Shown piece by piece: positions 1 to 64,000 of a DNA stretch of 64,000 nt. The stretch's first letter is position 1. Every line of letters starts with the position of its first letter. The notes below the pieces were generated by a model. It was not told the DNA's origin, did not search any database, and was given only the letters and a program-made list of their open reading frames with translations. Location of the stretch: assembly GCF_004364285.1 (NCBI RefSeq), contig NZ_SOBE01000001.1:1302001-1366000 (forward strand). The letters are read 5' to 3'. Position numbers and translations under genes: made by a program. Origin of the DNA: Frigoribacterium sp. PhB116 (GTDB lineage: Bacteria; Actinomycetota; Actinomycetes; Actinomycetales; Microbacteriaceae).

Positions 1-1
1 C

Positions 2-2392
2 GTGCTCGACGAGTGCCACCACCTCCTCGACCACTGGGCGCTGGTCGTCGCCTACCTGGCGAGCCGCATCCGACAGGCCGGCGGGACGCCCCTGCTGATC
101 GGACTGACAGCGACGCTGCCGTCGTCGGACGACCAGGACTCGTACGACCTCTACACGTCGCTGCTCGGTGAGGTCGACTACGAGGTGCCCACGCCGGCCG
201 TGGTGAAGGAGGGGAACCTCGCGCCGTACCGCGACCACGTCTGGTTCGTCGAGCCGACGGAGGCCGAGCTGCAGTTCCTGCGCGGGCACGAGGAGCAGCT
301 CGTCGGGCTCGTCCGCGAGTCGCTCGCCACCCCCGACGGCACCGCGTGGCTCAAGCAGCAGCTGCGGGGCGACCGCGACCGCGACGACGCCGTCGCCGGT
401 GACGGCGCCCGCCCCGCGACCGACGAACAGCGGGTCGCCGCGGCCTTCGCCGCCGACTTCCCCGTCGCGGAGTCGGCAGCCCGCATGCTCTTCGACCTGC
501 AGCCGACGCACCCGCTCGTGCCGCTCCTCCACGAGGCCGCCCGGCGGGCCCCGGACACCGAGCAGAGCGTCCGCCTCCTCGCCCGTTGGGGCCTCGACCG
601 GCTGCTGCCCGACCCGAGTCGCGGTGACGAGTGGCGGCGCCTGAAGCGCGTGCTCGTCGACCTCGGCTACACGCTCACCGATCGGGGCGTGCGCCGGGCC
701 CGCGACCCGATCGACACCCTGCTCGCCTCGTCCGCGGCCAAGGACGCCGCCGTGGGCGACGTCCTGCGCCTCGAGCTCGACCAACCGACCGGCCCGCTCG
801 TGAAGGCCGTGGTCGTGACCGACCACGCCGTGCACGGCAACAAGCACGGCTCCGACGGGTCGCCGGCCGGCGCGCTGCGGACCTTCGACGCCGTGGTGGC
901 CGACCCGACCACCTCGCGGCTCCGGCCGGTCCTCGTGACGGCCCGGCACCTCCGGGTGGCCGCACGGGACCTCGACGTCGTCCTGCCGGCCCTGACCGTG
1001 GCGCTCGGCCGCGCCGACGGCGACCCGCTGCCGGTCGAGGTCGTGCCCGACCGGACTCCCGGCGCGCCGGAGGTGCGGCAGCTCGACACCGCCGGGCACG
1101 GCTCGGCGGCCGTGGTGGCCGCCGTCTCCCGCCTGCTCACCGACGGCACGGTGCGGCTCGTCGTCGGCACCCGCGGCCTGCTCGGGGAGGGCTGGGACTG
1201 CCCGGCGGTCAACACGCTGATCGACCTGACCGCGGTCGCGACGTCGTCCGCGACGCAGCAGCTGCGTGGTCGCACCCTGCGGCTGGACCCGGCGTGGCCC
1301 GAGAAGGTCGCCCACAACTGGACGGTGACGGCCGTGCTGCCCGCGACGACCACGCTCGACGCGGCGCCCGACGTGAGCCGGCTCGTGCGGAAGCACAGCC
1401 GCCTCTGGGGCCTGCTCCGGTCGGACGACACGGAGGTGGTGAGGGGCCTCGAGATCGCGCTGACCGACGAGCACCGTGCCCTCCTCGGACAGATCGTCGG
1501 CAAGGTGCGCCCGCCGAGGACGGTCGCCGACCTGAACGGCTCCGTGGAGGCCGTCATGCCGTCCCGCGAGGCGACCCGACGGGCGTGGCGCGTCGGCGAG
1601 CCGTACGCGGACCGCGAGTCGACGGTCGCGGTGGTCGACTCCCCCGGACGCGTCCCGTTCCGCAGCGGACCGACCTTCGAGCTGGCGCTGATCGCCGTGG
1701 CCCTGCTCGCCGTCGCCGGCCTGCTCGGCTCGGCGAACGTGCTGAGCCAGGGCTGGCGCCTCGGCACCGGCCCGGGGATCGCGGCCAGCGTGGTCGCCGC
1801 CGTCATCGTCGTCTGGGCCGTGCGGCCCGTCTGGCGCCAGCTCGTGCTCGCGAGCCGCCAGCTCTTCTCGACGGCGGAGGCCCACCGCCGCGTCGCTCGC
1901 GTCGTCGTGGACGGCCTGCACAGGGCCGGCCGCGTGCCGGCCTACGGCGAGGGCGACCTGTCCGTCGTCGCCCGTCCGGGTCCGCTCGGGACGACGGCGT
2001 CGTTCGAGGTCGCGGTCTCGGGCGGCTCACCGGACGACCAGAAGACCGTGGCGACGGCGATGGCCGAGCTGTTCGGCCCGGTGGGGAACCCGCGCTTCCT
2101 GCTCGAGGCGGAGCGCGGCGAGATCTCGGACGCCTGGCGACGCCCCCTGCTCACGGTCGCCCTGCTGCTGCACCGGGCGCTCTCGCGCCGCGTCCGGCAC
2201 GTGCCCGTGCCGACCCAGATCGGTCGGCGTCGCGCCGACGCGGAGGCCTTCGCGGCGGACTGGTCGCGCAGGGTCGGGCCCTGCCGTCTGCACGAGATCG
2301 ACTCCCCCGACGACCTCGTGCGGGTCTCGCGGGCACGGCGGGCCCTCGAGGGCACGCCCCGCGCGCCGTTCGTGCGGGAGCAGTGGTCCTAG
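2..2392 (+). CDS. SF2 DEAD/DEAH-type helicase with C-terminal membrane segment (5' truncated)
   Basis: The gene enters from outside the window, so the first visible codon is internal; about 796 residues remain. The Walker B/motif II DECH lies at visible residues 3-6, motif III-like TAT in GLTATLP near residues 33-40, and the C-terminal helicase lobe carries GTRGLLGEGWDCP (about 390-403) and motif VI QQLRGRTLR (about 419). This fits an ATP-dependent SF2 nucleic acid translocase; Walker A must lie upstream of the window. After the helicase lobes two hydrophobic segments at about residues 560-582 and 592-610 look like a transmembrane hairpin, followed by about 180 residues of unassigned sequence. 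A membrane-attached SF2 helicase is unusual. The stop codon TAG shares the palindrome CTAG with the stop of the convergent next gene. Substrate and pathway cannot be told from the sequence. Confidence 0.8.
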   Translation: MLDECHHLLDHWALVVAYLASRIRQAGGTPLLIGLTATLPSSDDQDSYDLYTSLLGEVDYEVPTPAVVKEGNLAPYRDHVWFVEPTEAELQFLRGHEEQLVGLVRESLATPDGTAWLKQQLRGDRDRDDAVAGDGARPATDEQRVAAAFAADFPVAESAARMLFDLQPTHPLVPLLHEAARRAPDTEQSVRLLARWGLDRLLPDPSRGDEWRRLKRVLVDLGYTLTDRGVRRARDPIDTLLASSAAKDAAVGDVLRLELDQPTGPLVKAVVVTDHAVHGNKHGSDGSPAGALRTFDAVVADPTTSRLRPVLVTARHLRVAARDLDVVLPALTVALGRADGDPLPVEVVPDRTPGAPEVRQLDTAGHGSAAVVAAVSRLLTDGTVRLVVGTRGLLGEGWDCPAVNTLIDLTAVATSSATQQLRGRTLRLDPAWPEKVAHNWTVTAVLPATTTLDAAPDVSRLVRKHSRLWGLLRSDDTEVVRGLEIALTDEHRALLGQIVGKVRPPRTVADLNGSVEAVMPSREATRRAWRVGEPYADRESTVAVVDSPGRVPFRSGPTFELALIAVALLAVAGLLGSANVLSQGWRLGTGPGIAASVVAAVIVVWAVRPVWRQLVLASRQLFSTAEAHRRVARVVVDGLHRAGRVPAYGEGDLSVVARPGPLGTTASFEVAVSGGSPDDQKTVATAMAELFGPVGNPRFLLEAERGEISDAWRRPLLTVALLLHRALSRRVRHVPVPTQIGRRRADAEAFAADWSRRVGPCRLHEIDSPDDLVRVSRARRALEGTPRAPFVREQWS

Positions 2393-3597
2393 CCGCCGAC
2401 CGGCACGACCCGCAGCTCGCGCTGCACCTGCAGGGCGAGCTCGCGCAGCAGCACGAGGTCGACGCTCTCGGCGCTCCGCGGCTCGGCGTCGACGACGCAG
2501 AGGGCGCCGATCCGCACGCCGTCCGGGCTCTCGACCGGGTGCCCCGCGTAGAACCGCACGCTCGGGTGCGAGACGAAGCGGTCGTCGCGCCAGGCGTCGG
2601 GCACGACCATCGCGGTGCCGGTCCGCACGGTCCGCGAGCAGAATGACGACGCGATGGGCACCTCCACCTGTGACGACCCGGCGACCGACTTGTTCCAGTG
2701 GCGCCCGTCGTCGATGAGCGAGAACGCGGCCCCCTGGGCGCCGAGCAGCACCCGGGCCCGCTCGACGATGTCGTCGAACCGCTTCTCGGCGGGGGTGTCG
2801 AGCAGCCCGAGCGCACGGACGGCGGCGATGCGCGTCTCGTCGGTCTGGGGCGCCTCGCGGGCGGTCCGCGCCGTGCTGCCCGCGGCGAGCGCGGCGTCGA
2901 CCAGCGGCGCGACCACGGCGGCGAGGGCTGCAGCCCAAGCCGGGTAGGGGACGGAGGTGCGGGCCGGCTCCCCGAGGCCCTCGGGCGCGGCGACGGGGCC
3001 GGGCGGGTACACCATCGACACCCGGGCCCGGGTCGCGCAGAGCTCTGCGGTCACGCGGTTGAGCTCGTCGGCGTGGGCGTCCACCACGCCGCCGCAGCGC
3101 AGGGCGAACTTCGGCACCGAGCTCGGCGGCTGGATCCCCGTCACGACGATCTCGCACGACGCGTCGACCTCCTCCTCGAGGGCGTCGAGCAGGGCCGCGA
3201 TCCCGGCTGCCCAGCGCGATCGCGGGACGAGCCGCAGCGCGTCGCTCATGCCCAGCACGACGACGACGGCGTCGTAGCGGCCGAGGTCGCGCCCCCGGAC
3301 GAAGGAGGCGGCTGTCGCGACGGACACGTCGGCGTCGGCCAGCGCGTCGACGTCGGCGCCGCGGCCGGTCAGCGCCGACAGGGCGCGGGCCAGCGTGCCC
3401 GGCAGGGCGAGGTCGTGGCTGCGGACGCCCCAGCCGACGGCAGGACCGTTGCCCAGCACGAGGACCCGGTCGGGGTCGGTTCCGGGGGCGTGGCCGCTCG
3501 GGTGGTCGTCGGGGCACGGCGTCGAGAGCAGCTCGTCGACGACGCGGTACCGCGCGCGGACCCAGGCCCGGACGAGAGGGAGGGGGAGGCGGCGCAT
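2389..3597 (-). CDS. SGNH-hydrolase-like domain fused to a C-terminal GAF domain
   Basis: This is a 402-residue protein starting with ATG. Residues about 45-235 have an SGNH/GDSL-type layout: the block I region reads VLGNGPAVGWG (47-57), block III reads VVVLGMSDA (112-120), and a VTGIQPP strand follows (152-158). The expected GDS nucleophile is replaced by GNG and no terminal DxxH is seen, so hydrolase activity is doubtful. Residues about 253-395 are a GAF domain that opens with the DETR...LGLLDTPxExRFD signature usually found before GGDEF or kinase modules and includes the SLIDDGRHW strand, but no output domain follows. A shorter paralogue without GAF lies at 33575-34318. The role may be sensing or small-molecule binding (inference). 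It ends convergent with the helicase gene. Confidence 0.75.
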   Translation of the reverse strand: MRRLPLPLVRAWVRARYRVVDELLSTPCPDDHPSGHAPGTDPDRVLVLGNGPAVGWGVRSHDLALPGTLARALSALTGRGADVDALADADVSVATAASFVRGRDLGRYDAVVVVLGMSDALRLVPRSRWAAGIAALLDALEEEVDASCEIVVTGIQPPSSVPKFALRCGGVVDAHADELNRVTAELCATRARVSMVYPPGPVAAPEGLGEPARTSVPYPAWAAALAAVVAPLVDAALAAGSTARTAREAPQTDETRIAAVRALGLLDTPAEKRFDDIVERARVLLGAQGAAFSLIDDGRHWNKSVAGSSQVEVPIASSFCSRTVRTGTAMVVPDAWRDDRFVSHPSVRFYAGHPVESPDGVRIGALCVVDAEPRSAESVDLVLLRELALQVQRELRVVPVGG

Positions 3598-3726
3598 GCG
3601 GGTACTCCGACCCGGACGACGGGCGTGTTCGAGGGGAGCCGGGGCGGCGTGGTCGCCCGGGCATGACTGGTGAGGTGAGTCGATGATGCTCGCGCCCGGG
3701 GGTCCCGGGCAAGCCCCCGCTCGGGG

Positions 3727-3772
3727 CGGGCCCGTTCTCGTCGGGAAGACGGAGAGGACGACGACGGGCCCG
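3727..3772 (-). terminator. Hairpin directly after the stop of the 3773-4411 gene
   Basis: Inverted arms CGGGCCCGT (3727-3735) and ACGGGCCCG (3764-3772) flank a 28-nt loop immediately downstream of the stop codon on the minus strand. No T-tract is obvious, which is common for G+C-rich actinobacterial terminators. Confidence 0.5.
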
Positions 3773-4411
3773 TCAGGAGGAGGACGAGGACGAGGGATCG
3801 GCCCCGGGCGTCTGAGCAGGCCGGGACGCCGCCTGCGCCCGCAGCTCGGCGAGGTCGTCGTCCAGGCCGGCGAGCCGCTCGGCCCGGGCCTCGCCGTAGG
3901 CGGCGTCGACCACGACGGAGGCGGCGCGCACCCGGGTCACGACGGCCGCGCCGACGTCCCCCCAGGCACGGGCGACCGCCGTCTGGACGATGTCGTCCAC
4001 GTACTCGGCGTCGTCGCGCAGGGCGTCCAGCCGGTCGGCGACGGCCGTGTACGTCTTCTCGCGGAACCAGAGGGTCTCGTCGTCGCCCTTGCGGTAGTCG
4101 TGCTGGTGCCGGGAGCGGCCCTTGGAGCGGAGCGCCTTCTGGCGCGCCTCCCCGATGCGGCGGTTCTGGTACCGCTGCTCCTCGGCGAGGCGGTGCAGCG
4201 TTCGACGGACGGAGGCGGCGGTCTCGTCGTGGTCGAAGACGTCGTCGTCGCGCAGCGCCCGCACGACGATGCGGTTGGCGACGGACACGATCGCGGCGGC
4301 ACGCGAGATCAACAGGCCCTCGACCACCGCGCGCTCCAGGGCCTCGGGGTCGACCGGCGCCGGGTCCGGGCTCGCGGGGCCGGCGCTGCCGCGCGTGCTC
4401 CGCCACCTCAC
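3773..4411 (-). CDS. Conserved actinobacterial protein of unknown function (often misnamed asparagine synthase)
   Basis: The protein is 212 residues. I place the start at GTG (4411) because GGGGGAGG lies about six bases upstream; the reading frame stays open further upstream but without a good start. It is helical and highly charged, with a core that runs VEGLLISRAAAIVSVANRIV, then a Q/R/K-rich segment QKALRSKGRSRHQHDYRKGD, then DDAEYVDDIV. I recognise this pattern from small Microbacteriaceae proteins carrying an asparagine synthase label in databases. Nothing in it resembles the N-terminal nucleophile glutaminase or PP-loop synthetase domains of real asparagine synthases, so that name should not be copied. 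The C-terminus ends in a serine run. Function is unknown. Confidence 0.75.
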   Translation of the reverse strand: MRWRSTRGSAGPASPDPAPVDPEALERAVVEGLLISRAAAIVSVANRIVVRALRDDDVFDHDETAASVRRTLHRLAEEQRYQNRRIGEARQKALRSKGRSRHQHDYRKGDDETLWFREKTYTAVADRLDALRDDAEYVDDIVQTAVARAWGDVGAAVVTRVRAASVVVDAAYGEARAERLAGLDDDLAELRAQAASRPAQTPGADPSSSSSS

Positions 4412-4508
4412 GACGCCTCCCCCGCTGCTGCCGCCCGTGCTGCTGCCGCTGCCATGACCTGCTCCTCGTCGACCGGGCCGTCCTGACACGGCGCCTCTCC
4501 CGATTAAA

Positions 4509-4555
4509 GACCCGGTGCCGGGACCGCGACGAATCGTCGGTCCCGGCACCGGGTC
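4509..4555 (-). terminator. Perfect 18-bp stem terminator between the PfpI-like gene and the next gene
   Basis: Arms GACCCGGTGCCGGGACCG (4509-4526) and its exact complement (4538-4555) enclose an 11-nt loop. On the minus strand the stem is followed by TTTAAT, giving a classical Rho-independent terminator for the gene ending at 4609. Confidence 0.85.
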
Positions 4556-4608
4556 GGGGGCGCCGCGCCGGGCGCGCCGGGCGAAGCGAACCGTCCGCCC
4601 GGGAGGCG

Positions 4609-5187
4609 TCAGCCCTGTCCGCCGCCTGCGGTCACGAGCGCGTCCTGGACGGCGCCGACGAAGTCGTCGAGGTCGTCGGGGTCGCGCGAGGTGACCAGGG
4701 TGAAGCCGCCCTCGACGTCGGTGACGACCGAGCGGTCGACCCAGGCGCCTCCGGCGTTCCGCACGTCCGTCTCGAGAGAAGCGAAGGAGGTGAGCTCCTT
4801 GCCCTTCAGGAGGTCCGCCTCCACCAGCAGCCAGGGGCCGTGGCAGATGGCGGCGACGGGCTTGCCTGCCGAGGCGAAGGCCTTGAGCAGCGAGACCGCG
4901 CCGTCGTCCTGGCGGATCGTGTCGGCGTTGATGGTGCCGCCGGGCACGAGCAGCAGGTCGAAGTCGGCCGCGTCGGCCTCGTCGAGGGTGGTGTCGGGGC
5001 GGACGGTCTCGCCCGGGTCCTTGTCGCCGACGAGCGTCTGGATCGGCTCGGTCGACTGCGCGGCGACGACGACGGTCGCGCCGGCCTCGCGCAGGGCACG
5101 GGCGGGGACGACGAGCTCGTCCTGCTCGACGCCGTAGTTGGTGACGATCGCGAGCACGCGTCGTCCGGTCAGATCGGTGGTGGCCAT
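4609..5187 (-). CDS. DJ-1/PfpI family protein (class I glutamine amidotransferase-like)
   Basis: This is a 192-residue cytoplasmic protein of the DJ-1/PfpI superfamily. The nucleophile elbow AICHGPW places Cys115 next to His116, and Glu21 (in VEQDE) sits where PfpI/DJ-1 proteins have the acid that tunes the cysteine. The core strand DLLLVPGGTINAD (78-90) is typical. Family members act as stress proteases, deglycases or glyoxalase III-like enzymes; which applies here cannot be told. The ATG start at 5187 has a strong GGAGGAGAG ribosome site. It is transcribed alone and followed by a strong terminator. Confidence 0.9.
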   Translation of the reverse strand: MATTDLTGRRVLAIVTNYGVEQDELVVPARALREAGATVVVAAQSTEPIQTLVGDKDPGETVRPDTTLDEADAADFDLLLVPGGTINADTIRQDDGAVSLLKAFASAGKPVAAICHGPWLLVEADLLKGKELTSFASLETDVRNAGGAWVDRSVVTDVEGGFTLVTSRDPDDLDDFVGAVQDALVTAGGGQG

Positions 5188-5359
5188 GGGGCTCTCCTCC
5201 TCCGGGCCCGCGGGGCGGGCCGATCGATGTCGAGCACCGGTCTACGCCGCGGGGCTGGAGGGGCACTCGGCAGCCTGTCCCCCGGACGCCACCTCCCCCG
5301 GCCGGCACCTCTCTCGGCCGACACCTCCCCGGTCGACGCCGCCCCCTCGGGCTCGCTCC

Positions 5360-6322
5360 TCAGCTCGCGAGCAGCGCCCGCGCCGTCCCCTCGTCGAGGA
5401 TGAGGTCGGTCGCGAGCCCCGCGGCGAGGGCTCCGCGCACGCCGGCGACCTTGGCCTCGCCGGCCACGACGCAGACCCGCCGCGGCGCCCGCCGGATCGT
5501 CTCGAGGTCGGGGCCCGTGCCCCGGGCGTTCATGGCGATGTCGGCGGACGAGCCGTCCTCGCGGTAGAAGACGGTCGCCACGTCGCCGACGACGCCGTCG
5601 CGGTCGAGGCTCAGCTGGTCGCTCTTCTCCAGGTACCCCCCCGACCAGACGTGGCTGGGCACCCGGGCGTCGCGCGAGCCGACGCCGAAGACGACCAGGT
5701 CCATCGAGGCCTGCAGCTCGAGCACGCGCTTCGTGCTGCTCTCGCGCCAGAGCGCGCGCTTGGTGGCCGGGTCGTCGAAGAACGCCGGCACGGGGAACTG
5801 CTGCACGGCGGCCGAGTACGCCGCCCCGAAGCGCCGCAGGATCTCGCTCGCGTACTCGATGCCCGTCGTGCGCGTGTTCGCCGCACCGTTGAGCTGCACG
5901 ACGACCGAGTTGTGCGTCGCCCGCGGCACCAACGACCGGCTGACGGCGCTGAGGGTCGCCCCCCACGCCACGCCGACCACCATGTTCGAGTCGACGTAGG
6001 GCGTGATCGTGCGTGCCGCCGACAGCGCGACCCGCTCGAGCCGGTCGATCTCGCTGATCTGGTCGGGCACGGGCACGACGTGCGCGACGACGCCGAACCG
6101 GTCGTGCAGGGCCGCGGCGGACCGCGTCGCCTGGTCGAGCGGCGACTTGATCTGGATCTCGACGAGGCCCGTCTCGCGGGCGGCCTTGAGGAGGCGCGAG
6201 ACCGACGAGCGGGACGTGTTCAGCTCCGAGGCGATCGCCTCCATCGTGAGGTCCTGCATGTAGTACAGGTGCGCCGCACGGAGTGCGTCGTGGGTCTTCT
6301 CGGACGTCGTCGCCTCGGCCAT
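5360..6322 (-). CDS. SorC/DeoR-type sugar-binding transcriptional regulator
   Basis: The chosen start is ATG 6322 (MAEATTSEKT), which has GGAGG five bases upstream; an in-frame ATG six codons further up (6340) lies inside the palindrome and lacks a good ribosome site. An N-terminal helix-turn-helix includes MEAIASELNTSRSSVSRLLK, followed by a SorC-type sugar-phosphate-binding domain of about 250 residues with MVVGVAWGATLSAV and VFGVGSRDA. It is divergent from glpD, with palindrome TGCACA-TC-TGTGCA at 6334-6347 just upstream of its start. Control of glycerol-3-phosphate catabolism and autoregulation are inferred from this arrangement. The effector is unknown. Confidence 0.88.
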   Translation of the reverse strand: MAEATTSEKTHDALRAAHLYYMQDLTMEAIASELNTSRSSVSRLLKAARETGLVEIQIKSPLDQATRSAAALHDRFGVVAHVVPVPDQISEIDRLERVALSAARTITPYVDSNMVVGVAWGATLSAVSRSLVPRATHNSVVVQLNGAANTRTTGIEYASEILRRFGAAYSAAVQQFPVPAFFDDPATKRALWRESSTKRVLELQASMDLVVFGVGSRDARVPSHVWSGGYLEKSDQLSLDRDGVVGDVATVFYREDGSSADIAMNARGTGPDLETIRRAPRRVCVVAGEAKVAGVRGALAAGLATDLILDEGTARALLAS

Positions 6323-6333
6323 GGGCACCTCCG

Positions 6334-6347
6334 TGCACATCTGTGCA
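6334..6347. promoter_or_regulatory. Palindromic operator candidate between the SorC-type regulator and glpD
   Basis: TGCACA (6334-6339) and TGTGCA (6342-6347) form a perfect 6-bp inverted repeat with a 2-bp centre, 12 bp upstream of the regulator ATG. A partial repeat TTGCA (6354-6358) follows. Position and symmetry suit a site for the adjacent SorC-type protein. Confidence 0.55.
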
Positions 6348-6454
6348 GATACGTTGCACCCTCGTCAGGAGGGGTCGATCATGGACACTACCGGCCCGAG
6401 CAGCCGGCGCACGACCCCACCGCTCACCGAACGCAACGGGAAAGAAGCTCCACT

Positions 6455-8212
6455 GTGACCGAGTCGAAGAAGACAGGGACGATGCGCGCCAACGTGTCGC
6501 GCATCGCCGACCGCCCCCACGCCCAGGTGCTGATCGTCGGAGGGGGCATCAACGGCATCGCCACGTTCCGCGACCTCGCCCTCCAGGGCGTCGACGTCGT
6601 CCTCGTCGAGCGCGCCGACTACGCCTCGGGCGCCTCGGCAGCCTCGTCGCACATGATCCACGGCGGCATCCGCTACCTCGAGAACGGCGAGTTCCGCCTC
6701 GTCCGCGAGAGTGTCGAGGAGCGCAACGGCCTCCTCAAGATCGCCCCCCACTACGTCAAGCCGCTGCAGACGACGATGCCGATCTTCTCGACGTTCTCCG
6801 GCATCCTCAACGCCCCGCTGCGCATGCTCACGCACAAGCAGCGCAGCACGAAGGAGCGCGGTGCGCTCCTCATCAAGGTCGGCATGACCATGTACGACTC
6901 GTTCTCGCGCGACGGCGGCTCCGTGCCCCGTCACAAGTTCCTGGGCCGCAAGGCCGCGCTGGCCGAGATGCCGCACCTGAACAAGGACCTCAAGTACACG
7001 GGCACCTACTACGACGCCTCGGTGCACGAGCCCGAGCGCCTGGCACTCGACGTGCTCAAGGACGGCCTGGCCGCCGGCGACAACGCCCGCAGCGCGAACT
7101 ACCTCGAGGCCGCCGGCACCGCCGACGGCGGGGTCGTGCTGCGCGACGTCGTCACCGGCTCGGAGTTCACCGTGACGGCCGACGTGGTCGTCAACGCCTC
7201 CGGCCCCTGGACCGACCTGACGAACGCGGCGCTCGGCGCCGAGTCGCAGTACATGGGCGGCACCAAGGGCTCGCACATCGTCGTCGACAGCCCCGAGCTG
7301 CTCGAGGCGACGAACGGTCGCGAGATCTTCTTCGAGAACAACGACGGCCGCATCGTGCTGATCTACCCGCTGAAGGGCCGCGTGCTGATCGGCACGACCG
7401 ACCTCGAGGCCGACATGGCCGAGCCCGCGGTCTGCACCGAGGAGGAGGTGGACTACTTCTTCGACCTCGTCAAGCACGTCTACCCCGAGATCGACATCAC
7501 GCGCGACCACATCGTCTACCGCTACTCGGGTGTCCGCCCGCTGCCGAAGCACGACGACCTCGCCGCCGGCTTCGTGTCGCGCGACTACCGCATCGTCGAG
7601 ACCGAGGTCGCCGAGCTGCCGACCAGCAAGGTGCTCAGCCTCGTCGGCGGCAAGTGGACGACGTTCCGCGCCCTGTCGGCACACCTGTCGACCGAGGCGA
7701 CGAACCGTCTCGGCGTGACCCGCACGGTCGACACGACCGGCATGGCGATCGGCGGCGGCAAGGACTTCCCGACCACCGACGCCGCCCGCACCACCTGGGT
7801 CGCGGCCCACGCCGACGGCCTCAGCCGTGAGCACGTCGACCGCCTCCTCACCCGCTACGGCACCCGTGCCGAGAGCGTGATCGAGGTGCTGCTCGACCAG
7901 CCGTCCGAGCCGCTGGCGAGCGACCCGGGCCTCACCACGGCCGAGATCGCGTACTTCGCCGAGCACGAGGACGCGGTGCACCTCGCCGACGTCGTCCTGC
8001 GCCGCACCAACCTCGCCTTCGTGGGCGGAGTCACGATCGAGCTGCTCAGCGAGATCGCCGACGTCCTGGCGTCGAGCCTCGGCTGGACGGCCGACGAGCG
8101 CGAGGCCGAGATCGAGGCCACCCTCGACGTGCTGCGCACGTCGCACGGCGTCGAGGTGTCGTCCCAGCACGTGCCCAGCGGCACGCCCGTCGTGAGCACG
8201 CCCGCCTCGTAG
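6455..8212 (+). CDS. glpD: Aerobic glycerol-3-phosphate dehydrogenase
   Basis: This 585-residue FAD flavoprotein oxidises sn-glycerol-3-phosphate to dihydroxyacetone phosphate and passes electrons to the quinone pool at the membrane. The dinucleotide-binding motif is VGGGINGIA (28-36), followed by the GlpD signatures SSHMIHGGIRYLE and, later, VNASGPWTD, GTKGSHIVVD and SLVGGKWTTFR; the DAO_C helical domain ends the protein. The start is uncertain: GTG 6455 gives MTESKKTGT, whereas ATG 6482 (MRANVSRIAD) has AGGGACG just upstream. It is divergent from the SorC-type regulator and followed by a strong hairpin. No glpK or glpF is adjacent. Confidence 0.95.
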   Translation: MTESKKTGTMRANVSRIADRPHAQVLIVGGGINGIATFRDLALQGVDVVLVERADYASGASAASSHMIHGGIRYLENGEFRLVRESVEERNGLLKIAPHYVKPLQTTMPIFSTFSGILNAPLRMLTHKQRSTKERGALLIKVGMTMYDSFSRDGGSVPRHKFLGRKAALAEMPHLNKDLKYTGTYYDASVHEPERLALDVLKDGLAAGDNARSANYLEAAGTADGGVVLRDVVTGSEFTVTADVVVNASGPWTDLTNAALGAESQYMGGTKGSHIVVDSPELLEATNGREIFFENNDGRIVLIYPLKGRVLIGTTDLEADMAEPAVCTEEEVDYFFDLVKHVYPEIDITRDHIVYRYSGVRPLPKHDDLAAGFVSRDYRIVETEVAELPTSKVLSLVGGKWTTFRALSAHLSTEATNRLGVTRTVDTTGMAIGGGKDFPTTDAARTTWVAAHADGLSREHVDRLLTRYGTRAESVIEVLLDQPSEPLASDPGLTTAEIAYFAEHEDAVHLADVVLRRTNLAFVGGVTIELLSEIADVLASSLGWTADEREAEIEATLDVLRTSHGVEVSSQHVPSGTPVVSTPAS

Positions 8213-8230
8213 GAGGCGCCTCCCGGCTCC

Positions 8231-8269
8231 ACGAGACCCGCCCGCCCCTCGGGGCCGGGCGGGTCTCGT
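8231..8269. terminator. Strong hairpin between glpD and the SMR genes
   Basis: A perfect 14-bp stem, ACGAGACCCGCCCG (8231-8244) with CGGGCGGGTCTCGT (8256-8269), encloses an 11-nt loop 18 bp after the glpD stop. It lies between convergent genes and probably works for both strands. Confidence 0.75.
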
Positions 8270-8332
8270 GCGTCCGGTGCCGGCTGCTCCGGCGGCCGAC
8301 GCGAGAGAGGGCTGGTCGGCCAGGTGCAGGGA

Positions 8333-8647
8333 CTAGTGCCCGACCTCGATGAGGACGACCCCCGCGACGATGAGGACGATGCCGGCGGCCATGGTCGCCG
8401 TCAGGGGGTCCTTGAACAGGAGGCGTCCGAGCACCGCGGTGAGGGCCACCCCGGTCGCCGCCCAGACCCCGTAGGCGACCCCGATCGGCAGGCCCAGCGC
8501 CAGGGCACCGGCGAGCAACGAGAACGCGGTGACGTAGCCGACGGCCACGGGGACGTACCAGCGCCTCCGCCCGTCGGTGGCGAGCTTGAGGCTGATGGTC
8601 GCGCCCACCTCGCAGACGATGGCGATCGCGAGCAGGACCCAGCCCAT
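8333..8647 (-). CDS. Small multidrug resistance (SMR) transporter, subunit B of a pair
   Basis: This is a 104-residue, four-helix membrane protein. The first helix keeps the essential SMR glutamate in AIVCEVGATISLKLA, and PIGVAYGVWAATGVALTAV is the signature of helix 3. Its ATG overlaps the stop of the upstream SMR gene as ATGA, so the two are translationally coupled. Coupled SMR genes often make obligate heterodimers (YkkCD/EbrAB type) that exchange protons for cationic drugs, or in the SugE branch export guanidinium. Substrate cannot be assigned. Confidence 0.9.
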   Translation of the reverse strand: MGWVLLAIAIVCEVGATISLKLATDGRRRWYVPVAVGYVTAFSLLAGALALGLPIGVAYGVWAATGVALTAVLGRLLFKDPLTATMAAGIVLIVAGVVLIEVGH

Positions 8648-9045
8648 CAGGCGTCGCCCTCGATCGGAGCCCGGGCAGCGGTCGTCGAGGCAGAGGCCGC
8701 GGCGGCCGCGGCAGCGCGGGCGGCGAGGGCCCGCTGGGACCCGAGCTCGACCAGGAGGACGCCCGCGACCACCAGCACGAGCCCGGCGACCATCACGCCG
8801 GTCAGCGCCTGCCCGAAGAGGACGGCCGCCATGACCGCCGTGAGCGCGACGCCCGAGGCGCCCCAGATGCCGTAGGCGACGCCGATCGCCATGCCGCCCC
8901 TCAGGACCCGGGACAGGCAGACGAACGCGGACAGGTAGCCGGCCACGACCAGCGCGTACCAGCCGGGGGCGTCGACGGCGGCCTGCAGCGCCAGGGAGGC
9001 GGTGACCTCGACGACGATCGCGCCCGCCAACCAGAGCCAGGTCAC
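8647..9045 (-). CDS. SMR transporter, subunit A of a pair, with Ala-rich C-terminal tail
   Basis: I choose GTG 9045 (V-TWLWLAGAIVVEV) because GAGG lies five bases upstream; a GTG two codons earlier (9051) is also possible. The 132-residue product has four helices, the conserved glutamate in AGAIVVEVTAS, and the motif AIGVAYGIWGASGVALTAV. A 25-residue alanine-rich cytoplasmic extension (RALAARAAAAAAAS) after helix 4 is absent from the partner and from typical 105-residue SMR proteins. It is the promoter-proximal member of the coupled pair. No guanidine-riboswitch-like leader is visible, as only 20 bp separate it from the sigma factor gene. Confidence 0.88.
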   Translation of the reverse strand: MTWLWLAGAIVVEVTASLALQAAVDAPGWYALVVAGYLSAFVCLSRVLRGGMAIGVAYGIWGASGVALTAVMAAVLFGQALTGVMVAGLVLVVAGVLLVELGSQRALAARAAAAAAASASTTAARAPIEGDA

Positions 9046-9065
9046 GAGCACCTCATCCGTCGAGC

Positions 9066-9647
9066 CTAGGCGACCGCGGGCTCCACGAGGCGCCGCAGGG
9101 CGATGAGCCCGTCGCGCAGGCGGGTCTTCATGGTGCCGAGCGGGACGCCGGCCCGGCTCGCCGCCTCCGACTGGGTGAGGCCGCCCCAGTACGTCAGCTC
9201 GAGCGCCTGGCGCTGCACGGCCGAGAGCCCCTCGAGCGCCCGGCTGACGCGCGCGTGCTCGATCCGGATCGCCGCCGTCTCGGCGACGTCGTCGCGGACG
9301 GCGTCGAGGTCGCGGACGCCGGCGGCCAGGTCACGCTCGCGGCTCGCCTGCGACGACCGCACGCGGTCGATCGCACGACGACGCGCCCGGACGAGCAGCC
9401 ACGACAGCGCCGTCCCCCTGGCCGGGTCGAACCGGGAGGCCTCCTGCCAGACCGCCAGGAACACCTCCTGCACGACCTCCTCGGACTGCGCGGGATCCAC
9501 GAGCACCCGCCGCACGAGGCCGTGCACACGCGGCGCGGTGCGGTCGTAGAACTCGGCGAAGGCGCGCTGGTCACCGCGGGCGGAGGCGGCCACGAGGTCG
9601 TCGTCCGAAGGCGTCGGCCCGGCGTGCGTCGCAGGTGCGAGGGTCAC
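9066..9647 (-). CDS. ECF-type RNA polymerase sigma factor (SigK-like)
   Basis: This is a 193-residue sigma-70 family protein with only regions 2 and 4. Region 2 includes DPAQSEEVVQEVFLAVWQ and the RGTALSWLLVRARRRAIDRVR stretch; region 4 is LSAVQRQALELTYWGG followed by an HTH ending VPLGTMKTRLRDG, as in actinobacterial SigK-type factors. The GTG start (9647) is chosen because the frame above it has no better start and the protein then begins at the usual length. No anti-sigma (RskA-like) gene sits next to it: the downstream genes are the SMR pair and the upstream gene is a divergent GntR regulator. Confidence 0.9.
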   Translation of the reverse strand: MTLAPATHAGPTPSDDDLVAASARGDQRAFAEFYDRTAPRVHGLVRRVLVDPAQSEEVVQEVFLAVWQEASRFDPARGTALSWLLVRARRRAIDRVRSSQASRERDLAAGVRDLDAVRDDVAETAAIRIEHARVSRALEGLSAVQRQALELTYWGGLTQSEAASRAGVPLGTMKTRLRDGLIALRRLVEPAVA

Positions 9648-9864
9648 GGTGCCGTCCGATCGGTGTGGAGGGTGCGGGGGTGCAGGACGCTCGCCCGAGC
9701 CCTGCCGCAACCATATGCGCCCGCATGATCGCGGTCACCCCCACTTCGGGGCGGCGCGGACCGGTGGTACATCACCCCCGACGCGTCACCCGCCACACGG
9801 GACATGTGCCGTTATCCTGGTGGGCAGGGCCCCGCGCCCGACCCGCCGACGATCGGAGACCCCC

Positions 9865-10542
9865 GTGCCCGTCCCCACCTCAGAACCCACGACCGAGCGC
9901 CAGCTGCTGCGCGACACCGTGAGGAGCCGGCTGCGCGAGGCCATCCTCGACGGCACGCTCGAGCCCGGCGAGCGCCTGCACGACGACGAGCTCGTGGCCT
10001 GGCTGCAGGTGTCGCGCACCCCGATCCGCGAGGCGCTCAGCGACCTCGTCCGGGCCGGGCTGGTCGAGATGGCCCCCAACCGCTGGACGCGGGTCGCGAC
10101 TCCCGACGCCGGCCAGGCGGTCGAGGCGGTCCAGACGCTCGGCGTGCTCTACGGCGGCGCGGTCCGGCTGGCCGTGCCGCGCCTCCCCGCGGCCGTCATG
10201 AAGCAGATCTCGTCGACGGTCAAGATCTGCATCGGCGACATCGAGCGAGAAGACGGCCCGGCCCTCAACGCCCACGCCGTGGCCCTCTTCGACCTGTACG
10301 TCGAGCACTGCGGCAACGCCGCGCTCAAGAAGGTGTGCCGCGACGTGACCGACGGCCTCGCCTACTCGCTCCGCGTGCCGAACATCGTCCAGGTGCTGAA
10401 CTGGGCCGCGATGAGCGACTCGCTCGTGGCCCTCGAGCAGGCGACCCGCGACCGCGACCCGATCCGGGCCGAGCTGGCCGCCGAGGCCCTGCACGAGCTG
10501 CCCGGCGAGCGGCCGCTCTCGCCCGAGCGCGCCGACAGCTAG
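9865..10542 (+). CDS. GntR family transcriptional regulator
   Basis: The protein is 225 residues and starts with GTG 9865, with GGAG six bases upstream. The N-terminal winged helix contains LREAILDGTLEPGERLHDDEL and the recognition helix VSRTPIREALSDL, both diagnostic for GntR. The C-terminal half is helical and FCD-like in length, with a ligand pocket that cannot be read by eye. It is divergent from the ECF sigma gene and its TAG stop interlocks with the stop of the convergent CNNM gene. Target genes are unknown; the divergent neighbour and itself are the natural candidates. Confidence 0.85.
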   Translation: MPVPTSEPTTERQLLRDTVRSRLREAILDGTLEPGERLHDDELVAWLQVSRTPIREALSDLVRAGLVEMAPNRWTRVATPDAGQAVEAVQTLGVLYGGAVRLAVPRLPAAVMKQISSTVKICIGDIEREDGPALNAHAVALFDLYVEHCGNAALKKVCRDVTDGLAYSLRVPNIVQVLNWAAMSDSLVALEQATRDRDPIRAELAAEALHELPGERPLSPERADS

Positions 10543-11579
10543 ACGGTCGTCGCGTCGTCGACCTCGCCGACCAGCTCCTCGATGATGTCCTCGAGGAACA
10601 GCACGCCGGTCGTCTCGCCCATCACCGAGACGGCACGCGCGACGTGCGCCCCGCTGCGGCGCATCGACGCCAGCGCGTCCTCGAGGTCGGCGTCGTGCGG
10701 CACCGCTCCGAGGCGGCGGACCCGCTTCGCCGGCACGGGCGCGTCGAGCGCCTCGGCCGAGGTCAGGTCCATGACGTCCTTGAGGTGCAGGTAGCCGGTC
10801 GGCTGTCCGTCGTCGTCCGTCAGCACGTAGCGCGAGTAGCCGTGCTCGGCGACGGCGAGCTGCACGTCGCGGGGCGTGGCCCCGGGGGCGAGCCGCACCA
10901 TCTCGCCCACGGGGACCTCCACGTCGCGCACCTTGCGGGTCGTGAACTCGAAGGCGGCCGACAGCGTGCCCGACGCGTCCGACAGCACGCCCTCGCGGGT
11001 CGACTGCTGCACGATCGTCGCGACCTCGTCGAGCGTGTAGGTGCTCGTCGCCTCGTCCTTCGGCTCGACCCGGAACAGGCGCAGCACCGCGTTGGCGACG
11101 CCGTTCAGCGACCAGATCACGGGCTTGAACACGGTCGCCACGAACACCAGCGGAGGCGCGAGCAGCAGCGCCGCCTTGTCCGGCACCGAGAACGACAGGT
11201 TCTTGGGGATCATCTCGCCCACCACGACGTGCAGGAACGTCACGAGCACCAGCGCGATGACGAACGCGACGACGCCGATGGCCTCGGGCGTCAGGGGCGT
11301 CGCGGCCAGCGGGATCTCGAGCAGGTGGTGGATCGCCGGCTCGGAGACGTTCAGGATGACGAGCGAGCAGACGGTGATGCCGAGCTGGCTCGTGGCCAGC
11401 ATCAGCGTGGCGTGCTCCATCGCCCACAGGGTCTTCCTCGCCGCCTTGCTGCCGGCCTCGGCACGAGGCTCGATCTGCGAGCGGCGGGCAGAGATGACGG
11501 CGAACTCGGCGCCGACGAAGAAGCCGTTGACGATCAGCAGCACGAACAACCAGATGATGCCGGGCAGGTACTCGTTCAT
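10539..11579 (-). CDS. CNNM-type membrane protein with CBS pair (hemolysin-family, DUF21), lacking CorC_HlyC domain
   Basis: This 346-residue protein has an N-terminal DUF21/CNNM transmembrane domain (VNGFFVGAEFAVISARRS, then SQLGITVCSL, then VVVGEMIPKNLSFS) followed by a CBS pair (about 205-335). Family members are linked to magnesium or cobalt transport or Na+/Mg2+ exchange. Unlike its upstream neighbour it stops after the CBS domains. Its ATG overlaps the upstream stop as ATGA, so the two CNNM genes form a coupled pair and may form a hetero-oligomer (inference). Confidence 0.9.
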   Translation of the reverse strand: MNEYLPGIIWLFVLLIVNGFFVGAEFAVISARRSQIEPRAEAGSKAARKTLWAMEHATLMLATSQLGITVCSLVILNVSEPAIHHLLEIPLAATPLTPEAIGVVAFVIALVLVTFLHVVVGEMIPKNLSFSVPDKAALLLAPPLVFVATVFKPVIWSLNGVANAVLRLFRVEPKDEATSTYTLDEVATIVQQSTREGVLSDASGTLSAAFEFTTRKVRDVEVPVGEMVRLAPGATPRDVQLAVAEHGYSRYVLTDDDGQPTGYLHLKDVMDLTSAEALDAPVPAKRVRRLGAVPHDADLEDALASMRRSGAHVARAVSVMGETTGVLFLEDIIEELVGEVDDATTV

Positions 11580-12988
11580 CGCCTCAGGTCCTCTCGCAGT
11601 CCGGCGACGACCCGGTCGTGGTCGGTGGGGGCAGGCTCGACGGCGTGCGCCGTGCCCGTCGTGCCCGCAGGGGCACCGGAGGCGGTGGGCAGCTCGGCCG
11701 GCGAGGGCACGAACCGCAGGCGCTCGAGCCGCTGCCCGACCACCCGCTCGACGCGCAGCGTTCCCGTCTCGAGCTCGACCTCGTCGCCCACCTCGGGCAG
11801 GCGGTCCAGCTGCTCGGTGACGAAGCCGCCGACGGTCTCGTAGTCGCCGTCGTCGGGCACCCGCACCGTGGCGCGGTCCCAGAGCTCGTCGGGGCGGAGG
11901 GCGGCGTCGAACACGACGGTGCCCGACGACCGCACGATGCCGGCCTTGGCGCGGTCGTGCTCGTCCTCGAGCTCGCCGACGAGCTCCTCCACCAGGTCCT
12001 CCAGCGTGACGAGACCGGCCGTGCCGCCGAACTCGTCGGCGACGACGGCGATCTGGAAGCCCTCGCGCCGCAGCAGGCCGAGCAGCGTGTCGACGCCCAT
12101 CGACTCGGGCACGAAGCGCGCGTCCGAGACCAGGCCGGCGACCGGGACGGACGCCCTCTCCTCGGCAGGCAGGGCGAAGGCCTGCTTGACGTGCACGACC
12201 CCGACGATGTCGTCGCTGTCGTCACCGATCACCGGGAAGCGCGAGAAGCCGCTCGCGAGCGCCGTCTCGACGACGTCGGCGGCGGTGTCGGTGGAGCGCA
12301 CGGTGGTCATGCGCACCCGGGGGGTCATGACGTCGACGGCCGCGTGCTCGGAGAACCGGAGGGTGCGCCCCAGGAGGGTCGCGTGGTCGTCGTCCAGCAT
12401 GCCCTCGAGCGCCGAGCGCCGCACCAGCGAGCTGAGCTCCTCGGCCGACCGGGAGCCGGACAGCTCCTCCTTCGGTTCGATGCCCATCCTGCGGATCGCC
12501 GCGTTGGCGGTGTTGTTGAAGAGCAGGATGACCGGCTTGAAGACGGTCGTGAAGGCCGCCATGAACGGCACGACGAACTTGGCCGTCGCGAGCGGCAGGG
12601 CCAGTGCGAAGTTCTTCGGGACGAGCTCGCCGACCACCATGGAGAACAGGGTCGCGATCACGATGCCGACCACGGCGCCGATGCCCGGGACGACGGCCGC
12701 GGGCACGCCGAGCTCGCCGAGCGGCGAGGCGAGCAGCGAGCTGATCGCGGGCTCGAAGGTGTAGCCAGTGAGCAGCGTGGTCAGCGTGATGCCGAGCTGC
12801 GCCCCCGAGAGGTGGGTCGAGGTGATGCGCAGCGCTTTGATCGTCGGCGCGAGGCGCTTCTCGCCCCGGTCCTGGCGGGCCTCGAGGTCGTTGCGGTCGA
12901 GGTTCACGAGCGAGAACTCGGACGCCACGAAGAAGCCGGTGCCGACGGTCAGGACCAGACCGACGGCGAGCATGGCCCACTCGTTCAC
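11576..12988 (-). CDS. CNNM-type membrane protein with CBS pair and CorC_HlyC domain
   Basis: The protein is 470 residues and starts at GTG 12988, with GGGGAGGGG upstream. Its domains are a DUF21/CNNM transmembrane region (GFFVASEFSLVNLDRND; LSGAQLGITLTTLL; VVGELVPKNFALA), a CBS pair including VMTPRVRMTTV and GFSRFPVIGDDSDDIVGVVH, the VADEFGGTAGLVTLEDLVEE motif, and a C-terminal CorC_HlyC domain (about 360-440). A low-complexity tail follows. It is the promoter-proximal gene of the pair; an ion export or import role is known only for the family. Confidence 0.92.
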   Translation of the reverse strand: MNEWAMLAVGLVLTVGTGFFVASEFSLVNLDRNDLEARQDRGEKRLAPTIKALRITSTHLSGAQLGITLTTLLTGYTFEPAISSLLASPLGELGVPAAVVPGIGAVVGIVIATLFSMVVGELVPKNFALALPLATAKFVVPFMAAFTTVFKPVILLFNNTANAAIRRMGIEPKEELSGSRSAEELSSLVRRSALEGMLDDDHATLLGRTLRFSEHAAVDVMTPRVRMTTVRSTDTAADVVETALASGFSRFPVIGDDSDDIVGVVHVKQAFALPAEERASVPVAGLVSDARFVPESMGVDTLLGLLRREGFQIAVVADEFGGTAGLVTLEDLVEELVGELEDEHDRAKAGIVRSSGTVVFDAALRPDELWDRATVRVPDDGDYETVGGFVTEQLDRLPEVGDEVELETGTLRVERVVGQRLERLRFVPSPAELPTASGAPAGTTGTAHAVEPAPTDHDRVVAGLREDLRR

Positions 12989-13111
12989 TGAGCCCCTCCC
13001 CGCTCGTCAGAGACACCGTGAGGCGTCAGGGCGCGGAAGGGCGTCGGCATGTGAGAGGGAGGGTCGTCCATGCGGTGATGGTAAGGAGCAACGCCGCGAC
13101 GATGCTGTGAA

Positions 13112-13128
13112 CCTGCAGTGGCTGCAGG
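13112..13128. promoter_or_regulatory. Inverted repeat in the promoter region of the 13207 gene
   Basis: CCTGCAG (13112-13118) and CTGCAGG (13122-13128) form a perfect 7-bp inverted repeat with a 3-bp centre. It lies 78 bp before the GTG of the hypothetical gene and 123 bp before the divergent CNNM gene, so it could serve either. Confidence 0.4.
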
Positions 13129-13206
13129 TAGCTCTCGCGGCCGAGGGGCCACCGTCGACGGCGGCGGCAGCCCGTACGCTGGGAGCCGATCGATCGGAGA
13201 CACCCT

Positions 13207-13998
13207 GTGACTGACATGAGCCTCCGGCTGCCGACCAGGCGCTTCCGCGCCGTGTTCGCGCTGGGCACGCGCCACGCGGCGACGCTGCCGCTGCCCCCCT
13301 CGCTCGGCAAGCCCAACCTCTTCGGCGAGTGGGACGACGAGACCGAGCTCAGCAGCCTGTACGTCGGGTTCGGCACGGGCCAGGTGCACCTCGACGCCGT
13401 CGACGGCGGGGCCGAGCACCACTTCCACGACGCGGCGGGCGACGACACCGACACCAGCCCGTGGGGCCCCGGCGACACCGCCCAGGTCGTCGCGTGGGCG
13501 ACCGCCCTGCTGACCGACCTGCAGGCCCTGATGCCCGACCTGATCGACGACGTCGACGACGCCGCGGCCTGGCACGACGCCGGTCTCGACCTCTGGGTGT
13601 GCGAGGTCGAGGAGCCGACGCACCTCGACCTGGTCGAGGTCGACATCGAGGGCGAGCTGCTCACCCTGCCCTGGCTCGGCGCCGGGCACGTCGAGCACGA
13701 CCACGTCGACGAGGTGCCGGACGACGTCCGCGAGCACCCGATCGCCCTGCTCTGGGCGGCCGACGAGCACCGCACGCCCGACCAGCCGATCGCCGAGGCG
13801 TGGCTGACCCCGGGCACCGAGCAGACCGTCACCCGGGCGCTGCCCGGCGTCGACTGGGCCGCCGTCGGCATGCCCGCCGACGAGGTGCTTCCGTGGCTCG
13901 AGGGGATCTACCTCAACCACCACGTGCTGCCCGACCCTGCCGGCACCATCCTCACGGGCGTGCTGGAGCGCCTCGGCGGGATCGACGGGATCGACTAG
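13207..13998 (+). CDS. Hypothetical acidic protein
   Basis: This is a 263-residue protein with a GTG start preceded by GGAG (about nine bases upstream). It is soluble, very acidic (many D/E, with DDVDDAAAWHD and a histidine-rich HVEHDHVDEVPDD stretch) and rich in tryptophan. It has no signal peptide or membrane segment. I recognise no domain. It stands alone on the plus strand, convergent with the ABM monooxygenase gene. Its tail (LERLGGIDGID) contains a short internal repeat. Function unknown. Confidence 0.7.
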   Translation: MTDMSLRLPTRRFRAVFALGTRHAATLPLPPSLGKPNLFGEWDDETELSSLYVGFGTGQVHLDAVDGGAEHHFHDAAGDDTDTSPWGPGDTAQVVAWATALLTDLQALMPDLIDDVDDAAAWHDAGLDLWVCEVEEPTHLDLVEVDIEGELLTLPWLGAGHVEHDHVDEVPDDVREHPIALLWAADEHRTPDQPIAEAWLTPGTEQTVTRALPGVDWAAVGMPADEVLPWLEGIYLNHHVLPDPAGTILTGVLERLGGIDGID

Positions 13999-14004
13999 CC
14001 CTGC

Positions 14005-14316
14005 TCAGACGAGGTCGCCCGACTCCGACAGCGACGGTTCTTCGGGGCCGGTCAGCTGGTAGTCGTGCACGTCGCTGTGCCGGATCTCCGCCTCCTGCTC
14101 GTCGGTCGGGCCGGAGCCGCGGAAGTCGTCGAGGGCGTTCTGCGACACCCAGCGCTCGGCGACGTTGATGCGGCCGGGATCGACGATGTCGGGCGACAGC
14201 GCGTAGTCGAGGCAGCCGGGCGCGTCGCGACCGGCCTCGACGAGGCTCACACAGGAGGCGAGGTAGTCGTCGCGGAGCTCAGGGTCGACGAGCAGGTGTC
14301 CGGTCACGATGATCAT
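14005..14316 (-). CDS. Antibiotic biosynthesis monooxygenase (ABM) domain protein
   Basis: This 103-residue protein has the ABM/YgiN ferredoxin-like fold: it opens with MIIVTGHLLVDPELRDDYL, has the conserved EAGRDAPGCLDYALSPD and NVAERW strands, and the FRGSGP segment. Such proteins are dimeric heme- or quinone-linked monooxygenases, or simple oxygen-dependent stress enzymes. No biosynthetic cluster is nearby. It could be co-transcribed after nadE, with a 41-bp gap. Confidence 0.85.
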   Translation of the reverse strand: MIIVTGHLLVDPELRDDYLASCVSLVEAGRDAPGCLDYALSPDIVDPGRINVAERWVSQNALDDFRGSGPTDEQEAEIRHSDVHDYQLTGPEEPSLSESGDLV

Positions 14317-14357
14317 GGCTCGCAGTCAACACCGGTCGACCGGCAGGGGGACGCGCG

Positions 14358-15182
14358 TCAGGCGCGCCACCACTCGTCGACCGGGCTCGCGGGCACGCGG
14401 CGCTTGTGCTCGGTCGCGAGGTAGCGGGCCTCGATCAGCTCGGCGATCGCGTCGTCGACGTCGCCGCCCTCGAGGTACTCGTCGATGTCGGCGTAGGTGA
14501 GGCCGAGGTTGGCCTCGTCGGTCTGGCCGGGGGTCTCGTCGAGCAGGTCGGCGGTCGGCGCCTTCTCGTACAGTCGCGCCGGGGCGCCGAGGTGGGCGAG
14601 CAGGGCCTTGCCCTGGCGCTTGCTCAGCCCGGTGAGCGGCACGAGGTCGACGCCGCCGTCGCCGTACTTCGTGAAGAAGCCCGTCAGCGCCTCGGCGGCG
14701 TGGTCGGTGCCGACGACGAGCAGGCCGCGCTCGCTCGCGATCGCGTACTGGGCGACCATGCGCGTGCGCGCCTTGACGTTGCCCTTGGCGAAGTCGCTGA
14801 GCGGGGCGCCCGTCGCCTCGGCGACGTCCTGCGCGGTGCCGTCGACGCCGTGCTGGATGTTGACCACCAGCCCCTCGGCGCCGTCGATGAACCGCAGGGC
14901 GAGCTGGGCGTCGTCCTCGTCGGCCTGCACCTTGTAGGGCATCCGCACGGTGACGAGCTCGGCCGCGCCGCCGTCGCGGCGCACTCCCTCGACGGCGAGC
15001 TGGCAGAGCCGCCCGGCGAGCGTGCTGTCCTGGCCGCCGCTGACGGCGAGCACGAAGCCGCCGGCCCCGGTCGTCTCGAGGTAGTCGCGGAGGAACGCGA
15101 CGCGGCGCTCGACCTCGGCGGCCGGTTCGATGTCGGGGCGGACGGCGAGCTCGGAGATGATGGTGGCCTGCAGCGCTCTCAT
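14358..15182 (-). CDS. nadE: Ammonia-dependent NAD+ synthetase
   Basis: This 274-residue enzyme adenylates nicotinic acid adenine dinucleotide and amidates it to NAD+, the last step of NAD synthesis. The PP-loop SGGQDST is at residues 48-54; [34 protein letters not shown] and the [13 protein letters not shown] segment are the family signatures. There is no N-terminal carbon-nitrogen hydrolase domain, so it uses free ammonia. It has the length of E. coli NadE (about 275). Confidence 0.96.
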
Positions 15183-15252
15183 GCGACGACTCTAGCCACG
15201 CGCCGCCCGCCGGGCACCCGTCGGGGCCTGCCGGGCGCGCGCCGCGACGCGA

Positions 15253-15348
15253 CTACTTCGACGTCGAGAGGGCCACGAAGGCCGCGACGGTCAGCACCAG
15301 GCCGACGAGGGTGATCGCGCTGACGAGTCCGATGAAGAATTCGGCCAT
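15253..15348 (-). CDS. 31-residue single-pass membrane protein
   Basis: This short reading frame encodes MAEFFIGLVSAITLVGLVLT followed by VAAFVALSTSK. It is one hydrophobic helix with a short lysine end. The ATG has AGGAG seven bases upstream, and a TAG ends it. Codon choice matches neighbouring genes. It sits between nadE and the lipase-like gene, all on the minus strand, so it could be the middle of a three-gene transcript. Function is unknown; small toxins, transporter subunits and membrane stress peptides look similar. Confidence 0.6.
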   Translation of the reverse strand: MAEFFIGLVSAITLVGLVLTVAAFVALSTSK

Positions 15349-15389
15349 GGGAGGCTCCTGCCTGGTCGAGGTGACGGTGCCCCATCCTC

Positions 15390-16139
15390 TCAGATCGCGG
15401 CTGACCGGTCCGCGTCGGGAGCGGGCCGACCGGCGACCGCGAGCACCGTCGCCACGGTGCGCGGGTGCGCCAGCACCCGGAAGTGCCCTCCGGTCGGCAG
15501 CAGCACGTTGTCGGCGCCGACCAGCACGCTGCTCTCGGGGATGTGCGGGTCGAACTCGCCGTAGATCGACGTGATGCGCTGGTTGACGGCCTCGTCGCGC
15601 GACAGCATCACGGTCGTCGCGTCGCGGGGCGAGAAGGCCCGCAGGCTCGGCAGCACCAGCCAGGCCGCGTACCGGGAGCCGCTGAAGGGCGTGCAGACGG
15701 CCACCATCCTGTCGACCCGACGGGTGTCGTCGAGCAGGGCCATCAGGTACTTGCCGACCAGCCCGCCCTTGCTGTGCGCGACGACCACGACGTCGTGCAG
15801 GTCGTGCTCGAGCACGTAGGCGGCGACGTCGCGGGCGGTCGCCTCCACGGGTCGGCCGTTCCGCCCGAGCGACGCGATCACGTGCACCGGGTGGCCCTCG
15901 TCGTGCACGCGCTCGATCAGCGGACGGAGGAACGCCCAGGTCTCCCAGATGCCCGGCAGCACGAGCACGGGCCGCCCGTCGCCCGAGAGGTAGTCGTCGG
16001 CGCCGCGCGGCGAGAGCACCGCGCGCACCTGCCACCAGGCCGCGAACGCGTAGTCCTGCAGCCACCAGACGCCGTGCCGCAGCGCCCGACGGAGCGTCGG
16101 GCGGGGCGGCCGAGGAGGCGCGGCGGGGGCGTGCGGCAT
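15390..16139 (-). CDS. Alpha/beta-hydrolase (triacylglycerol lipase-like)
   Basis: This 249-residue protein has the oxyanion-hole strand PVLVLPGIWETWAFLRPLI (58-76), the nucleophile elbow AHSKGG with Ser123, an acidic residue in IYGEFDPHIPE and a histidine in LPTGGHFRVLAHP, completing a lipase-type triad. The N-terminal 50 residues contain Trp-rich sequence (HGVWWLQDYAFAAWWQ) that may contact membrane or lipid; no clear signal peptide is present. It resembles lipase class 2-like esterases of Actinobacteria. Substrate unknown. Confidence 0.85.
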   Translation of the reverse strand: MPHAPAAPPRPPRPTLRRALRHGVWWLQDYAFAAWWQVRAVLSPRGADDYLSGDGRPVLVLPGIWETWAFLRPLIERVHDEGHPVHVIASLGRNGRPVEATARDVAAYVLEHDLHDVVVVAHSKGGLVGKYLMALLDDTRRVDRMVAVCTPFSGSRYAAWLVLPSLRAFSPRDATTVMLSRDEAVNQRITSIYGEFDPHIPESSVLVGADNVLLPTGGHFRVLAHPRTVATVLAVAGRPAPDADRSAAI

Positions 16140-16229
16140 GGTCCCTGCACAGTAGGGGGCCGGGAGGCGGCTGTCCGGTCAGGGCGTCGCGGACGCGACC
16201 CGCGCCTCCTGCGTGTGAGGATGTCGACG

Positions 16230-17216
16230 ATGGACGAAGAGGTCGGCACCGGGGCGACACCGCCGCCGTTCCGCGGTGCCGTGCACGGCGACGACCTCGA
16301 CGCCGCCCGCGACCTCTACGAGGCCCAGTACCCGGGCGAGGGGTTCCGGCTCGACCAGCTCGACCGTCCGTTCGAGTACCGCTACGCGGCGGTCGGCGAC
16401 GGCGACGTGTCGCTCCGCACCTCGGAGTTCCACGGGTCGGCCCGCGGCACGGCCGACGCCGTGCCCGAGTACGTCGTGTCGTGGCTGGTCGACGGGCACG
16501 GCACCGTCGACGTCGGTCGCGACGAGGTCGCCCTGCAGCCGCTCGTGCCCCGGATCGCGCCGACCCGGGCCTACTCGTTCGACTTCGCCGACTACCGGCA
16601 GCGGCTCGTGCACGTCGGCGCGGCGCACCTCGAGCGGCTGGCCGCCGAGCGCGGCGACGTGACGTCGGGGCCCGTCACCTTCTTCCACGCCGCACCGGTC
16701 GGGGAGGCGGCGCTGCGGCGCTGGCGGGCCGTGCTCTCGGAGACGACCCCGGTGCTGCTCGACCTCGCCGCGCCTCCCCTGCTGCGGGCGGGGGCGAACC
16801 GTCGACTCGCGCTGGCGGTGCTCGAGACGTTCCCGCACGAGGCCGGGCGGGCCTCGGCCGTGGCGCTCGCCCCTGGCGCCCCCGTCGCGCCGGGGGCCCG
16901 ACGCCTCGCCCTCGCCGTCGAGTACCTGCACGAGCACGCCCACGAGCCGATCGGCGTCGCCGACGTCGCCCGGGCCGCCGACCTCAGCGTGCGGGGGCTG
17001 CAGGTGGCCCTGCAGCGAGCCCTCGACGTCAGCCCGACCGTGCTGCTGCGCCAGATCCGGCTCGACCGGGTGCACGCGGACCTCTCCGTCGCGACGCCCG
17101 AGACCGCCACGGTCGGGAGCGTCGCGCGCCGCTGGGGGTTCAGCCACCTCGGACGCTTCTCGGCGTCGTACCACGAGCGGTTCGGCGAGCACCCGAGCGT
17201 CACGCTGCGGAGCTGA
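16230..17216 (+). CDS. AraC family transcriptional regulator
   Basis: This 328-residue protein has a C-terminal double helix-turn-helix: VADVARAADLSVRGLQVAL and the AraC signature ending SVARRWGFSHLGRFSASYHERFG. The N-terminal about 200 residues look like an AraC-binding-like domain (PEYVVSWLVDGHGTVDVGRDE). ATG 16230 is chosen since GAGG lies nine bases upstream; ATG 16221 in the same frame has that GAGG directly abutting. It is divergent from the lipase-like gene and may regulate it or the downstream membrane protein. Confidence 0.88.
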   Translation: MDEEVGTGATPPPFRGAVHGDDLDAARDLYEAQYPGEGFRLDQLDRPFEYRYAAVGDGDVSLRTSEFHGSARGTADAVPEYVVSWLVDGHGTVDVGRDEVALQPLVPRIAPTRAYSFDFADYRQRLVHVGAAHLERLAAERGDVTSGPVTFFHAAPVGEAALRRWRAVLSETTPVLLDLAAPPLLRAGANRRLALAVLETFPHEAGRASAVALAPGAPVAPGARRLALAVEYLHEHAHEPIGVADVARAADLSVRGLQVALQRALDVSPTVLLRQIRLDRVHADLSVATPETATVGSVARRWGFSHLGRFSASYHERFGEHPSVTLRS

Positions 17217-17320
17217 CGGGCCCCGCCGCGCGGGGACGAGCCCCGCCCGCGAGCGGAGAGGGCGACGCCCGGACCGGACATCGGCGGGCGGCCGGGGCCG
17301 AGTGGTGGCAACGTGGCAGG

Positions 17321-17764
17321 GTGACCGACTACCAGAGCACCCCAGACACCGCCGCACGACCCGGACGCGGACGGACGGGAACCGTCGACGACGCCTCGCA
17401 CGCTCCCCAGCCGGACGGCCGCGACCTGATGGGGCCGGTCGAGAACCTCACGCGCATCATGTGGACCGGCACCCTGTGGTTCGCCGCCGCTGTCGTCGCC
17501 GTGGCGCTCGCCCTCGGCGCCGTGCTCGTGTCGGGCTGGCGACCCGACGTGCTCTCGACGCCGGTCGAGTCGCTCTTCTGGATCGGCGCCTCCGTCGTCG
17601 CGCTCAGCCTCGGCCTGATCGGCTGGTCGGGCTGCCCGATCCTCGAGGTGAGCGTGCCCGTCGCCGACCGCAACAAGACACGGACCATGCAGCTCGGCAC
17701 CTTCAGCTTCCTGGTCGGCTCGGCCGCGACGATGCTCGCGGTGCTGCTCGGGCCGGCCAGCTGA
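17321..17764 (+). CDS. Hypothetical membrane protein
   Basis: This 147-residue protein begins with GTG 17321. A 50-residue hydrophilic head is followed by three hydrophobic segments (LWFAAAVVAVALALGAVLV; LFWIGASVVALSLGLIGW; GTFSFLVGSAATMLAVLLG). I recognise no domain. It lies 104 bp behind the AraC gene on the same strand; a G+C-rich small inverted repeat near 17232-17246 may end AraC transcription first. Confidence 0.65.
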   Translation: MTDYQSTPDTAARPGRGRTGTVDDASHAPQPDGRDLMGPVENLTRIMWTGTLWFAAAVVAVALALGAVLVSGWRPDVLSTPVESLFWIGASVVALSLGLIGWSGCPILEVSVPVADRNKTRTMQLGTFSFLVGSAATMLAVLLGPAS

Positions 17765-17799
17765 GAGGCCGCGTGCGCGGGTCGGACTCGCGCGTGGCG

Positions 17800-17855
17800 T
17801 TGCCTCCCGGCGCTCAGCCCCGCTAGCATCGTCGCGAGATCGAATCGATTCGATC
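17800..17855 (+). promoter_or_regulatory. Promoter and perfect 18-bp palindromic operator before the MFS gene
   Basis: TTGCCT (17800-17805) and TAGCAT (17824-17829), 18 bp apart, make a plausible sigma-70 promoter. Just downstream GATCGAATCGATTCGATC (17838-17855) is a perfect palindrome with a central CG, as in LacI-family operators, and would block the transcription start. No regulator gene is next to it. Confidence 0.6.
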
Positions 17856-17940
17856 AGCGGTTGCCGTGATCAGCAGCGCCGTGGTCGCCCCCTCCCCGGG
17901 CCGCGCCTCCCCCGCCCAGACAGACACGAGAGACCCGACG

Positions 17941-19260
17941 ATGTCGACGACGTCCCCCCGACCCGGCCGGCCCGCCGCACCCGATCACGAGACCCGACGG
18001 GCGCGGCTGGCCGTCGCGCTGCTGTTCCTCACGAACGGCGCGCTGTTCTCGAACCTGCTGCCGCGCTACCCGGCGATCAAGGAGGCGCTCGACCTGTCGA
18101 ACGCCTCCTTCGGCCTCGCCGTCGCCGCCGGCCCGGTCGGCGCGATCGTCGCGGGGCTCGCGGCGAGCTGGCTCATCCGCCGCTTCCGGTCGTCGCGAGT
18201 CGCCGTCCTCGGCACGGTGGTGACCGCCGGCGTGGTGCTGCTGGCCGGCCTCTCCCCCGTCGGCGCCCTGTTCGCCGCCGCGCTCTTCGTGGCCGGGGCG
18301 CTCGACGCGATCGTCGACGTCGCCCAGAACTCGCACGGCCTGCGAGTACAGCGGCGCTACGGGCGCTCCATCCTCAACTCGTTCCACGCGATCTGGAGCG
18401 TCGGCGCCGTCGCCGGCGGCCTGATGGGCGGCGCGGCCGCCGGGCTCGGCGTGCCGATCGGCGTGCACCTCGCGATCTCGGGACTCGTCTTCGGCGTGGT
18501 CGCCGTCGTCTCCTCCCGGCTGATGCTGCGGGGGCCGGAGCCCGCCTCCGAGCTCGAGGAGGCACCCGCCACGCCGACCGAGGGGGTCGCGTCGTCGTCG
18601 ACGTCCGCCCCGGTGCCCGTGGCGGGTGCCGGCTCCGACGCCGGTGCGCGCGTGCGCCGCTCGGCCGTCAAGCTCGGCACGTGGGGCGTGCTGGTCGCGC
18701 TCGTGCTGATCGCCGCCTCCGGCACGGTCGTCGAGGACGCCGGCAACACCTGGGCCGCCCTCTACCTCTCGGGCTCGCTCGGCGCCGGCGTGACCGTGGC
18801 CGCACTCGGCTTCGTCGCGCTGCAGGGCGCTCAGTTCGTCGGGCGGATCCTCGGCGACCGGCTCGTCGACCGCTTCGGCCAGCGCGCCGTCGCCCGGGTC
18901 GGCGGGGCGCTGGTGTTCGTCGGGATGGGGCAGGCCCTGGCGTTCCCGTCGGTCGGCACGACCATCCTCGGCTTCGCCCTCGCCGGGTTCGGCGTCGCGA
19001 CGCTGATCCCCGCCGCCATGCACGCGGCCGACACGCTGCCGGGGTTCCGGCCGGGCACGGGACTCACGCTCGTCAGCTGGCTGATGCGGCTCGGGTTCCT
19101 CGCCGCCCCGCCGATGATCGGCGCCGTCGCCGACGCGAGCTCGCTGCGCGTCGGGCTGCTGCTCATCCCCGCGGTCGGGCTCGTCGTGCTCGCGCTGTCG
19201 GGCGTGCTCGCGGGGCGCCGGCACCCGCTGCAGCACCCGCAGCCGCAGCCGCACGGCTGA
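17941..19260 (+). CDS. Major facilitator superfamily transporter
   Basis: This 439-residue, 12-helix transporter has an early motif LFLTNGALFSNLLPRYPAIK, a motif-A-like RRFRSSR loop and the DVAQNSHGLRVQRRYGRSI segment seen in the FucP/YbjJ-like MFS branch. A long Ser/Ala-rich central loop (about 200-240) separates the two halves. ATG 17941 starts the conserved region; the frame is open further up but the palindromic operator lies there. Sugar uptake or export is possible; the operator with LacI-type symmetry favours a carbohydrate link (inference). Confidence 0.88.
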   Translation: MSTTSPRPGRPAAPDHETRRARLAVALLFLTNGALFSNLLPRYPAIKEALDLSNASFGLAVAAGPVGAIVAGLAASWLIRRFRSSRVAVLGTVVTAGVVLLAGLSPVGALFAAALFVAGALDAIVDVAQNSHGLRVQRRYGRSILNSFHAIWSVGAVAGGLMGGAAAGLGVPIGVHLAISGLVFGVVAVVSSRLMLRGPEPASELEEAPATPTEGVASSSTSAPVPVAGAGSDAGARVRRSAVKLGTWGVLVALVLIAASGTVVEDAGNTWAALYLSGSLGAGVTVAALGFVALQGAQFVGRILGDRLVDRFGQRAVARVGGALVFVGMGQALAFPSVGTTILGFALAGFGVATLIPAAMHAADTLPGFRPGTGLTLVSWLMRLGFLAAPPMIGAVADASSLRVGLLLIPAVGLVVLALSGVLAGRRHPLQHPQPQPHG

Positions 19261-19288
19261 CGCGTCGCGCTGCGCGTCGGGCGACGCG
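19261..19288 (+). terminator. Hairpin abutting the MFS stop codon
   Basis: CGCGTCGC (19261-19268) and GCGACGCG (19281-19288) form a perfect 8-bp stem with a 12-nt loop directly after the TGA. Confidence 0.5.
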
Positions 19289-19410
19289 GCTGCTGGTGCT
19301 GGTGCTGTCCGTTGCGCGCACCAGGGGGTCCGGCCCTCGGGCAAACCGCCAGGAGGCGCGGGTACGAACGAGAGGACAGGCCGCAGGTGCGGCCGAGGAA
19401 GGCAGGAACC

Positions 19411-20247
19411 ATGACCGAGATCACCGCCCACCACGGGCTCTTCAAGGACACGAACCTCCACGTCGACGACTTCGGCGGCAGCGGACGCACCGTCGTGCTC
19501 ATCCACGGCTGGCCCCTCTCGGGCGAGTCCTGGAGCAAGCAGGTCCCCGCGTTCGTCGAGGCCGGCTACCGCGTCGTCACCTACGACCGCCGCGGCTTCG
19601 GACGCAGCGACAAGCCGAAGACCGGCTACGACTACGACCACCTCGCCGAGGACCTGCACACCGTCCTCACTGAGCTCGACCTCAACGACGTGACGCTCGT
19701 CGGCTTCTCGATGGGCGGCGGCGAGGTCGCGCGGTACGGCAGCAAGTACGGCACCGAGCGCCTGCACAGCGTGGTCTTCGCGTCGGCCGTGCCCCCGTAC
19801 CTGATGAAGACCGACGACAACCCCGACGGGCCCCTCACCAAGGAGGCGGCTGCCGAGATGACCGCCGGCCTCACCAAGGACGAGGACTCGTTCTACGACG
19901 ACTTCACCACTGGCTTCTTCTCGGTCGACGGCGTGCTCAAGGTGTCGGAGGCGGACCGCCAGGACGCGCTGCGCCTCGCCAAGCAGGCCGACAAGGCCGC
20001 GGCCCTCGCCGCGATGAACTCGTTCGCCACGACCGACTTCCGCGAGGACCTGACGAAGGTCACCGTGCCGGCGCTGATAATCCACGGCGACGGCGACGCG
20101 ACCGTCCCCTACGAGGGCTCCGGCGCGCGCACGCACGCCGCGATCGCCGGCTCGGAGCTGCACGTCATCGCGGGTGCGCCGCACGGCGCGAACGTCAGCG
20201 ACGCGGACGAGTTCAACCGCGTGGTGCTGGAGTTCCTCGCGCGCTGA
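19411..20247 (+). CDS. Alpha/beta-hydrolase, non-heme chloroperoxidase/perhydrolase type
   Basis: This 278-residue cytoplasmic enzyme has the oxyanion strand TVVLIHGWPLSGESW, the DRRGFGRSDKP motif and nucleophile elbow GFSMGGGE with Ser100. The acid is Asp229 (HGDGDATVPYE) and the base His258 (GAPHGAN). The GFSMGG elbow and GFGRSDKP loop are those of cofactor-free bacterial haloperoxidases/perhydrolases, whose physiological job is usually ester hydrolysis. ATG 19411 is preceded by AGGAA. It is a single gene, convergent with the membrane protein at 20416. Confidence 0.92.
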   Translation: MTEITAHHGLFKDTNLHVDDFGGSGRTVVLIHGWPLSGESWSKQVPAFVEAGYRVVTYDRRGFGRSDKPKTGYDYDHLAEDLHTVLTELDLNDVTLVGFSMGGGEVARYGSKYGTERLHSVVFASAVPPYLMKTDDNPDGPLTKEAAAEMTAGLTKDEDSFYDDFTTGFFSVDGVLKVSEADRQDALRLAKQADKAAALAAMNSFATTDFREDLTKVTVPALIIHGDGDATVPYEGSGARTHAAIAGSELHVIAGAPHGANVSDADEFNRVVLEFLAR

Positions 20248-20294
20248 GCGCTGAGCGTGCTCGCGCGCTGACTCCGCTCGGGCCGAGCTGGCTC

Positions 20295-20364
20295 GAACGA
20301 CACCCCCGAATACGCACTGCACCCCTGGTCCCGAGGGTGTCGTGCCGGACCGGGGGTGTCGTTC
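20295..20364. terminator. Long inverted repeat between convergent genes
   Basis: GAACGACACCCCCG (20295-20308) and its exact complement (20351-20364) flank a 42-nt loop. It lies between the stops at 20247 (+) and 20416 (-), so it may end both transcripts. The long loop includes a partial copy of the right arm, GGGTGTCGTG. Confidence 0.55.
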
Positions 20365-20415
20365 GTGGTGGCGGCGGCGCCCGCGCCCGGGCACGGGCGC
20401 GCCCGGCGGCTGAGG

Positions 20416-21000
20416 CTAGAAGTCAACGGGCGGACGGTCCATGGTGGCGACGCCCGACGAGATGCCGATGATGATCGCCACGGCTCCGCCGAGCACCGAG
20501 AGCCCGAGGAACAGCCAGAGCGGTGCGGCGCTCCCTCCCACGCGGCGCCGCAGCACGACGCTGCGGCCGATCAGGTAGATCAGCACGCTGAGGATCGACC
20601 AGCCCCAGTGGAACGGCCGCTCGACGCCGCGCGCCCGCAGCGTGCGCCGGTCGAGCCAGGAGAGCACGACGAGGCCGATGCCGACGACGAGGCTGACGAC
20701 CATGGCGAGCGTGTAGTCGCCCTGCTGCACGCCGGTGCTGCCCGGCGCGAGGAGCTCGACCGACCGCCGGATCTCGACCGCGGCCACGACGAGCGTGACG
20801 ATCGGCGAGAGCGCGATCGCGGCTACGTACGGGGTCGCGCCGATCTGCTGCCCCGTCACCGGCGGCCGGGGTTCGGCCTGCTCGGTGACCGGTGCGGCCG
20901 TCGGGCCGGTCGGCGGGGCGGCCGTCGGCGCCGCCGGTCGCGACGAGGAGGCGCCCGTCGCGCCCCCGAGGAGCCGGTCGTCTCGCTGCGGATCGGTCAC
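20416..21000 (-). CDS. Hypothetical four-helix membrane protein
   Basis: This 194-residue protein starts with GTG 21000 (GGGGGA six bases upstream). A 55-residue Pro/Ala/Thr-rich head is followed by helices at YVAAIALSPIVTLVVAAVEI, YTLAMVVSLVVGIGLVVLSW, GWSILSVLIYLIGRSVVL and LWLFLGLSVLGGAVAIIIG. The pattern resembles small actinobacterial integral membrane proteins of unknown function. It appears to be a single-gene unit. Confidence 0.7.
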   Translation of the reverse strand: MTDPQRDDRLLGGATGASSSRPAAPTAAPPTGPTAAPVTEQAEPRPPVTGQQIGATPYVAAIALSPIVTLVVAAVEIRRSVELLAPGSTGVQQGDYTLAMVVSLVVGIGLVVLSWLDRRTLRARGVERPFHWGWSILSVLIYLIGRSVVLRRRVGGSAAPLWLFLGLSVLGGAVAIIIGISSGVATMDRPPVDF

Positions 21001-21244
21001 GGTGTCCCCCTCGTGGTCGTCGCCGCCGGGGAGCCCTGCTCCGCGACGGCGGCCCGGACGTCTGCGTGCCGGGCTCGTCCCGTCAGCCTAGGACCGCCTC
21101 CTCGACCGTGTGCAGGCCGTGCACCCTGCCGCCGGACGCCGGGCGCCTCCGCACCCCTCGGACCCGCGCACACCCGTCGACGCGAGCGCGGTTGTGCGCG
21201 GGATCCTGGGGTGCGGCCGAGCGCTGTCCCCCGCGAGGCTCGCC

Positions 21245-21955
21245 TCAGCGCAGCCACCACTCCTCGCCGACGGCACGCCGGACGGTGCGCTCGGCGGTGA
21301 TCACCTGGACGTCGTCCGGACCGACCGGCCGGGCCGTGCCGTCGGGCGCGACGACGACCCCGCCGCGCTCCGGGATCGCGAGCACGGGGCGGCCGGTCAC
21401 GCGGGAGTGCCGCCGGGCCGCCGCCTCCTGGTCGTCGGTCCAGTGCGGCAGCACGTCGTGGCCGTGCACGAGGTCGAGGCTGCGCGTGTCGGTCGTGCCC
21501 ACGTCGTCGGGGTCGGCGGCGCGGGCGAGGTCGATGTCGGCCCCCGCGAGCACAGCACCGGCGCTGCCGCCGTAGAGCGACCCGCCCCCGAGGAGGTGCG
21601 CGTGCAGCAGGTCGAAGAGGCCCGCCTCCCGCAGCGCCTGCAGCAGGTCGAACGTGTTGCCGCCGGGGACGGCCACGACGTCCACGCCGTCGAGACCGCG
21701 TCGCCCGCGGGCGCCGGGCTCACCGAGCCGGGGCCGGTCGACGCCGGGCTCGGTCGTGGCCCAGACGTCCACGTCGGCCACGCCGTTCGCGAGCAGCGCC
21801 GTGGTCGCCCACGCGCCGGCTGCTCGACGATCGACGGCGGCGCGGTGGGCGAACGGCCAGACCACGACCCGCGAACCAGCCGGGAACGCCTCGGCCCACA
21901 ACGCGGCCTCGTCGGCCTCGGAGCCTCCGCCGCCGAGGAAGACCAGCCCGGTCAC
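21245..21955 (-). CDS. Peptidase S51 (dipeptidase E/cyanophycinase-like) family protein
   Basis: This 236-residue protein starts with GTG 21955, overlapping the upstream lipoprotein stop as GTGA. It has the class I glutamine-amidotransferase-like fold of S51 peptidases: VVAVPGGNTFDLLQALREAG (92-111) and the nucleophile elbow YGGSAGAVLAG with Ser131, then VLPHWTDDQE near the C-terminal histidine. Members cleave Asp-X dipeptides or cyanophycin; no cyanophycin synthetase is present here. It is the last gene of a four-gene operon. Confidence 0.88.
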   Translation of the reverse strand: MTGLVFLGGGGSEADEAALWAEAFPAGSRVVVWPFAHRAAVDRRAAGAWATTALLANGVADVDVWATTEPGVDRPRLGEPGARGRRGLDGVDVVAVPGGNTFDLLQALREAGLFDLLHAHLLGGGSLYGGSAGAVLAGADIDLARAADPDDVGTTDTRSLDLVHGHDVLPHWTDDQEAAARRHSRVTGRPVLAIPERGGVVVAPDGTARPVGPDDVQVITAERTVRRAVGEEWWLR

Positions 21956-22383
21956 GGCGCGGGAGTGACGATCAGGTGCTCGCGGAGCAGGGTGGAGCCG
22001 GCCGGGACCTCCGGGTCGGCGACCGCGGACCACGTGCCGCGCACGCCGTCGCCGTCCTCGACCGACATGCCGCCGCCCTCGTCGCCGCCGCAGCCCGAGA
22101 AGACGTCGTCGAACGCGCCGCCGGTGCGGACGACCGCCTTCACGAGGCAGAACTCGCCGGCCTCGTCGCGGGCTGCCCACCAGCGGCTGCCCTCGGCGTC
22201 TCCCAGCAGGCGCGACGACTCCGGCGCGAGCGTGTCGACCGCCTCCTGGCCGCCGGGCAGTGCGTCGGCTGCCACCTGCTCGTCCTCGAAGACCGACGGG
22301 CCCCAGCCGGACGAGCAGCCCGCGGTCGTCCCGAGCACGGCGATCGCCAGCGTGGTCGCGAACAGTGTCCCCCTGGTGCGCAT
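21952..22383 (-). CDS. Hypothetical lipoprotein
   Basis: This 143-residue protein has a signal peptide ending in lipobox LGTTAGC (Cys23), so it should be lipid-anchored on the outer face of the membrane. The mature part is acidic with two cysteines (EFCLVKAVV and FSGCGGDEGG) that could form a disulfide. No domain is recognised. It lies 13 bp after the preceding small gene and overlaps the S51 peptidase gene by 4 bp. Confidence 0.75.
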   Translation of the reverse strand: MRTRGTLFATTLAIAVLGTTAGCSSGWGPSVFEDEQVAADALPGGQEAVDTLAPESSRLLGDAEGSRWWAARDEAGEFCLVKAVVRTGGAFDDVFSGCGGDEGGGMSVEDGDGVRGTWSAVADPEVPAGSTLLREHLIVTPAP

Positions 22384-22396
22384 GTGGGGCCGGGCC

Positions 22397-22579
22397 TCAG
22401 GGCCGGTACTCGGGGCGCTGGTCGGGGCCCAGCACGGGGCCGGGGTGCGGCTTCTGCGCGCCGTCGCTGCCGAGCACGGCCACGGCCGAGAGGGCGGTCT
22501 GCACGCCGACCAGCAGCACGCGCCCGACGGTGCCGAGCACCCGGAGGAGGCGGCGGCCTCGGCCCACAGGACTCCTCAC
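22397..22579 (-). CDS. 60-residue small membrane protein
   Basis: The GTG start (22579) overlaps the stop of the preceding small gene as GTGA, with GGGGAGGGGG upstream. The protein has an Arg-rich head (RSPVGRGRRLLRV), one amphipathic/hydrophobic helix (LGTVGRVLLVGVQTALSAVAVLG) and a Pro-rich tail. It is unrecognised. The tight overlaps on both sides argue that it is a real gene. Confidence 0.6.
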   Translation of the reverse strand: MRSPVGRGRRLLRVLGTVGRVLLVGVQTALSAVAVLGSDGAQKPHPGPVLGPDQRPEYRP

Positions 22580-22767
22580 GACGCCCCCTCCCCGGCCTGG
22601 CGCCTCGGGGACCGGCCCGGCCCTGACGGCCCTGGCCGCGCCTCCGGTGCTCGCTCGGTCGTTCCCGCTGCACGCGTCGCACGCCGCTGCCGCTGCTCGT
22701 CGCGCAGCACGACGCAGAGCCCCACGAACCCCGCCGCTGCGGCGATCGGCGCCACCCACCAGATCAT
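22576..22767 (-). CDS. 63-residue small membrane protein
   Basis: ATG 22767 begins MIWWVAPIAAAAGFVGLCVV, a single N-terminal helix, followed by a basic, Pro/Ala/Gly-rich cytoplasmic tail (LRDEQRQRRATRAAG...). GAGG lies eight bases upstream; the frame extends 30 codons further up, but that part falls in the nested inverted repeats. It is the first gene of the four-gene operon with the 60-residue protein, the lipoprotein and the S51 peptidase. Function unknown. Confidence 0.6.
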   Translation of the reverse strand: MIWWVAPIAAAAGFVGLCVVLRDEQRQRRATRAAGTTERAPEARPGPSGPGRSPRRQAGEGAS

Positions 22768-22817
22768 CTGCCGACCCTCGCACGTCGCAGGCGTCTCGTC
22801 CAGGGGCAGGCGCGACG

Positions 22818-22911
22818 CATTCAGGAAGGCTCGGCCCGCGCCTCCTGAACTGTGCACGGATCAGGACGATCCGGACCTGAGTTGCGCGGGCCAGGACGCA
22901 TCTCCTGAATG
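22818..22911. other. Nested inverted repeats (structured element) between the LacI gene and the small-protein operon
   Basis: Three nested arm pairs are visible: CATTCAGGA/TCCTGAATG (22818-22826, 22903-22911), GGCCCGCGC/GCGCGGGCC (22833-22841, 22884-22892) and TCAGG/CCTGA (22861-22865, 22876-22880). On the minus strand it lies after the LacI stop and before the small-protein operon, so it may be a terminator or a structured leader. Confidence 0.5.
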
Positions 22912-22956
22912 AGGAGGGCGAGGGGCGGGGCGAGCGAGCGAGGAGGGGGCGGCGAG

Positions 22957-24027
22957 CTAGCGGAGCACGAGCCGCGGGGCGAGCAGGCGGTGCCGCGGGT
23001 CGGCGGCCGACCCGGGCGAGGCGACGCGGGCCGCGGGGCCCTGGTGCAGCAGCAGGTCCAGGGTGGCGTGGGCCACCTCCTCGACGGGCTGGTGCACGCT
23101 CGAGAGGCCGAGGGCCGCGGCGACGGGGGTGTCGTCGTAGCCGACCACGGGCACCGAGCGGCCGAGCACCATGAACGCTCCGAGGGCGAGCGAGTCGCTG
23201 GCGCAGACGACCGCGTCGATCGTGCGGCCGGTCTCGGCGAGGTGCGCCGCGAGCTCGCCGATCCGGTCGGAGGCGAGCGAGACCTGGTCGTCGACGGTCA
23301 GGTCGACCTCGTCGAGCTCCGCGGGGGCGAGCACGCCGTGGGCGAGCATCGTGTCGCGCCAGCCCTGCCGTCGCTCGGTGCCGATGCCCGACGCGGACGG
23401 CCAGCCGAGGAACACGACGCGGCGGGCTCCCCCGTCGAGCAGGGCGCGGGTCGCCTCGGCGACCCCCTGGTGCCCGTCGACGTCGACCCAGCGCCGGGCC
23501 GGGTCGGCCACGTCGCTGCCCCACGGCCGCCCGAACGACACGAAGTCGGCCTCCGCGCGCAGCAGCCAGTCGGTGCGGGGGTCGTCGTACGAGGTCGACG
23601 TGAGCACGAACGAGTCGACGTCGGCCCCGTCGAGGAGGCGGCGGAACTGGGCGACCTCGTCGAGCGGGTCCTTCGCCGTGAAGAGCAGCACGCGGAGGCC
23701 GTGCTCGTCGGCCCGCTCGGTCAGCGCGTGCAGGAAGCGGTCGAGCACCGCCCCCGAGATGCCGTTCGCGACCGGGTCGAGGCGCACCCCGATCGTCGAG
23801 CTCTTGCGGGTGCGCAGCCGCCGCGCCGATGCGTGGGGGCGGTAGGCGAGCGAGGCGATCGCCTGCTCGACCCGGGAGCGCGTGGCGGGAGCGACGATGT
23901 CGGGCGTGTTCAGCACGTTGGAGACGGTCTGGCGCGAGACGCCCGCCTCCTTGGCGACGTCCACGACCGTGGGCAGGCGCGGCGACTCGACACTCGGCAC
24001 GGCCCACCTCGTCTCGCTCGTCGTCAT
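22957..24027 (-). CDS. LacI family transcriptional regulator of sugar island 1
   Basis: This 356-residue protein has the LacI HTH and hinge, TVVDVAKEAGVSRQTVSNVLN and YRPHASARRLRTRKSSTIGV, then a periplasmic-binding-like domain with VDSFVLTSTSYDDPR, VVFLGWPSASGIGTERRQG and VVGYDDTPVAAALGLSSVHQP. It is divergent from the solute-binding protein gene; the operator-like TTTGATCGTTCAAA at 24132-24145 sits just downstream of that gene's promoter. It is expected to repress the ABC importer and be released by the imported sugar. Confidence 0.93.
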   Translation of the reverse strand: MTTSETRWAVPSVESPRLPTVVDVAKEAGVSRQTVSNVLNTPDIVAPATRSRVEQAIASLAYRPHASARRLRTRKSSTIGVRLDPVANGISGAVLDRFLHALTERADEHGLRVLLFTAKDPLDEVAQFRRLLDGADVDSFVLTSTSYDDPRTDWLLRAEADFVSFGRPWGSDVADPARRWVDVDGHQGVAEATRALLDGGARRVVFLGWPSASGIGTERRQGWRDTMLAHGVLAPAELDEVDLTVDDQVSLASDRIGELAAHLAETGRTIDAVVCASDSLALGAFMVLGRSVPVVGYDDTPVAAALGLSSVHQPVEEVAHATLDLLLHQGPAARVASPGSAADPRHRLLAPRLVLR

Positions 24028-24087
24028 CGATCAGCCCCGCGTCGCGGCTCTGCGTCGTCCGCGGAGCGCACCCCGCCGCAGCCTCGA

Positions 24088-24145
24088 TTGACAGCCGCGC
24101 GAGCAGGTGCCTACTCTAGCGACCACCCGGTTTTGATCGTTCAAA
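24088..24145 (+). promoter_or_regulatory. Promoter and LacI-type operator of sugar island 1
   Basis: TTGACA (24088-24093) and TACTCT (24112-24117) are 18 bp apart. TTTGATCGTTCAAA (24132-24145) has arms TTTGA/TCAAA around TCGT with a central CG, the usual LacI operator geometry, about 8 bp after the predicted start of transcription. Confidence 0.7.
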
Positions 24146-24194
24146 TCCGCAACGACGCGACCACCGGGACGACCGTTCTCGACGAGGAGACACC

Positions 24195-25454
24195 GTGCAA
24201 CGACGCATCCGCCGCCTGATGGCCTTCGGCGCCATCGCCACCGTGACCGGGCTCGCGCTCAGCGCGTGCGGCTCCGGCTTCAGCGAGGGAGGCGGCGACG
24301 GCGCGAGCTCCGACGGCGCCCTCACCTCGAGCGACGACTCGCTCACCGTGCTGATCGCCTCGAGCGGCGACGCCGAGGCCGCGGCCGTCCGCGACGCCGT
24401 CGCGAGCTGGTCGGGCGACAGCGGCACCGACGCCGAGGTGAGCGTCGCCAGCGACCTGCCGCAGCAGCTCAGCCAGGGCTTCGCCTCCGGCTCGCCCGCC
24501 GACGTCTTCTACCTCTCGACCGACGCCCTCGCGGGCTTCGCCGAGAACGGCAGCCTGCTCGCCTACGGCGACCAGCTCAGCGAGACCGACGACTTCTTCC
24601 CCACGCTCGTCGACAGCTTCACCTACGACGACCAGTTCTACTGCGCGCCCAAGGACTTCTCGACGCTCGGCCTCGTGATCAACGAGCAGATGTGGCAGGA
24701 GGCGGGCCTCACCGACGCAGACGTGCCCACCGACTGGGACGGCCTCGCCGACGTCGCGGCGAAGCTCACCACCGCCGACCACGTCGGCCTCGCCTTCGGG
24801 GCCGAGTACGCCCGCGTCGGCGCCTTCATGGCCGAGGCCGGCGGCTCGCTGACGAACGAGGACGGCACGGAGGCGACGGTCGACTCCGACGAGAACGTCG
24901 AGGGCCTGACCTACGTCAAGGACCTGGTCACGAGCGGCGACGCCGCGTTCGCCGCCGACCTCGGCGCCGGCTGGGGCGGCGAGGCCTTCGGCACCGGCAA
25001 GGCCGCGATGACGGTCGAGGGCAACTGGATCGCCGGCGCGATGAACGCCGACTACCCCGACGTCGACTACCGCGTCGCCGAGATGCCCTCCGGCCCCGGC
25101 GGCCAGGGCACCCTGCAGTTCACCAACTGCTGGGGCATCGCCGCCGACAGCCCCAACCAGCAGGCCGCGCTCGAGCTCGTCGAGCAGCTCGTCAGCACCG
25201 ACCAGCAGCTCGCCTTCGCCGACGCGTTCGGCGTGATGCCGAGCGTCCAGTCGGCCGCCGACCAGTGGAAGACGGACAACCCCGACTCCGCGGCCTTCCT
25301 CGACTCGGCCGACTTCGCCGTCGGCGTGCCCACGCAGCAGGGCGCGGCCGACGTGATCGCCGACTTCAACTCGCAGCTCGAGGGCCTCAGCACGGCCGAG
25401 CCGGCCGACCTGCTCGAGTCGTTCCAGTCGAACTACGCGGCGATCCTGCCGTGA
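24195..25454 (+). CDS. Sugar ABC transporter substrate-binding lipoprotein
   Basis: The 419-residue protein starts with GTG 24195 (GAGGAG about seven bases upstream). The signal peptide ends in LALSAC, with lipidated Cys25. The mature protein is a family 1 (MalE/UgpB-like) binding protein: PADVFYLSTDALAGFAENG, FYCAPKDFSTLGLVINEQMW, ALGAGWGGEAF-like and the MTVEGNWIAGAM segment are typical. It should capture an oligosaccharide and hand it to the two permeases. Its stop overlaps a GTG start of the permease frame. Confidence 0.94.
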   Translation: MQRRIRRLMAFGAIATVTGLALSACGSGFSEGGGDGASSDGALTSSDDSLTVLIASSGDAEAAAVRDAVASWSGDSGTDAEVSVASDLPQQLSQGFASGSPADVFYLSTDALAGFAENGSLLAYGDQLSETDDFFPTLVDSFTYDDQFYCAPKDFSTLGLVINEQMWQEAGLTDADVPTDWDGLADVAAKLTTADHVGLAFGAEYARVGAFMAEAGGSLTNEDGTEATVDSDENVEGLTYVKDLVTSGDAAFAADLGAGWGGEAFGTGKAAMTVEGNWIAGAMNADYPDVDYRVAEMPSGPGGQGTLQFTNCWGIAADSPNQQAALELVEQLVSTDQQLAFADAFGVMPSVQSAADQWKTDNPDSAAFLDSADFAVGVPTQQGAADVIADFNSQLEGLSTAEPADLLESFQSNYAAILP

Positions 25455-25549
25455 GCACCGCCTAGCCCCGCGTCGGCCGAAGGGCCCGCCCCGGCACCGC
25501 CTCGCGGGGCGAGGCCACCTCGGGCTGGCTCTTCGTCACCCCGACCATC

Positions 25550-26560
25550 GTGGTCCTCGGGCTGTTCCTGCTCGTGCCGATGGTGATGGCCCTGTGGGTC
25601 AGCGTCTCGGACTGGAGCGGTCGCGGCTCGCCCTTCAGCTCCTCCGTCGGCTTCGTCGGCCTGCAGAACTACGACGACCTCGTGAACGGAGGCGGGCTGG
25701 CGGCCCGCGACTTCGGCATCTCCCTGCGCAACAACGCCTGGTACGTCGTCTTCGTCGTGCCGATCCAGACCGCGGTCTCGCTGTTCCTCGCAGTGCTGGT
25801 CAACCGGCAGGTGCTGCGCGGCCGGGGCTTCTTCCGCACCGCGTTCTACTTCCCGTCCGTGACGAGCTCGGTCGCGATCACCGTGGTGTGGCTGTTCCTG
25901 TTCACGCAGACCGGCGCCGTGAACCGCGCCCTGTCGTGGCTCGGGATCGAGGGGCCGGCCTGGTTCCAGGACCCGAGCGGCGTCGTCCACAACGCCCTCG
26001 GCGCGATCGGCGTCACCGGCCCCGCGTTCCTCACCGACCACGACCTGCTCGGCGTGAGCTGGTGGGACTGGTTCGCCGGCCCCTCCGTCGCCATGAGCGC
26101 CTTCGTGCTGATGGCCGTCTTCACGACGAGCGGCACCTTCATGCTGCTGTTCATCGCTGCGCTGCAGAACCTCGGCGGCGACGTGCAGGAGGCGGCGATG
26201 ATGGACGGCGCGAACGCCTGGCAGCGCTTCTGGCGCGTCACCCTGCCGCAGCTGCGGCCGACGCTGTTCACGGTGCTGACGCTCGGCCTGATCGGCACCT
26301 GGCAGGTCTTCGACCAGATCTACACCGGCACACAGGGCGGGCCCGCGAAGACGACGCTGACGCCCTCGTACCTCTCGTACACCTCGGCCTTCGCCGGGCA
26401 GGACTGGGGCCGCGGCGCGGCCATCGCGTTCGTGCTCTTCGCGATCATCGTCGTGCTCACGATCGTGCAGCGCGCGGTGCTGCGCGAGCGGCCGGTGTCC
26501 CGACGGCGGATGTCGCTCTACGAACCGACGTCCTCGACGACGAAGGAGGCAGGCCGATGA
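25550..26560 (+). CDS. Sugar ABC transporter permease 1 (MalF type); N-terminus interrupted by an amber codon
   Basis: The reading frame encodes a MalF-type permease with the EAA loop EAAMMDGANAWQRFWRVTLPQ. Its natural start should be GTG 25451, overlapping the binding-protein stop as GTGA, but that frame reads GTG AGC ACC GCC TAG: an amber stop is codon 5. After the TAG the frame is open to 26560, and codons 25466-25549 read like a normal permease N-terminus (PRVGRRARPGTASRGE, then TSGWLFVTPTIV) with no ATG, GTG or TTG. The first possible restart is GTG 25550, inside TM helix 1, with no ribosome site. Either this is a nonsense mutation, a sequencing error or a gene that relies on reinitiation or readthrough. 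The coordinates given are the longest stop-free frame with a start. Confidence 0.7.
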   Translation: MVLGLFLLVPMVMALWVSVSDWSGRGSPFSSSVGFVGLQNYDDLVNGGGLAARDFGISLRNNAWYVVFVVPIQTAVSLFLAVLVNRQVLRGRGFFRTAFYFPSVTSSVAITVVWLFLFTQTGAVNRALSWLGIEGPAWFQDPSGVVHNALGAIGVTGPAFLTDHDLLGVSWWDWFAGPSVAMSAFVLMAVFTTSGTFMLLFIAALQNLGGDVQEAAMMDGANAWQRFWRVTLPQLRPTLFTVLTLGLIGTWQVFDQIYTGTQGGPAKTTLTPSYLSYTSAFAGQDWGRGAAIAFVLFAIIVVLTIVQRAVLRERPVSRRRMSLYEPTSSTTKEAGR

Positions 26561-27492
26561 CCGCCACGGCTCCCGTCACCGACCTCGTCGGCACCGGCCG
26601 GCCCGCCGGGCCTCCCCCGTCGTCCTCTGCTGCGGACCGCAAGGGTCCTCGTCCGCCGCGCGGCACCTCCTCGCTGGTGTCGTCGTCGGTGCTCTACGCG
26701 GCGCTGGTCGCGCTGGCGCTCGTCTACATCGTGCCGTTCCTGGTGAGCGTGGCGACGTCGTTCAAGACCGACGCGGACGCGGCGGCCGACCCGCTCTCGC
26801 TGGTGCCCGCGACCTGGACGACGGCGGCGTTCCAGACGCTCTTCGTCAACAGCGACTTCCCGACCTGGGCGACGAACAGCGCGATCGTGGCGGTGTTCGT
26901 GACGGCGGGCCGCGTGTTCTTCGACTCGCTGGCGGGCTACGCGCTGGCCCGGCTGCGGTTCCGCGGGCGGGGCGTCGTGTTCGCCGCGCTGATCGGCGTC
27001 ATGGCGGTGCCGAGCGTGGTGCTGCTGATCCCGAAGTTCCTGGTGATCAACCAGCTCGGCATCTACGACTCGTACGCCGGCATGATCATCCCGCTGCTCG
27101 TCGACGCGGCCGGGGTGTTCATCATGAAGAACTTCTTCGAGTCGATCCCGCCGAGCGTCGAGGAGCAGGCCCGGATCGACGGCGCCGGCACGTTCCGTGT
27201 CTTCTGGTCGATCGTGCTGCCGATGGCCCGTCCCGCGCTGGTCACGATCGTCATCCTGTCGTTCCAGGGGTCGTGGAACGAGCTCTCGCACTTCATCATC
27301 TCGACCCAGTCGCCCGAGCTGACGACCCTCACGAAGGGCGTCGCGGGGCTCGCCTCCGGGCAGCTCAGCCAGGGCAGCCAGTACCCGGTGAAGCTCGCCG
27401 CCGCGGTCGTCATGACCATCCCCGTCGCCGTGATCTTCTTCGTGTTCCAGCGCCAGATCATGAACAGCAGCGACGGGGCCGTGAAGGAGTGA
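26557..27492 (+). CDS. Sugar ABC transporter permease 2 (MalG type)
   Basis: This 311-residue protein starts at ATG 26557, overlapping the upstream TGA, with AAGGAGG about eight bases before. Six helices are predicted. The EAA loop reads EEQARIDGAGTFRVFWSIVLPMARPA. A disordered, Pro/Ser-rich head of 40 residues precedes helix 1. With the binding protein and permease 1 it forms a carbohydrate uptake type-1 importer; no ATPase gene is present, so a shared MsiK/UgpC-type ATPase is expected. Confidence 0.93.
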   Translation: MTATAPVTDLVGTGRPAGPPPSSSAADRKGPRPPRGTSSLVSSSVLYAALVALALVYIVPFLVSVATSFKTDADAAADPLSLVPATWTTAAFQTLFVNSDFPTWATNSAIVAVFVTAGRVFFDSLAGYALARLRFRGRGVVFAALIGVMAVPSVVLLIPKFLVINQLGIYDSYAGMIIPLLVDAAGVFIMKNFFESIPPSVEEQARIDGAGTFRVFWSIVLPMARPALVTIVILSFQGSWNELSHFIISTQSPELTTLTKGVAGLASGQLSQGSQYPVKLAAAVVMTIPVAVIFFVFQRQIMNSSDGAVKE

Positions 27493-27498
27493 GGGCAG

Positions 27499-27527
27499 GG
27501 AGCCGGCCCTCCACCGGGGCCGGCTCC
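27499..27527 (+). terminator. Hairpin after permease 2
   Basis: GGAGCCGGCCC (27499-27509) and GGGCCGGCTCC (27517-27527) form a perfect 11-bp stem with a 7-nt loop, seven bases after the stop. It could reduce expression of the downstream glycosidase relative to the transporter. Confidence 0.65.
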
Positions 27528-27588
27528 GTCCCGCTCACGCCCGCAGCACCTCCCCCGCACGCCCCTCAGCGCAAGGACCTCTCCCGTC

Positions 27589-29679
27589 ATGACCGACACC
27601 ACGTCACGACCCACGACCGTCGCCGACTCAGGCGCCGCAGCCGCCGACGCCGCGTCGGCCACGTCGGCCCCTTCGGCCGAGCCGCTCCAGCCGTTCCTCG
27701 CCGCCGAGACCGTGGTGCTCAAGGCGCCCGCCCAGGCCTGGTCCGACTCGACCGGCGCGATGGGCGGCGCTGCGATCCACGGCGTCTGGGCCGGCGACAC
27801 CCGCGTGCTGCGCGGGCACCGGGTCGAGGTCCGGGGCAGCAGGGTCGAGACGATCGCCTCGGTGCCGCTCGGCGCCTCCTCGATCCGGTTCGAGTCGCTG
27901 CTGCGCGGCCTCGACGACCACGGGGCCGACCCCGACGTGCGGCTGTCGCTGCTGCGCGAGGTCGGCACCGGCGGGGTCCGCGAGACGCTCACGGCGACGT
28001 CGCGCCTGGCTCGCGAGCTCGACGTCGTGCTGACCGTGGCGGTGCAGCCCGACGCGTCGTCGATGGACGAGGTGAAGGCGGGGCTGCCGGCCGTGCCGCC
28101 GCGTGACCTGCGGGTCGACGGGGTACGCGCCTCCTGGTCGGGCGGCGACGCCGTGACGACGCTGACGCTGACCGGCGCAGGGAGCGCGGCGGGCGGGGCC
28201 GACGACGGAGGCGAGACGGTCAGCGCGGACGCAGGAGGCGCGGTGCGGATCGAGGCCACCGCCGACGGCGAGCTGCGGCTGACCTGGCACCTGCGCGTGC
28301 CGGCCCGGGGTGCCGCCTCGGCCGGGCTCGAGCTCACGACGGTGCTCGACGGCGCGGTCGTGGCCGGCGTCGAGGGCGACCAGCGCTGGGGCGCCCTCGA
28401 CCCTGCGCCGCACGACGACCGCCTGGCACGCTGGCTCGACCAGGCGCTCGGCGACCTGTCCGCGCTCCGCATGACGACGACCGACCGACCCGACGACGTG
28501 TTCTTCGCCGCGGGCGCCCCCTGGTTCTTCACCCTCTTCGGCCGCGACTCGCTCTGGGCTGCGCGGCTGGCGCTGCCGCTCGACCCCGACCTCCGCGTGG
28601 GCCTGGGCGTCGCGGCCGGCACCCTGCGCGTGCTCGCCGGCCTGCAGGGCACGCGCGAGGTCGCGGCGAGCGCCGAGCAGCCCGGCAAGGTCATGCACGA
28701 GCTGCGGCAGCGGCCGCTCGAGATCCACGGGGAGGGCGTCACGCTCGCGCCCCTCTACTACGGCACGGTCGACGCGACGGCGCTCTGGATCTGCCTGCTG
28801 CACGACGCGTGGCGAGCGGGCCTCCCCGACGACGAGGTGCGGGCCCTGCTGCCGCACCTGGAGGCGGCGCTCGACTGGATGCGCGACCACGGCGACAGCG
28901 ACGGCGACGGCCTGCTCGAGTACGTCGACGAGACCGGCCACGGCCTGTCGAACCAGGGCTGGAAGGACTCGGGCGACAGCGTCCAGTGGAGCGACGGGCG
29001 CCTCGCCGACGGCCCGATCGCGCTGTGCGAGGTGCAGGCCTACGCGCACGAGGCGGCGGTGCACGGCGCCGATCTGCTCGACGCGTTCGACCGCCCCGGG
29101 GCCGACGAGTGGCGCGGCTGGGCCGACCGGCTGCGGACGGCGTTCCGTGAGCGCTTCTGGGTCACGGACGCGCGAGGCAGGTTCCCTGCCGTCGCCCTCG
29201 ACGCCGACAAGCGCGCGGTCGACACGGTCACGAGCAACATCGGGCACCTGCTCGGCACCGGACTGCTCGACGCCGACGAGGAGTCGCTGGTCGCCGCCCG
29301 CCTCGCCGGCCCCGAGCTCGCGAGCGGCTTCGGCCTCCGCACGCTCAGCTCGGACGCGGCCGGCTTCTGGCCCCTCGGCTACCACCTCGGCACCGTCTGG
29401 ACCCACGACACCGCCGTCGCGGTCGCCGGCCTCGCCGCGACGCACCACCACGAGGAGGCGCGTCTGCTGTCCGAGGGACTGCTCGCCGCGGCGCCGTGGT
29501 TCGGCTACCGCATGCCCGAGCTGCACGGGGGCGACGCCGCGGCCGACGTGCCCGCGCCGGTGCCGTACCCGGCGTCGTGCCGGCCGCAGGCGTGGTCGGC
29601 GGCCGCGGCCGTCGCGGTGTGGGCGGCGACGTCGCGCGCGTGCGCTTGCGGCGACGCCGGCGACGCCGGCGGGGCCTAG
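27589..29679 (+). CDS. Glycogen-debranching-type glycosidase (amylo-alpha-1,6-glucosidase family)
   Basis: This 696-residue cytoplasmic protein has an N-terminal beta-rich glycogen-debranching domain (about 35-280; IHGVWAGDTRVLRGHRVEV) followed by an (alpha/alpha)6-barrel (about 290-660) with APWFFTLFGRDSLWAAR, QPGKVMHELRQRPLEIHGEG, NQGWKDSGDSVQW and FGLRTLSSDAAGFWPLGYHLGTVW. This layout is common in actinobacterial proteins encoded with sugar ABC importers. It probably hydrolyses the imported oligosaccharide. The tail is cysteine- and glycine-rich (SRACACGDAGDAGGA), unlike the rest. Confidence 0.85.
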   Translation: MTDTTSRPTTVADSGAAAADAASATSAPSAEPLQPFLAAETVVLKAPAQAWSDSTGAMGGAAIHGVWAGDTRVLRGHRVEVRGSRVETIASVPLGASSIRFESLLRGLDDHGADPDVRLSLLREVGTGGVRETLTATSRLARELDVVLTVAVQPDASSMDEVKAGLPAVPPRDLRVDGVRASWSGGDAVTTLTLTGAGSAAGGADDGGETVSADAGGAVRIEATADGELRLTWHLRVPARGAASAGLELTTVLDGAVVAGVEGDQRWGALDPAPHDDRLARWLDQALGDLSALRMTTTDRPDDVFFAAGAPWFFTLFGRDSLWAARLALPLDPDLRVGLGVAAGTLRVLAGLQGTREVAASAEQPGKVMHELRQRPLEIHGEGVTLAPLYYGTVDATALWICLLHDAWRAGLPDDEVRALLPHLEAALDWMRDHGDSDGDGLLEYVDETGHGLSNQGWKDSGDSVQWSDGRLADGPIALCEVQAYAHEAAVHGADLLDAFDRPGADEWRGWADRLRTAFRERFWVTDARGRFPAVALDADKRAVDTVTSNIGHLLGTGLLDADEESLVAARLAGPELASGFGLRTLSSDAAGFWPLGYHLGTVWTHDTAVAVAGLAATHHHEEARLLSEGLLAAAPWFGYRMPELHGGDAAADVPAPVPYPASCRPQAWSAAAAVAVWAATSRACACGDAGDAGGA

Positions 29680-29710
29680 GGCCGCCGGGGCCGCCGGGGC
29701 CAGCCGGGGC

Positions 29711-29730
29711 CAGCCGCCCCGCTGCGGCTG
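29711..29730 (+). terminator. Hairpin after the debranching glycosidase gene
   Basis: CAGCCGC (29711-29717) and GCGGCTG (29724-29730) form a 7-bp stem with a 6-nt loop. It follows a run of four imperfect GGCCGCCGG/GGCCAGCCGG units beginning at the stop codon. Confidence 0.45.
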
Positions 29731-29800
29731 ACCGCGCCCGCGCCTAGGGACGCGGCCACCGCCTCCTTCCGGGCTCGACCCTGCTCGGCCCAGTGGGTTC

Positions 29801-29946
29801 GGCGGGTTCCTGTGGCCGACGGCGGGTCAGCGCCCACCCGCCGCGGACGACGGGGACCCGCCGACCTCGCGCTGCCACCCGCCGCGGACGACGGGGACCC
29901 GTCGACTGCGAGCAACGGCCCGCCGCGGACGACAGCGACCCGCCGA
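29801..29946. repeat. Cluster of four copies of an intergenic repeat (one inverted, three direct)
   Basis: Three direct copies of a unit close to ACCCGCCGCGGACGACGGGG plus ACCCGCCGA lie at 29836-29865, 29877-29906 and 29918-29946; an inverted, more diverged copy is at 29801-29827. The inverted copy and the first direct copy face each other across about 8 nt and could form a long hairpin. The same unit recurs at 39877-39960. The cluster sits between the convergent glycosidase and TetR genes. Confidence 0.75.
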
Positions 29947-29969
29947 AGGCAACTGCCGATCCGCTCAGG

Positions 29970-30557
29970 TCACGACGACCGCGGGGCGCTCCGGAGCGCG
30001 AGCTCCCAGACGAGCCGGACGTGGGCGGACATGTCGGTCGACGGGTCGAGCATCCACTGCAGCTGCATGCCGTCGCTGACCGCCATCATCACGGCGGCCA
30101 GCTTCTCGACGTCGAGGTCGGCGGGAATGTCGCCGCGGGCCTGGCGCTCGCGCATGGTCTGGGTCAGCAGGGTGCGGAAGCGGACGTAGCGCTCGGCGAA
30201 CCAGGCGTGCGCCGGATGCGCCGGGTCGCTGGTCGCGGCCGCGGACAGGCTCGTGAAGAGCTGCACCATGCCCGGTGTCCGCGCGTTGCGCTGGATGACC
30301 AGCAGGAACTGGTCGATGACGTCGAGCCCCGCGGCTCGCTCGGCGTCCTCGTCGTCGCGCACCGTGAGGATGGCGAGGAACAGCGCCTCCTTGCTGCCGA
30401 AGTGGTGCAGCAGACCCGCCTGGGTCAGGTCGACGGCGTCGGCGAGCTCGCGCACCGAGGTGCCCCGCATCCCGTTCCGGTCGACGACCTCGAGGGCCGT
30501 CCGGAGGATCTCCTCACGCTTGGCCACGCCCTTCGCGTACGGACCCCGGCGTGCCAT
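29970..30557 (-). CDS. TetR family transcriptional regulator
   Basis: This 195-residue protein starts with ATG 30557 (MARRGPYAKGVAKREEILRT). The N-terminal HTH is TSVRELADAVDLTQAGLLHH FGSKEAL. The C-terminal domain is helical and resembles that of regulators linked to efflux or catabolic genes. It lies downstream of the MFS efflux gene on the same strand, separated by a terminator, so it may be its own unit. Confidence 0.9.
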   Translation of the reverse strand: MARRGPYAKGVAKREEILRTALEVVDRNGMRGTSVRELADAVDLTQAGLLHHFGSKEALFLAILTVRDDEDAERAAGLDVIDQFLLVIQRNARTPGMVQLFTSLSAAATSDPAHPAHAWFAERYVRFRTLLTQTMRERQARGDIPADLDVEKLAAVMMAVSDGMQLQWMLDPSTDMSAHVRLVWELALRSAPRSS

Positions 30558-30596
30558 GCGGCCAAGGCTATCCGGTGCGGTCCGCCGGACGCGGGA

Positions 30597-30639
30597 GAGC
30601 CCCCGTCGACGTCGCCTCGGAGGCGGTCGGCGGGGGCTC
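30597..30639 (-). terminator. Hairpin between the DHA2-type MFS gene and the TetR gene
   Basis: Arms GAGCCCCCG (from 30597) and CGGGGGCTC (to 30639), with inner GCCTC/GAGGC pairing, form an imperfect stem about 20 bp after the MFS stop on the minus strand. Confidence 0.6.
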
Positions 30640-30660
30640 CGTGCGTCCGGGCCGGCGGGG

Positions 30661-32217
30661 CTAGTGCGCGACGACCGGCTCGGGAGCCGGCGAGCCCGCA
30701 CCCGCGTCCGCGGCGCCGGTGTCGCCCGCCTCGCCCGCCCGGGCGGCCGCGGCCTCGGCCCGGGCCCGCGTGTCGGCCTTCGTGCGGAACAGCGTCACCG
30801 CGAGGACGGCGCCGAGCAGGAAGAAGCCGGCACCCCACGAGTACGCCGTCGCGTAGCCGTGCACCGCCGCCTCGGCCGCCGTGCGGGCGTCGGCGGGCAG
30901 GTGCGACGCGACGTAGCCCGTCGCCGCCGTGGCCGCGAGGGTGTTGAGCAGGGCGGTGCCGATCGAGCCGCCTACCTGCTGGCCCGTGTTGACCATCGCG
31001 GAGGCGACTCCTGCATGTCCTCGGTCGACGCCCAGGGTGGCCGTCTGGATCGAGGCGGGCATGATCGAGCCCATGCCGAAGCCGAGCACCATCAGCGCCG
31101 GCAGCACGTCGCGGGCGTAGGTGCTGTCGAGGCCGAGACGGGTCAGGTAGAGCATGCCCGCCGCCCCGAGGAGCATGCCGAACGGCACCATGACCTTCGG
31201 CCCCAACCGCGGCACGAAGACGTTCGTCGAGAGCTGGGCGGCGAGGATCAGCATGCCGATCATCGGCAGGAACGAGACGCCCGTCTGGATCGGCGTGTAC
31301 GCCAGCGACGTCTGCAGGTAGTAGGTGACGAACAGGAAGATGCCGAACATGCCGGCCCCGGCGATCGTCACCGACAGGTAGGCCGCGCCGCGGTTGCGGT
31401 CGAGGACGACGCTGAGCGGCAGCAGCGCGTGCTCGGCACGGCGCTGCCACACGACGAACGCGACCAGCAGGACGCCGGAGGCGGCGAGGAAGCCCCAGGT
31501 GAGCGGCGAGCCCCAGCCCTCGGCCTCCGCGTTCGAGAAGCCGTAGACCAGCGAGAAGAGCGCGGCCGAGACGAGCACCGTGCCGGGCACGTCGAGCTTC
31601 GGGCGAGGGCCCTGACGCGGCACGGTGTGCAGGAACATCACGGCGCCGACGACGGCGACGACCGCGATCACGACGTTGATGTAGAGGTTCCAGCGCCAGT
31701 CGGCGTTCTCGGTGAGGACGCCTCCGAGCAGGAGCCCGAGCGCGCCTCCTGCCCCGGCGATCGCGCCGAAGACGCCGAAGGCGCGCGCACGCTCCTTGGG
31801 GACCGTGAACGTGGTGGTGAGGACGGCGAGCGCCGTCGGGGCGAGCAGCGCGCCGAACGCGCCCTGCAGGGCCCGGGCCGCGACGAGCATGCCGAAGCTG
31901 CCCGCGGCGCCGCCGAGGGCCGAGGCGAGCGCGAAGCCGACGAGGCCGATCACGAAGGTGCGCTTGCGGCCCATCAGATCGGAGAGGCGTCCGCCGAGCA
32001 GGAGGAGGCTGCCGAAGGCGAGCGAGTAGGCGGTGACGACCCACTGGCGGTCGCCGTCCGAGAAGCCGAGGTCGGCCTGTGCGCTGGGCAGGGCGATGTT
32101 CACGACGGTCGAGTCGAGCACCACCATGAGCTGGGCCAGCGCGACGGTGGTGAGGGTCCACCAGCGGCGGGACGCCACGGCGGGAGGGCCGCTCGTGGCG
32201 GGTGAGGTCTGGGTCAT
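30661..32217 (-). CDS. DHA2-family (EmrB/QacA-type) MFS drug transporter
   Basis: This 518-residue, 14-helix protein carries the DHA2 motifs LAQLMVVLDSTVVNIALPSAQ near the N-terminus, the motif-A loop GGRLSDLMGRKRTF and the helix 5 motif C-like GAIAGAGGALGLLLGGVLTE. It should export lipophilic or cationic drugs with proton influx. The gene is divergent from a TetR gene at 32314 with a 96-bp intergenic space holding direct repeats of GTTTCGGA, so the TetR protein is its likely repressor. Confidence 0.93.
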   Translation of the reverse strand: MTQTSPATSGPPAVASRRWWTLTTVALAQLMVVLDSTVVNIALPSAQADLGFSDGDRQWVVTAYSLAFGSLLLLGGRLSDLMGRKRTFVIGLVGFALASALGGAAGSFGMLVAARALQGAFGALLAPTALAVLTTTFTVPKERARAFGVFGAIAGAGGALGLLLGGVLTENADWRWNLYINVVIAVVAVVGAVMFLHTVPRQGPRPKLDVPGTVLVSAALFSLVYGFSNAEAEGWGSPLTWGFLAASGVLLVAFVVWQRRAEHALLPLSVVLDRNRGAAYLSVTIAGAGMFGIFLFVTYYLQTSLAYTPIQTGVSFLPMIGMLILAAQLSTNVFVPRLGPKVMVPFGMLLGAAGMLYLTRLGLDSTYARDVLPALMVLGFGMGSIMPASIQTATLGVDRGHAGVASAMVNTGQQVGGSIGTALLNTLAATAATGYVASHLPADARTAAEAAVHGYATAYSWGAGFFLLGAVLAVTLFRTKADTRARAEAAAARAGEAGDTGAADAGAGSPAPEPVVAH

Positions 32218-32225
32218 GTCGGGGA

Positions 32226-32268
32226 CTCTATACGGTCCGCGACAGTTTCGGAACTACCCGGTTTCGGA
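32226..32268. promoter_or_regulatory. Shared promoter/operator region of MFS efflux and TetR genes
   Basis: On the minus strand TATAGA (complement of 32226-32231) is a good -10 box nine bases before the MFS ATG. Two direct copies of GTTTCGGA (32245-32252, 32261-32268) lie 16 bp apart upstream of it and are candidate TetR half-sites. Confidence 0.5.
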
Positions 32269-32313
32269 TATGTCCGCCTAGGATGGGGAAGCCGACGAAG
32301 GAGGCAGGGAGCG

Positions 32314-33003
32314 ATGACGCAGGACGACGCAGCCGTCGAGGTCGAGACTCCCGTCGAGCCCGGATCCGCCGTCGAGGCCGGGACGGCTCCCCCGAAGCTC
32401 GGCCGCAAGCGCGACCCCTCGCGCGACGCCGAGATCCTGCAGGCGGCGATCGACGTGTTGGCCGAGACCGGCTACGACGGGATGACCATCGAGATGGTGG
32501 CGACGCGGGCGAAGGCCGGCAAGGCCACCGTCTACCGGCGCTGGGCGTCCAAGAGCGACCTCGTCATCGACGCCGTGGCTTGCATGAAGGCCGCCCCCGG
32601 TCCCGGCGACCCGGTGGGCCTGCCCGACACCGGCACCCTGCGCGGCGACCTCGTCGCCATGATCAGGCCGCACTCGATCCAGGACAACGAGAAGAAGCTC
32701 AAGGTCATGGCCGGCATCGTCTCGCTGCTCGCCGACAGCCCCGAGCTCGCCGCGGCCGTCAACACGGCGATCGTCCAGCCCCGGGTCGAGATCAACCGCC
32801 GGCTGCTGCAGCGGGCCATCGACCGGGGCGAGATCCCCGCCGACATCGCGATCGACGACCTCGCCCTCATCTCGCCGTCGATGGTCGCCTACCGCACGAT
32901 CATCATGAAGCAGCCGGTCGACCGTGCGTTCCTGCTCGGCCTGATCGACGGCGTCGTCCTGCCCGCCGTGGGGCTCCGCCCGCCCGCCGACCTCGGGGCG
33001 TAG
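32314..33003 (+). CDS. TetR family repressor of the adjacent MFS pump
   Basis: This 229-residue protein has an acidic N-terminal extension of about 35 residues, then the HTH (GMTIEMVATRAKAGKATVYR RWASKSDLV). The C-terminal domain matches the TetR_C-16/11-like ligand pocket by length. Divergent orientation to a DHA2-type pump is the classical TetR/QacA layout; release by the pump substrate is expected. The ATG is preceded by GGAGGCAGGGAGCG. Confidence 0.9.
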   Translation: MTQDDAAVEVETPVEPGSAVEAGTAPPKLGRKRDPSRDAEILQAAIDVLAETGYDGMTIEMVATRAKAGKATVYRRWASKSDLVIDAVACMKAAPGPGDPVGLPDTGTLRGDLVAMIRPHSIQDNEKKLKVMAGIVSLLADSPELAAAVNTAIVQPRVEINRRLLQRAIDRGEIPADIAIDDLALISPSMVAYRTIIMKQPVDRAFLLGLIDGVVLPAVGLRPPADLGA

Positions 33004-33008
33004 GCGAG

Positions 33009-33052
33009 AAGGGACGCGTCAGGGGCGGGCCCACGCCAGCCCGGTCCCTTTT
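33009..33052 (+). terminator. Terminator after the TetR gene with T-tract
   Basis: AAGGGAC (33009-33015) and GTCCCTT (33044-33050) flank a G+C-rich inner region, followed by TT. It lies between convergent genes. Confidence 0.6.
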
Positions 33053-33110
33053 CCCCTACCGGCCTGGCCTCCGTGGTCGGCGACGCCTCCACGGTCGGCG
33101 ACGCCTCCGC

Positions 33111-33494
33111 TCAGCGGAAGGCGCCCAGCTGGCGCTCGACCGGCACGGTCCCCTCGACGACGACGTCGCCGGTGTGCGCGGTGGTGACCGTCTCGATCAG
33201 GACGATCTGCACCTCCTCGTCGGCGATCGGGTTGTGCTGCACCCCGCGGGGCACGACGTGGAACTGGCCCGGGCCGAGCACGACCTCCTGGTCGTCCGGC
33301 AGCTGGATGCGGAGGCGGCCCGAGACGACCAGGAACATCTCGTCCTCGGCGTCGTGAGCGTGCCAGACGAGCTCGCCGAGCAGCTTCGCGACCTTCACGT
33401 ACTGGTCGTTGACCTGCCCGACGACCCGGGGCGTCCAGTGCGCCTCGACCTGGCGCAGCTCGTGGGCGAGGTCGATGCCGCTGATGTCCGTCAT
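33111..33494 (-). CDS. Cupin-domain protein
   Basis: This 127-residue single-domain cupin starts with ATG 33494. Cupin motif 1 is GELVWHAHDAEDEMFLVVSG, with metal ligands His and Glu in place; motif 2 is GPGQFHVVPRGVQHNP with the last histidine. It is therefore likely a metal-binding dioxygenase, isomerase or storage protein. It is the downstream neighbour of the SGNH-like paralogue, with an 80-bp gap. Confidence 0.9.
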   Translation of the reverse strand: MTDISGIDLAHELRQVEAHWTPRVVGQVNDQYVKVAKLLGELVWHAHDAEDEMFLVVSGRLRIQLPDDQEVVLGPGQFHVVPRGVQHNPIADEEVQIVLIETVTTAHTGDVVVEGTVPVERQLGAFR

Positions 33495-33574
33495 GAGGCC
33501 ATCCTGCCGTGCGGGCGCGCCCCTGCGTCGGACGGTGCCCGTCGGGCTCCCGCCACCGGTCGCAGACCGGCGCC

Positions 33575-34318
33575 CTAGGCGCCCTCGTCGAGGAGGCGCG
33601 TGAGCTCGGGCGCGAGGGCCGCGGCCCAGAGCTGGTGCACCCGCGACCACGACCAGAGCCGGCCGCGGACCTGTGCGGCGCCCGCGTCGAGGTCGGGGAA
33701 GCGCACGAAGACGCAGTCGCCGCGGCGACGCACGAGCTCGGCGGTCGCCGCGTCCAGCCGAGCGACCTGCCGCCGGATCAGCTCCCGGCCCGTCCAGGCG
33801 GTCTCGGTGAAGCGGTCCATCGGCGGGATGCCGCCGACGATCACGGGGGTGAGGACACGGCCGGGCCGACGAGCACAGTCGAGGAGCCGGTCGAGGTCGC
33901 GCGTCCAGGCCTCGGCCGAGGTCATCAGCATGACGTCGCTGAAGCCGAGGGCGACGACGGTCACGTCGACGCCGGCGAGCGCCGCGGTCCCGTTCTCCGC
34001 CGCGTCGCGGACCGTGAGCAGGGCGGTCCCGTCCTCGATCCAGACCATCGGTCGACCGCGCTGCGCCTCGACGAGCGAGGCCACCCGGGCGAGGGTGGTG
34101 AGGTCGTCGTGGAGCACGCCGAAGCGGGCCCCGGCGGGGCTGCCGAGCCAGCCGACCCGGTCGGCCGACGGGTCGGCACGGGCCTCGACCGCCGCCCGGA
34201 GAGCGGCAGACGTCGGGGCAGGCGGGAACGTCCCGCCGCGCACGAGGTGGCGGAACCAGGCCAGCCGGAGGCGCAGCACCGGACGCAGCATCCACCGTGC
34301 CAGCTCCGTCGCCCCCAT
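33575..34318 (-). CDS. SGNH-hydrolase-like protein, paralogue of the 2389-3597 product without GAF
   Basis: This 247-residue protein begins MGATELARWMLRPVLRLRLA. Its order of elements matches the N-terminal domain of the GAF fusion at 2389-3597: a basic amphipathic head, a block I region GWLGSPAGARFGV (56-68), VVALGFSDVMLM as block III, and VIVGGIPPMD. As in that paralogue, the canonical GDS serine and terminal DxxH are not evident. The two may form a family of degenerate SGNH proteins. Function unknown. Confidence 0.7.
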   Translation of the reverse strand: MGATELARWMLRPVLRLRLAWFRHLVRGGTFPPAPTSAALRAAVEARADPSADRVGWLGSPAGARFGVLHDDLTTLARVASLVEAQRGRPMVWIEDGTALLTVRDAAENGTAALAGVDVTVVALGFSDVMLMTSAEAWTRDLDRLLDCARRPGRVLTPVIVGGIPPMDRFTETAWTGRELIRRQVARLDAATAELVRRRGDCVFVRFPDLDAGAAQVRGRLWSWSRVHQLWAAALAPELTRLLDEGA

Positions 34319-34552
34319 GAGCGCGACCGTACTCCGTCGCCGCTGCCCGTCGACGCGGGCGGTCCGCTGAGCGCACCCGCGCCTCCTGCGTTGTCCGCAG
34401 AACGAGTGAGGGACCCTGCCTGACGGCGCCGGGGTACCCCACTTGACGGCACATCTGAGGACAAGGGGTCTGCGTCCGGCCTCCCGGCCGCTTGACTCTG
34501 ACGGCTCCGCGATCCCCCGTCGCCGAGCACCCACCCGACGAAAGGCTCCGCC

Positions 34553-37500
34553 GTGCCCGCCAAGCACCGCGCTCGATCAGCGCGCCCCCACCTCAGACTG
34601 CTCGCAGGCAGCTGCGTCGTCGCGCTCGTCGCCGGCGGCTCCGCTCTCGTCCTGCCCCAGACGGCCTCCGCGGCCGAGAAGTTCTCGACCGCGGCGATCT
34701 ACGGGACCGTGTCCGGCTCCTCCTCCGTGGTGTCGATCGACCGGACCACCGGGACGGCGACCACCGTGCTCACCGAGCCGACCGGCGCGACCGGGCTCAA
34801 CCAGCTCGGCTTCACGAACGACGGCGACAAGCTGCTGATGACCAACGGGACGAACGTGTACGAGTACACGGCGTCGGCGACGGCGCCGGGCACCGCCTGG
34901 GAGACCACCGCCCGCTCGACCGGCGCCACGGTGGCCAACCAGATGGGCGGGGTCGACCCCCGGACGGACAAGTACTGGTTCGGCGGGTTCGTGCAGGGCT
35001 CGGCCGACAAGTTCTCGTTCACCAGCTACGACCCGGACGGGAACAAGATCGCCGCGACGGCGATCACGGTGACGGCGCCGACGCCTCCCGGGGGCAACGG
35101 CGACCTCGCCTTCGACCGCCTCGGCAACATGTACTTCATCTCGAGCAGCGCCGGCAACGCACAGATCTACCGCGTCGACGCGGCCGCCCTCAGCGGGACT
35201 GCGACCACAGCCGTCACCGCGGTCCCCGTGGGCCCGGTCATCACCCCGCCCGCCGCGCTCACGTCGCTCGCCTTCGCCGACGACGGCTACCTCTACATCT
35301 CGGGCAGCAGCGGCGCCAGCTTCCTCAAGGTCAACCCGGTCACGGGCGCGATCCTCGACCGTCGCACCCCCTCGGTCACGCTGACCGACATGGGCACGCG
35401 CCAGTACCCCTCCACCGGCCAGGCGTCGACGACGCTCTCCGAGGGGCGCCACGACGCGGACGACCAGTTCACCGTCGCCGTCGGCGGCGGGGACGTCCCG
35501 AAGCCGGCCACCGCGAGCACGGTCGACAAGGACACGTCAGCGACCGCCGGTCCCGTCATCCTGCTGCCGGGCCAGTCGTACACGGCGACGCAGACGCCCG
35601 CTAACGACAAGACGAACCCGGCGGACTACGCCACGGCCTACCAGTGCACCGACCTGGGCACCGGCGCCGTCGTCTCGGAGGGCAAGGGCAGCACGGCCGC
35701 CTTCACCGTCCCGTCCGCCAACGGCAGCAACGTGACGTGCGAGTTCACCAACCCGCTCGCCGGCCCGACCGCGCAGGACGACTCGTCGCGCGGCGCCGCC
35801 GAGGGCCGTCCGGTCACCGTCGACGTGCTCGCGAACGACTCCGGCGACCTCGACGCCACGACCGTGCGCCTCCTCGCTCCCGGCGTCACCGGCTCGCAGC
35901 TGTCCAGCGACGGCCGCACCCTCGTCGTCCCCGGCGAGGGCACCTGGACGGTCGACGCCACCACGGGCCGCGTGACGTTCACCCCCGCCGACGGCCTCGT
36001 CGGCGACCCGACCCCGGTGACCTACACCGTCGACGACGTCCGCGGGAAGCGCGGCTCGGCCACGATCACCGTCGCGTTCGCCGGCACCGCCGTCGCCGAC
36101 GCCGCGACCACGAGCCAGGGCGCCGCCGTCGAGATCGACGTGCTCGGCAACGACCGCGGCCGCATCGACCGCACCTCGGTGACGTTCCCCGCGAGCGGCC
36201 AGCCCGCCGGCGCCGTCGTCTCGGACGACGGACGCACGCTGACCGTGCCCGGCCAGGGCACCTGGACCGCCTCAGCCACCACCGGCGGAGTCACCTTCGC
36301 TCCTGACCCCGCGTTCCGCGGCGACGCCGCCCCGGTGACGTACCGCGCCCTGGACGCCGACGGCACCGCCTCCACGGCTCCGATCTCCGTCTCGGTCACC
36401 GCGCTCGCGCCCCGCGCCACGGACGACATCGCGACGACCGGCCAGAACGCCCCCGTCACGATCGACGTGACCGCCAACGACGCCCCCGGCGTGACCGGCG
36501 GCACCCCGGTCGACCCGACCACCGTCGTGTTCCCCGCCGCGGGCCAGCCTGCCGGGGTCACGGTCTCGGACGACGGCCGCACCGCGACCGTCGACGGTGA
36601 GGGCAGCTACCAGGCCGACCCCCGCACCGGCATCGTGACCTTCACGCCCGCGCCCGGCTACGCCGGCCCCGTGAAGGTCGTCACCTACCAGGTGTCGGAC
36701 ACCAGCGGCCTGACGGACCCCGCCACCATCGAGGTCAGGGTGAACACCGTCGCCCCGACCGCGAACCCCGACCGTCCGACCACCACGCAGGGACGCCCTG
36801 TCGTGACCGACGTGCTCGACAACGACGACGCGGGCAACGAGCAGACGCCGATCAACCCCACCACCGTGTCGTTCACGACCCCCGGCCAGCCCGCCGACGC
36901 CACCGTGTCGAAGGACGGCCGCACGCTGACCGTGCCCGACCAGGGCGTCTACGAGATCGATGCCAAGACCGGCGCGATCACCTTCACGCCCGAGCCCGCC
37001 TTCCGCGGCGAGGCCACTCCGGTCAGCTACTGGGTCGCCGACAGCGACGGCGAGTCGTCCGTGACGACCGTCACGGTCACCGTCACCCCGGTGGGCCCGG
37101 CGCCCGCCGACGACACGGACGCGACGAGCCAGAACACGCCCGTCCTGATCGACGTCACCTCGAACGACGTCCCCGGCGTGGAGGGCGGCACCCCGCTCGA
37201 CCCGACCACCGTCGTCTTCCCGACCGCAGGCCAGCCCGCGGGCGCGACGGTCTCGGACGACGGCCGCACCCTGGCCGTCCCCGGCCAGGGCACCTGGACG
37301 GCCGACCCGGCCACCGGGAAGGTGACCTACACGCCCGCTCAGGGCGCCACCGGCACGACGAGCCCCGTCGTCTACCAGGTCGCCGACACGGGCGAGGCCC
37401 AGGGCACCGGCCGGATCACGGTCACCGTGGCGCCGGTCACCCCGACCCCGACCGACGACGCCGCCGAGACCCGTCAGGGCACCCCGGTGACGGTCGACGT

Positions 37501-39283
37501 CGTCGGGAACGACCGCGGCGGCAACGGCCGGACCCCGATCGAGCCGACCTCGGTCGTGTTCCCCTCGAAGGGACAGCCCGCGGGAGCAGCCGTGTCGACC
37601 GACCGCCGCACCCTCACGGTCGCCGACCAGGGCAGCTACACGATCGACCCGGCCACCGGAGCGATCACCTTCGCCCCCGTCGCGGGCTTCCGCGGCGAGG
37701 CCTCGCCGGTCGTCTACGGCGTCTCCGACGTCGACCGCACCTCGACCACGGCGACGCTCACCGTCAGCGTGCGGGAGGTCGGGCCGAAGGCCCAGGACGA
37801 CACGGCCAGCACGCCGCAGAACACCGCGGTCACCGTCGACCTCCCGCAGAACGACGCCCCCGGCGTGTCGGGCGGCACGGCGGTCGACCGGAGCACCGTG
37901 GTCTTCACCGCCGCGGGCCAGCCGAAGGACGCCGTCGTCTCCGACGGCGGCCGCACGCTGACCGTCCCGGCGCAGGGCGTGTGGACCGTCGACCGCACCT
38001 CGGGCGTCGCGACCTTCACGCCGGCCGACGGCTTCGCCGGCACGACGACGCCGGTCACGTACCGGATCGCCGACGCGGGGGGCGCCACGAGCACCGCCGT
38101 CGCCACGGTCACGGTGACCCCGGTCGTCCCGCGTGCCGTGGACGACCGGGCGACCACCCCGCAGAACACCCCGGTCACGGTCGACCTCGTCGCCAACGAC
38201 GCCGCCGGCGTCCGCGGCGGTGCGGCGATCGACCCGGCCTCGGTCGTGTTCACGACGACCGGCCAGCCGGCCGGAGCCGTGCTCGCCGACGGCGGGAAGA
38301 CCCTCACCCTGCCCGGCCTCGGAGTCCTGCGGGTCGACCCCGCGAAGGGCTCGGTCGTCTTCTCGCCGGCTCAGGCCTTCGTCGGCACCACGGCACCGGT
38401 CACCTACCAGGTCGCCGACGCCCGCGGGCTGACCGCGACGGCCACCGTCGTGGTCACCGTCACCTCGGTCGCCCCCACGGCCGCACCGGACAGCGCGCAG
38501 ACGCCGGCCAGGACTCCCGTGACGATCGACCCCCTGGCGAACGACGCGCCCGGCAACGCCCGCACCCCGCTGGCCCCGACGTCCGTCCGGCTGCTCGACG
38601 GGACCGGCTCGCCGGTCACGACCGTCACGGTCGGCGGCACCGGGACCTTCACGGTGGACGCCACGACGGGACGGATCACCTTCGCCCCCGAGGCCGCGTA
38701 CACCGGCACGGTGACCGTGCCCTACGTCGTCAGCGACGTCGACGGCGGCACCGCCCGCTCGACCGTCACCGTGACGGTGGGCGCTCCCCCGACCGCCGTG
38801 GACGACCGCGGCACGACGGCCCCGGGCACGCCCGTGACCGTCACGGTGACGGGCAACGACAGCTCGGGCTCGACCGCGCTCGACCCGCGCTCGGTGCAGC
38901 TCGTCGACCCGGCCACCGGCGAGCTCGTCTCGTCGGTAGCGGTGCCCCGCACGGGCACGTGGCGGGTCGGCATCGACGGCACGATCACCTTCACCCCCGA
39001 GGCGGCGTTCTCCGGGACGGCCACCGTCACCTACTCGGTCGCCGACGAGGACGGCAGCCGCTCGACCGCCGAGCTGGCCGTGACGGTGCCCGCGGCGCTG
39101 GGCGTCACCGTCACCCCGGCAGCTGACGGAGGCGGCGTGGTCGTCACCGCACCCGGCGGCGGCAGCCTCGCCTTCACCGGCACGGAGCTGGCGGTGCCCG
39201 CGAGCATCGCGGTGCTGCTGCTGGTCGCGGGCGGCACCCTGCTGGTGCTCCGTCGTCCGCGGAAGCCGGCACGCCGGCACTGA
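34553..39283 (+). CDS. Large CshA-type fibrillar surface protein with LAxTG-like sorting signal
   Basis: The 1576-residue protein starts with GTG 34553. A signal peptide ends at TASA (about residue 40). Residues 41-290 look like a beta-propeller-type ligand or adhesin head (LAFDRLGNMYFISSS; LAFADDGYLYISGSSG). Residues about 300-400 resemble a small Ig/SpaA-like domain. From about 403 to 1510 there are ten tandem domains of about 105-115 residues, each with DD...T.Q.TPVTVDV..ND, then DG.TLTVPGQGTW and VTYTVADxxG, the CshA fibril repeat pattern. The end has LAFTG (about 1538-1542), a hydrophobic helix and RRPRKPARRH. The protein should be sortase-anchored and extend as a fibril for adhesion. 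No sortase gene is in the window. Confidence 0.9.
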   Translation: MPAKHRARSARPHLRLLAGSCVVALVAGGSALVLPQTASAAEKFSTAAIYGTVSGSSSVVSIDRTTGTATTVLTEPTGATGLNQLGFTNDGDKLLMTNGTNVYEYTASATAPGTAWETTARSTGATVANQMGGVDPRTDKYWFGGFVQGSADKFSFTSYDPDGNKIAATAITVTAPTPPGGNGDLAFDRLGNMYFISSSAGNAQIYRVDAAALSGTATTAVTAVPVGPVITPPAALTSLAFADDGYLYISGSSGASFLKVNPVTGAILDRRTPSVTLTDMGTRQYPSTGQASTTLSEGRHDADDQFTVAVGGGDVPKPATASTVDKDTSATAGPVILLPGQSYTATQTPANDKTNPADYATAYQCTDLGTGAVVSEGKGSTAAFTVPSANGSNVTCEFTNPLAGPTAQDDSSRGAAEGRPVTVDVLANDSGDLDATTVRLLAPGVTGSQLSSDGRTLVVPGEGTWTVDATTGRVTFTPADGLVGDPTPVTYTVDDVRGKRGSATITVAFAGTAVADAATTSQGAAVEIDVLGNDRGRIDRTSVTFPASGQPAGAVVSDDGRTLTVPGQGTWTASATTGGVTFAPDPAFRGDAAPVTYRALDADGTASTAPISVSVTALAPRATDDIATTGQNAPVTIDVTANDAPGVTGGTPVDPTTVVFPAAGQPAGVTVSDDGRTATVDGEGSYQADPRTGIVTFTPAPGYAGPVKVVTYQVSDTSGLTDPATIEVRVNTVAPTANPDRPTTTQGRPVVTDVLDNDDAGNEQTPINPTTVSFTTPGQPADATVSKDGRTLTVPDQGVYEIDAKTGAITFTPEPAFRGEATPVSYWVADSDGESSVTTVTVTVTPVGPAPADDTDATSQNTPVLIDVTSNDVPGVEGGTPLDPTTVVFPTAGQPAGATVSDDGRTLAVPGQGTWTADPATGKVTYTPAQGATGTTSPVVYQVADTGEAQGTGRITVTVAPVTPTPTDDAAETRQGTPVTVDVVGNDRGGNGRTPIEPTSVVFPSKGQPAGAAVSTDRRTLTVADQGSYTIDPATGAITFAPVAGFRGEASPVVYGVSDVDRTSTTATLTVSVREVGPKAQDDTASTPQNTAVTVDLPQNDAPGVSGGTAVDRSTVVFTAAGQPKDAVVSDGGRTLTVPAQGVWTVDRTSGVATFTPADGFAGTTTPVTYRIADAGGATSTAVATVTVTPVVPRAVDDRATTPQNTPVTVDLVANDAAGVRGGAAIDPASVVFTTTGQPAGAVLADGGKTLTLPGLGVLRVDPAKGSVVFSPAQAFVGTTAPVTYQVADARGLTATATVVVTVTSVAPTAAPDSAQTPARTPVTIDPLANDAPGNARTPLAPTSVRLLDGTGSPVTTVTVGGTGTFTVDATTGRITFAPEAAYTGTVTVPYVVSDVDGGTARSTVTVTVGAPPTAVDDRGTTAPGTPVTVTVTGNDSSGSTALDPRSVQLVDPATGELVSSVAVPRTGTWRVGIDGTITFTPEAAFSGTATVTYSVADEDGSRSTAELAVTVPAALGVTVTPAADGGGVVVTAPGGGSLAFTGTELAVPASIAVLLLVAGGTLLVLRRPRKPARRH
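35761..39080 (+). repeat. Ten tandem coding repeats of about 310-345 bp (CshA-type domains)
   Basis: Repeat starts are recognisable at the motif x-P-x-A-x-D-D near 35761, 36085, 36408, 36747, 37095, 37437, 37782, 38127, 38466 and 38790. Neighbouring units share near-identical tracts such as GTCTCGGACGACGG, so recombination could change copy number. The first two and the last unit are shorter and the most diverged. Confidence 0.75.
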
Positions 39284-39331
39284 TCTGCGGGGCACTGGCC
39301 GGGAGCACTGAGCTGCCCGCCCAGGTGAGCC

Positions 39332-39365
39332 GAGGAGGCGCACGGCACCCGCCGTGCGCCTCCTC
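39332..39365 (+). terminator. Perfect 15-bp terminator stem after the adhesin gene
   Basis: GAGGAGGCGCACGGC (39332-39346) and its exact complement (39351-39365) enclose the loop ACCC, 49 bp after the stop codon. Confidence 0.8.
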
Positions 39366-39439
39366 CGTCGTTGAGGAGGCGGTGCTCCCCTCGATCGAGG
39401 GGGCGCGGTGCCGAGGCGGTCGGCCCTAGCGTCAGCAGC

Positions 39440-39835
39440 ATGTCCTACGAAGAACCGATGGTGGCCTACGACTACGGACCGAGCTTCTCGTCGATCCTCA
39501 CGACGCTCGCCGCGGTGGCGCTGCTCGGGCTGGGCATCGCGCTCGCGGTCCTGCTGATGCGACTCGTGCTCGTGGCCACGCGAGCGCTCACCGTGTTCAG
39601 CCGTGAGCGCGAGCTGCGCCTCGAGACGCTGCTCGCCGAGTCGGGCGCTGCCGCACCCCCGGCACCGGCCGCCGCATCCGCCCCCGCGACCGCAGCTCCA
39701 GCCTCGGCGCCGGCGCCAGCCGCACCTCCGGCATCGGCCGCACCCGCACCTCCCTCGGCGGACGGCGATCGAACCGAGGACACGTGTGCCCCTGACGGCG
39801 ACGCCCCCGACGGCGGGGACGTCACGCCCCGCTGA
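39440..39835 (+). CDS. Hypothetical single-pass membrane protein with Ala/Pro-rich tail
   Basis: This 131-residue protein begins MSYEEPMVAYDYGPSFSSIL, has one helix (LAAVALLGLGIALAVLLMRLVLVA), a short charged segment (FSRERELRLETLLAESG), and an Ala/Pro-rich disordered tail of about 60 residues. An internal ATG (39458) is an alternative start. No ribosome site is clear for either. It resembles small DUF4282- or MscS-tail-like fragments only superficially; function unknown. It lies behind the adhesin terminator. Confidence 0.6.
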   Translation: MSYEEPMVAYDYGPSFSSILTTLAAVALLGLGIALAVLLMRLVLVATRALTVFSRERELRLETLLAESGAAAPPAPAAASAPATAAPASAPAPAAPPASAAPAPPSADGDRTEDTCAPDGDAPDGGDVTPR

Positions 39836-39876
39836 GCCGCGACACCCGCGAGCCCGCGGCGCTCAGAGCAGGTGCT

Positions 39877-39960
39877 GGCGGGTTCTCGTCGCCCGCGGCG
39901 GGCGGGCGCGGACTCGCCGTCGACGACGGGAACCCGCCGCGACCGACAGGAACCCGCCGA
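39877..39960. repeat. Second cluster of the intergenic repeat (three copies)
   Basis: An inverted copy (39877-39904) faces direct copies at 39912-39939 and 39932-39960, with the last two sharing eight bases. The unit matches the 29801-29946 cluster (ACCCGCCG-CG-AC-GACGGGAACCCGCCGA). Here too the inverted and first direct copy could fold into a hairpin just upstream of the acetyltransferase gene. Confidence 0.7.
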
Positions 39961-39992
39961 CATGGGCCACCCGCGGCCGATAGCGTCGGGTG

Positions 39993-40475
39993 ATGAGCCT
40001 CACAGTCCGCCCCGCCCGGGCCTCAGATGCCACGGGCATCGCCGCCGTGCACGTCCAGTCGTGGCGTGAGACGTACGCGCACCTCGTGCCGGCCGGCTTC
40101 CTCGCGGGCCTCGACGTCGGCGAGCGGACCGCCGGGTGGGCTCGCATCCTCGACGACGACGTCACCGACGTGCTCGTCGCCCTCGACACGGAGCGCATCG
40201 TCGGCTGGGCCTCGGCGAGCGCAGGTCGTGATCGCCTGCGCCCGGCACCACGTGAGCTCGAGGGCATCTACGTCGTCGCCGCCGCACACGGGTCGGGTGC
40301 GGGCCGCCTGCTGCTCGACGCCGCGATCGGCGACGGCCCCGCCTACCTGTGGATGGCCGACGACAACCCCCGGGCCGAGGCCTTCTACCGCCGCCACGGG
40401 TTCGCCCGGGACGGCGCCGCCAAGGAGGAGTCGCTCGGCCCGGTGGTGCTGCCCGTCGTGAGGCTCGTCCGGTGA
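39993..40475 (+). CDS. GNAT family N-acetyltransferase
   Basis: This 160-residue protein has the GNAT layout: VRPARASDATGIAAVHVQSW at the N-terminus, ELEGIYVVAAAHGSGAGRLLLD as the acetyl-CoA-binding motif A (a variant of R/QxxGxG/A, here AHGSGAGR) and AEAFYRRHGFARDG near the C-terminus. ATG 39993 follows an in-frame GTG by one codon. Substrate unknown. It is convergent with umuC, six bases apart. Confidence 0.88.
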   Translation: MSLTVRPARASDATGIAAVHVQSWRETYAHLVPAGFLAGLDVGERTAGWARILDDDVTDVLVALDTERIVGWASASAGRDRLRPAPRELEGIYVVAAAHGSGAGRLLLDAAIGDGPAYLWMADDNPRAEAFYRRHGFARDGAAKEESLGPVVLPVVRLVR

Positions 40476-40481
40476 CGCGGG

Positions 40482-41804
40482 TCAGTTCGCCCTGACCGTG
40501 GCGAGCTCGTCCCAGTGGGTGGTCGCTCGGGGCGAGACCATGTCGCGCTTCATCGACCAGCCTCGTCGGTGACGGAGCCCGGCGACCCCGAGCCCGAGGG
40601 TGTCCTCGCCGAACTTGCCCGCGATGCGGTCGATGACCGCGCCGTAGGCCGGGGGCGCGGCGCCCTCGAGATCGAACACGTCGAGGCTGGCGTGCTCGTC
40701 GCGTGGGGTCAGCTCCATCAGCGTGACGCCCGCGCGCACGTAGCGCTTGCCTGGCTCGAGCTGCGGGCCGAGCGCGGCGATCGCCGCCCGGGACAGGGTC
40801 GCCGCGTCGTCGGTGGGCTCGGGGAACGCCACCGACACCGAGTGGTTCGTGTGCGCGGCGCTGTCGGAGAACGGGGAGGTGGCGGCGAAGCAGCGCATCA
40901 TCCGCGTCAGCGAGCCCTGTCTCCGCAGGCGAGCCGCAGCCCGCTGCGTGTAGACGGACAGCACCTCCTCGAGCTCTGTCACCGTGGTGACCGGCACGGC
41001 GAACGACCGCGAGTGGTAGATCTGCTCACGCTCGGGCTGGACCTGTTCGATGGGCAGGCAGTCGACCCCGCGCAGCTCATGCACGACCCGGGCCTGCACG
41101 ACCCCGAACCGCGCGCGGATCCGTGCCGCGTCGGCATCGCGGAGGTCGGCTGCCGTGTGGACGCCGAGCGGCGCGAGCTTCTTCGCGGTGCGGCGTCCGA
41201 TGCCCCAGACGTCGCCGACGTCGACGCTGGCGAGGATCGCGGTCTGCCGGTCGGGGGCGTAGCTGCCCAGGTGACAGACGCCTCCCAGTGCCCGGTTCTG
41301 CTTCGAGCCGCGGTTCGCGAGCTTCGCGAGGGTCTTCGTCGGCGCGATGCCGATGCTGACGGGCAGGCCGATGAGCTTGCGCACGGCCCGCCGGATCTCG
41401 CGCGCCTGCGCGATCGTCTCGTCGAGGGTGCCGGTGAGCTCGATGAACGACTCGTCGATCGAGTACACCTCTTGGCTGCTCGTGTAGCGGCTGAGCACCT
41501 CGGCCGACCGGGCCGACATGTCGCCGTAGAGCTCGTAGTTGCTCGAGACGGCCACGACGCCCTGCATCTCTGCGATCGGCGCGATGCTGTGCCAGGGCGC
41601 GGCCATGTCGACGTTCAGCGCCTTCGCCTCTTCCGACCGGGCGATGACGCAGCCGTCGTTGTTCGACAGGACGACCACCGGCCGGCCCTCGAGGGACGGG
41701 TCGAAGACCCGCTCGCACGAGACGTAGAAGTTGTTCGCGTCGACGATCGCGATGCTGCGACCGGACACACGAGGCGCAGGCACGGGGACGAGATGCTCAG
41801 ACAC
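40482..41804 (-). CDS. umuC: Y-family DNA polymerase V catalytic subunit
   Basis: This 440-residue translesion polymerase keeps the catalytic acids: Asp22 in [16 protein letters not shown] and Asp117/Glu118 in [10 protein letters not shown]. The [12 protein letters not shown] motif, the helix-hairpin-helix ([20 protein letters not shown]) and the DUF4113-like C-terminus ([25 protein letters not shown]) identify UmuC rather than DinB. It overlaps umuD by 8 bp. It extends replication past damaged bases together with processed UmuD. Confidence 0.96.
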
Positions 41805-42228
41805 GGTGCAGGCACCTCGTCACGACGCCCCAGATCGTCGCCTCGTCGAGCTCGGACAGCACGATCTCGGGGTAGGCCGGGTTCTCGGGGCTGAGCACCA
41901 TCTGCCCGTCGCGCCACGACAGGCGCTTGACTGTCAGCTCGGCGTTGACGACCGCGACCACGACGTGCCCGTCGTGCGCGTCGAGCCCGCGGTCGACGAC
42001 GAGCTCGTCGCCGTCGAAGATGCCGGCGCCGGTCATGCTGTCGCCGCTGACCCGCACCAGGAACGTCGCCGTCGGGTCGCGCATCAGGTGCCGGTTCAGG
42101 TCGACGGGCCCGTTGTAGTACCCCTGCGCGGGCGACGGGAACCCGGCGTGCACCGCCTCGGCCGCCTGCTGCGGGAGGAGGTGATCAGGACGCGGCTCGC
42201 CGCCCACCGCGCCGATCACCTCGGTCAC
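41797..42228 (-). CDS. umuD: UmuD-type S24 peptidase, DNA polymerase V accessory subunit
   Basis: GTG 42228 has GGAGGA six bases upstream. The 143-residue protein has the cleavage site HAGFPSPA (Ala28-Gly29), the nucleophile Ser64 in SGDSM and the general base Lys101 in LTVKRLS; the Ser-Lys spacing of 37 equals that of E. coli UmuD. It should self-cleave on a RecA filament and activate UmuC. I see no LexA-type box (GAAC-N4-GTTC) in the upstream 100 bp. Confidence 0.95.
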
Positions 42229-42331
42229 GGTCGTTCCTCCCACGTCATGCCCGGACGGTAGCACCGGCCGCCGACACTGCCGCGCCGGCCGTCGGCAGCC
42301 GGCCGCCCGCGGCCAGCAGCCGCCCCTCAGC

Positions 42332-43369
42332 TCACGGCACCAGGACGACCTTGCCGGCGAGCGTGCGGGACTCGGCGAGCTCCAGGGCCTCGACCACCGC
42401 CTCCAGCGAGAACAGGGCCGCGACGTTCGCCGTCACGACGCCGTCACGCACGAGCTCGAGCACCTGCCCCAGGTCGTGCTCGAGACGGGCGCGGAACCGT
42501 CGCGGCGTGCGCGAGTGCCCGCTCCACAGGTCGTAGAACGTCGCCCGTCGGCCGTTGGGGAGGACGCTCCAGGCCCCGATGCGGACGAGCTGCCGGAGGA
42601 ACGGCGGCCAGATGCTCCCCGTGCCTCCGGTCGCGCTGGCGATCGCGTAGGCGACGAGCGTGCCGCCGGGCGCGAGCATCGTCCACGCGGTGCGCGTGAC
42701 CTCGCCGCCGATGTTGTCGAACACGGCGTCGACGCCGCCGGGGGCGAGCTCACGGACTTTCGCGGCGAGGCCGGGATCGGCGTAGTCCACGGGCTCGGCG
42801 CCGGCACGACTCAGCTGGTCGTGATGGCGAGGCGACGCGGCCGCGATCACGCGCACGCCGTGGTGCAGCGCGAGCTGGATCAGGATGCCGCCCACTCCCC
42901 CGTTCGCGCCGAACACGAGCACCGTCCCGCCGGGCCGCACCCGCGCCGACCTGTGCAGCATCTGCCACGCCGTCACCCCGTTGACCGTGACGGTCTCGGC
43001 GTCCTCCGCGGCGACGCCGTCGGGCACGACGACCGAGTCGCGCTCGCGCACGACCGCCTGGGTCGCCCACCCGCCCGTCTTGGTGAGGCTGGCGACGCGG
43101 CGGCCGACGAGCGAGCCGTCCCCGCCCGGGCCCACGGCCGACACCGTCCCGACGAGGTCGTAGCCGGGCGTGAAGGGGAACGCCGGCTGCCCGGGGTAGC
43201 GCCCGCGGCGCATGGCCTGCTCCGCGAACGAGATGCCGGTCGCCTCGACGGTGACGAGCAGCTCGCCTGCTCCCGGCTCGGGCGTCGCGACCTGTTCGAT
43301 CAGCAGCCCTGAGGGCTGCACGACGCCCGGCAGGACGACGCGGGTGGTGGTGGCGGTGGTGTCGGTCAT
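42332..43369 (-). CDS. Medium-chain dehydrogenase/reductase, quinone oxidoreductase type
   Basis: This 345-residue protein has a GroES-like N-terminal domain (GISFAEQAMRRGRYPGQPAF; PFTPGYDLVGTV) and a Rossmann domain with VLVFGANGGVGGILIQLA and GVDAVFDNIGGE. Zinc ligands are absent, as in NADPH:quinone reductases (QOR/zeta-crystallin). It lies after a TetR gene on the same strand, with the operator TGACTG-GT-CAGTCA (43407-43420) 37 bp before its ATG. An electrophile- or quinone-inducible detoxification role is inferred. Confidence 0.92.
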   Translation of the reverse strand: MTDTTATTTRVVLPGVVQPSGLLIEQVATPEPGAGELLVTVEATGISFAEQAMRRGRYPGQPAFPFTPGYDLVGTVSAVGPGGDGSLVGRRVASLTKTGGWATQAVVRERDSVVVPDGVAAEDAETVTVNGVTAWQMLHRSARVRPGGTVLVFGANGGVGGILIQLALHHGVRVIAAASPRHHDQLSRAGAEPVDYADPGLAAKVRELAPGGVDAVFDNIGGEVTRTAWTMLAPGGTLVAYAIASATGGTGSIWPPFLRQLVRIGAWSVLPNGRRATFYDLWSGHSRTPRRFRARLEHDLGQVLELVRDGVVTANVAALFSLEAVVEALELAESRTLAGKVVLVP

Positions 43370-43406
43370 GGTGATCTCTCTTCTCGAGTGGGTGGTGGGT
43401 AATTAC

Positions 43407-43420
43407 TGACTGGTCAGTCA
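43407..43420. promoter_or_regulatory. TetR operator candidate before the quinone oxidoreductase gene
   Basis: TGACTG (43407-43412) and CAGTCA (43415-43420) form a perfect inverted repeat with a 2-bp centre, between the oxidoreductase ATG (43369) and the stop of the adjacent TetR gene (43462). On the minus strand TAATTA follows directly. Confidence 0.65.
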
Positions 43421-43461
43421 CAACTGCGGACAAGAAAGAACACGGGTGCAGGAGGCGCTCG

Positions 43462-44043
43462 TCACCGGTGCCGGATCCCCGCGGTCACCGAGGCGGCCCA
43501 CGAGTCGCCCACGGAGGCGAGGTCCGTCTGGACGATCAGGTGGCACAGCTGCCCGTACGCGATGAACCGCTGCACGTCGGCCGGCGCCGCGCCGGAGACC
43601 CGCTCGACCGCCCGGACCACGTCGCGGAGACCGTCACGCACGGCGGCGCGGATCTCGGGCACGGCGCTCGCGCTCTGCGCCTGCGACTGCATCATGATCA
43701 GGTCGCGGTCCTCGACGAGGGCGACGTACGCCTCCGTCATCGCGTCGAGACGGCCGGCCGGGTCGGTCGAGGAGCTCGCCTCGCCTGCCTCGACGAGGGC
43801 GTCCGTCACTCGCGAGTACGTGTCCTCCACGGCCGCGAGGAACACCCCGAGCTTGCCTGGGAAGAGCCGGAACACGTAGGCCGGCGACACCGCGGCGGCG
43901 GCGGCCACGTCCGCGACGGGCGTCGCGTGGTACCCCTTCTCGGCGAAGACGCGCACCGCGGCCGAGGTGATCCGGGCGCGCTGCGCCTCGGCGGTCGAGC
44001 GGAGGGCTGCGCCGGCGGCAGTGCCTGTGCTGGTCGGGGACAT
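43462..44043 (-). CDS. TetR family repressor of the quinone oxidoreductase
   Basis: This 193-residue protein has the HTH ITSAAVRVFAEKGYHATPVA then VAAAAAVSPAYVFRLFPGKL. The remaining helical domain has no recognised ligand class. It is upstream of the oxidoreductase gene on the same strand with 92 bp between; the operator in that gap, and a palindrome (AGTGAACACT, 44051-44060) 8 bp before its own ATG, suggest control of both genes. Confidence 0.9.
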   Translation of the reverse strand: MSPTSTGTAAGAALRSTAEAQRARITSAAVRVFAEKGYHATPVADVAAAAAVSPAYVFRLFPGKLGVFLAAVEDTYSRVTDALVEAGEASSSTDPAGRLDAMTEAYVALVEDRDLIMMQSQAQSASAVPEIRAAVRDGLRDVVRAVERVSGAAPADVQRFIAYGQLCHLIVQTDLASVGDSWAASVTAGIRHR

Positions 44044-44050
44044 GTGACTG

Positions 44051-44060
44051 AGTGAACACT
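44051..44060. promoter_or_regulatory. Short palindrome before the TetR start (44043)
   Basis: AGTG-AA-CACT is an inverted repeat within GAGTGAACACTTAC, flanked by two ACATGT hexamers (44040-44045, 44062-44067). It resembles TetR autoregulatory sites but differs from the 43407 site. Confidence 0.4.
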
Positions 44061-44110
44061 TACATGTCGCAGCTGTCAAGGGGCGTCGCGACGCACCCGT
44101 CGACGAGGCG

Positions 44111-44590
44111 TCAGGACGAGTGCCGCGAGGTCCAGTCCGCGAAGGGCGCCGTCGCACCCTCGACGTGCCCCTGCTCGGCCGCCAGGGCTCGGTCCTCGGG
44201 GGCCTTCGCGTACTCGTCGTAGAAGGTCGCGAGGCTCATCAGGCGGTTGCCGTCCTCGTAGTGCTCGCCCTCCTCCTCGCGGCTCACCGCGTAGATCACC
44301 CGGTCGGGCTGTGCGTAGTAGAGCGCCCCGAGGCACATCGGGCACGGGTACGCCGTCACGTAGGCGTCGAAGCCGCGCAGGTCGGTGATGCCCTGCTCGG
44401 CGGCCTGGCGGATGGCGAGGATCTCGGCGTGCGCGGTCGGGTCGCCCGTCTGGGCGACGTGGTTGCTCGCCTCGACGACGACCTCGCCGGCACGGACGAG
44501 CAGGCACGCGAAGGGCTTGCCCCCGGCGTCCACGTTCTCCTGGGCGCACTGGACGCTGAGGGCGGTGAAGGTGTCGTCTCGTTCGGTCAT
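44111..44590 (-). CDS. Nucleoside deaminase (guanine deaminase-like, CMP/dCMP family)
   Basis: This 159-residue zinc hydrolase has the ligand and proton-shuttle motif HAE (His54, Glu56) and the PCPMC motif with Cys83 and Cys86. The N-terminal MTERDDTFTALSVQCAQENV and the length fit the guanine deaminase/tRNA-adenosine-deaminase-like subgroup; the true tRNA deaminase TadA usually has a longer helical C-terminus. Purine salvage is the likely role. Its neighbours give no extra hint. Confidence 0.88.
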   Translation of the reverse strand: MTERDDTFTALSVQCAQENVDAGGKPFACLLVRAGEVVVEASNHVAQTGDPTAHAEILAIRQAAEQGITDLRGFDAYVTAYPCPMCLGALYYAQPDRVIYAVSREEEGEHYEDGNRLMSLATFYDEYAKAPEDRALAAEQGHVEGATAPFADWTSRHSS

Positions 44591-44674
44591 GCCCCGAGAG
44601 TGCACCCCGCGCACGAAGAGGCGTCCAGCCAGACCGCAGGCAGCAGGCCGTGCACTCCAGGAGGCGGTGGGCGC

Positions 44675-45091
44675 CTACGCGGAAGCGGTCGCGTCGGCGT
44701 CGGCGTCCGGCTTCATCCAGAACGGCGAATAGTGGTAACCGTCGAGGTCGTCGAACTGGCGCTGGTACATGAACGGGTAGTCGTCGGTGTCGCCGACGCG
44801 ACCGCCTGCGGCCGCGGCGCGCTCGACCAGCTCGTCGACCGCCTCCTGGCTGGGCAGGTCGAACGAGACGGTCACCTTCGAGGGGGTGTCGGGCCCGCCG
44901 ATCAGTTCTTCGACGCCGCCGACGCTCTCGTACATCGCGCGGCTCGTCAGCATCACGTTCTGCTCGGGCGCGATCGCGAAGCACGACGACTCGGGGCCCG
45001 ACATCGCCGACTGCAGGTCCCAGCCGAGCGCGGCGTAGAAGGCGGTCGCGCGCTCGACGTCCGCGACGGGGCAGCTGAGGAAGAGGGACAT
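44675..45091 (-). CDS. VOC-superfamily (glyoxalase-like) protein
   Basis: This 138-residue protein starts at ATG 45091, eight bases after GAGG. It has two beta-alpha-beta-beta-beta units: MSLFLSCPVADVERATAFYAALGWD and VTVSFDLPSQEAVDELVERA, ending in DDYPFMYQRQFDDLDGYHYS PFWM. It belongs to the same VOC subgroup as the 52157 gene product (both end in FDDLDG-H/Y-x-W/Y), a PhnB/bleomycin-resistance-like subfamily of unknown substrate. Confidence 0.88.
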   Translation of the reverse strand: MSLFLSCPVADVERATAFYAALGWDLQSAMSGPESSCFAIAPEQNVMLTSRAMYESVGGVEELIGGPDTPSKVTVSFDLPSQEAVDELVERAAAAGGRVGDTDDYPFMYQRQFDDLDGYHYSPFWMKPDADADATASA

Positions 45092-45172
45092 GCGCACACC
45101 CTCGTCCTCGGCATCCCCGCCGTCAAGGTCCGGACGTCCCGGATGCCGACCGAGCCGGTCGAGCGCCGTGGG

Positions 45173-46141
45173 TCACCACCAGAAGGGCGCCTGCGGCACG
45201 TAGTGCTCCTCGAGGCGGCGGACGTCGTCGTCGGTCAGCTCGACCTCGAGCGCGGCCACGGCGTCGGCCATGTAGTGCGGCTTGGTCGCGCCGACGATCG
45301 GGGCCGACACCACGGGGTTCCGGAGCACCCAGGCCACCGCTATCTGCGCCATCGACACCCCGTGCTCGGCGGCGACCTGCTCGACGGCGTCGACGATCGG
45401 GCCGTCGGCGTCGGTGTCGAACGCCTTCGCGACCTCGTCGACGGCCGAGCGGTCGGTCGTCACGTCGCGCGGCCTCGTCAGCCGCCCCTTGCCCTGCGGC
45501 GAGTACGGGACGAGCCCGACGCCGAGGTCGGCGCAGAGCGGGATCATCTCTCGCTCCTCCTCGCGCTTCAGGAGGTTGTACTGGTCCTGCATCGCCGCGA
45601 ACGGCGTCCAGCCGTGCACGGCCGCGGCCGTCTGCAGCTTCGCGAACTGCCACGCGAACATGCTCGACGCACCCGTGTACCGGACCTTGCCGACGCGCAC
45701 GAGGTCGTGCAGCGCCTCCATCGTCTCCTCGACCGGCGTCTCGTCGTCGAAGCGGTGGATCTGGTACAGGTCGATGTAGTCGGTGCCGAGGCGCCGCAGC
45801 GACGCGTCGACCTGCTCGAGGATCGCCGCGCGCGAGAGCCCCGAGCCGCCGGGCCCGTCGTGCACCTTGCCGCTGACCTTGGTGGCGAGCACGATCTCCT
45901 CGCGCCGCGAGTAGTCGCGCACGGCACGGCCGACGAACTCCTCGCCGGTGCCCTGCTGGTAGACGTTCGCGGTGTCCCAGAACGTCACGCCGAGCTCGAC
46001 CGCCTGGCGGAAGAAGGGCGCGGACGCCTCCTCGTCGAGGGTCCAGGTGTGCAGGCCCCGCGTGGGGTCGCCGTAGCTCATGCAGCCGAGGCCGATCCTG
46101 CTGACGCGCAGGCCCGTGGTGCCGAGTCGTCCGTACTTCAT
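45173..46141 (-). CDS. Aldo/keto reductase
   Basis: This 322-residue NADPH-dependent TIM-barrel reductase has the catalytic Asp/Tyr in FWDTANVYQQG, Lys in EIVLATKVSG and His in DLYQIHRFDDETP, with the cofactor motif PYSPQGKGRLTRP. It resembles the YajO/AKR family (general stress protein 69 type). Its ATG overlaps the stop of the upstream helix-turn-helix gene as ATGA, so the two are coupled and the regulator probably controls both. Confidence 0.94.
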   Translation of the reverse strand: MKYGRLGTTGLRVSRIGLGCMSYGDPTRGLHTWTLDEEASAPFFRQAVELGVTFWDTANVYQQGTGEEFVGRAVRDYSRREEIVLATKVSGKVHDGPGGSGLSRAAILEQVDASLRRLGTDYIDLYQIHRFDDETPVEETMEALHDLVRVGKVRYTGASSMFAWQFAKLQTAAAVHGWTPFAAMQDQYNLLKREEEREMIPLCADLGVGLVPYSPQGKGRLTRPRDVTTDRSAVDEVAKAFDTDADGPIVDAVEQVAAEHGVSMAQIAVAWVLRNPVVSAPIVGATKPHYMADAVAALEVELTDDDVRRLEEHYVPQAPFWW

Positions 46142-47073
46142 CGTGGGGTGTCCTCTCGTCGCGCGTCGTCGTTCCTCGGGTGCCGGCCGGCCAGCCCTGT
46201 CTCCCGCACCTCCTGGCTGGCGGGGGTCGCGCCCCAGCTGGCGAGGAGGCGGAGGCGCTCCTCGGTCGGCGAGCCCGGCTCTGCGCTGTAGATCAAGAAG
46301 TTGAGCCCCTGCTGCCCCATCGGCTCCATGGCCTCGTAGACGAGCTCGAGGTCGCCGACGACCGGGTGCCGGAACGACTTGTTCCCGGACGCGTGGTGCC
46401 GCACCTCGTGCGCGCCCCAGCGGGCGCGGAACTCGTCGCTGCGCGTCGAGAGCTCGCCGACGAGGTCGTGCAGCGCCTTGTCGTGCGGGTCGCGGCCCGC
46501 CTCGGTGCGGAGGATGGCGACGTTGATGTCGGCGGCGATCGACCACGACGGGTAGAACGCCTCGGCCAGCTCGCGGTGCAGGAACACGAAGCGGGCCAGG
46601 TTGACGGGCCGGTCGGGCAGCGCGTACAGGTCGGAGTAGAGGGCGCGGAAGAGCGCGTTCTCGCCGAGCACGTCCATCCGGCCGTTCCGGACGAAGGCCG
46701 GGCCGGCCGTCACGGAGTCGAGGGCGAGCTGCAGGGCACGGGAGATGCCCGACGGCCGCGAGCGTGCCCGCGAGCGGCTGCGGACGGGCGACTCGTTCGC
46801 CGCACGGGCGAGGTCGCCCAGGTGCGACCGCTCGGCGTCGTCGAGGAGCAGCGCGCTTCCGATCGCCTCGAGCACCGCCTCCGAGACGCCCCCGAGGTCG
46901 CCGCGTTCGAGCCGCGAGTAGTACTCGACGCTGACGCCGGCGAGCATCGCCACCTCGGTCCGTCGAAGGCCCGGCACCCGCCGACCAGGGCCGCCGGGCA
47001 GCTCGACCTGCTCGGGTGTCACACGGGCTCGCCTCGTGGTGAGGAAGTCCCGCACCTCGCTCTTGTTGTCCAT
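46138..47073 (-). CDS. XRE-type HTH regulator with MmyB-like ligand domain
   Basis: This 311-residue protein has an XRE helix-turn-helix (RRTEVAMLAGVSVEYYSRLE then RGD) and an MmyB-like C-terminal domain (about 105-290) with DVLGENALFRALYSDL and FRHPVVGDLELVYEAM, as in actinobacterial regulators paired with aldo/keto reductases and dehydrogenases. MmyB domains bind small hydrophobic ligands. It is translationally coupled to the downstream reductase gene. Confidence 0.92.
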   Translation of the reverse strand: MDNKSEVRDFLTTRRARVTPEQVELPGGPGRRVPGLRRTEVAMLAGVSVEYYSRLERGDLGGVSEAVLEAIGSALLLDDAERSHLGDLARAANESPVRSRSRARSRPSGISRALQLALDSVTAGPAFVRNGRMDVLGENALFRALYSDLYALPDRPVNLARFVFLHRELAEAFYPSWSIAADINVAILRTEAGRDPHDKALHDLVGELSTRSDEFRARWGAHEVRHHASGNKSFRHPVVGDLELVYEAMEPMGQQGLNFLIYSAEPGSPTEERLRLLASWGATPASQEVRETGLAGRHPRNDDARREDTPR

Positions 47074-47439
47074 GGCCTCGACCGTACGACGCCGGGGCGT
47101 CCGGATGGGTGCTCCGGTGGGGCACCCCCGACGAGAGACGGCGGCGCAGCCCGGTGAGGGGCGGCGCTGTGAGCTGCGGCTCGGCGAACTGCGGTCGGCC
47201 CCAGTTGGCGGCACCACGGCGAGCGCCTCCTGCGCGAGGCGTGCCTCCACCTGGCGCCGCAGTCTGTCCCCTCGCAGGCGGCACCGCGCGTGAACTCGTC
47301 GCCGCTGTGCTGGTGAGAGGCCTCGAATCGACCTCACCGAACCTCCTGAGGTCGATCTGCGGCCTCTCACCCCGGGACGGACCAGGTGAACCGGCGGAGA
47401 AGGCTCGGCTTGGCCCTCGCGAGAGCACGTCGTGCCGGC
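47074..47439. other. Gene-free 366-bp region
   Basis: I see no coding frame with credible codon use. It contains the promoter side of the HTH gene, a copy of the word CGCCTCCTG (47224-47232) and the large two-part hairpin at 47312-47371. Nothing else is recognised. Confidence 0.6.
47312..47371 (-). terminator. Large two-part hairpin downstream of the MerR-type gene
   Basis: Outer arms GGTGAGAGGCC/GGCCTCTCACC (47312-47322, 47361-47371) and inner arms TCGACCTCA/TGAGGTCGA (47328-47336, 47347-47355) are both perfect, separated by symmetric 5-nt internal loops and closed by a 10-nt loop. It lies 69 bp after the MerR-type stop. Terminator function is inferred; the regular structure could also be a protein-binding or RNA element. 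Confidence 0.6.
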
Positions 47440-48486
<1,047 letters not shown>

Positions 48487-48573
48487 GGCGGGGCCTTCCT
48501 GAGGGTGCGTGGGAGGTGGTGCGACGTTCCCCACCAGACCACATGACGTCGCGTCAGGTGCAAGTCCCGGCGC

Positions 48574-48912
48574 TCACCAGGGGCCGAGGTCGCCGCCGTT
48601 GATCCCGTAGAGGGCGATGCCGATCACGGCCCCGATCGCGAGCACGGCCACGGCGAGGGGCGCCCAGTCCATGAACACCTCGGAGCGGGACCGGGGAGGC
48701 ACGGCCGCACCGGAGCCACGACCACGTCGGCGAGTCGCCGGGCCGCGCGCCCCGGCCTCGTGACCGCCGTGCCCGCGACCCTCGCTCAGGCTCCCGTTCT
48801 CGGCCTCGGCCTCGGACTGGCTCTCACGCTCGGCGGCAGCGAGGCCCTCACGGAGTGCTTCGCGGAAACGGCGATCCGCGGCGGAGCCACCGAGCTCGTC
48901 GGGGTCGGTCAT
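48574..48912 (-). CDS. Hypothetical single-pass membrane protein
   Basis: This 112-residue protein has a charged N-terminal half (MTDPDELGGSAADRRFREAL; EAEAENGSLSEG), an Arg/Gly-rich linker and a C-terminal helix (WAPLAVAVLAIGAVIGIALYG) ending GDLGPW. It is likely a tail-anchored membrane protein with its N-terminus in the cytoplasm. No family is recognised. Confidence 0.65.
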   Translation of the reverse strand: MTDPDELGGSAADRRFREALREGLAAAERESQSEAEAENGSLSEGRGHGGHEAGARGPATRRRGRGSGAAVPPRSRSEVFMDWAPLAVAVLAIGAVIGIALYGINGGDLGPW

Positions 48913-49010
48913 GGTGCTCCTGTCGGTGTGCGGGGACTCCTGTCTACCGTCTCTGCAGCCGACCGGCACCCGGCTCGCCGCCTCCTCGGCCCTCGGCGTG
49001 CAGGCTCGCG

Positions 49011-49598
49011 TCAGCTCTCGGGGTGCAGGCTCGCGTCGGCCTCGCCTGTCGTCCACGAGGTGAAGTGCACGGTGAGGTCGCCGCGCGACGGGGCGCAGCA
49101 CATCGGCCCCGCCGAGACCCGGGCACCGGGATCGAGCGGCGCCACCCGGACGAGCCGCCACGGCTCGTCGTCGACGCGGGCCCGGACGGTGAGCGCGTCG
49201 CCGGAGCGGCTCGCGCGGATCGTGACCTCCCGTCCGTGCCAGCCGGGCACGGGCGAGAGCGACCAGTCGGACACGCCGCGCGTGACGACCGCGCCCAGGC
49301 TCTCCTCGCCGTCGCTGCGCTCGACGCCGGCCTTGGTCCAGGTCTCGTCGTCGACCTCGACGAAGATGCCCGCCTGGTCGAACTGGGCGGTGAAGTCCAG
49401 CCGGAACGTCACCTCCTGGGCGGTGCCCTGCTCGAACGGGACGAGCAGCGCGTGCTCGGTGTCGTGCACGAACCCGTAGGAGGTGGTGCGCCAGGCGTCG
49501 CTCCCCTCGACGGCCGTCACGTGCAGGCCGTCGGACGCGACGTGCACCTGTGCGGGGGCCGTCGTCCAGGTGCCGGAGTTCCAGTCGATGTCGGTCAT
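49011..49598 (-). CDS. DUF1349 (concanavalin A-like) protein
   Basis: This 195-residue protein has the DUF1349 beta-sandwich features: GTWTTAPAQVHVASDGLHVTA, SYGFVHDTEHALLVPF, FDQAGIFVEVDDETWTKAGVE (written in two parts in the fold), DWSLSPVPGW and FTSWTTGEADASL at the end. The family includes yeast Ree1, a regulator of enolase, and bacterial glycan-binding-like proteins. It is divergent from the acetyltransferase gene, and its ATG is 9 bp from the shared operator; TACACT seven bases before the ATG suggests a leaderless transcript. Confidence 0.88.
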   Translation of the reverse strand: MTDIDWNSGTWTTAPAQVHVASDGLHVTAVEGSDAWRTTSYGFVHDTEHALLVPFEQGTAQEVTFRLDFTAQFDQAGIFVEVDDETWTKAGVERSDGEESLGAVVTRGVSDWSLSPVPGWHGREVTIRASRSGDALTVRARVDDEPWRLVRVAPLDPGARVSAGPMCCAPSRGDLTVHFTSWTTGEADASLHPES

Positions 49599-49606
49599 GA
49601 CGCCGA

Positions 49607-49622
49607 GTGTACGCTTGTACAC
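49607..49622. promoter_or_regulatory. Operator shared by divergent, apparently leaderless promoters
   Basis: GTGTAC (49607-49612) and GTACAC (49617-49622) form a perfect inverted repeat with a 4-bp centre. It contains TACGCT for the plus strand and overlaps TACACT for the minus strand, each seven bases before an ATG (49623 and 49598). No Shine-Dalgarno sequence precedes either ATG. Confidence 0.65.
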
Positions 49623-50210
49623 ATGACACAGGACCACTTCGCGGGCGATGACCGCAGCAACCGCGAGCGGATGCTCGCCGGCGACCTCTACGTCGCCGAC
49701 GACCCCGAGAGCGCCCGGCTCGCCCAGCGCGCCGTCCGGCTCGCCGACGCCTACCACCGCGCCGCGGTCGAGGACGAGGGCGCAGCCCGCCCCCTGCTGG
49801 AGGAGCTGCTGGGATCGTTGGGGGAAGACGCGTTCGTGAAGCCGCCGCTGTTCGTCGACTACGGCGAGAACATCCGCATCGGCGCCCGGACCTTCGTCAA
49901 CTACAACCTCACGGCCCTCGACGTCGCCGCCGTGACGATCGGCGAGGACTGCCAGATCGGGCCGAACGTCCAGCTCCTGACGCCGACCCACCCCGTCGAG
50001 CCGGGGCCGCGACGCGACCGGCTCGAGGCGGCCCTGCCGATCACGATCGGCGACAACGTCTGGCTGGGCGGCGGGGTCATCGTCTGCCCGGGCGTCAGCA
50101 TCGGCGACGACAGCGTCATCGGCGCGGGCGCGGTCGTGACCCGCGACGTCCCTGCCGGCGTCGTCGCGGTCGGCAACCCCGCGAGGGTCGTCCGGAGCGT
50201 CACCGGATGA
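49623..50210 (+). CDS. Maltose/galactoside O-acetyltransferase family protein
   Basis: This 195-residue trimeric left-handed beta-helix enzyme has the N-terminal maltose acetyltransferase motif (ERMLAGDLYVADDPESARLA), hexapeptide repeats (VTIGEDCQIGPNVQLLTPTH with the catalytic histidine; NVWLGGGVIVCPGVSIGDDS VIGAGAVVTRDVPAGVVAVG). It transfers acetyl from acetyl-CoA to a sugar hydroxyl. It overlaps the downstream TetR gene as ATGA, so regulator and enzyme are co-expressed. Confidence 0.94.
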   Translation: MTQDHFAGDDRSNRERMLAGDLYVADDPESARLAQRAVRLADAYHRAAVEDEGAARPLLEELLGSLGEDAFVKPPLFVDYGENIRIGARTFVNYNLTALDVAAVTIGEDCQIGPNVQLLTPTHPVEPGPRRDRLEAALPITIGDNVWLGGGVIVCPGVSIGDDSVIGAGAVVTRDVPAGVVAVGNPARVVRSVTG

Positions 50211-50764
50211 CCGCTGCCCGGTCGCCCCGCCGGGCGGACCCCGGCCGACGGGACCGCATCCTCGAGTCGTGCCTCGACGTCGTCGCCGAGGTGGGAGTGG
50301 ACGGCACCACCCACCGGCGCGTGGCGGTCGCCGCCGACGTGCCCCTCGGATCCATGACGTACCACTTCGACGGGATGGACGAGCTCCTCCTCGAGGCCTT
50401 CGCGCTCTTCGCGGACCGCGTCGCCGAGCGGTTCCGACGCCGCCTGGCCGGCGACCTCACACCACAGGAGGCGCGGCGCGCGGTGGTCGAGATCGTCACC
50501 CACGACGTCGTCGGCAGCCAGCGCGACCTGGTCCTCACCCACGAGCTCTACACCCTCGCGGCGCGACGCCCCGAGTACCGGTCGATCACCCAGGCCTGGA
50601 TGGCCCGGAGCCGTGCCGCGCTCGAGCAGCACTTCGACCCCGAGACGGCCCGCCTGCTCGACGCCCTGATCGAGGGCCTCACGATCCACCGCGCCCTCGA
50701 CCCGGAGCCTGCCGACGAGGACGTCGTGGCGACGGCCGTGGGACGCATCGTGCGTCCTGGTTGA
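50207..50764 (+). CDS. TetR family regulator coupled to the acetyltransferase
   Basis: This 185-residue protein has the HTH RILESCLDVVAEVGVDGTTH RRVAVAADVPLGSMTYHF and a helical ligand domain with LVLTHELYTLAARRPEYR, a pattern shared with actinobacterial RutR/YxaF-like regulators. As the second gene of a two-gene operon, its product is the best candidate to bind GTGTAC-N4-GTACAC at 49607-49622 and control both divergent transcripts. Confidence 0.9.
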   Translation: MTAARSPRRADPGRRDRILESCLDVVAEVGVDGTTHRRVAVAADVPLGSMTYHFDGMDELLLEAFALFADRVAERFRRRLAGDLTPQEARRAVVEIVTHDVVGSQRDLVLTHELYTLAARRPEYRSITQAWMARSRAALEQHFDPETARLLDALIEGLTIHRALDPEPADEDVVATAVGRIVRPG

Positions 50765-50765
50765 C

Positions 50766-50780
50766 TTTCCGATTCGGAAA
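50766..50780. promoter_or_regulatory. Palindrome TTTCCGA-T-TCGGAAA
   Basis: This is a perfect 15-bp palindrome three bases after the TetR stop. Sites of this type are typical in front of small winged-helix (HTH_27) regulator genes, and a fragment of such a gene follows at 50787 (family link from memory, not verified here). Confidence 0.5.
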
Positions 50781-50786
50781 CTCTCA

Positions 50787-50903
50787 GTGTTGCCGCGCGT
50801 CCAGCGCGCGAAGGGCCAGGCCCGGACGTGGGTGACGCTCACCCCGGCCGGGTCGCAGGCGCTGCGCGGCCACTTCGCGTTCCTGCAGAGCCTCGCACCG
50901 TAG
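50787..50903 (+). pseudogene. C-terminal remnant of a winged-helix (HTH_27-type) transcriptional regulator
   Basis: This frame encodes 38 residues: KGQARTWVTLTPAGSQALRG followed by HFAFLQSLAP, then TAG. This matches the wing and last helix of small winged-helix regulators (typical form GRTRTWLxLTxxGRxALxxH). About 60 N-terminal residues with the recognition helix are missing, while the operator-like palindrome upstream is intact, so an internal deletion is likely. There is no credible ribosome site. Confidence 0.55.
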
Positions 50904-50985
50904 GTCGCGGGCCGTCGCTCGCGTCGAGGCACCCAGCTACCCAGTCCACCAGGTCGGTTTTAGACAACGGGTGTACTTTACGCTG

Positions 50986-51918
50986 ATGACTTCCGACAGC
51001 GTCCGTGACGCGTTCAGCTCCTCCTCGACCGCTGACGAGGTGCTCGCCGGCGTCGACCTCCGGGACAGGAGCGCCGTCGTGACCGGGGCGTCCTCCGGCC
51101 TGGGCGTCGAGACGGCTCGGGCCCTGGCCGCGGCGGGCGCGAGCGTCACGCTCGCCGTCCGGGACACCGACCGCGGCGAGGCCGTCCGAGCACAGATTGA
51201 GGGACGGACCGGCAACCGCAGGCTGGACGTCCAGCAGCTCGACCTCAGCGACCTCGACTCCGTCCAGTCGTTCGTCGAGCGACGGCAGGTGCCGCTCGAC
51301 GTGCTCGTGGCCAACGCCGGGATCATGAACCTGCCCGCCCGCCAGCTGACCCCTCAGGGCTGGGAGGCGCAGTTCGGCACCAACCACCTCGGCCACTTCG
51401 CCCTGGCGCTCGGGCTCCACGACCGCCTCGCCGCCGGCGCCTCCGCCCGCGTCGTCGTCCTGTCCTCCAGCGCACACCAACTCGGCGGCCTCGACCTGGA
51501 CGATGTGGGCTTCGAGCGCAGGCCCTACGACGGCTGGACCGCCTACGGGCAGTCGAAGACGGCGAACGTCCTCTTCGCCGTCGGCGCGGCCACGAGGTGG
51601 CGCGCGGACGGGATCGCCGTGAACGCGGTGCACCCCGGCAACATCCGGACGTCCCTGTCCCGGCACACCGAGATGGACCCGGAGACGACCGCCCGCTTCG
51701 ACGCTGCAACGTGGAAGACCGTCGAGCAGGGCGCCGCGACCTCGGTCCTCCTCGCCGGCTCGCCGACCGTGGACGGCGTCACCGGGCAGTACTTCGAGGA
51801 CGCTCGACCCGCCGACGTCGTCTTCGAGCCCGCGGACCACGGCGTGCTGTCGGCCGCGCTCGACCCGACGACCGCCGACGAGCTCTGGGACTTCTCCCTC
51901 GAGGCCGTCCGGCGCTGA
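50986..51918 (+). CDS. Short-chain dehydrogenase/reductase
   Basis: The classical SDR of 310 residues has TGASSGLG at 33-40, the NAG motif in LVANAGIMNLP (108-118), active-site Ser about 161-162, and YxxxK as Tyr187/Lys191 in TAYGQSKTAN. It resembles retinol dehydrogenase/protochlorophyllide reductase-like oxidoreductases common in Actinobacteria. ATG 50986 is preferred; GTG 50971 in frame is an alternative and neither has a clear ribosome site. Confidence 0.92.
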   Translation: MTSDSVRDAFSSSSTADEVLAGVDLRDRSAVVTGASSGLGVETARALAAAGASVTLAVRDTDRGEAVRAQIEGRTGNRRLDVQQLDLSDLDSVQSFVERRQVPLDVLVANAGIMNLPARQLTPQGWEAQFGTNHLGHFALALGLHDRLAAGASARVVVLSSSAHQLGGLDLDDVGFERRPYDGWTAYGQSKTANVLFAVGAATRWRADGIAVNAVHPGNIRTSLSRHTEMDPETTARFDAATWKTVEQGAATSVLLAGSPTVDGVTGQYFEDARPADVVFEPADHGVLSAALDPTTADELWDFSLEAVRR

Positions 51919-52156
51919 CCAGCCCACGGCGCTCCCGGGATCGGCTCCGATGGCCCGGCCCGTCCCGCCCCGCCCCGCCCCCGCGTGGCCCGCGCCGGAC
52001 ACGGGCCCAGCCTGCTGCTCCCGTGACCCTGCACGAGGGACCACGACCGTCGAGCGGCGGCAGTCTCGCGGGCTCTTGACCTCGTGGTGACGGGTCGCCA
52101 TCATCAGGGGCGAGCGGTCGCGTCCGACGTCCGCCACCGGAAGAGAGGCGCCGCCC

Positions 52157-52609
52157 GTGCCCACCATGATCTTCGTCAACCTGGCCGTCAGCGACCCGTC
52201 CCGCTCACGCGCGTTCTACGAGTCGCTCGGCTACTCGGTCAACGAGGGCTTCAGCGACGAGAACGCCGTGAGCATCGTCATCAGCGACACGATCACCGCG
52301 ATGTTGCTGACCCGCGAGTTCTTCGCCGAGTTCACGAGCAAGTCGATCATCGACGCCACCACCTCGACCGAGGTCCAGCTCTCCCTCAGCGCCGACAGCA
52401 AGGAAGAGGTCGACTCGATCCACGAGAAGGCACTGGCCGCAGGCGCGACACCCGCTGGCGAGCAGGACCACGGCTTCATGTACTCCAAGAGCTTCGACGA
52501 CCTCGACGGCCACCACTGGGACTACGTCTGGATGGACCCGGAGGCGGCAGCCGGCGGCGCCCCGGAGATGACCGTCGACGAGATGCGCGCGGGCACGACC
52601 CACAGCTGA
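52157..52609 (+). CDS. VOC-superfamily (glyoxalase-like) protein
   Basis: The GTG-started protein of 150 residues begins MPTMIFVNLAVSDPSRSRAF with FYESLGYSVNEGFSD and ends FDDLDGHHWDYVWMDPEAA plus an acidic tail. It belongs to the same lactoylglutathione-lyase-like subgroup as the 44675 product. Metal ligands are partly present. Substrate unknown; it is a single gene convergent with the NAD-dependent epimerase gene. Confidence 0.88.
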   Translation: MPTMIFVNLAVSDPSRSRAFYESLGYSVNEGFSDENAVSIVISDTITAMLLTREFFAEFTSKSIIDATTSTEVQLSLSADSKEEVDSIHEKALAAGATPAGEQDHGFMYSKSFDDLDGHHWDYVWMDPEAAAGGAPEMTVDEMRAGTTHS

Positions 52610-52693
52610 GCTGCGCCCGGTCGCCGCCGACACGACCACGGCCGGCCGGTCAGCGGGCACCGCGGCGCGTCATGCCCCGGTCCGTGCCGCGAC

Positions 52694-52739
52694 GTTCCGA
52701 GCGTCGCGTCCTGCCGTGACGCGACATGAGGCGCGGAAC
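52694..52739. terminator. Hairpin between convergent VOC and epimerase genes
   Basis: GTCGCGTC/GACGCGAC (52703-52710, 52718-52725) is a perfect 8-bp stem with a 7-nt loop, and GTTCCG/CGGAAC (52694-52699, 52734-52739) can extend it. Confidence 0.6.
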
Positions 52740-52756
52740 ACGACGCGACATCGCGG

Positions 52757-53758
52757 TCAGGCTCCGAAGGCGCGAGCGCCAGCGAGGAGGCGCTCGAACG
52801 CCGCCTCCGCGGCCGGGTCGGCCTCGCGACGAGAGGCGGCGGCGTCGTACCACTCGACGATCTCCCGAGCACCCGTGGCCCACGACGTCGTCGCCTGCCA
52901 GCCGGGCACGAACGCCTTGACCTTCGCGTTGTCGAACACGACCGAGTGCGCCTTGTCGCCCAGGAGACCCGGGCCCCACTCGGGCTCCACGACCGCGACG
53001 CTCTCGCTCGCCACGTGCACCAGCGCCGGGTCGTCGACGCCCGCCGCGGCCGCGAGGGTCGTGTAGATCTGGTCCCACGGCAGGGCCTCGTCCGAGGTGA
53101 TGTGGAAGACGTCGCCGACGGCGGCCGGCAGGCCGAGCAGCCCGACGAAGGCGCGGGCGAAGTCGGCGTGGTGGGTCAGCGTCCAGAGGGACGTCCCGTC
53201 GCCGGGGACGACCACCTCGAGGCCGCGCCGCATCCGGTCGACGACGGTCCAGCCGCCGGTGACCGGGATCGTGGTGCGGTCGTAGGTGTGCGAGGGGCGG
53301 ACGATCGTGACCGGGAAGCCGCTCTCCCGGTAGGCGCCGACGAGGAGGTCCTCACAGGCGATCTTGTCCCGGGAGTACTGCCAGAACGGGTTGCGGAGCG
53401 GAGAGGACTCTCGGATCGGCAGCGCGGCGACCGGCTTCTGGTAGGCCGACGCCGAGCTGATGAAGACGTACTGGCCGGCCCGACCGGTGAAGAGGTCGAT
53501 GTCGGCCTGGACCTGGTCCGGGGTGAACGCGACGAAGTCGACGACGACGTCGAACGACCGGTCGCCGAGGGCCCGGCGGATCGACGAGGGGTCGGACACG
53601 TCCCCCGTGAGCACCTCGACCCCAGGAGGCGTGGGCCGGGTCGACGACGCCCCGCGGTTGAGGACGGTGAGGTCGTGGCCGAGCTCGACGGCTCGGGCCG
53701 CGGCCGCCGAGCTGATGATGCCGGTGCCGCCGATGAACAGGACTGTCAACGCTGACAT
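52757..53758 (-). CDS. NAD-dependent epimerase/dehydratase family protein
   Basis: This 333-residue extended SDR has the cofactor motif FIGGTGIISSAAA (8-20), FISSASAYQKP and a WQYSRDKIACED segment with the catalytic Tyr and Lys (YSRDK). VRPSHTYDRTTIP and ITSDEALPWDQIY follow. It resembles the actinobacterial isoflavone-reductase-like/NAD-epimerase group in sugar loci. The gene precedes the LacI gene of the arabinofuranoside island in map order but lies on the same strand downstream of it; joint control is possible. Confidence 0.9.
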   Translation of the reverse strand: MSALTVLFIGGTGIISSAAAARAVELGHDLTVLNRGASSTRPTPPGVEVLTGDVSDPSSIRRALGDRSFDVVVDFVAFTPDQVQADIDLFTGRAGQYVFISSASAYQKPVAALPIRESSPLRNPFWQYSRDKIACEDLLVGAYRESGFPVTIVRPSHTYDRTTIPVTGGWTVVDRMRRGLEVVVPGDGTSLWTLTHHADFARAFVGLLGLPAAVGDVFHITSDEALPWDQIYTTLAAAAGVDDPALVHVASESVAVVEPEWGPGLLGDKAHSVVFDNAKVKAFVPGWQATTSWATGAREIVEWYDAAASRREADPAAEAAFERLLAGARAFGA

Positions 53759-53835
53759 GGGGGGGTCTTCTTTCTTCGAGGAGGACCACCCCAGTCTGCG
53801 CGTCGCGGCCCCGGCGCGGACGACGGGTCAGGCGC

Positions 53836-54858
53836 CTAGGCGGAACCCCGGACGACGAGGTCCACAGCGCCGGCCACGATGCCCGGGGAGGGCGCTCCGC
53901 CGATGGCGTCGACCAGGTGCTGCGCGGCGGCGCGTCCGAGCTGCTCGAGCGACATGTCCACGCTCGTGAGCGGTGGTCGCGAGTCGCGGACGAGCAGGTC
54001 CCAGTTGTCGAAGCCGACCACGGAGATGTCGTCGGGGACGCCGACCCCCTCATCCCGGAGCGTGTCGATGACGCCGCGGGCGATGTGGTCGCTGCCTCCG
54101 ATGATGGCGTCCACCGACTCGCTGCCCCGGACCAGGAGGCGGGCGCAGTCACGCCCCCACCCCTCGCCCCACTGCCCGAAGAGGGAGGTCCCGCCGACCA
54201 GTTCGAGCCCTGCCGCCGTCAGGGCCTGCTGGACGCCGGCAGCTCGGTCGCGCGCCGCAGCGTAGGACGCCTCGCCGTTGACCAGGGCGATGCGAGTCCG
54301 CCCCTTCTCGATCAGGTGCTCGGCGGCGAGCCGTCCGGCCTGGACGTTGTCGGGGGTGAAGGAGGCGTCGGCCGGGTCGCTGGAGGGGGCGTAGACGTAG
54401 ACGACCGGGACGTCCGCGAGCAACGGGACGGGCGGACGCGGGTTCGTCGTGCGCCCCACGATCAGCAGCCCGTCGACCCGACGCGTCAGCAGCGTCTGCA
54501 GGTGCAGCTGCTCGCGGAGCGCGTCGTCGCGGGCGTCGGCGAGCAGCACCGACAAGGAGCCCGAACCAAAGGCGTCCTCGGCGCCGAGCAGGACGGGCAG
54601 CACGAAACGGTTGTCGAGGTCGCTCGTGACCATCCCGATCGTGCCGGTCCGGGCCGAGTTCAACGCCTGCGCGAAGAAGTTGGGCGTGAACGAGAGCGCC
54701 GCGGCAGCCTCCTGCACCTTGACGCGAGTCGACTCCCGCACCTGTGCCCTGTTGTTCAGGGCCTTCGAGGCCGTGGCGACCGAGACCCCGGCGGCCCGGG
54801 CCACGTCGGCCAGCGTGACGGGCGTCGTCGCCGCCTTGCCGCCTCCTGCAGTGGTCAT
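53836..54858 (-). CDS. LacI family transcriptional regulator of the GH127 island
   Basis: This 340-residue protein has the HTH VTLADVARAAGVSVATASKAL and hinge region SFTPNFFAQALNSARTGTIG, then a ligand domain with VDGLLIVGRTTN, RTRIALVNGEASYAAARDRA and VVGFDNWDLLVRDSRPPLTS. It is divergent from the binding-protein gene. CCGAAAC-CA-GTTTCGG (54918-54933) lies at the start of that transcript. TATTTT six bases before its own ATG suggests a leaderless mRNA. Confidence 0.93.
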   Translation of the reverse strand: MTTAGGGKAATTPVTLADVARAAGVSVATASKALNNRAQVRESTRVKVQEAAAALSFTPNFFAQALNSARTGTIGMVTSDLDNRFVLPVLLGAEDAFGSGSLSVLLADARDDALREQLHLQTLLTRRVDGLLIVGRTTNPRPPVPLLADVPVVYVYAPSSDPADASFTPDNVQAGRLAAEHLIEKGRTRIALVNGEASYAAARDRAAGVQQALTAAGLELVGGTSLFGQWGEGWGRDCARLLVRGSESVDAIIGGSDHIARGVIDTLRDEGVGVPDDISVVGFDNWDLLVRDSRPPLTSVDMSLEQLGRAAAQHLVDAIGGAPSPGIVAGAVDLVVRGSA

Positions 54859-54860
54859 GT

Positions 54861-54933
54861 ACCGAAAATAGTTCACAAAGTGATTGACGAGCAAGTCATG
54901 CCCGTGTAACTTCGCACCCGAAACCAGTTTCGG
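54861..54933 (+). promoter_or_regulatory. Promoter and LacI operator of the arabinofuranoside island
   Basis: TTGACG (54884-54889) and TAACTT (54907-54912) are 17 bp apart. CCGAAAC (54918-54924) and GTTTCGG (54927-54933) form a perfect inverted repeat over the expected transcription start. A second, partial match (CCGAAAATAGTT, 54862-54873) lies upstream of the -35 box and over the divergent LacI promoter. Confidence 0.72.
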
Positions 54934-55021
54934 TCTCTTTGCTCTCGACGATGAGCGCCCTGTGCTGCACCTGCCGGGCTCTCTGACGGAGCATCCGCAG
55001 CAGTTCAGAGAGGAACCTCCT

Positions 55022-56278
55022 GTGATCTCGTTCATCCGCAGCAAGCGCACCGCCGTCGCGGTCGTCGGCCTGGCCGCCGCGACCCTCGCCCTGACCGGCT
55101 GTGCCGGCGGACCAGGCGGCGGCTCGTCCGACGCCGCCTCGGGCACCTACACGTTCTGGGACCCGTACCCCCAGTTCGACGACTCGAGCGACTGGGCGAA
55201 GCTCATCGAGAAGTGCGGCACCGACGCGGGCGTCACCGTCGAGCGCACCGGGTACGACACCTCCGACCTGACCAGCAAGGCGCTGCTGGCCGGCCAGCAG
55301 GGCAACTCACCCGACCTGCTGCTCGTCGACAACCCGGTCGTCTCGACCCTGGCCGAGGCGGGCCTGCTCACGGACACCGACGAGACCGGGGCCGACACCT
55401 CCGACATCGAGGCGAACATCCTCGCCGCCGGCCAGCTCGACGGGAAGACCTACGGCGTCCCCATCGGCGCCAACACGCTCGCGCTCTACTACAACAAGGC
55501 CGTCCTCGACGCCGCAGGCGTCGACCCCGCGTCGGTCACCGACTGGGACAGCCTCACCTCCGCCCTCGAGGCGGTCTCCGCCTCCGGCGGCAAGGGCATC
55601 ACCTTCTCGGGCATCGGGACGGAGGAAGGCAGCTTCCAGTTCCTGCCCTGGTACTGGGGCTCGGGCGCCGACCTCACCGAGCTCGACTCCGACGACGCCG
55701 TCTCGGCGCTGGCCCTCTGGACCGACTGGGTCGAGAAGGGCTACGCCCCCAACTCGGTCATCAACAACACGCAGACGACGAGCTGGCAAGAGTTCCTGAC
55801 CGGCGAGTACGCCTTCAGCGAGAACGGCACCTGGCAGCTCGCCGGCGTCAAGGAGTCGGGCATCGACTACGGCATCATCTCGATCCCCTCGAAGGACGGC
55901 GGCGCGGCCCCTGCACCCACCGGCGGCGAGTTCCTGACCGTGCCGGTGCAGAGCGACGACGCCCGCTACGAGGTCAGCGAGAAGATCCAGTCGTGCCTGA
56001 CGAGCACCGAGAACCTCGTCGCGACCGACACGACGCTGTCCTACGTGGCCCCCACGAAGGACGCCCAGGCAGAGCAGGTCGCCACCGACCCCGACCTCGA
56101 GCCGTGGATCACCGCGGTCGCCGACGCCAAGGGCCGCACCAGCGACGACCTGGGCACCGACTACCCGAAGATCTCGGAGCAGCTCTGGAAGGCCGTGCAG
56201 AACAGCCTCAGCGGGTCGTCCGACCCCGAGGCCGCCCTGCAGGAGGCGCAGCAGGCCGCCGCGTCCGCCACGAAGTAG
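55022..56278 (+). CDS. Sugar ABC transporter substrate-binding lipoprotein (arabinofuranoside island)
   Basis: This GTG-started, 418-residue lipoprotein has lipobox LALTGC (Cys27). It is a family 1 binding protein: PDLLLVDNPVVSTLAEAGLL, VPIGANTLALYYNKAVLDAA and EFLTGEYAFSENGTWQLAGV are typical ligand-pocket and hinge regions. With the GH127 enzyme in the operon, it likely binds arabinofurano-oligosaccharides (inference). Its transcript has a 90-nt leader after the operator. Confidence 0.94.
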   Translation: MISFIRSKRTAVAVVGLAAATLALTGCAGGPGGGSSDAASGTYTFWDPYPQFDDSSDWAKLIEKCGTDAGVTVERTGYDTSDLTSKALLAGQQGNSPDLLLVDNPVVSTLAEAGLLTDTDETGADTSDIEANILAAGQLDGKTYGVPIGANTLALYYNKAVLDAAGVDPASVTDWDSLTSALEAVSASGGKGITFSGIGTEEGSFQFLPWYWGSGADLTELDSDDAVSALALWTDWVEKGYAPNSVINNTQTTSWQEFLTGEYAFSENGTWQLAGVKESGIDYGIISIPSKDGGAAPAPTGGEFLTVPVQSDDARYEVSEKIQSCLTSTENLVATDTTLSYVAPTKDAQAEQVATDPDLEPWITAVADAKGRTSDDLGTDYPKISEQLWKAVQNSLSGSSDPEAALQEAQQAAASATK

Positions 56279-56366
56279 CCACCGCAGCGCCACCAGCACC
56301 ACCAGCACCACCCACCGCGACACCACCCACCGCACCGGACACCGCCCGACGACGAGGAGCAGCCCC

Positions 56367-57350
56367 ATGAGCACCGACACGATGGAACGTCGCCAGGCAC
56401 CGCCCGGAGGGAGGCCGGCCCCGCACACCGGCCTCCCCGGCGACGGAGCCCAGCGGCGACGCCGTGGGCCCGGCGCCTCACAACTCACCGCCTGGGCGTT
56501 CCTCGCCCCGGTCGTCACCTACCTCGCCGTCTTCTACGTCTGGCCGCTCGTCCGCAACGTCGACCTCTCGACGCACGACTACACGGTGCGGTCGTTCATC
56601 GACGGCACCGCGCCCTTCATCGGGCTCGAGAACTTCGCGGACGTCTTCTCCAGCCCGACCTTCGGGCCCGCGTTGGTGAACACCCTGCTGTTCACGGGCA
56701 TCTCCATCGCGTTCCAGTTCACGATCGGCATGGCCCTCGCGGTCTTCTTCTTCCAGAAGTTCCCGCTGTCGTCGACCCTCAGGGCCCTGTTCCTCGTGCC
56801 GTGGCTGCTCCCGTTGATCGTCAGCGCCTCCACCTGGTCGTGGATGCTCAACAGCGAGAGCGGCGTCGTCAACTCCGTCATCCGCACGCTCGGCGGCGAT
56901 CAGGTCAACTGGCTCACCTCGCCGCAGTGGGCACTCACCAGCGTGATCATCGCCAACATCTGGATCGGCATCCCGTTCAACCTCGTCATCCTCTACAGCG
57001 GGCTGCAGAACATCCCCGGCGACATCTACGAGGCGGCGGCGCTCGACGGCGCGAACGCCTGGCAGGTCTTCTGGCGCATCACGTTCCCCCTGCTGCGCCC
57101 GGTCTCGGCCATCACGATCTTGCTGGGCCTCGTCTACACGCTCAAGGTCTTCGACATCATCTGGATCATGACGCGCGGCGGGCCCGGCGACGCCTCCACC
57201 ACCTTCGCCATCTGGTCGTACCAGCTCGGCTTCGGCTCGACCCTCCCCTCCTTCGGACCCGCAGCCGCGGTCGGCAACCTGCTGATCGTCATGGCGCTCG
57301 TCTGCGGATTCGTCTACCTGCGAGTGCAGAGGAAGCAGGACCAGTCGTGA
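56367..57350 (+). CDS. Sugar ABC transporter permease 1 (arabinofuranoside island)
   Basis: This 327-residue MalF-type protein has a basic head (QRRRRGPGASQ), six helices and the EAA loop YEAAALDGANAWQVFWRITF PLLRP. The ATG is preceded by GAGGAGCAG. An 88-bp C-rich spacer separates it from the binding-protein gene. The homologous permease in island 1 shows what this N-terminus should look like (xxSGWLFxxP versus TAWAFLAPVV here). Confidence 0.94.
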   Translation: MSTDTMERRQAPPGGRPAPHTGLPGDGAQRRRRGPGASQLTAWAFLAPVVTYLAVFYVWPLVRNVDLSTHDYTVRSFIDGTAPFIGLENFADVFSSPTFGPALVNTLLFTGISIAFQFTIGMALAVFFFQKFPLSSTLRALFLVPWLLPLIVSASTWSWMLNSESGVVNSVIRTLGGDQVNWLTSPQWALTSVIIANIWIGIPFNLVILYSGLQNIPGDIYEAAALDGANAWQVFWRITFPLLRPVSAITILLGLVYTLKVFDIIWIMTRGGPGDASTTFAIWSYQLGFGSTLPSFGPAAAVGNLLIVMALVCGFVYLRVQRKQDQS

Positions 57351-58228
57351 GCGTCACCATCCGGCCCGCCGCGGCCCCCACGTCCGCCGCCCGCCGCGCC
57401 TCCTCGAGCCGTGCCGGTCGCCGCAGCCTCGCCACCACCGTGATCGGGGTCGTGCTGACCGCGATCATGCTGTTCCCGATCTACTGGATGATCAACGTCT
57501 CCCTGACCCCGACCGCGCAGATGCGGCAGAGCCCGCCGTCGTGGTTCCCCGCCGCCCCGACGCTCGACGGCTACCGGGCCGTCGTCGCCGAGCAGCTGCC
57601 GTTCCTCGGCACCAGCCTGCTGGTCGGCCTCGGGACCGTCGTCGTCACCGTCGCCCTGTCGGCACCGGCCGCGTACTCCCTGGCCAAGCTGCGGCCGGTC
57701 GGAGGAGGCGCGCTGAGCTTCGTGATGATCGTCGCGCAGATGATCCCCCAGGTGATCATGGCGATGGGGTTCTACGCGATCTACCTCAACCTCGGCATCC
57801 TCAACCAGTGGTGGGGCCTCGTCATCGCCGACTCGACCCTCGCCGTGCCCTTCGGCGTGCTCATCTTCACGGCCTTCATGCGGGGCATCCCCGACGAGCT
57901 GATGAGCGCCGCGAAGCTCGACGGAGCCAGCGCGTGGCGCACCTTCCGTTCGGTCGTCCTGCCCGTGAGCCGCAACTCCGCCGTCACCGTCGGCCTGTTC
58001 GCGTTCCTCTGGGCGTGGTCGGACTTCGTCTTCTCGTCGACCCTCAACAGCGGCGGCGACGCGCAGACCATCACGCTCGGCATCTACCGCTACATCGGCA
58101 ACAACAACCAGGAGTGGAACTCGATCATGGCGACCGCCGTCGTCGCGTCGATCCCCGCGACGGTGCTGCTCGTCGTCGCCCAGCGCTACGTCGCCGCGGG
58201 CGTCACGGCCGGCGCAGTCAAGGACTGA
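57347..58228 (+). CDS. Sugar ABC transporter permease 2 (arabinofuranoside island)
   Basis: This 293-residue MalG-type protein starts with GTG 57347, overlapping the upstream TGA as GTGA. Helix 1 is TTVIGVVLTAIMLFPIYWMI, and the EAA loop is DELMSAAKLDGASAWRTFRS VVLPVSR. It completes the importer. As in island 1, no ATPase is encoded here. Confidence 0.94.
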   Translation: MSVTIRPAAAPTSAARRASSSRAGRRSLATTVIGVVLTAIMLFPIYWMINVSLTPTAQMRQSPPSWFPAAPTLDGYRAVVAEQLPFLGTSLLVGLGTVVVTVALSAPAAYSLAKLRPVGGGALSFVMIVAQMIPQVIMAMGFYAIYLNLGILNQWWGLVIADSTLAVPFGVLIFTAFMRGIPDELMSAAKLDGASAWRTFRSVVLPVSRNSAVTVGLFAFLWAWSDFVFSSTLNSGGDAQTITLGIYRYIGNNNQEWNSIMATAVVASIPATVLLVVAQRYVAAGVTAGAVKD

Positions 58229-58287
58229 CCCGCACATCGACCTCGGCACCACTTCCTCCTGCTTCCCCTCTCTTCTTGGAGCACATC

Positions 58288-60255
58288 GTGACCACCACTT
58301 CTCCGCGCACCGGCGCCTCCCGCACCGACTTCGGCGACAGCCGCCCCTTCGCCGGCCCGGTCGATCCGTCCCGTTCCGTCCTCACCCCGCTCGACGCGAC
58401 CGAGATCCGGCTCACCGACGGCTTCTGGGCCGAGAAGCAGGCCCTGAACGCCGACGTCGTGCTGAGGCACTGCGAAGACTGGATGGAGCGCATCGGCTGG
58501 ACGTGCAACTTCGACCGCGCCGCAGCCGGCCTCACCGACCCCGGCACGCCGTGGGAGCACTCCGGCATCGAGTTCGTCGACTCCGAGGTCTACAAGCTCC
58601 TCGAGGGCATGGCGTGGGAGCTGGGGCGGGAGCACGACCCGGCCCTGCAGGCGCGCTACGACTCCCTCGTCGACCGCGTGGCCGCGGCCCAGGAGGCCGA
58701 CGGCTACCTCCACACGAGCTTCGGCCGCGCCTGGCAGCGACCGAGGTGGAGCGACCTCGAGTGGGGCCACGAGCTGTACTCGATGGGCCACCTGCTGCAG
58801 GCCGTCGTCGCCGCCGAGCGCACCGCCTCCTCGCCCCGTCTGGTCGAGGTCGGTCGCCGTCTCGCCGAGCACCTCTGGACGGTCTTCGGCCCCGAGGGGC
58901 GCGTCGCGATCTGCGGGCACCCCGAGATCGAGGTGGCGCTCGCCGAGCTCGGCCGCGCCGTGGACGAGCCCCGGTGGATCGAGCTCGCCCGCCTCTTCGT
59001 CGACCGCCGCGGGCACGGGCTGCTCGGCCAGATCGAGTACGGCTCCGAGTACTTCCAGGACGACCTGCCGGTGCGCGACGCCGACGTGCTGCGCGGACAC
59101 GCCGTCCGTGCCCTCTACCTCGCCGCGGGCGCACTCGACGTCGCCGTCGAGACGCGCGACGACGAGCTCGCCGCTGCCGTCCGGCGACAGTGGGAGGCGA
59201 CGGTCGCCCACCGCACGTACGTCACGGGCGGCATGGGCTCCCACCACCAGGACGAGGCCTTCGGCGCCGACGACGAGCTGCCGCCGGACCGCGCGTACTC
59301 CGAGACCTGCGCGGGCATCGCCTCGACGATGCTCTCGTGGCGGCTGCTGCTCGCGGAGGGCGATCCCCGGTACGCCGACCTGATCGAGCGCACACTGCTC
59401 AACGTCGTGCTCGCCTCGCCTCGAGAGGACGGTCGCGCGTTCTTCTACACGAACACGCTGCACCAGAGGACGCTCGGCACCGAGCCCGACGAGGACGAGC
59501 TGAACGCCCGCGCCCTGTCCAGCCTGCGCGCGCCCTGGTTCGAGGTGTCGTGCTGCCCCACGAACGTGGCCCGCACCCTGGCCAGCGTGGAGCAGTACTT
59601 CGCGACCCGTAGCTCCGACGGGGTGCAGCTGCACCAGTACGGCAGCTACGACGTCGACACCGTGCTCGACGACGGCACGCCGCTGGCGCTGTCGGTCGCG
59701 AGCGGATACCCCCTCGACGGGCGCGTCGAGGTGACGTGGCGCGGCGACGTCGAGCGCGAGGTGGAGCTCACGCTCCGTGTCCCCTCGTGGGCCGACGGCG
59801 CCCCGGCCACGGTGGTCCTGCCGGACGGGGAGGTCAGGCAGGCCCGGGGCTCGACGACCGTCGTCCGCCGCCGCTTCTCGGCGGGCGACGTCGTCGTGCT
59901 CGAGCTGCCGACGACGGCCGAGTGGGTCCGCGCGGCCCCGACGATCGACGCCGTCCGTGGTCAGGTCGCCGTCCAGCGCGGACCGCTCGTGCTGGCGCTC
60001 GAATCCGTCGACCTGCCCTCCGGCAGCGTCAACGACGTGCTCGTCGACACGACCGTCGACCCGGTCACGACGTCGACGGGTGCGCGGGTCGAGCTCTCGC
60101 GAAGCCACACGCCCGCGAGCGGATGGCCCTACGGCGACGCCGCGGCCACCGCCCTGTCCCTCGGCAGCGTGCCGCTCGTGCCCTACGCCGCCTGGGGCAA
60201 CCGCGGCCCGTCGACGATGCGCGTGTGGCTCCCCACGGACGATCTCGAGACCTGA
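58288..60255 (+). CDS. GH127 beta-L-arabinofuranosidase
   Basis: This 655-residue protein starts at GTG 58288 (GGAG about eight bases upstream). It has an (alpha/alpha)6 barrel, DGFWAEKQALNADVVLRHCE and GYLHTSFGRAWQRPRWSDLE WGHELYSMGHLLQA, then C-terminal beta-sandwiches. The zinc/catalytic residues of GH127 are present: Glu339 and Cys341 in SETCAGIAS, Cys422 and Cys423 in SCCPTN, aligned with Glu338, Cys340, Cys417 and Cys418 of Bifidobacterium longum HypBA1. It has no signal peptide, so it should cleave imported beta-L-arabinofuranosides, as found on plant hydroxyproline-rich proteins, in the cytoplasm. Confidence 0.93.
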   Translation: MTTTSPRTGASRTDFGDSRPFAGPVDPSRSVLTPLDATEIRLTDGFWAEKQALNADVVLRHCEDWMERIGWTCNFDRAAAGLTDPGTPWEHSGIEFVDSEVYKLLEGMAWELGREHDPALQARYDSLVDRVAAAQEADGYLHTSFGRAWQRPRWSDLEWGHELYSMGHLLQAVVAAERTASSPRLVEVGRRLAEHLWTVFGPEGRVAICGHPEIEVALAELGRAVDEPRWIELARLFVDRRGHGLLGQIEYGSEYFQDDLPVRDADVLRGHAVRALYLAAGALDVAVETRDDELAAAVRRQWEATVAHRTYVTGGMGSHHQDEAFGADDELPPDRAYSETCAGIASTMLSWRLLLAEGDPRYADLIERTLLNVVLASPREDGRAFFYTNTLHQRTLGTEPDEDELNARALSSLRAPWFEVSCCPTNVARTLASVEQYFATRSSDGVQLHQYGSYDVDTVLDDGTPLALSVASGYPLDGRVEVTWRGDVEREVELTLRVPSWADGAPATVVLPDGEVRQARGSTTVVRRRFSAGDVVVLELPTTAEWVRAAPTIDAVRGQVAVQRGPLVLALESVDLPSGSVNDVLVDTTVDPVTTSTGARVELSRSHTPASGWPYGDAAATALSLGSVPLVPYAAWGNRGPSTMRVWLPTDDLET

Positions 60256-60383
60256 GCCGCTTGAGGCCCGAGACGAGGACGAGCCGTCGCCCGATCGACC
60301 GGGCGGCAGCCTGCAGGGCCACGTGACTGCCGCTCCGACAGGTGGTGTGGTCGCGAGTTCGTGGAGGCTGGCACGATGGCCGC

Positions 60384-61694
60384 ATGTTCCCCTCGACACC
60401 CGTGACGAACCCGCTTCGCGACGACTCGATCTCCCTGCTCACCCGGGGGTACGGTTTCGGTGCACGACTCTGGGAACGAAGACGGTCAGGCGCACGGGCT
60501 GTGCCACTTCGCCTCCTCGGGCGGGAGGCGCTGCTGGTCCGAGGCGCCGAGGCCGTCGAGCTGTTCTACGACGAGCGGCGCATCGTCCGGCACGGGGCCA
60601 TGCCCTCGATCATCCAGCAGACGCTCTTCGGCCGTGGGTCCGTGCACAGCCTCGACGGAGCGGAACACCGGCACCGCAAGGCGACGTTCCTCGACGTCGC
60701 GTACGAGGACGAACAGGTCGCCCGGCTGACGCCCCTGCTCGAGCGCGAGTGGCGCCACGAGATCGATGCCTGGCTGTCCGGGGGACGACGCTCCGCCTAC
60801 GACGCAGCCGTCGGGGCGTTCGGCCGCGCGAGCATGCGGTGGGCGGGCCTGCCCGGGACCTCGGCGGCCAGGACGCGCTGGGCGAGCCGTCTCGCGCAGA
60901 TCGTCGACGGCTTCGGTGTGCCCTACTCCCCGGAGTACCTGCTGGCGGCGGCGAACCGGGCCTGGTCAGATCGGCACGCTCGCCGCCTCGTCGAGGCGGC
61001 GCGCGCCGGCGCTCTCGAGCCCGGGGCAGGGACGGCCCTCGACGAGTGGGCTCGGCACAGGGACCCCGACGGCGCGCTGCTGCCCGCGAAGCTGGCGGGG
61101 ATCGAGCTGCAGAACAGCATCCGCCCGATGATCGCGGTGGCCCGCTTCGTCGCCTTCGCCGCCAAGGCCCTGCACGAGCACCCCGAGTGGCGGGGTCGCA
61201 TCGCCGCGGAAGCCACCGAGCGTGGAGCGTCGGCAGGTGGGCCGCTCGCCGTCGCGTTTGCGCAGGAGGTCAGGCGGACCGCGCCGTTCGTCCCGATGCT
61301 GCCTGGCTGGGCCCGCACCGACGTCGAGATCGACGGACGGAGTCTGCCTGCTGGTGGGCGGGTGCTGCTCGACATCCTCGGCACCGACACGGATGACGCG
61401 TCGTGGGACCGCGCCTCCGAGTTCGACCCAGGACGTTTCATCGGCGTCGACGACTACGAGGCGATCTCGACGTTCGTCCCTCACGGGGGCGGGGACCCCG
61501 CGGGCGGACACCGATGCCCCGGAGAGAAACTCGCCATCGCAGGCCTCGCCGCCGCGGTCGCGGCCCTCAGCGACCCTCGCCTGGCGATCCTCGACGAGGG
61601 TCTCGGCGTCGACCGGCGACGGTTGCCGACCAAGCCGTCGTCGGGCGGCCGCGTACGCGCCACGGGGGCACCGTCCCGGTGCCCGTTCCACTGA
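60384..61694 (+). CDS. Cytochrome P450 of the CYP152 (fatty-acid peroxygenase/decarboxylase) family
   Basis: This 436-residue protein carries the CYP152 heme motif HGGGDPAGGHRCPGE with thiolate Cys378 and the carboxylate-binding Arg247-Pro248 in IELQNSIRPMIAVARF. These replace the usual acid-alcohol pair, so the enzyme should use hydrogen peroxide and a fatty acid. The distal residue corresponding to His85 of OleT/Gln85 of P450-BSbeta is His88 here (GRGSVHSLDG), as in the decarboxylase OleT. ATG 60384 gives the N-terminus expected for the family; a short overlapping reading frame with a good ribosome site begins at 60376. Confidence 0.93.
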   Translation: MFPSTPVTNPLRDDSISLLTRGYGFGARLWERRRSGARAVPLRLLGREALLVRGAEAVELFYDERRIVRHGAMPSIIQQTLFGRGSVHSLDGAEHRHRKATFLDVAYEDEQVARLTPLLEREWRHEIDAWLSGGRRSAYDAAVGAFGRASMRWAGLPGTSAARTRWASRLAQIVDGFGVPYSPEYLLAAANRAWSDRHARRLVEAARAGALEPGAGTALDEWARHRDPDGALLPAKLAGIELQNSIRPMIAVARFVAFAAKALHEHPEWRGRIAAEATERGASAGGPLAVAFAQEVRRTAPFVPMLPGWARTDVEIDGRSLPAGGRVLLDILGTDTDDASWDRASEFDPGRFIGVDDYEAISTFVPHGGGDPAGGHRCPGEKLAIAGLAAAVAALSDPRLAILDEGLGVDRRRLPTKPSSGGRVRATGAPSRCPFH

Positions 61695-61758
61695 CAGCAC
61701 CACGAGACGTCGTCGCCCTGCCGTCCGAGAGCAGGGCGGGCGTCGCCTGAGGTCGCAT

Positions 61759-62409
61759 CTAGATCCACCCGCGCTCGAGCGCCATCAGGACTGCCTGCTG
61801 CCGAGTCGGCACGGACAGCTTCGCGAGGACGGCCGAGACGTGGTTGCGCACGGTGCCGGGCGCGAGGGAGAGCTCGCGCGCGATCTGAGCGGTCGTCTGG
61901 CCCTGACGCCCGACCCTCAGCACGTCCCGTTCGCGATCGGTCAGGGGACAACGTTCGTCGCTCAGCGCGTCGGCCGCGATCTCGGGGTCGACGTACCGCG
62001 CTCCTGCGGCGACCCGGCGGATGACTGCGGCCACCTCCTTCGCGTCGCGGCTCTTCGGCAGGAATCCTGCTACTCCCGCGGCGAGTGCGCGGCGGAGCAC
62101 GCCGGGACGGGCGTGTCGGGTGACCACCACGCAGCGAGCGGTGACGGTGCGTCGCAGCCGCTCCGCTACTTGGACTCCGTCGAGGCCGGGCATCTCGAGA
62201 TCGAGCAAGCAGATGTCCGGGTGCAGGCGCTCCGCCGCGACGACGGCTTGCTCACCGTCGGAGCACTCGGCGATGACCTCGATGTCGCCCTCGAGGCGCA
62301 ACAGCGCGGCCAGCGCCGAGCGGATCATCGCCTCGTCGTCGGCGACGAGGACACGGATGGGCCGGGAGCTGCCCGGAGCAGCGACGTCGGAAGTCGTGTC
62401 GATGCTCAT
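61759..62409 (-). CDS. NarL/LuxR-type response regulator
   Basis: This 216-residue protein has a receiver domain with acidic pocket Asp24/Asp25 (VADDEAMIR), phospho-acceptor Asp70 (LLDLEMPGLDG) and Lys119 (GFLPKS), and a LuxR HTH (LTDRERDVLRV; TTAQIARELSLAPGTVRNHV). It overlaps the kinase stop as ATGA, being translated right after it. It is the partner of the adjacent DesK-type kinase, and would bind promoters as a dimer. Confidence 0.95.
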   Translation of the reverse strand: MSIDTTSDVAAPGSSRPIRVLVADDEAMIRSALAALLRLEGDIEVIAECSDGEQAVVAAERLHPDICLLDLEMPGLDGVQVAERLRRTVTARCVVVTRHARPGVLRRALAAGVAGFLPKSRDAKEVAAVIRRVAAGARYVDPEIAADALSDERCPLTDRERDVLRVGRQGQTTAQIARELSLAPGTVRNHVSAVLAKLSVPTRQQAVLMALERGWI

Positions 62410-63677
62410 CGCGGCCCGCCCGCGGCCGACTCTGCGGGAACCGTCACGATCACGGTGAAGTCGTCCTCCGCCGCGCGGACCTCCATCGATCCCCCGACAT
62501 CTCCCGCGCGCCTGGCCGTGCCTTCGAGCCCGGTGCCCTGCCGCATGCGCTCAGGAGGTGCCCCGGCGTCACCGGGTGACGGTGCCGTCGCGGGAGGCAG
62601 GGGTGCGGGGACGTCGTTGCTGATCTCGTACCGCCACTCGTCATCGAGACGCGTGAGGGCCAGGCGGGCTCGCCTCCCCCCGCCGTGTCGGAGGACGTTG
62701 GTGGTCGTCTCGCGGATGACGGGACCGAAGACCGAGGCCGGGGCGGTGTCGGCTTCGACGTCGATGACCGCCTCGACCGTGAGGCCGGCGGCGCGCAGCA
62801 GGTCACGAGCGTTGGCGAGTTCATCGGGAAGGGGGACGGTGCGGAACCGGGTCGCGAGATCGCGGGTGCCCTGCCGGGCCTCGTCGACGCTGAGGCGTGC
62901 GGCTCTCAGCTGATGGAGGGCGGCGTCGCGGTCGTCCGGCAGCAGTCTCTCGGCGAGTTCGAGCTGCAGGGCGATGACCTGCAGGTGGTGTCCCTGGAGG
63001 TCGTGGACGTCGGTGGCGACGGCGAGTCGCTCCTGGGTCGCGGCGAGCCGCGCCTCGGAGACGCGAGCACGGTCGAGCACCATCAGCACGTCCCACCACC
63101 AGAGCGACAGCACCGTGGTCAGAGGCAGCAGGACCGAGAAGACACCCGCGACGTACGGGTCTTCGTGGGCTGAGAACGGCGGTTCGGAGAAGGCCGTGGC
63201 GACGTCGACGACCAAGACGCCCGCCAACAGGGCCGTGACCGCCAATACCATCCGCGCGCGCACGAACCGGGGCCAGTGGAGCAGCTGCAGGGACTGGGCG
63301 AGAGGCAAGATCAGCAGCACCCAGAGCCCGGACAGCGACCACACCGTGACGCCGTAGGCAGTGGCGACGACCAGCGGCACGAGGGTGCTGCGCCAGTCGA
63401 GAGCGGTGGCGTCGCCTCCGCCGTGCCGATAGGCACGCAGCAGAGGAGCCGTGGAGAGGATCCAGACGAGACCGCCGACCAGGACGGCGAGGACGACACC
63501 TCGGTCGAGGCGCGCCTGCAGGAGCGTGGCCGCCCAGACCAGCACGACGGTCAGCTCGAAGAGCACGAGCGCGACGACGGTGTACCACCAGGTCGCAGTG
63601 ACGGCACGTGCCGTGCCCCTGGAGACCGGCGGGGACGACGCTGCCTCGACGGTGGGGGCGTCGGCCGGAGCGGTCAT
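62406..63677 (-). CDS. DesK-type sensor histidine kinase
   Basis: This 423-residue kinase has five or six N-terminal helices (about 30-200), a HisKA_3 dimerisation/phosphotransfer domain with His225 in TDVHDLQGHHLQ, and an HATPase-like domain (IRETTTNVLRHGGGR as the N box; GTGLEGTARRAGDVGGSMEV as the G box). There is no large extracellular sensor domain, so it senses through its membrane region, as DesK does for lipid state. It lies next to a fatty-acid P450 gene on the other strand. Confidence 0.94.
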   Translation of the reverse strand: MTAPADAPTVEAASSPPVSRGTARAVTATWWYTVVALVLFELTVVLVWAATLLQARLDRGVVLAVLVGGLVWILSTAPLLRAYRHGGGDATALDWRSTLVPLVVATAYGVTVWSLSGLWVLLILPLAQSLQLLHWPRFVRARMVLAVTALLAGVLVVDVATAFSEPPFSAHEDPYVAGVFSVLLPLTTVLSLWWWDVLMVLDRARVSEARLAATQERLAVATDVHDLQGHHLQVIALQLELAERLLPDDRDAALHQLRAARLSVDEARQGTRDLATRFRTVPLPDELANARDLLRAAGLTVEAVIDVEADTAPASVFGPVIRETTTNVLRHGGGRRARLALTRLDDEWRYEISNDVPAPLPPATAPSPGDAGAPPERMRQGTGLEGTARRAGDVGGSMEVRAAEDDFTVIVTVPAESAAGGPR

Positions 63678-63692
63678 GGCCCCACCATAGGT

Positions 63693-63710
63693 CCGTGACA
63701 GAAGTCACGG
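63693..63710. promoter_or_regulatory. Palindrome upstream of the two-component operon
   Basis: CCGTGAC (63693-63699) and GTCACGG (63704-63710) form a perfect inverted repeat with a 4-bp centre, 16 bp upstream of the kinase ATG. It is a candidate autoregulatory site for the NarL-type protein or another repressor. Confidence 0.5.
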
Positions 63711-63840
63711 GTCCGACGGGTACATCGCCCCTTCGCCAGTGACGGCCCGACACTGCCGGTGACGTCGCCCGTGTCGTGGACTGGTCACCACAGCGGAGAG
63801 GTCGACCAGGCCCCTCCCGAGAACGACAGGAGCGACCGTC

Positions 63841-64000
63841 ATGGACCTGATCACACGATTCCAGGAGCTGGTGGCGCAGATGCCCGAGATCCTGCAGCCT
63901 CTCATCGTGGCCCTCGCCGGCGCGGTCCCGTTCATCGAGGGCGAGGGCGCCGCAGCCATCGGCATCGTCGGCGGCCTTCACCCCGCCGTCGCCATCACTG
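63841..64000 (+). CDS. Small multidrug-efflux family membrane protein (3' truncated)
   Basis: The gene runs out of the window after 53 codons. It begins MDLITRFQELVAQMPEILQP LIVALAGAVPFIEGEGAAAI; the FIEGEGxxAIGIxGGLxP signature is that of the actinobacterial small multidrug efflux (Sm_multidrug_ex) family, a four-helix family of poorly known role. ATG 63841 has AGGAG about eight bases upstream. It is divergent from the histidine kinase gene, with 163 bp between. Confidence 0.75.
   Translation, partial: MDLITRFQELVAQMPEILQPLIVALAGAVPFIEGEGAAAIGIVGGLHPAVAIT

Follow-up and report, generated by a model that had tools for sequence, protein, structure and literature searches.

The window analysed here, a stretch of 64,000 nucleotides from Frigoribacterium sp. 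PhB116, contains a sugar ABC importer operon in which the fifth codon of the first permease gene (permease 1) is an in-frame amber stop. This stop is absent from all orthologues that were examined, and the reading frame is conserved on either side of it. We posit, with a probability of roughly 0.7, that the amber codon arose recently, by a nonsense mutation found in this genome alone, and that the importer served by this MalF/UgpA-type permease has been lost or strongly reduced. According to this interpretation, the mutation would have turned the fifth codon into a stop, and ribosomes finishing the upstream binding protein would pass to the overlapping permease start, make a four-residue peptide and terminate. 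Full-length permease 1 would then not be made, which would leave the importer lost or strongly reduced. The case most likely represents ordinary recent gene loss in a dispensable sugar importer, with no special translation trick.

The importer operon and the early stop codon

The operon lies divergent from a LacI-family regulator gene on the reverse strand (22957–24027; Pfam LacI and Peripla_BP_1/3). Its first gene, on the forward strand like the rest of the operon, encodes an intact sugar ABC transporter substrate-binding protein (24195–25454; Pfam SBP_bac_8/SBP_bac_1) and stops at the TGA at 25452–25454, which overlaps the GTG start of permease 1 as GTGA. From 25451 the permease sequence reads GTG AGC ACC GCC TAG CCC CGC, so that the original start and the amber codon (25463–25465) delimit a segment of only 15 bases (25451–25465). 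The TAG is followed by 28 open codons among which there is no in-frame ATG, GTG or TTG that could serve as a substitute start, and the first in-frame start codon is the GTG at 25550–25552 (residue 29 after the TAG, and the only restart codon near the N-terminus), which opens an ORF of 336 residues (25550–26560). The overlapping start, the stop at codon 5 and the lone restart had all been proposed in a preliminary description of this locus, and all three were confirmed from the sequence. The same description held that permease 2 begins with a GTGA overlap in both sugar islands of the window. This is correct for island 2 (57347), while permease 2 of the present island starts with ATGA (26557). 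The early-amber motif occurs a single time in the 64-kb window.

Beyond the TAG the permease frame (25466–26560, forward strand) is open to its own TGA and matches Pfam BPD_transp_1 (E=8.1e-17; 62 bits against a curated cut-off of 26.4). It is flanked by the SBP_bac_8 binding-protein gene and by a second permease gene, which is intact, overlaps permease 1 as ATGA and yields NCBIfam UgpE/MalG-type matches (26557–27492, forward strand; 98% identical to its relatives). Permease 2 has a strong Shine-Dalgarno sequence of its own (−12.5 kcal/mol), and it may still be made from this ribosome site unless transcription ends early in the untranslated stretch. Downstream in the island follows a gene whose domains indicate a glycogen-debranching-type glycoside hydrolase (27589–29679, forward strand; GDE_N_bis, MGH1-like).

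Permease 1 misses the equivalog cut-offs of the NCBIfam UgpA, MalF and GlcT models (best 107 bits versus 335), and its sequence matches include SugA (8ja7, 7cad) and MalF (2r6g). Judged by sequence, it is a member of the same superfamily as UgpA, MalF and GlcT, and we leave its substrate unnamed. The genome was also examined for a second intact copy of permease 1, and none was found; the next best match covers part of the protein at 40% identity and was rejected as such a copy.

Comparison with related genomes

The closest orthologues of permease 1 are those of Frigoribacterium sp. ACAM 257 (hereafter G012) and of a second relative (G015), with 98% and 97% protein identity, respectively. The binding protein is likewise 98% identical to its counterparts in both genomes, and at the DNA level the region is about 92% identical to either. 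The GTGA overlap at the permease 1 start is the same in G012, G015 and the genome of the window (G000), and both relatives carry a serine codon at the position of the TAG. This locus comparison, which the preliminary description had recommended, was extended to 31 homologue loci reaching down to 56% identity (two of them, L009 and L045, from one genome). None of the 31 has a stop between its start and the position corresponding to 25550. Among the genomes sampled, the window alone has TAG at this codon, which is open in every orthologue, and the stop is therefore private to the window's genome. The same comparison rules out 25550 as the natural start: homologues beginning there, which would have spoken against a truncated gene, were not seen, as all 31 loci have a start codon at least 20 codons further upstream.

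The permease 1 of G015 (L010, G015:C1 near 1019228) has about 15 extra codons after its start, which indicates that the N-terminal tail is variable in length within this permease family. The importer is also patchy in the genus. Permease 1 orthologues of at least 78% identity are present in 12 of the 16 genus genomes, the window's genome counted, and four (G003, G011, G013 and G014) have no close orthologue.

Selection on the interrupted frame

Apart from the TAG, permease 1 shows no decay. Relative to G012 and G015, the frame after the stop has dN/dS values of 0.09 and 0.11, respectively, similar to those of permease 2 (0.08 and 0.05) and of the binding protein (0.17 and 0.13). Constraint of this order (dN/dS about 0.1) is that of a coding sequence, and it implies either that the loss is recent or that the gene is still in use. 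When the binding protein and the two permeases are taken together, the window branch has 16 private amino acid changes to 42 synonymous ones, compared with 14 to 88 on the other two branches together, an excess of amino acid changes with a Fisher p of 0.037 in a test made after the data were seen. This gives a weak hint that constraint may be beginning to relax on the window branch. Within the binding protein, seven private amino acid changes fall on the window branch and one on each sister branch, which could perhaps reflect early relaxation of the whole importer (24195–27492).

The preliminary description had offered three options, namely fresh inactivation, a sequence error, and dependence on readthrough or reinitiation. 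Fresh inactivation is the best supported of these, as the orthologues are all open at the codon, the window stands alone with TAG and the downstream frame still appears to be under constraint.

Mutation or sequencing error

The main rival explanation, which we consider unlikely yet the strongest of the alternatives, is that the TAG is an error made in sequencing or assembly and that the organism itself has an intact gene. It would fit a single-base difference from both close relatives in a gene that is otherwise undamaged. A length of 400 kb of the window's contig was compared with its counterparts in G012 and G015. With G012 as reference, 16 of 181 conserved genes were flagged in the window's genome. 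Longest ORFs reach too far at their 5' ends, which makes this survey noisy, and the flagged cases were checked against the actual ORF lengths. After this check, which took in the cases flagged with either reference, permease 1 remained as the one long gene in the 400 kb with a clear disruption private to the window's genome; the other flagged cases retain about 80% or more of their length, except for one doubtful ORF of 128 residues. By this measure the assembly does not appear visibly error-rich, which argues against an error, although a lone wrong base could escape a survey of this kind. Moreover, about 8% of the aligned bases differ from the relatives, and with that many true substitutions no special cause has to be invoked for one nonsense change. 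We infer that the organism does carry this base.

The TAG also creates the tetramer CTAG, which is about 2.8-fold under-represented in this genome (119 observed versus 332 expected). The rarity of the tetramer could be counted in favour of an error, but a new CTAG fits mutation or error alike. Relative to the trinucleotide expectation, CTAG is under-represented about 2.5- to 2.8-fold in each of G000, G012 and G015 (400 kb each, L072–L131).

Can permease 1 still be translated?

A less probable alternative accepts the mutation as real and proposes that a shortened permease 1 is produced by reinitiation at GTG 25550, so that the importer keeps partial function. A precedent exists in E. coli lacI: PMC3694819, with reference to Steege (1977) and Platt (1972), describes how translation can reinitiate at codons 23, 24, 38 or 42 once it has terminated at codon 4/5. 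Given this precedent, a low level of truncated permease 1 is conceivable. The product would also retain a hydrophobic stretch of 19 residues from helix 1 (VVLGLFLLVPMVMALWVSV; mean hydropathy 2.57). The preliminary description had stated that a restart here cuts helix 1, and this holds insofar as the beginning of the helix would be lost along with the N-terminal tail; with 19 hydrophobic residues remaining, the helix would be shortened, not destroyed. AlphaFold modelled the frame poorly (mean pLDDT 49), and the model was not relied on, although its first helix (14–51) agrees with the hydropathy profile.

Several observations weigh against reinitiation. A ribosome site was not found at GTG 25550, as had been noted before, with an anti-Shine-Dalgarno energy of +0.2 kcal/mol compared with a median of −3.3 at random positions. 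Between the TAG and the restart lie 84 bases, and the homologues show no conservation of this GTG as a start. Furthermore, the residues G20, W21, F23 and P26 (GWxFxxP), which are invariant in 22 homologues, all lie upstream of it. Reinitiation, one of the options in the preliminary description, may be possible at a low level, with neither a ribosome site nor conservation in its favour. A stronger version, in which the amber is tolerated because termination-reinitiation without a Shine-Dalgarno sequence at GTG 25550 yields an importer that works with its first helix trimmed, seems to us quite improbable.

Programmed readthrough or recoding of the amber codon is very improbable, and only the open and conserved downstream frame would speak for it. 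The stop is absent from every relative examined, the whole genome yielded 45 tRNA genes of which none has the amber-reading anticodon CTA, and TAG serves as an ordinary stop next door, ending the neighbouring lacI and GDE genes; the earlier suggestion that the gene might depend on readthrough is accordingly disfavoured. Returning to recent inactivation by a nonsense mutation as the preferred reading, we infer that importer activity is lost.

Significance and comparison with known systems

The locus has a practical bearing on annotation. An automatic gene caller would probably start permease 1 at 25550 and thereby mask a broken gene, and the finding also bears on predicting which sugars the strain can eat. 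In broader terms, it is a minor instance of the recent loss of a dispensable sugar importer whose operon is already patchy in the genus.

In its domain (BPD_transp_1), its length and its operon place between binding protein and permease 2, permease 1 resembles the MalF/UgpA/SugA-type carbohydrate ABC permeases, from which the present frame differs by the amber at codon 5. A stop at codon 4/5 with restart codons further down is likewise described for early nonsense and frameshift alleles of lacI in PMC3694819. Unlike in those alleles, the sole restart GTG of permease 1 is without a ribosome site and the N-terminus that would be removed includes family-invariant residues. The closest likeness in kind is to strain-private nonsense pseudogenes, with which permease 1 shares a lone nonsense codon in an otherwise undamaged frame and the presence of intact orthologues in sister species, and the ancestral start is kept upstream of the stop, with the GTGA overlap of the two relatives. 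Unlike in the usual pseudogene of this type, the stop comes so early that a restart product is conceivable, and loss of function is what we predict.
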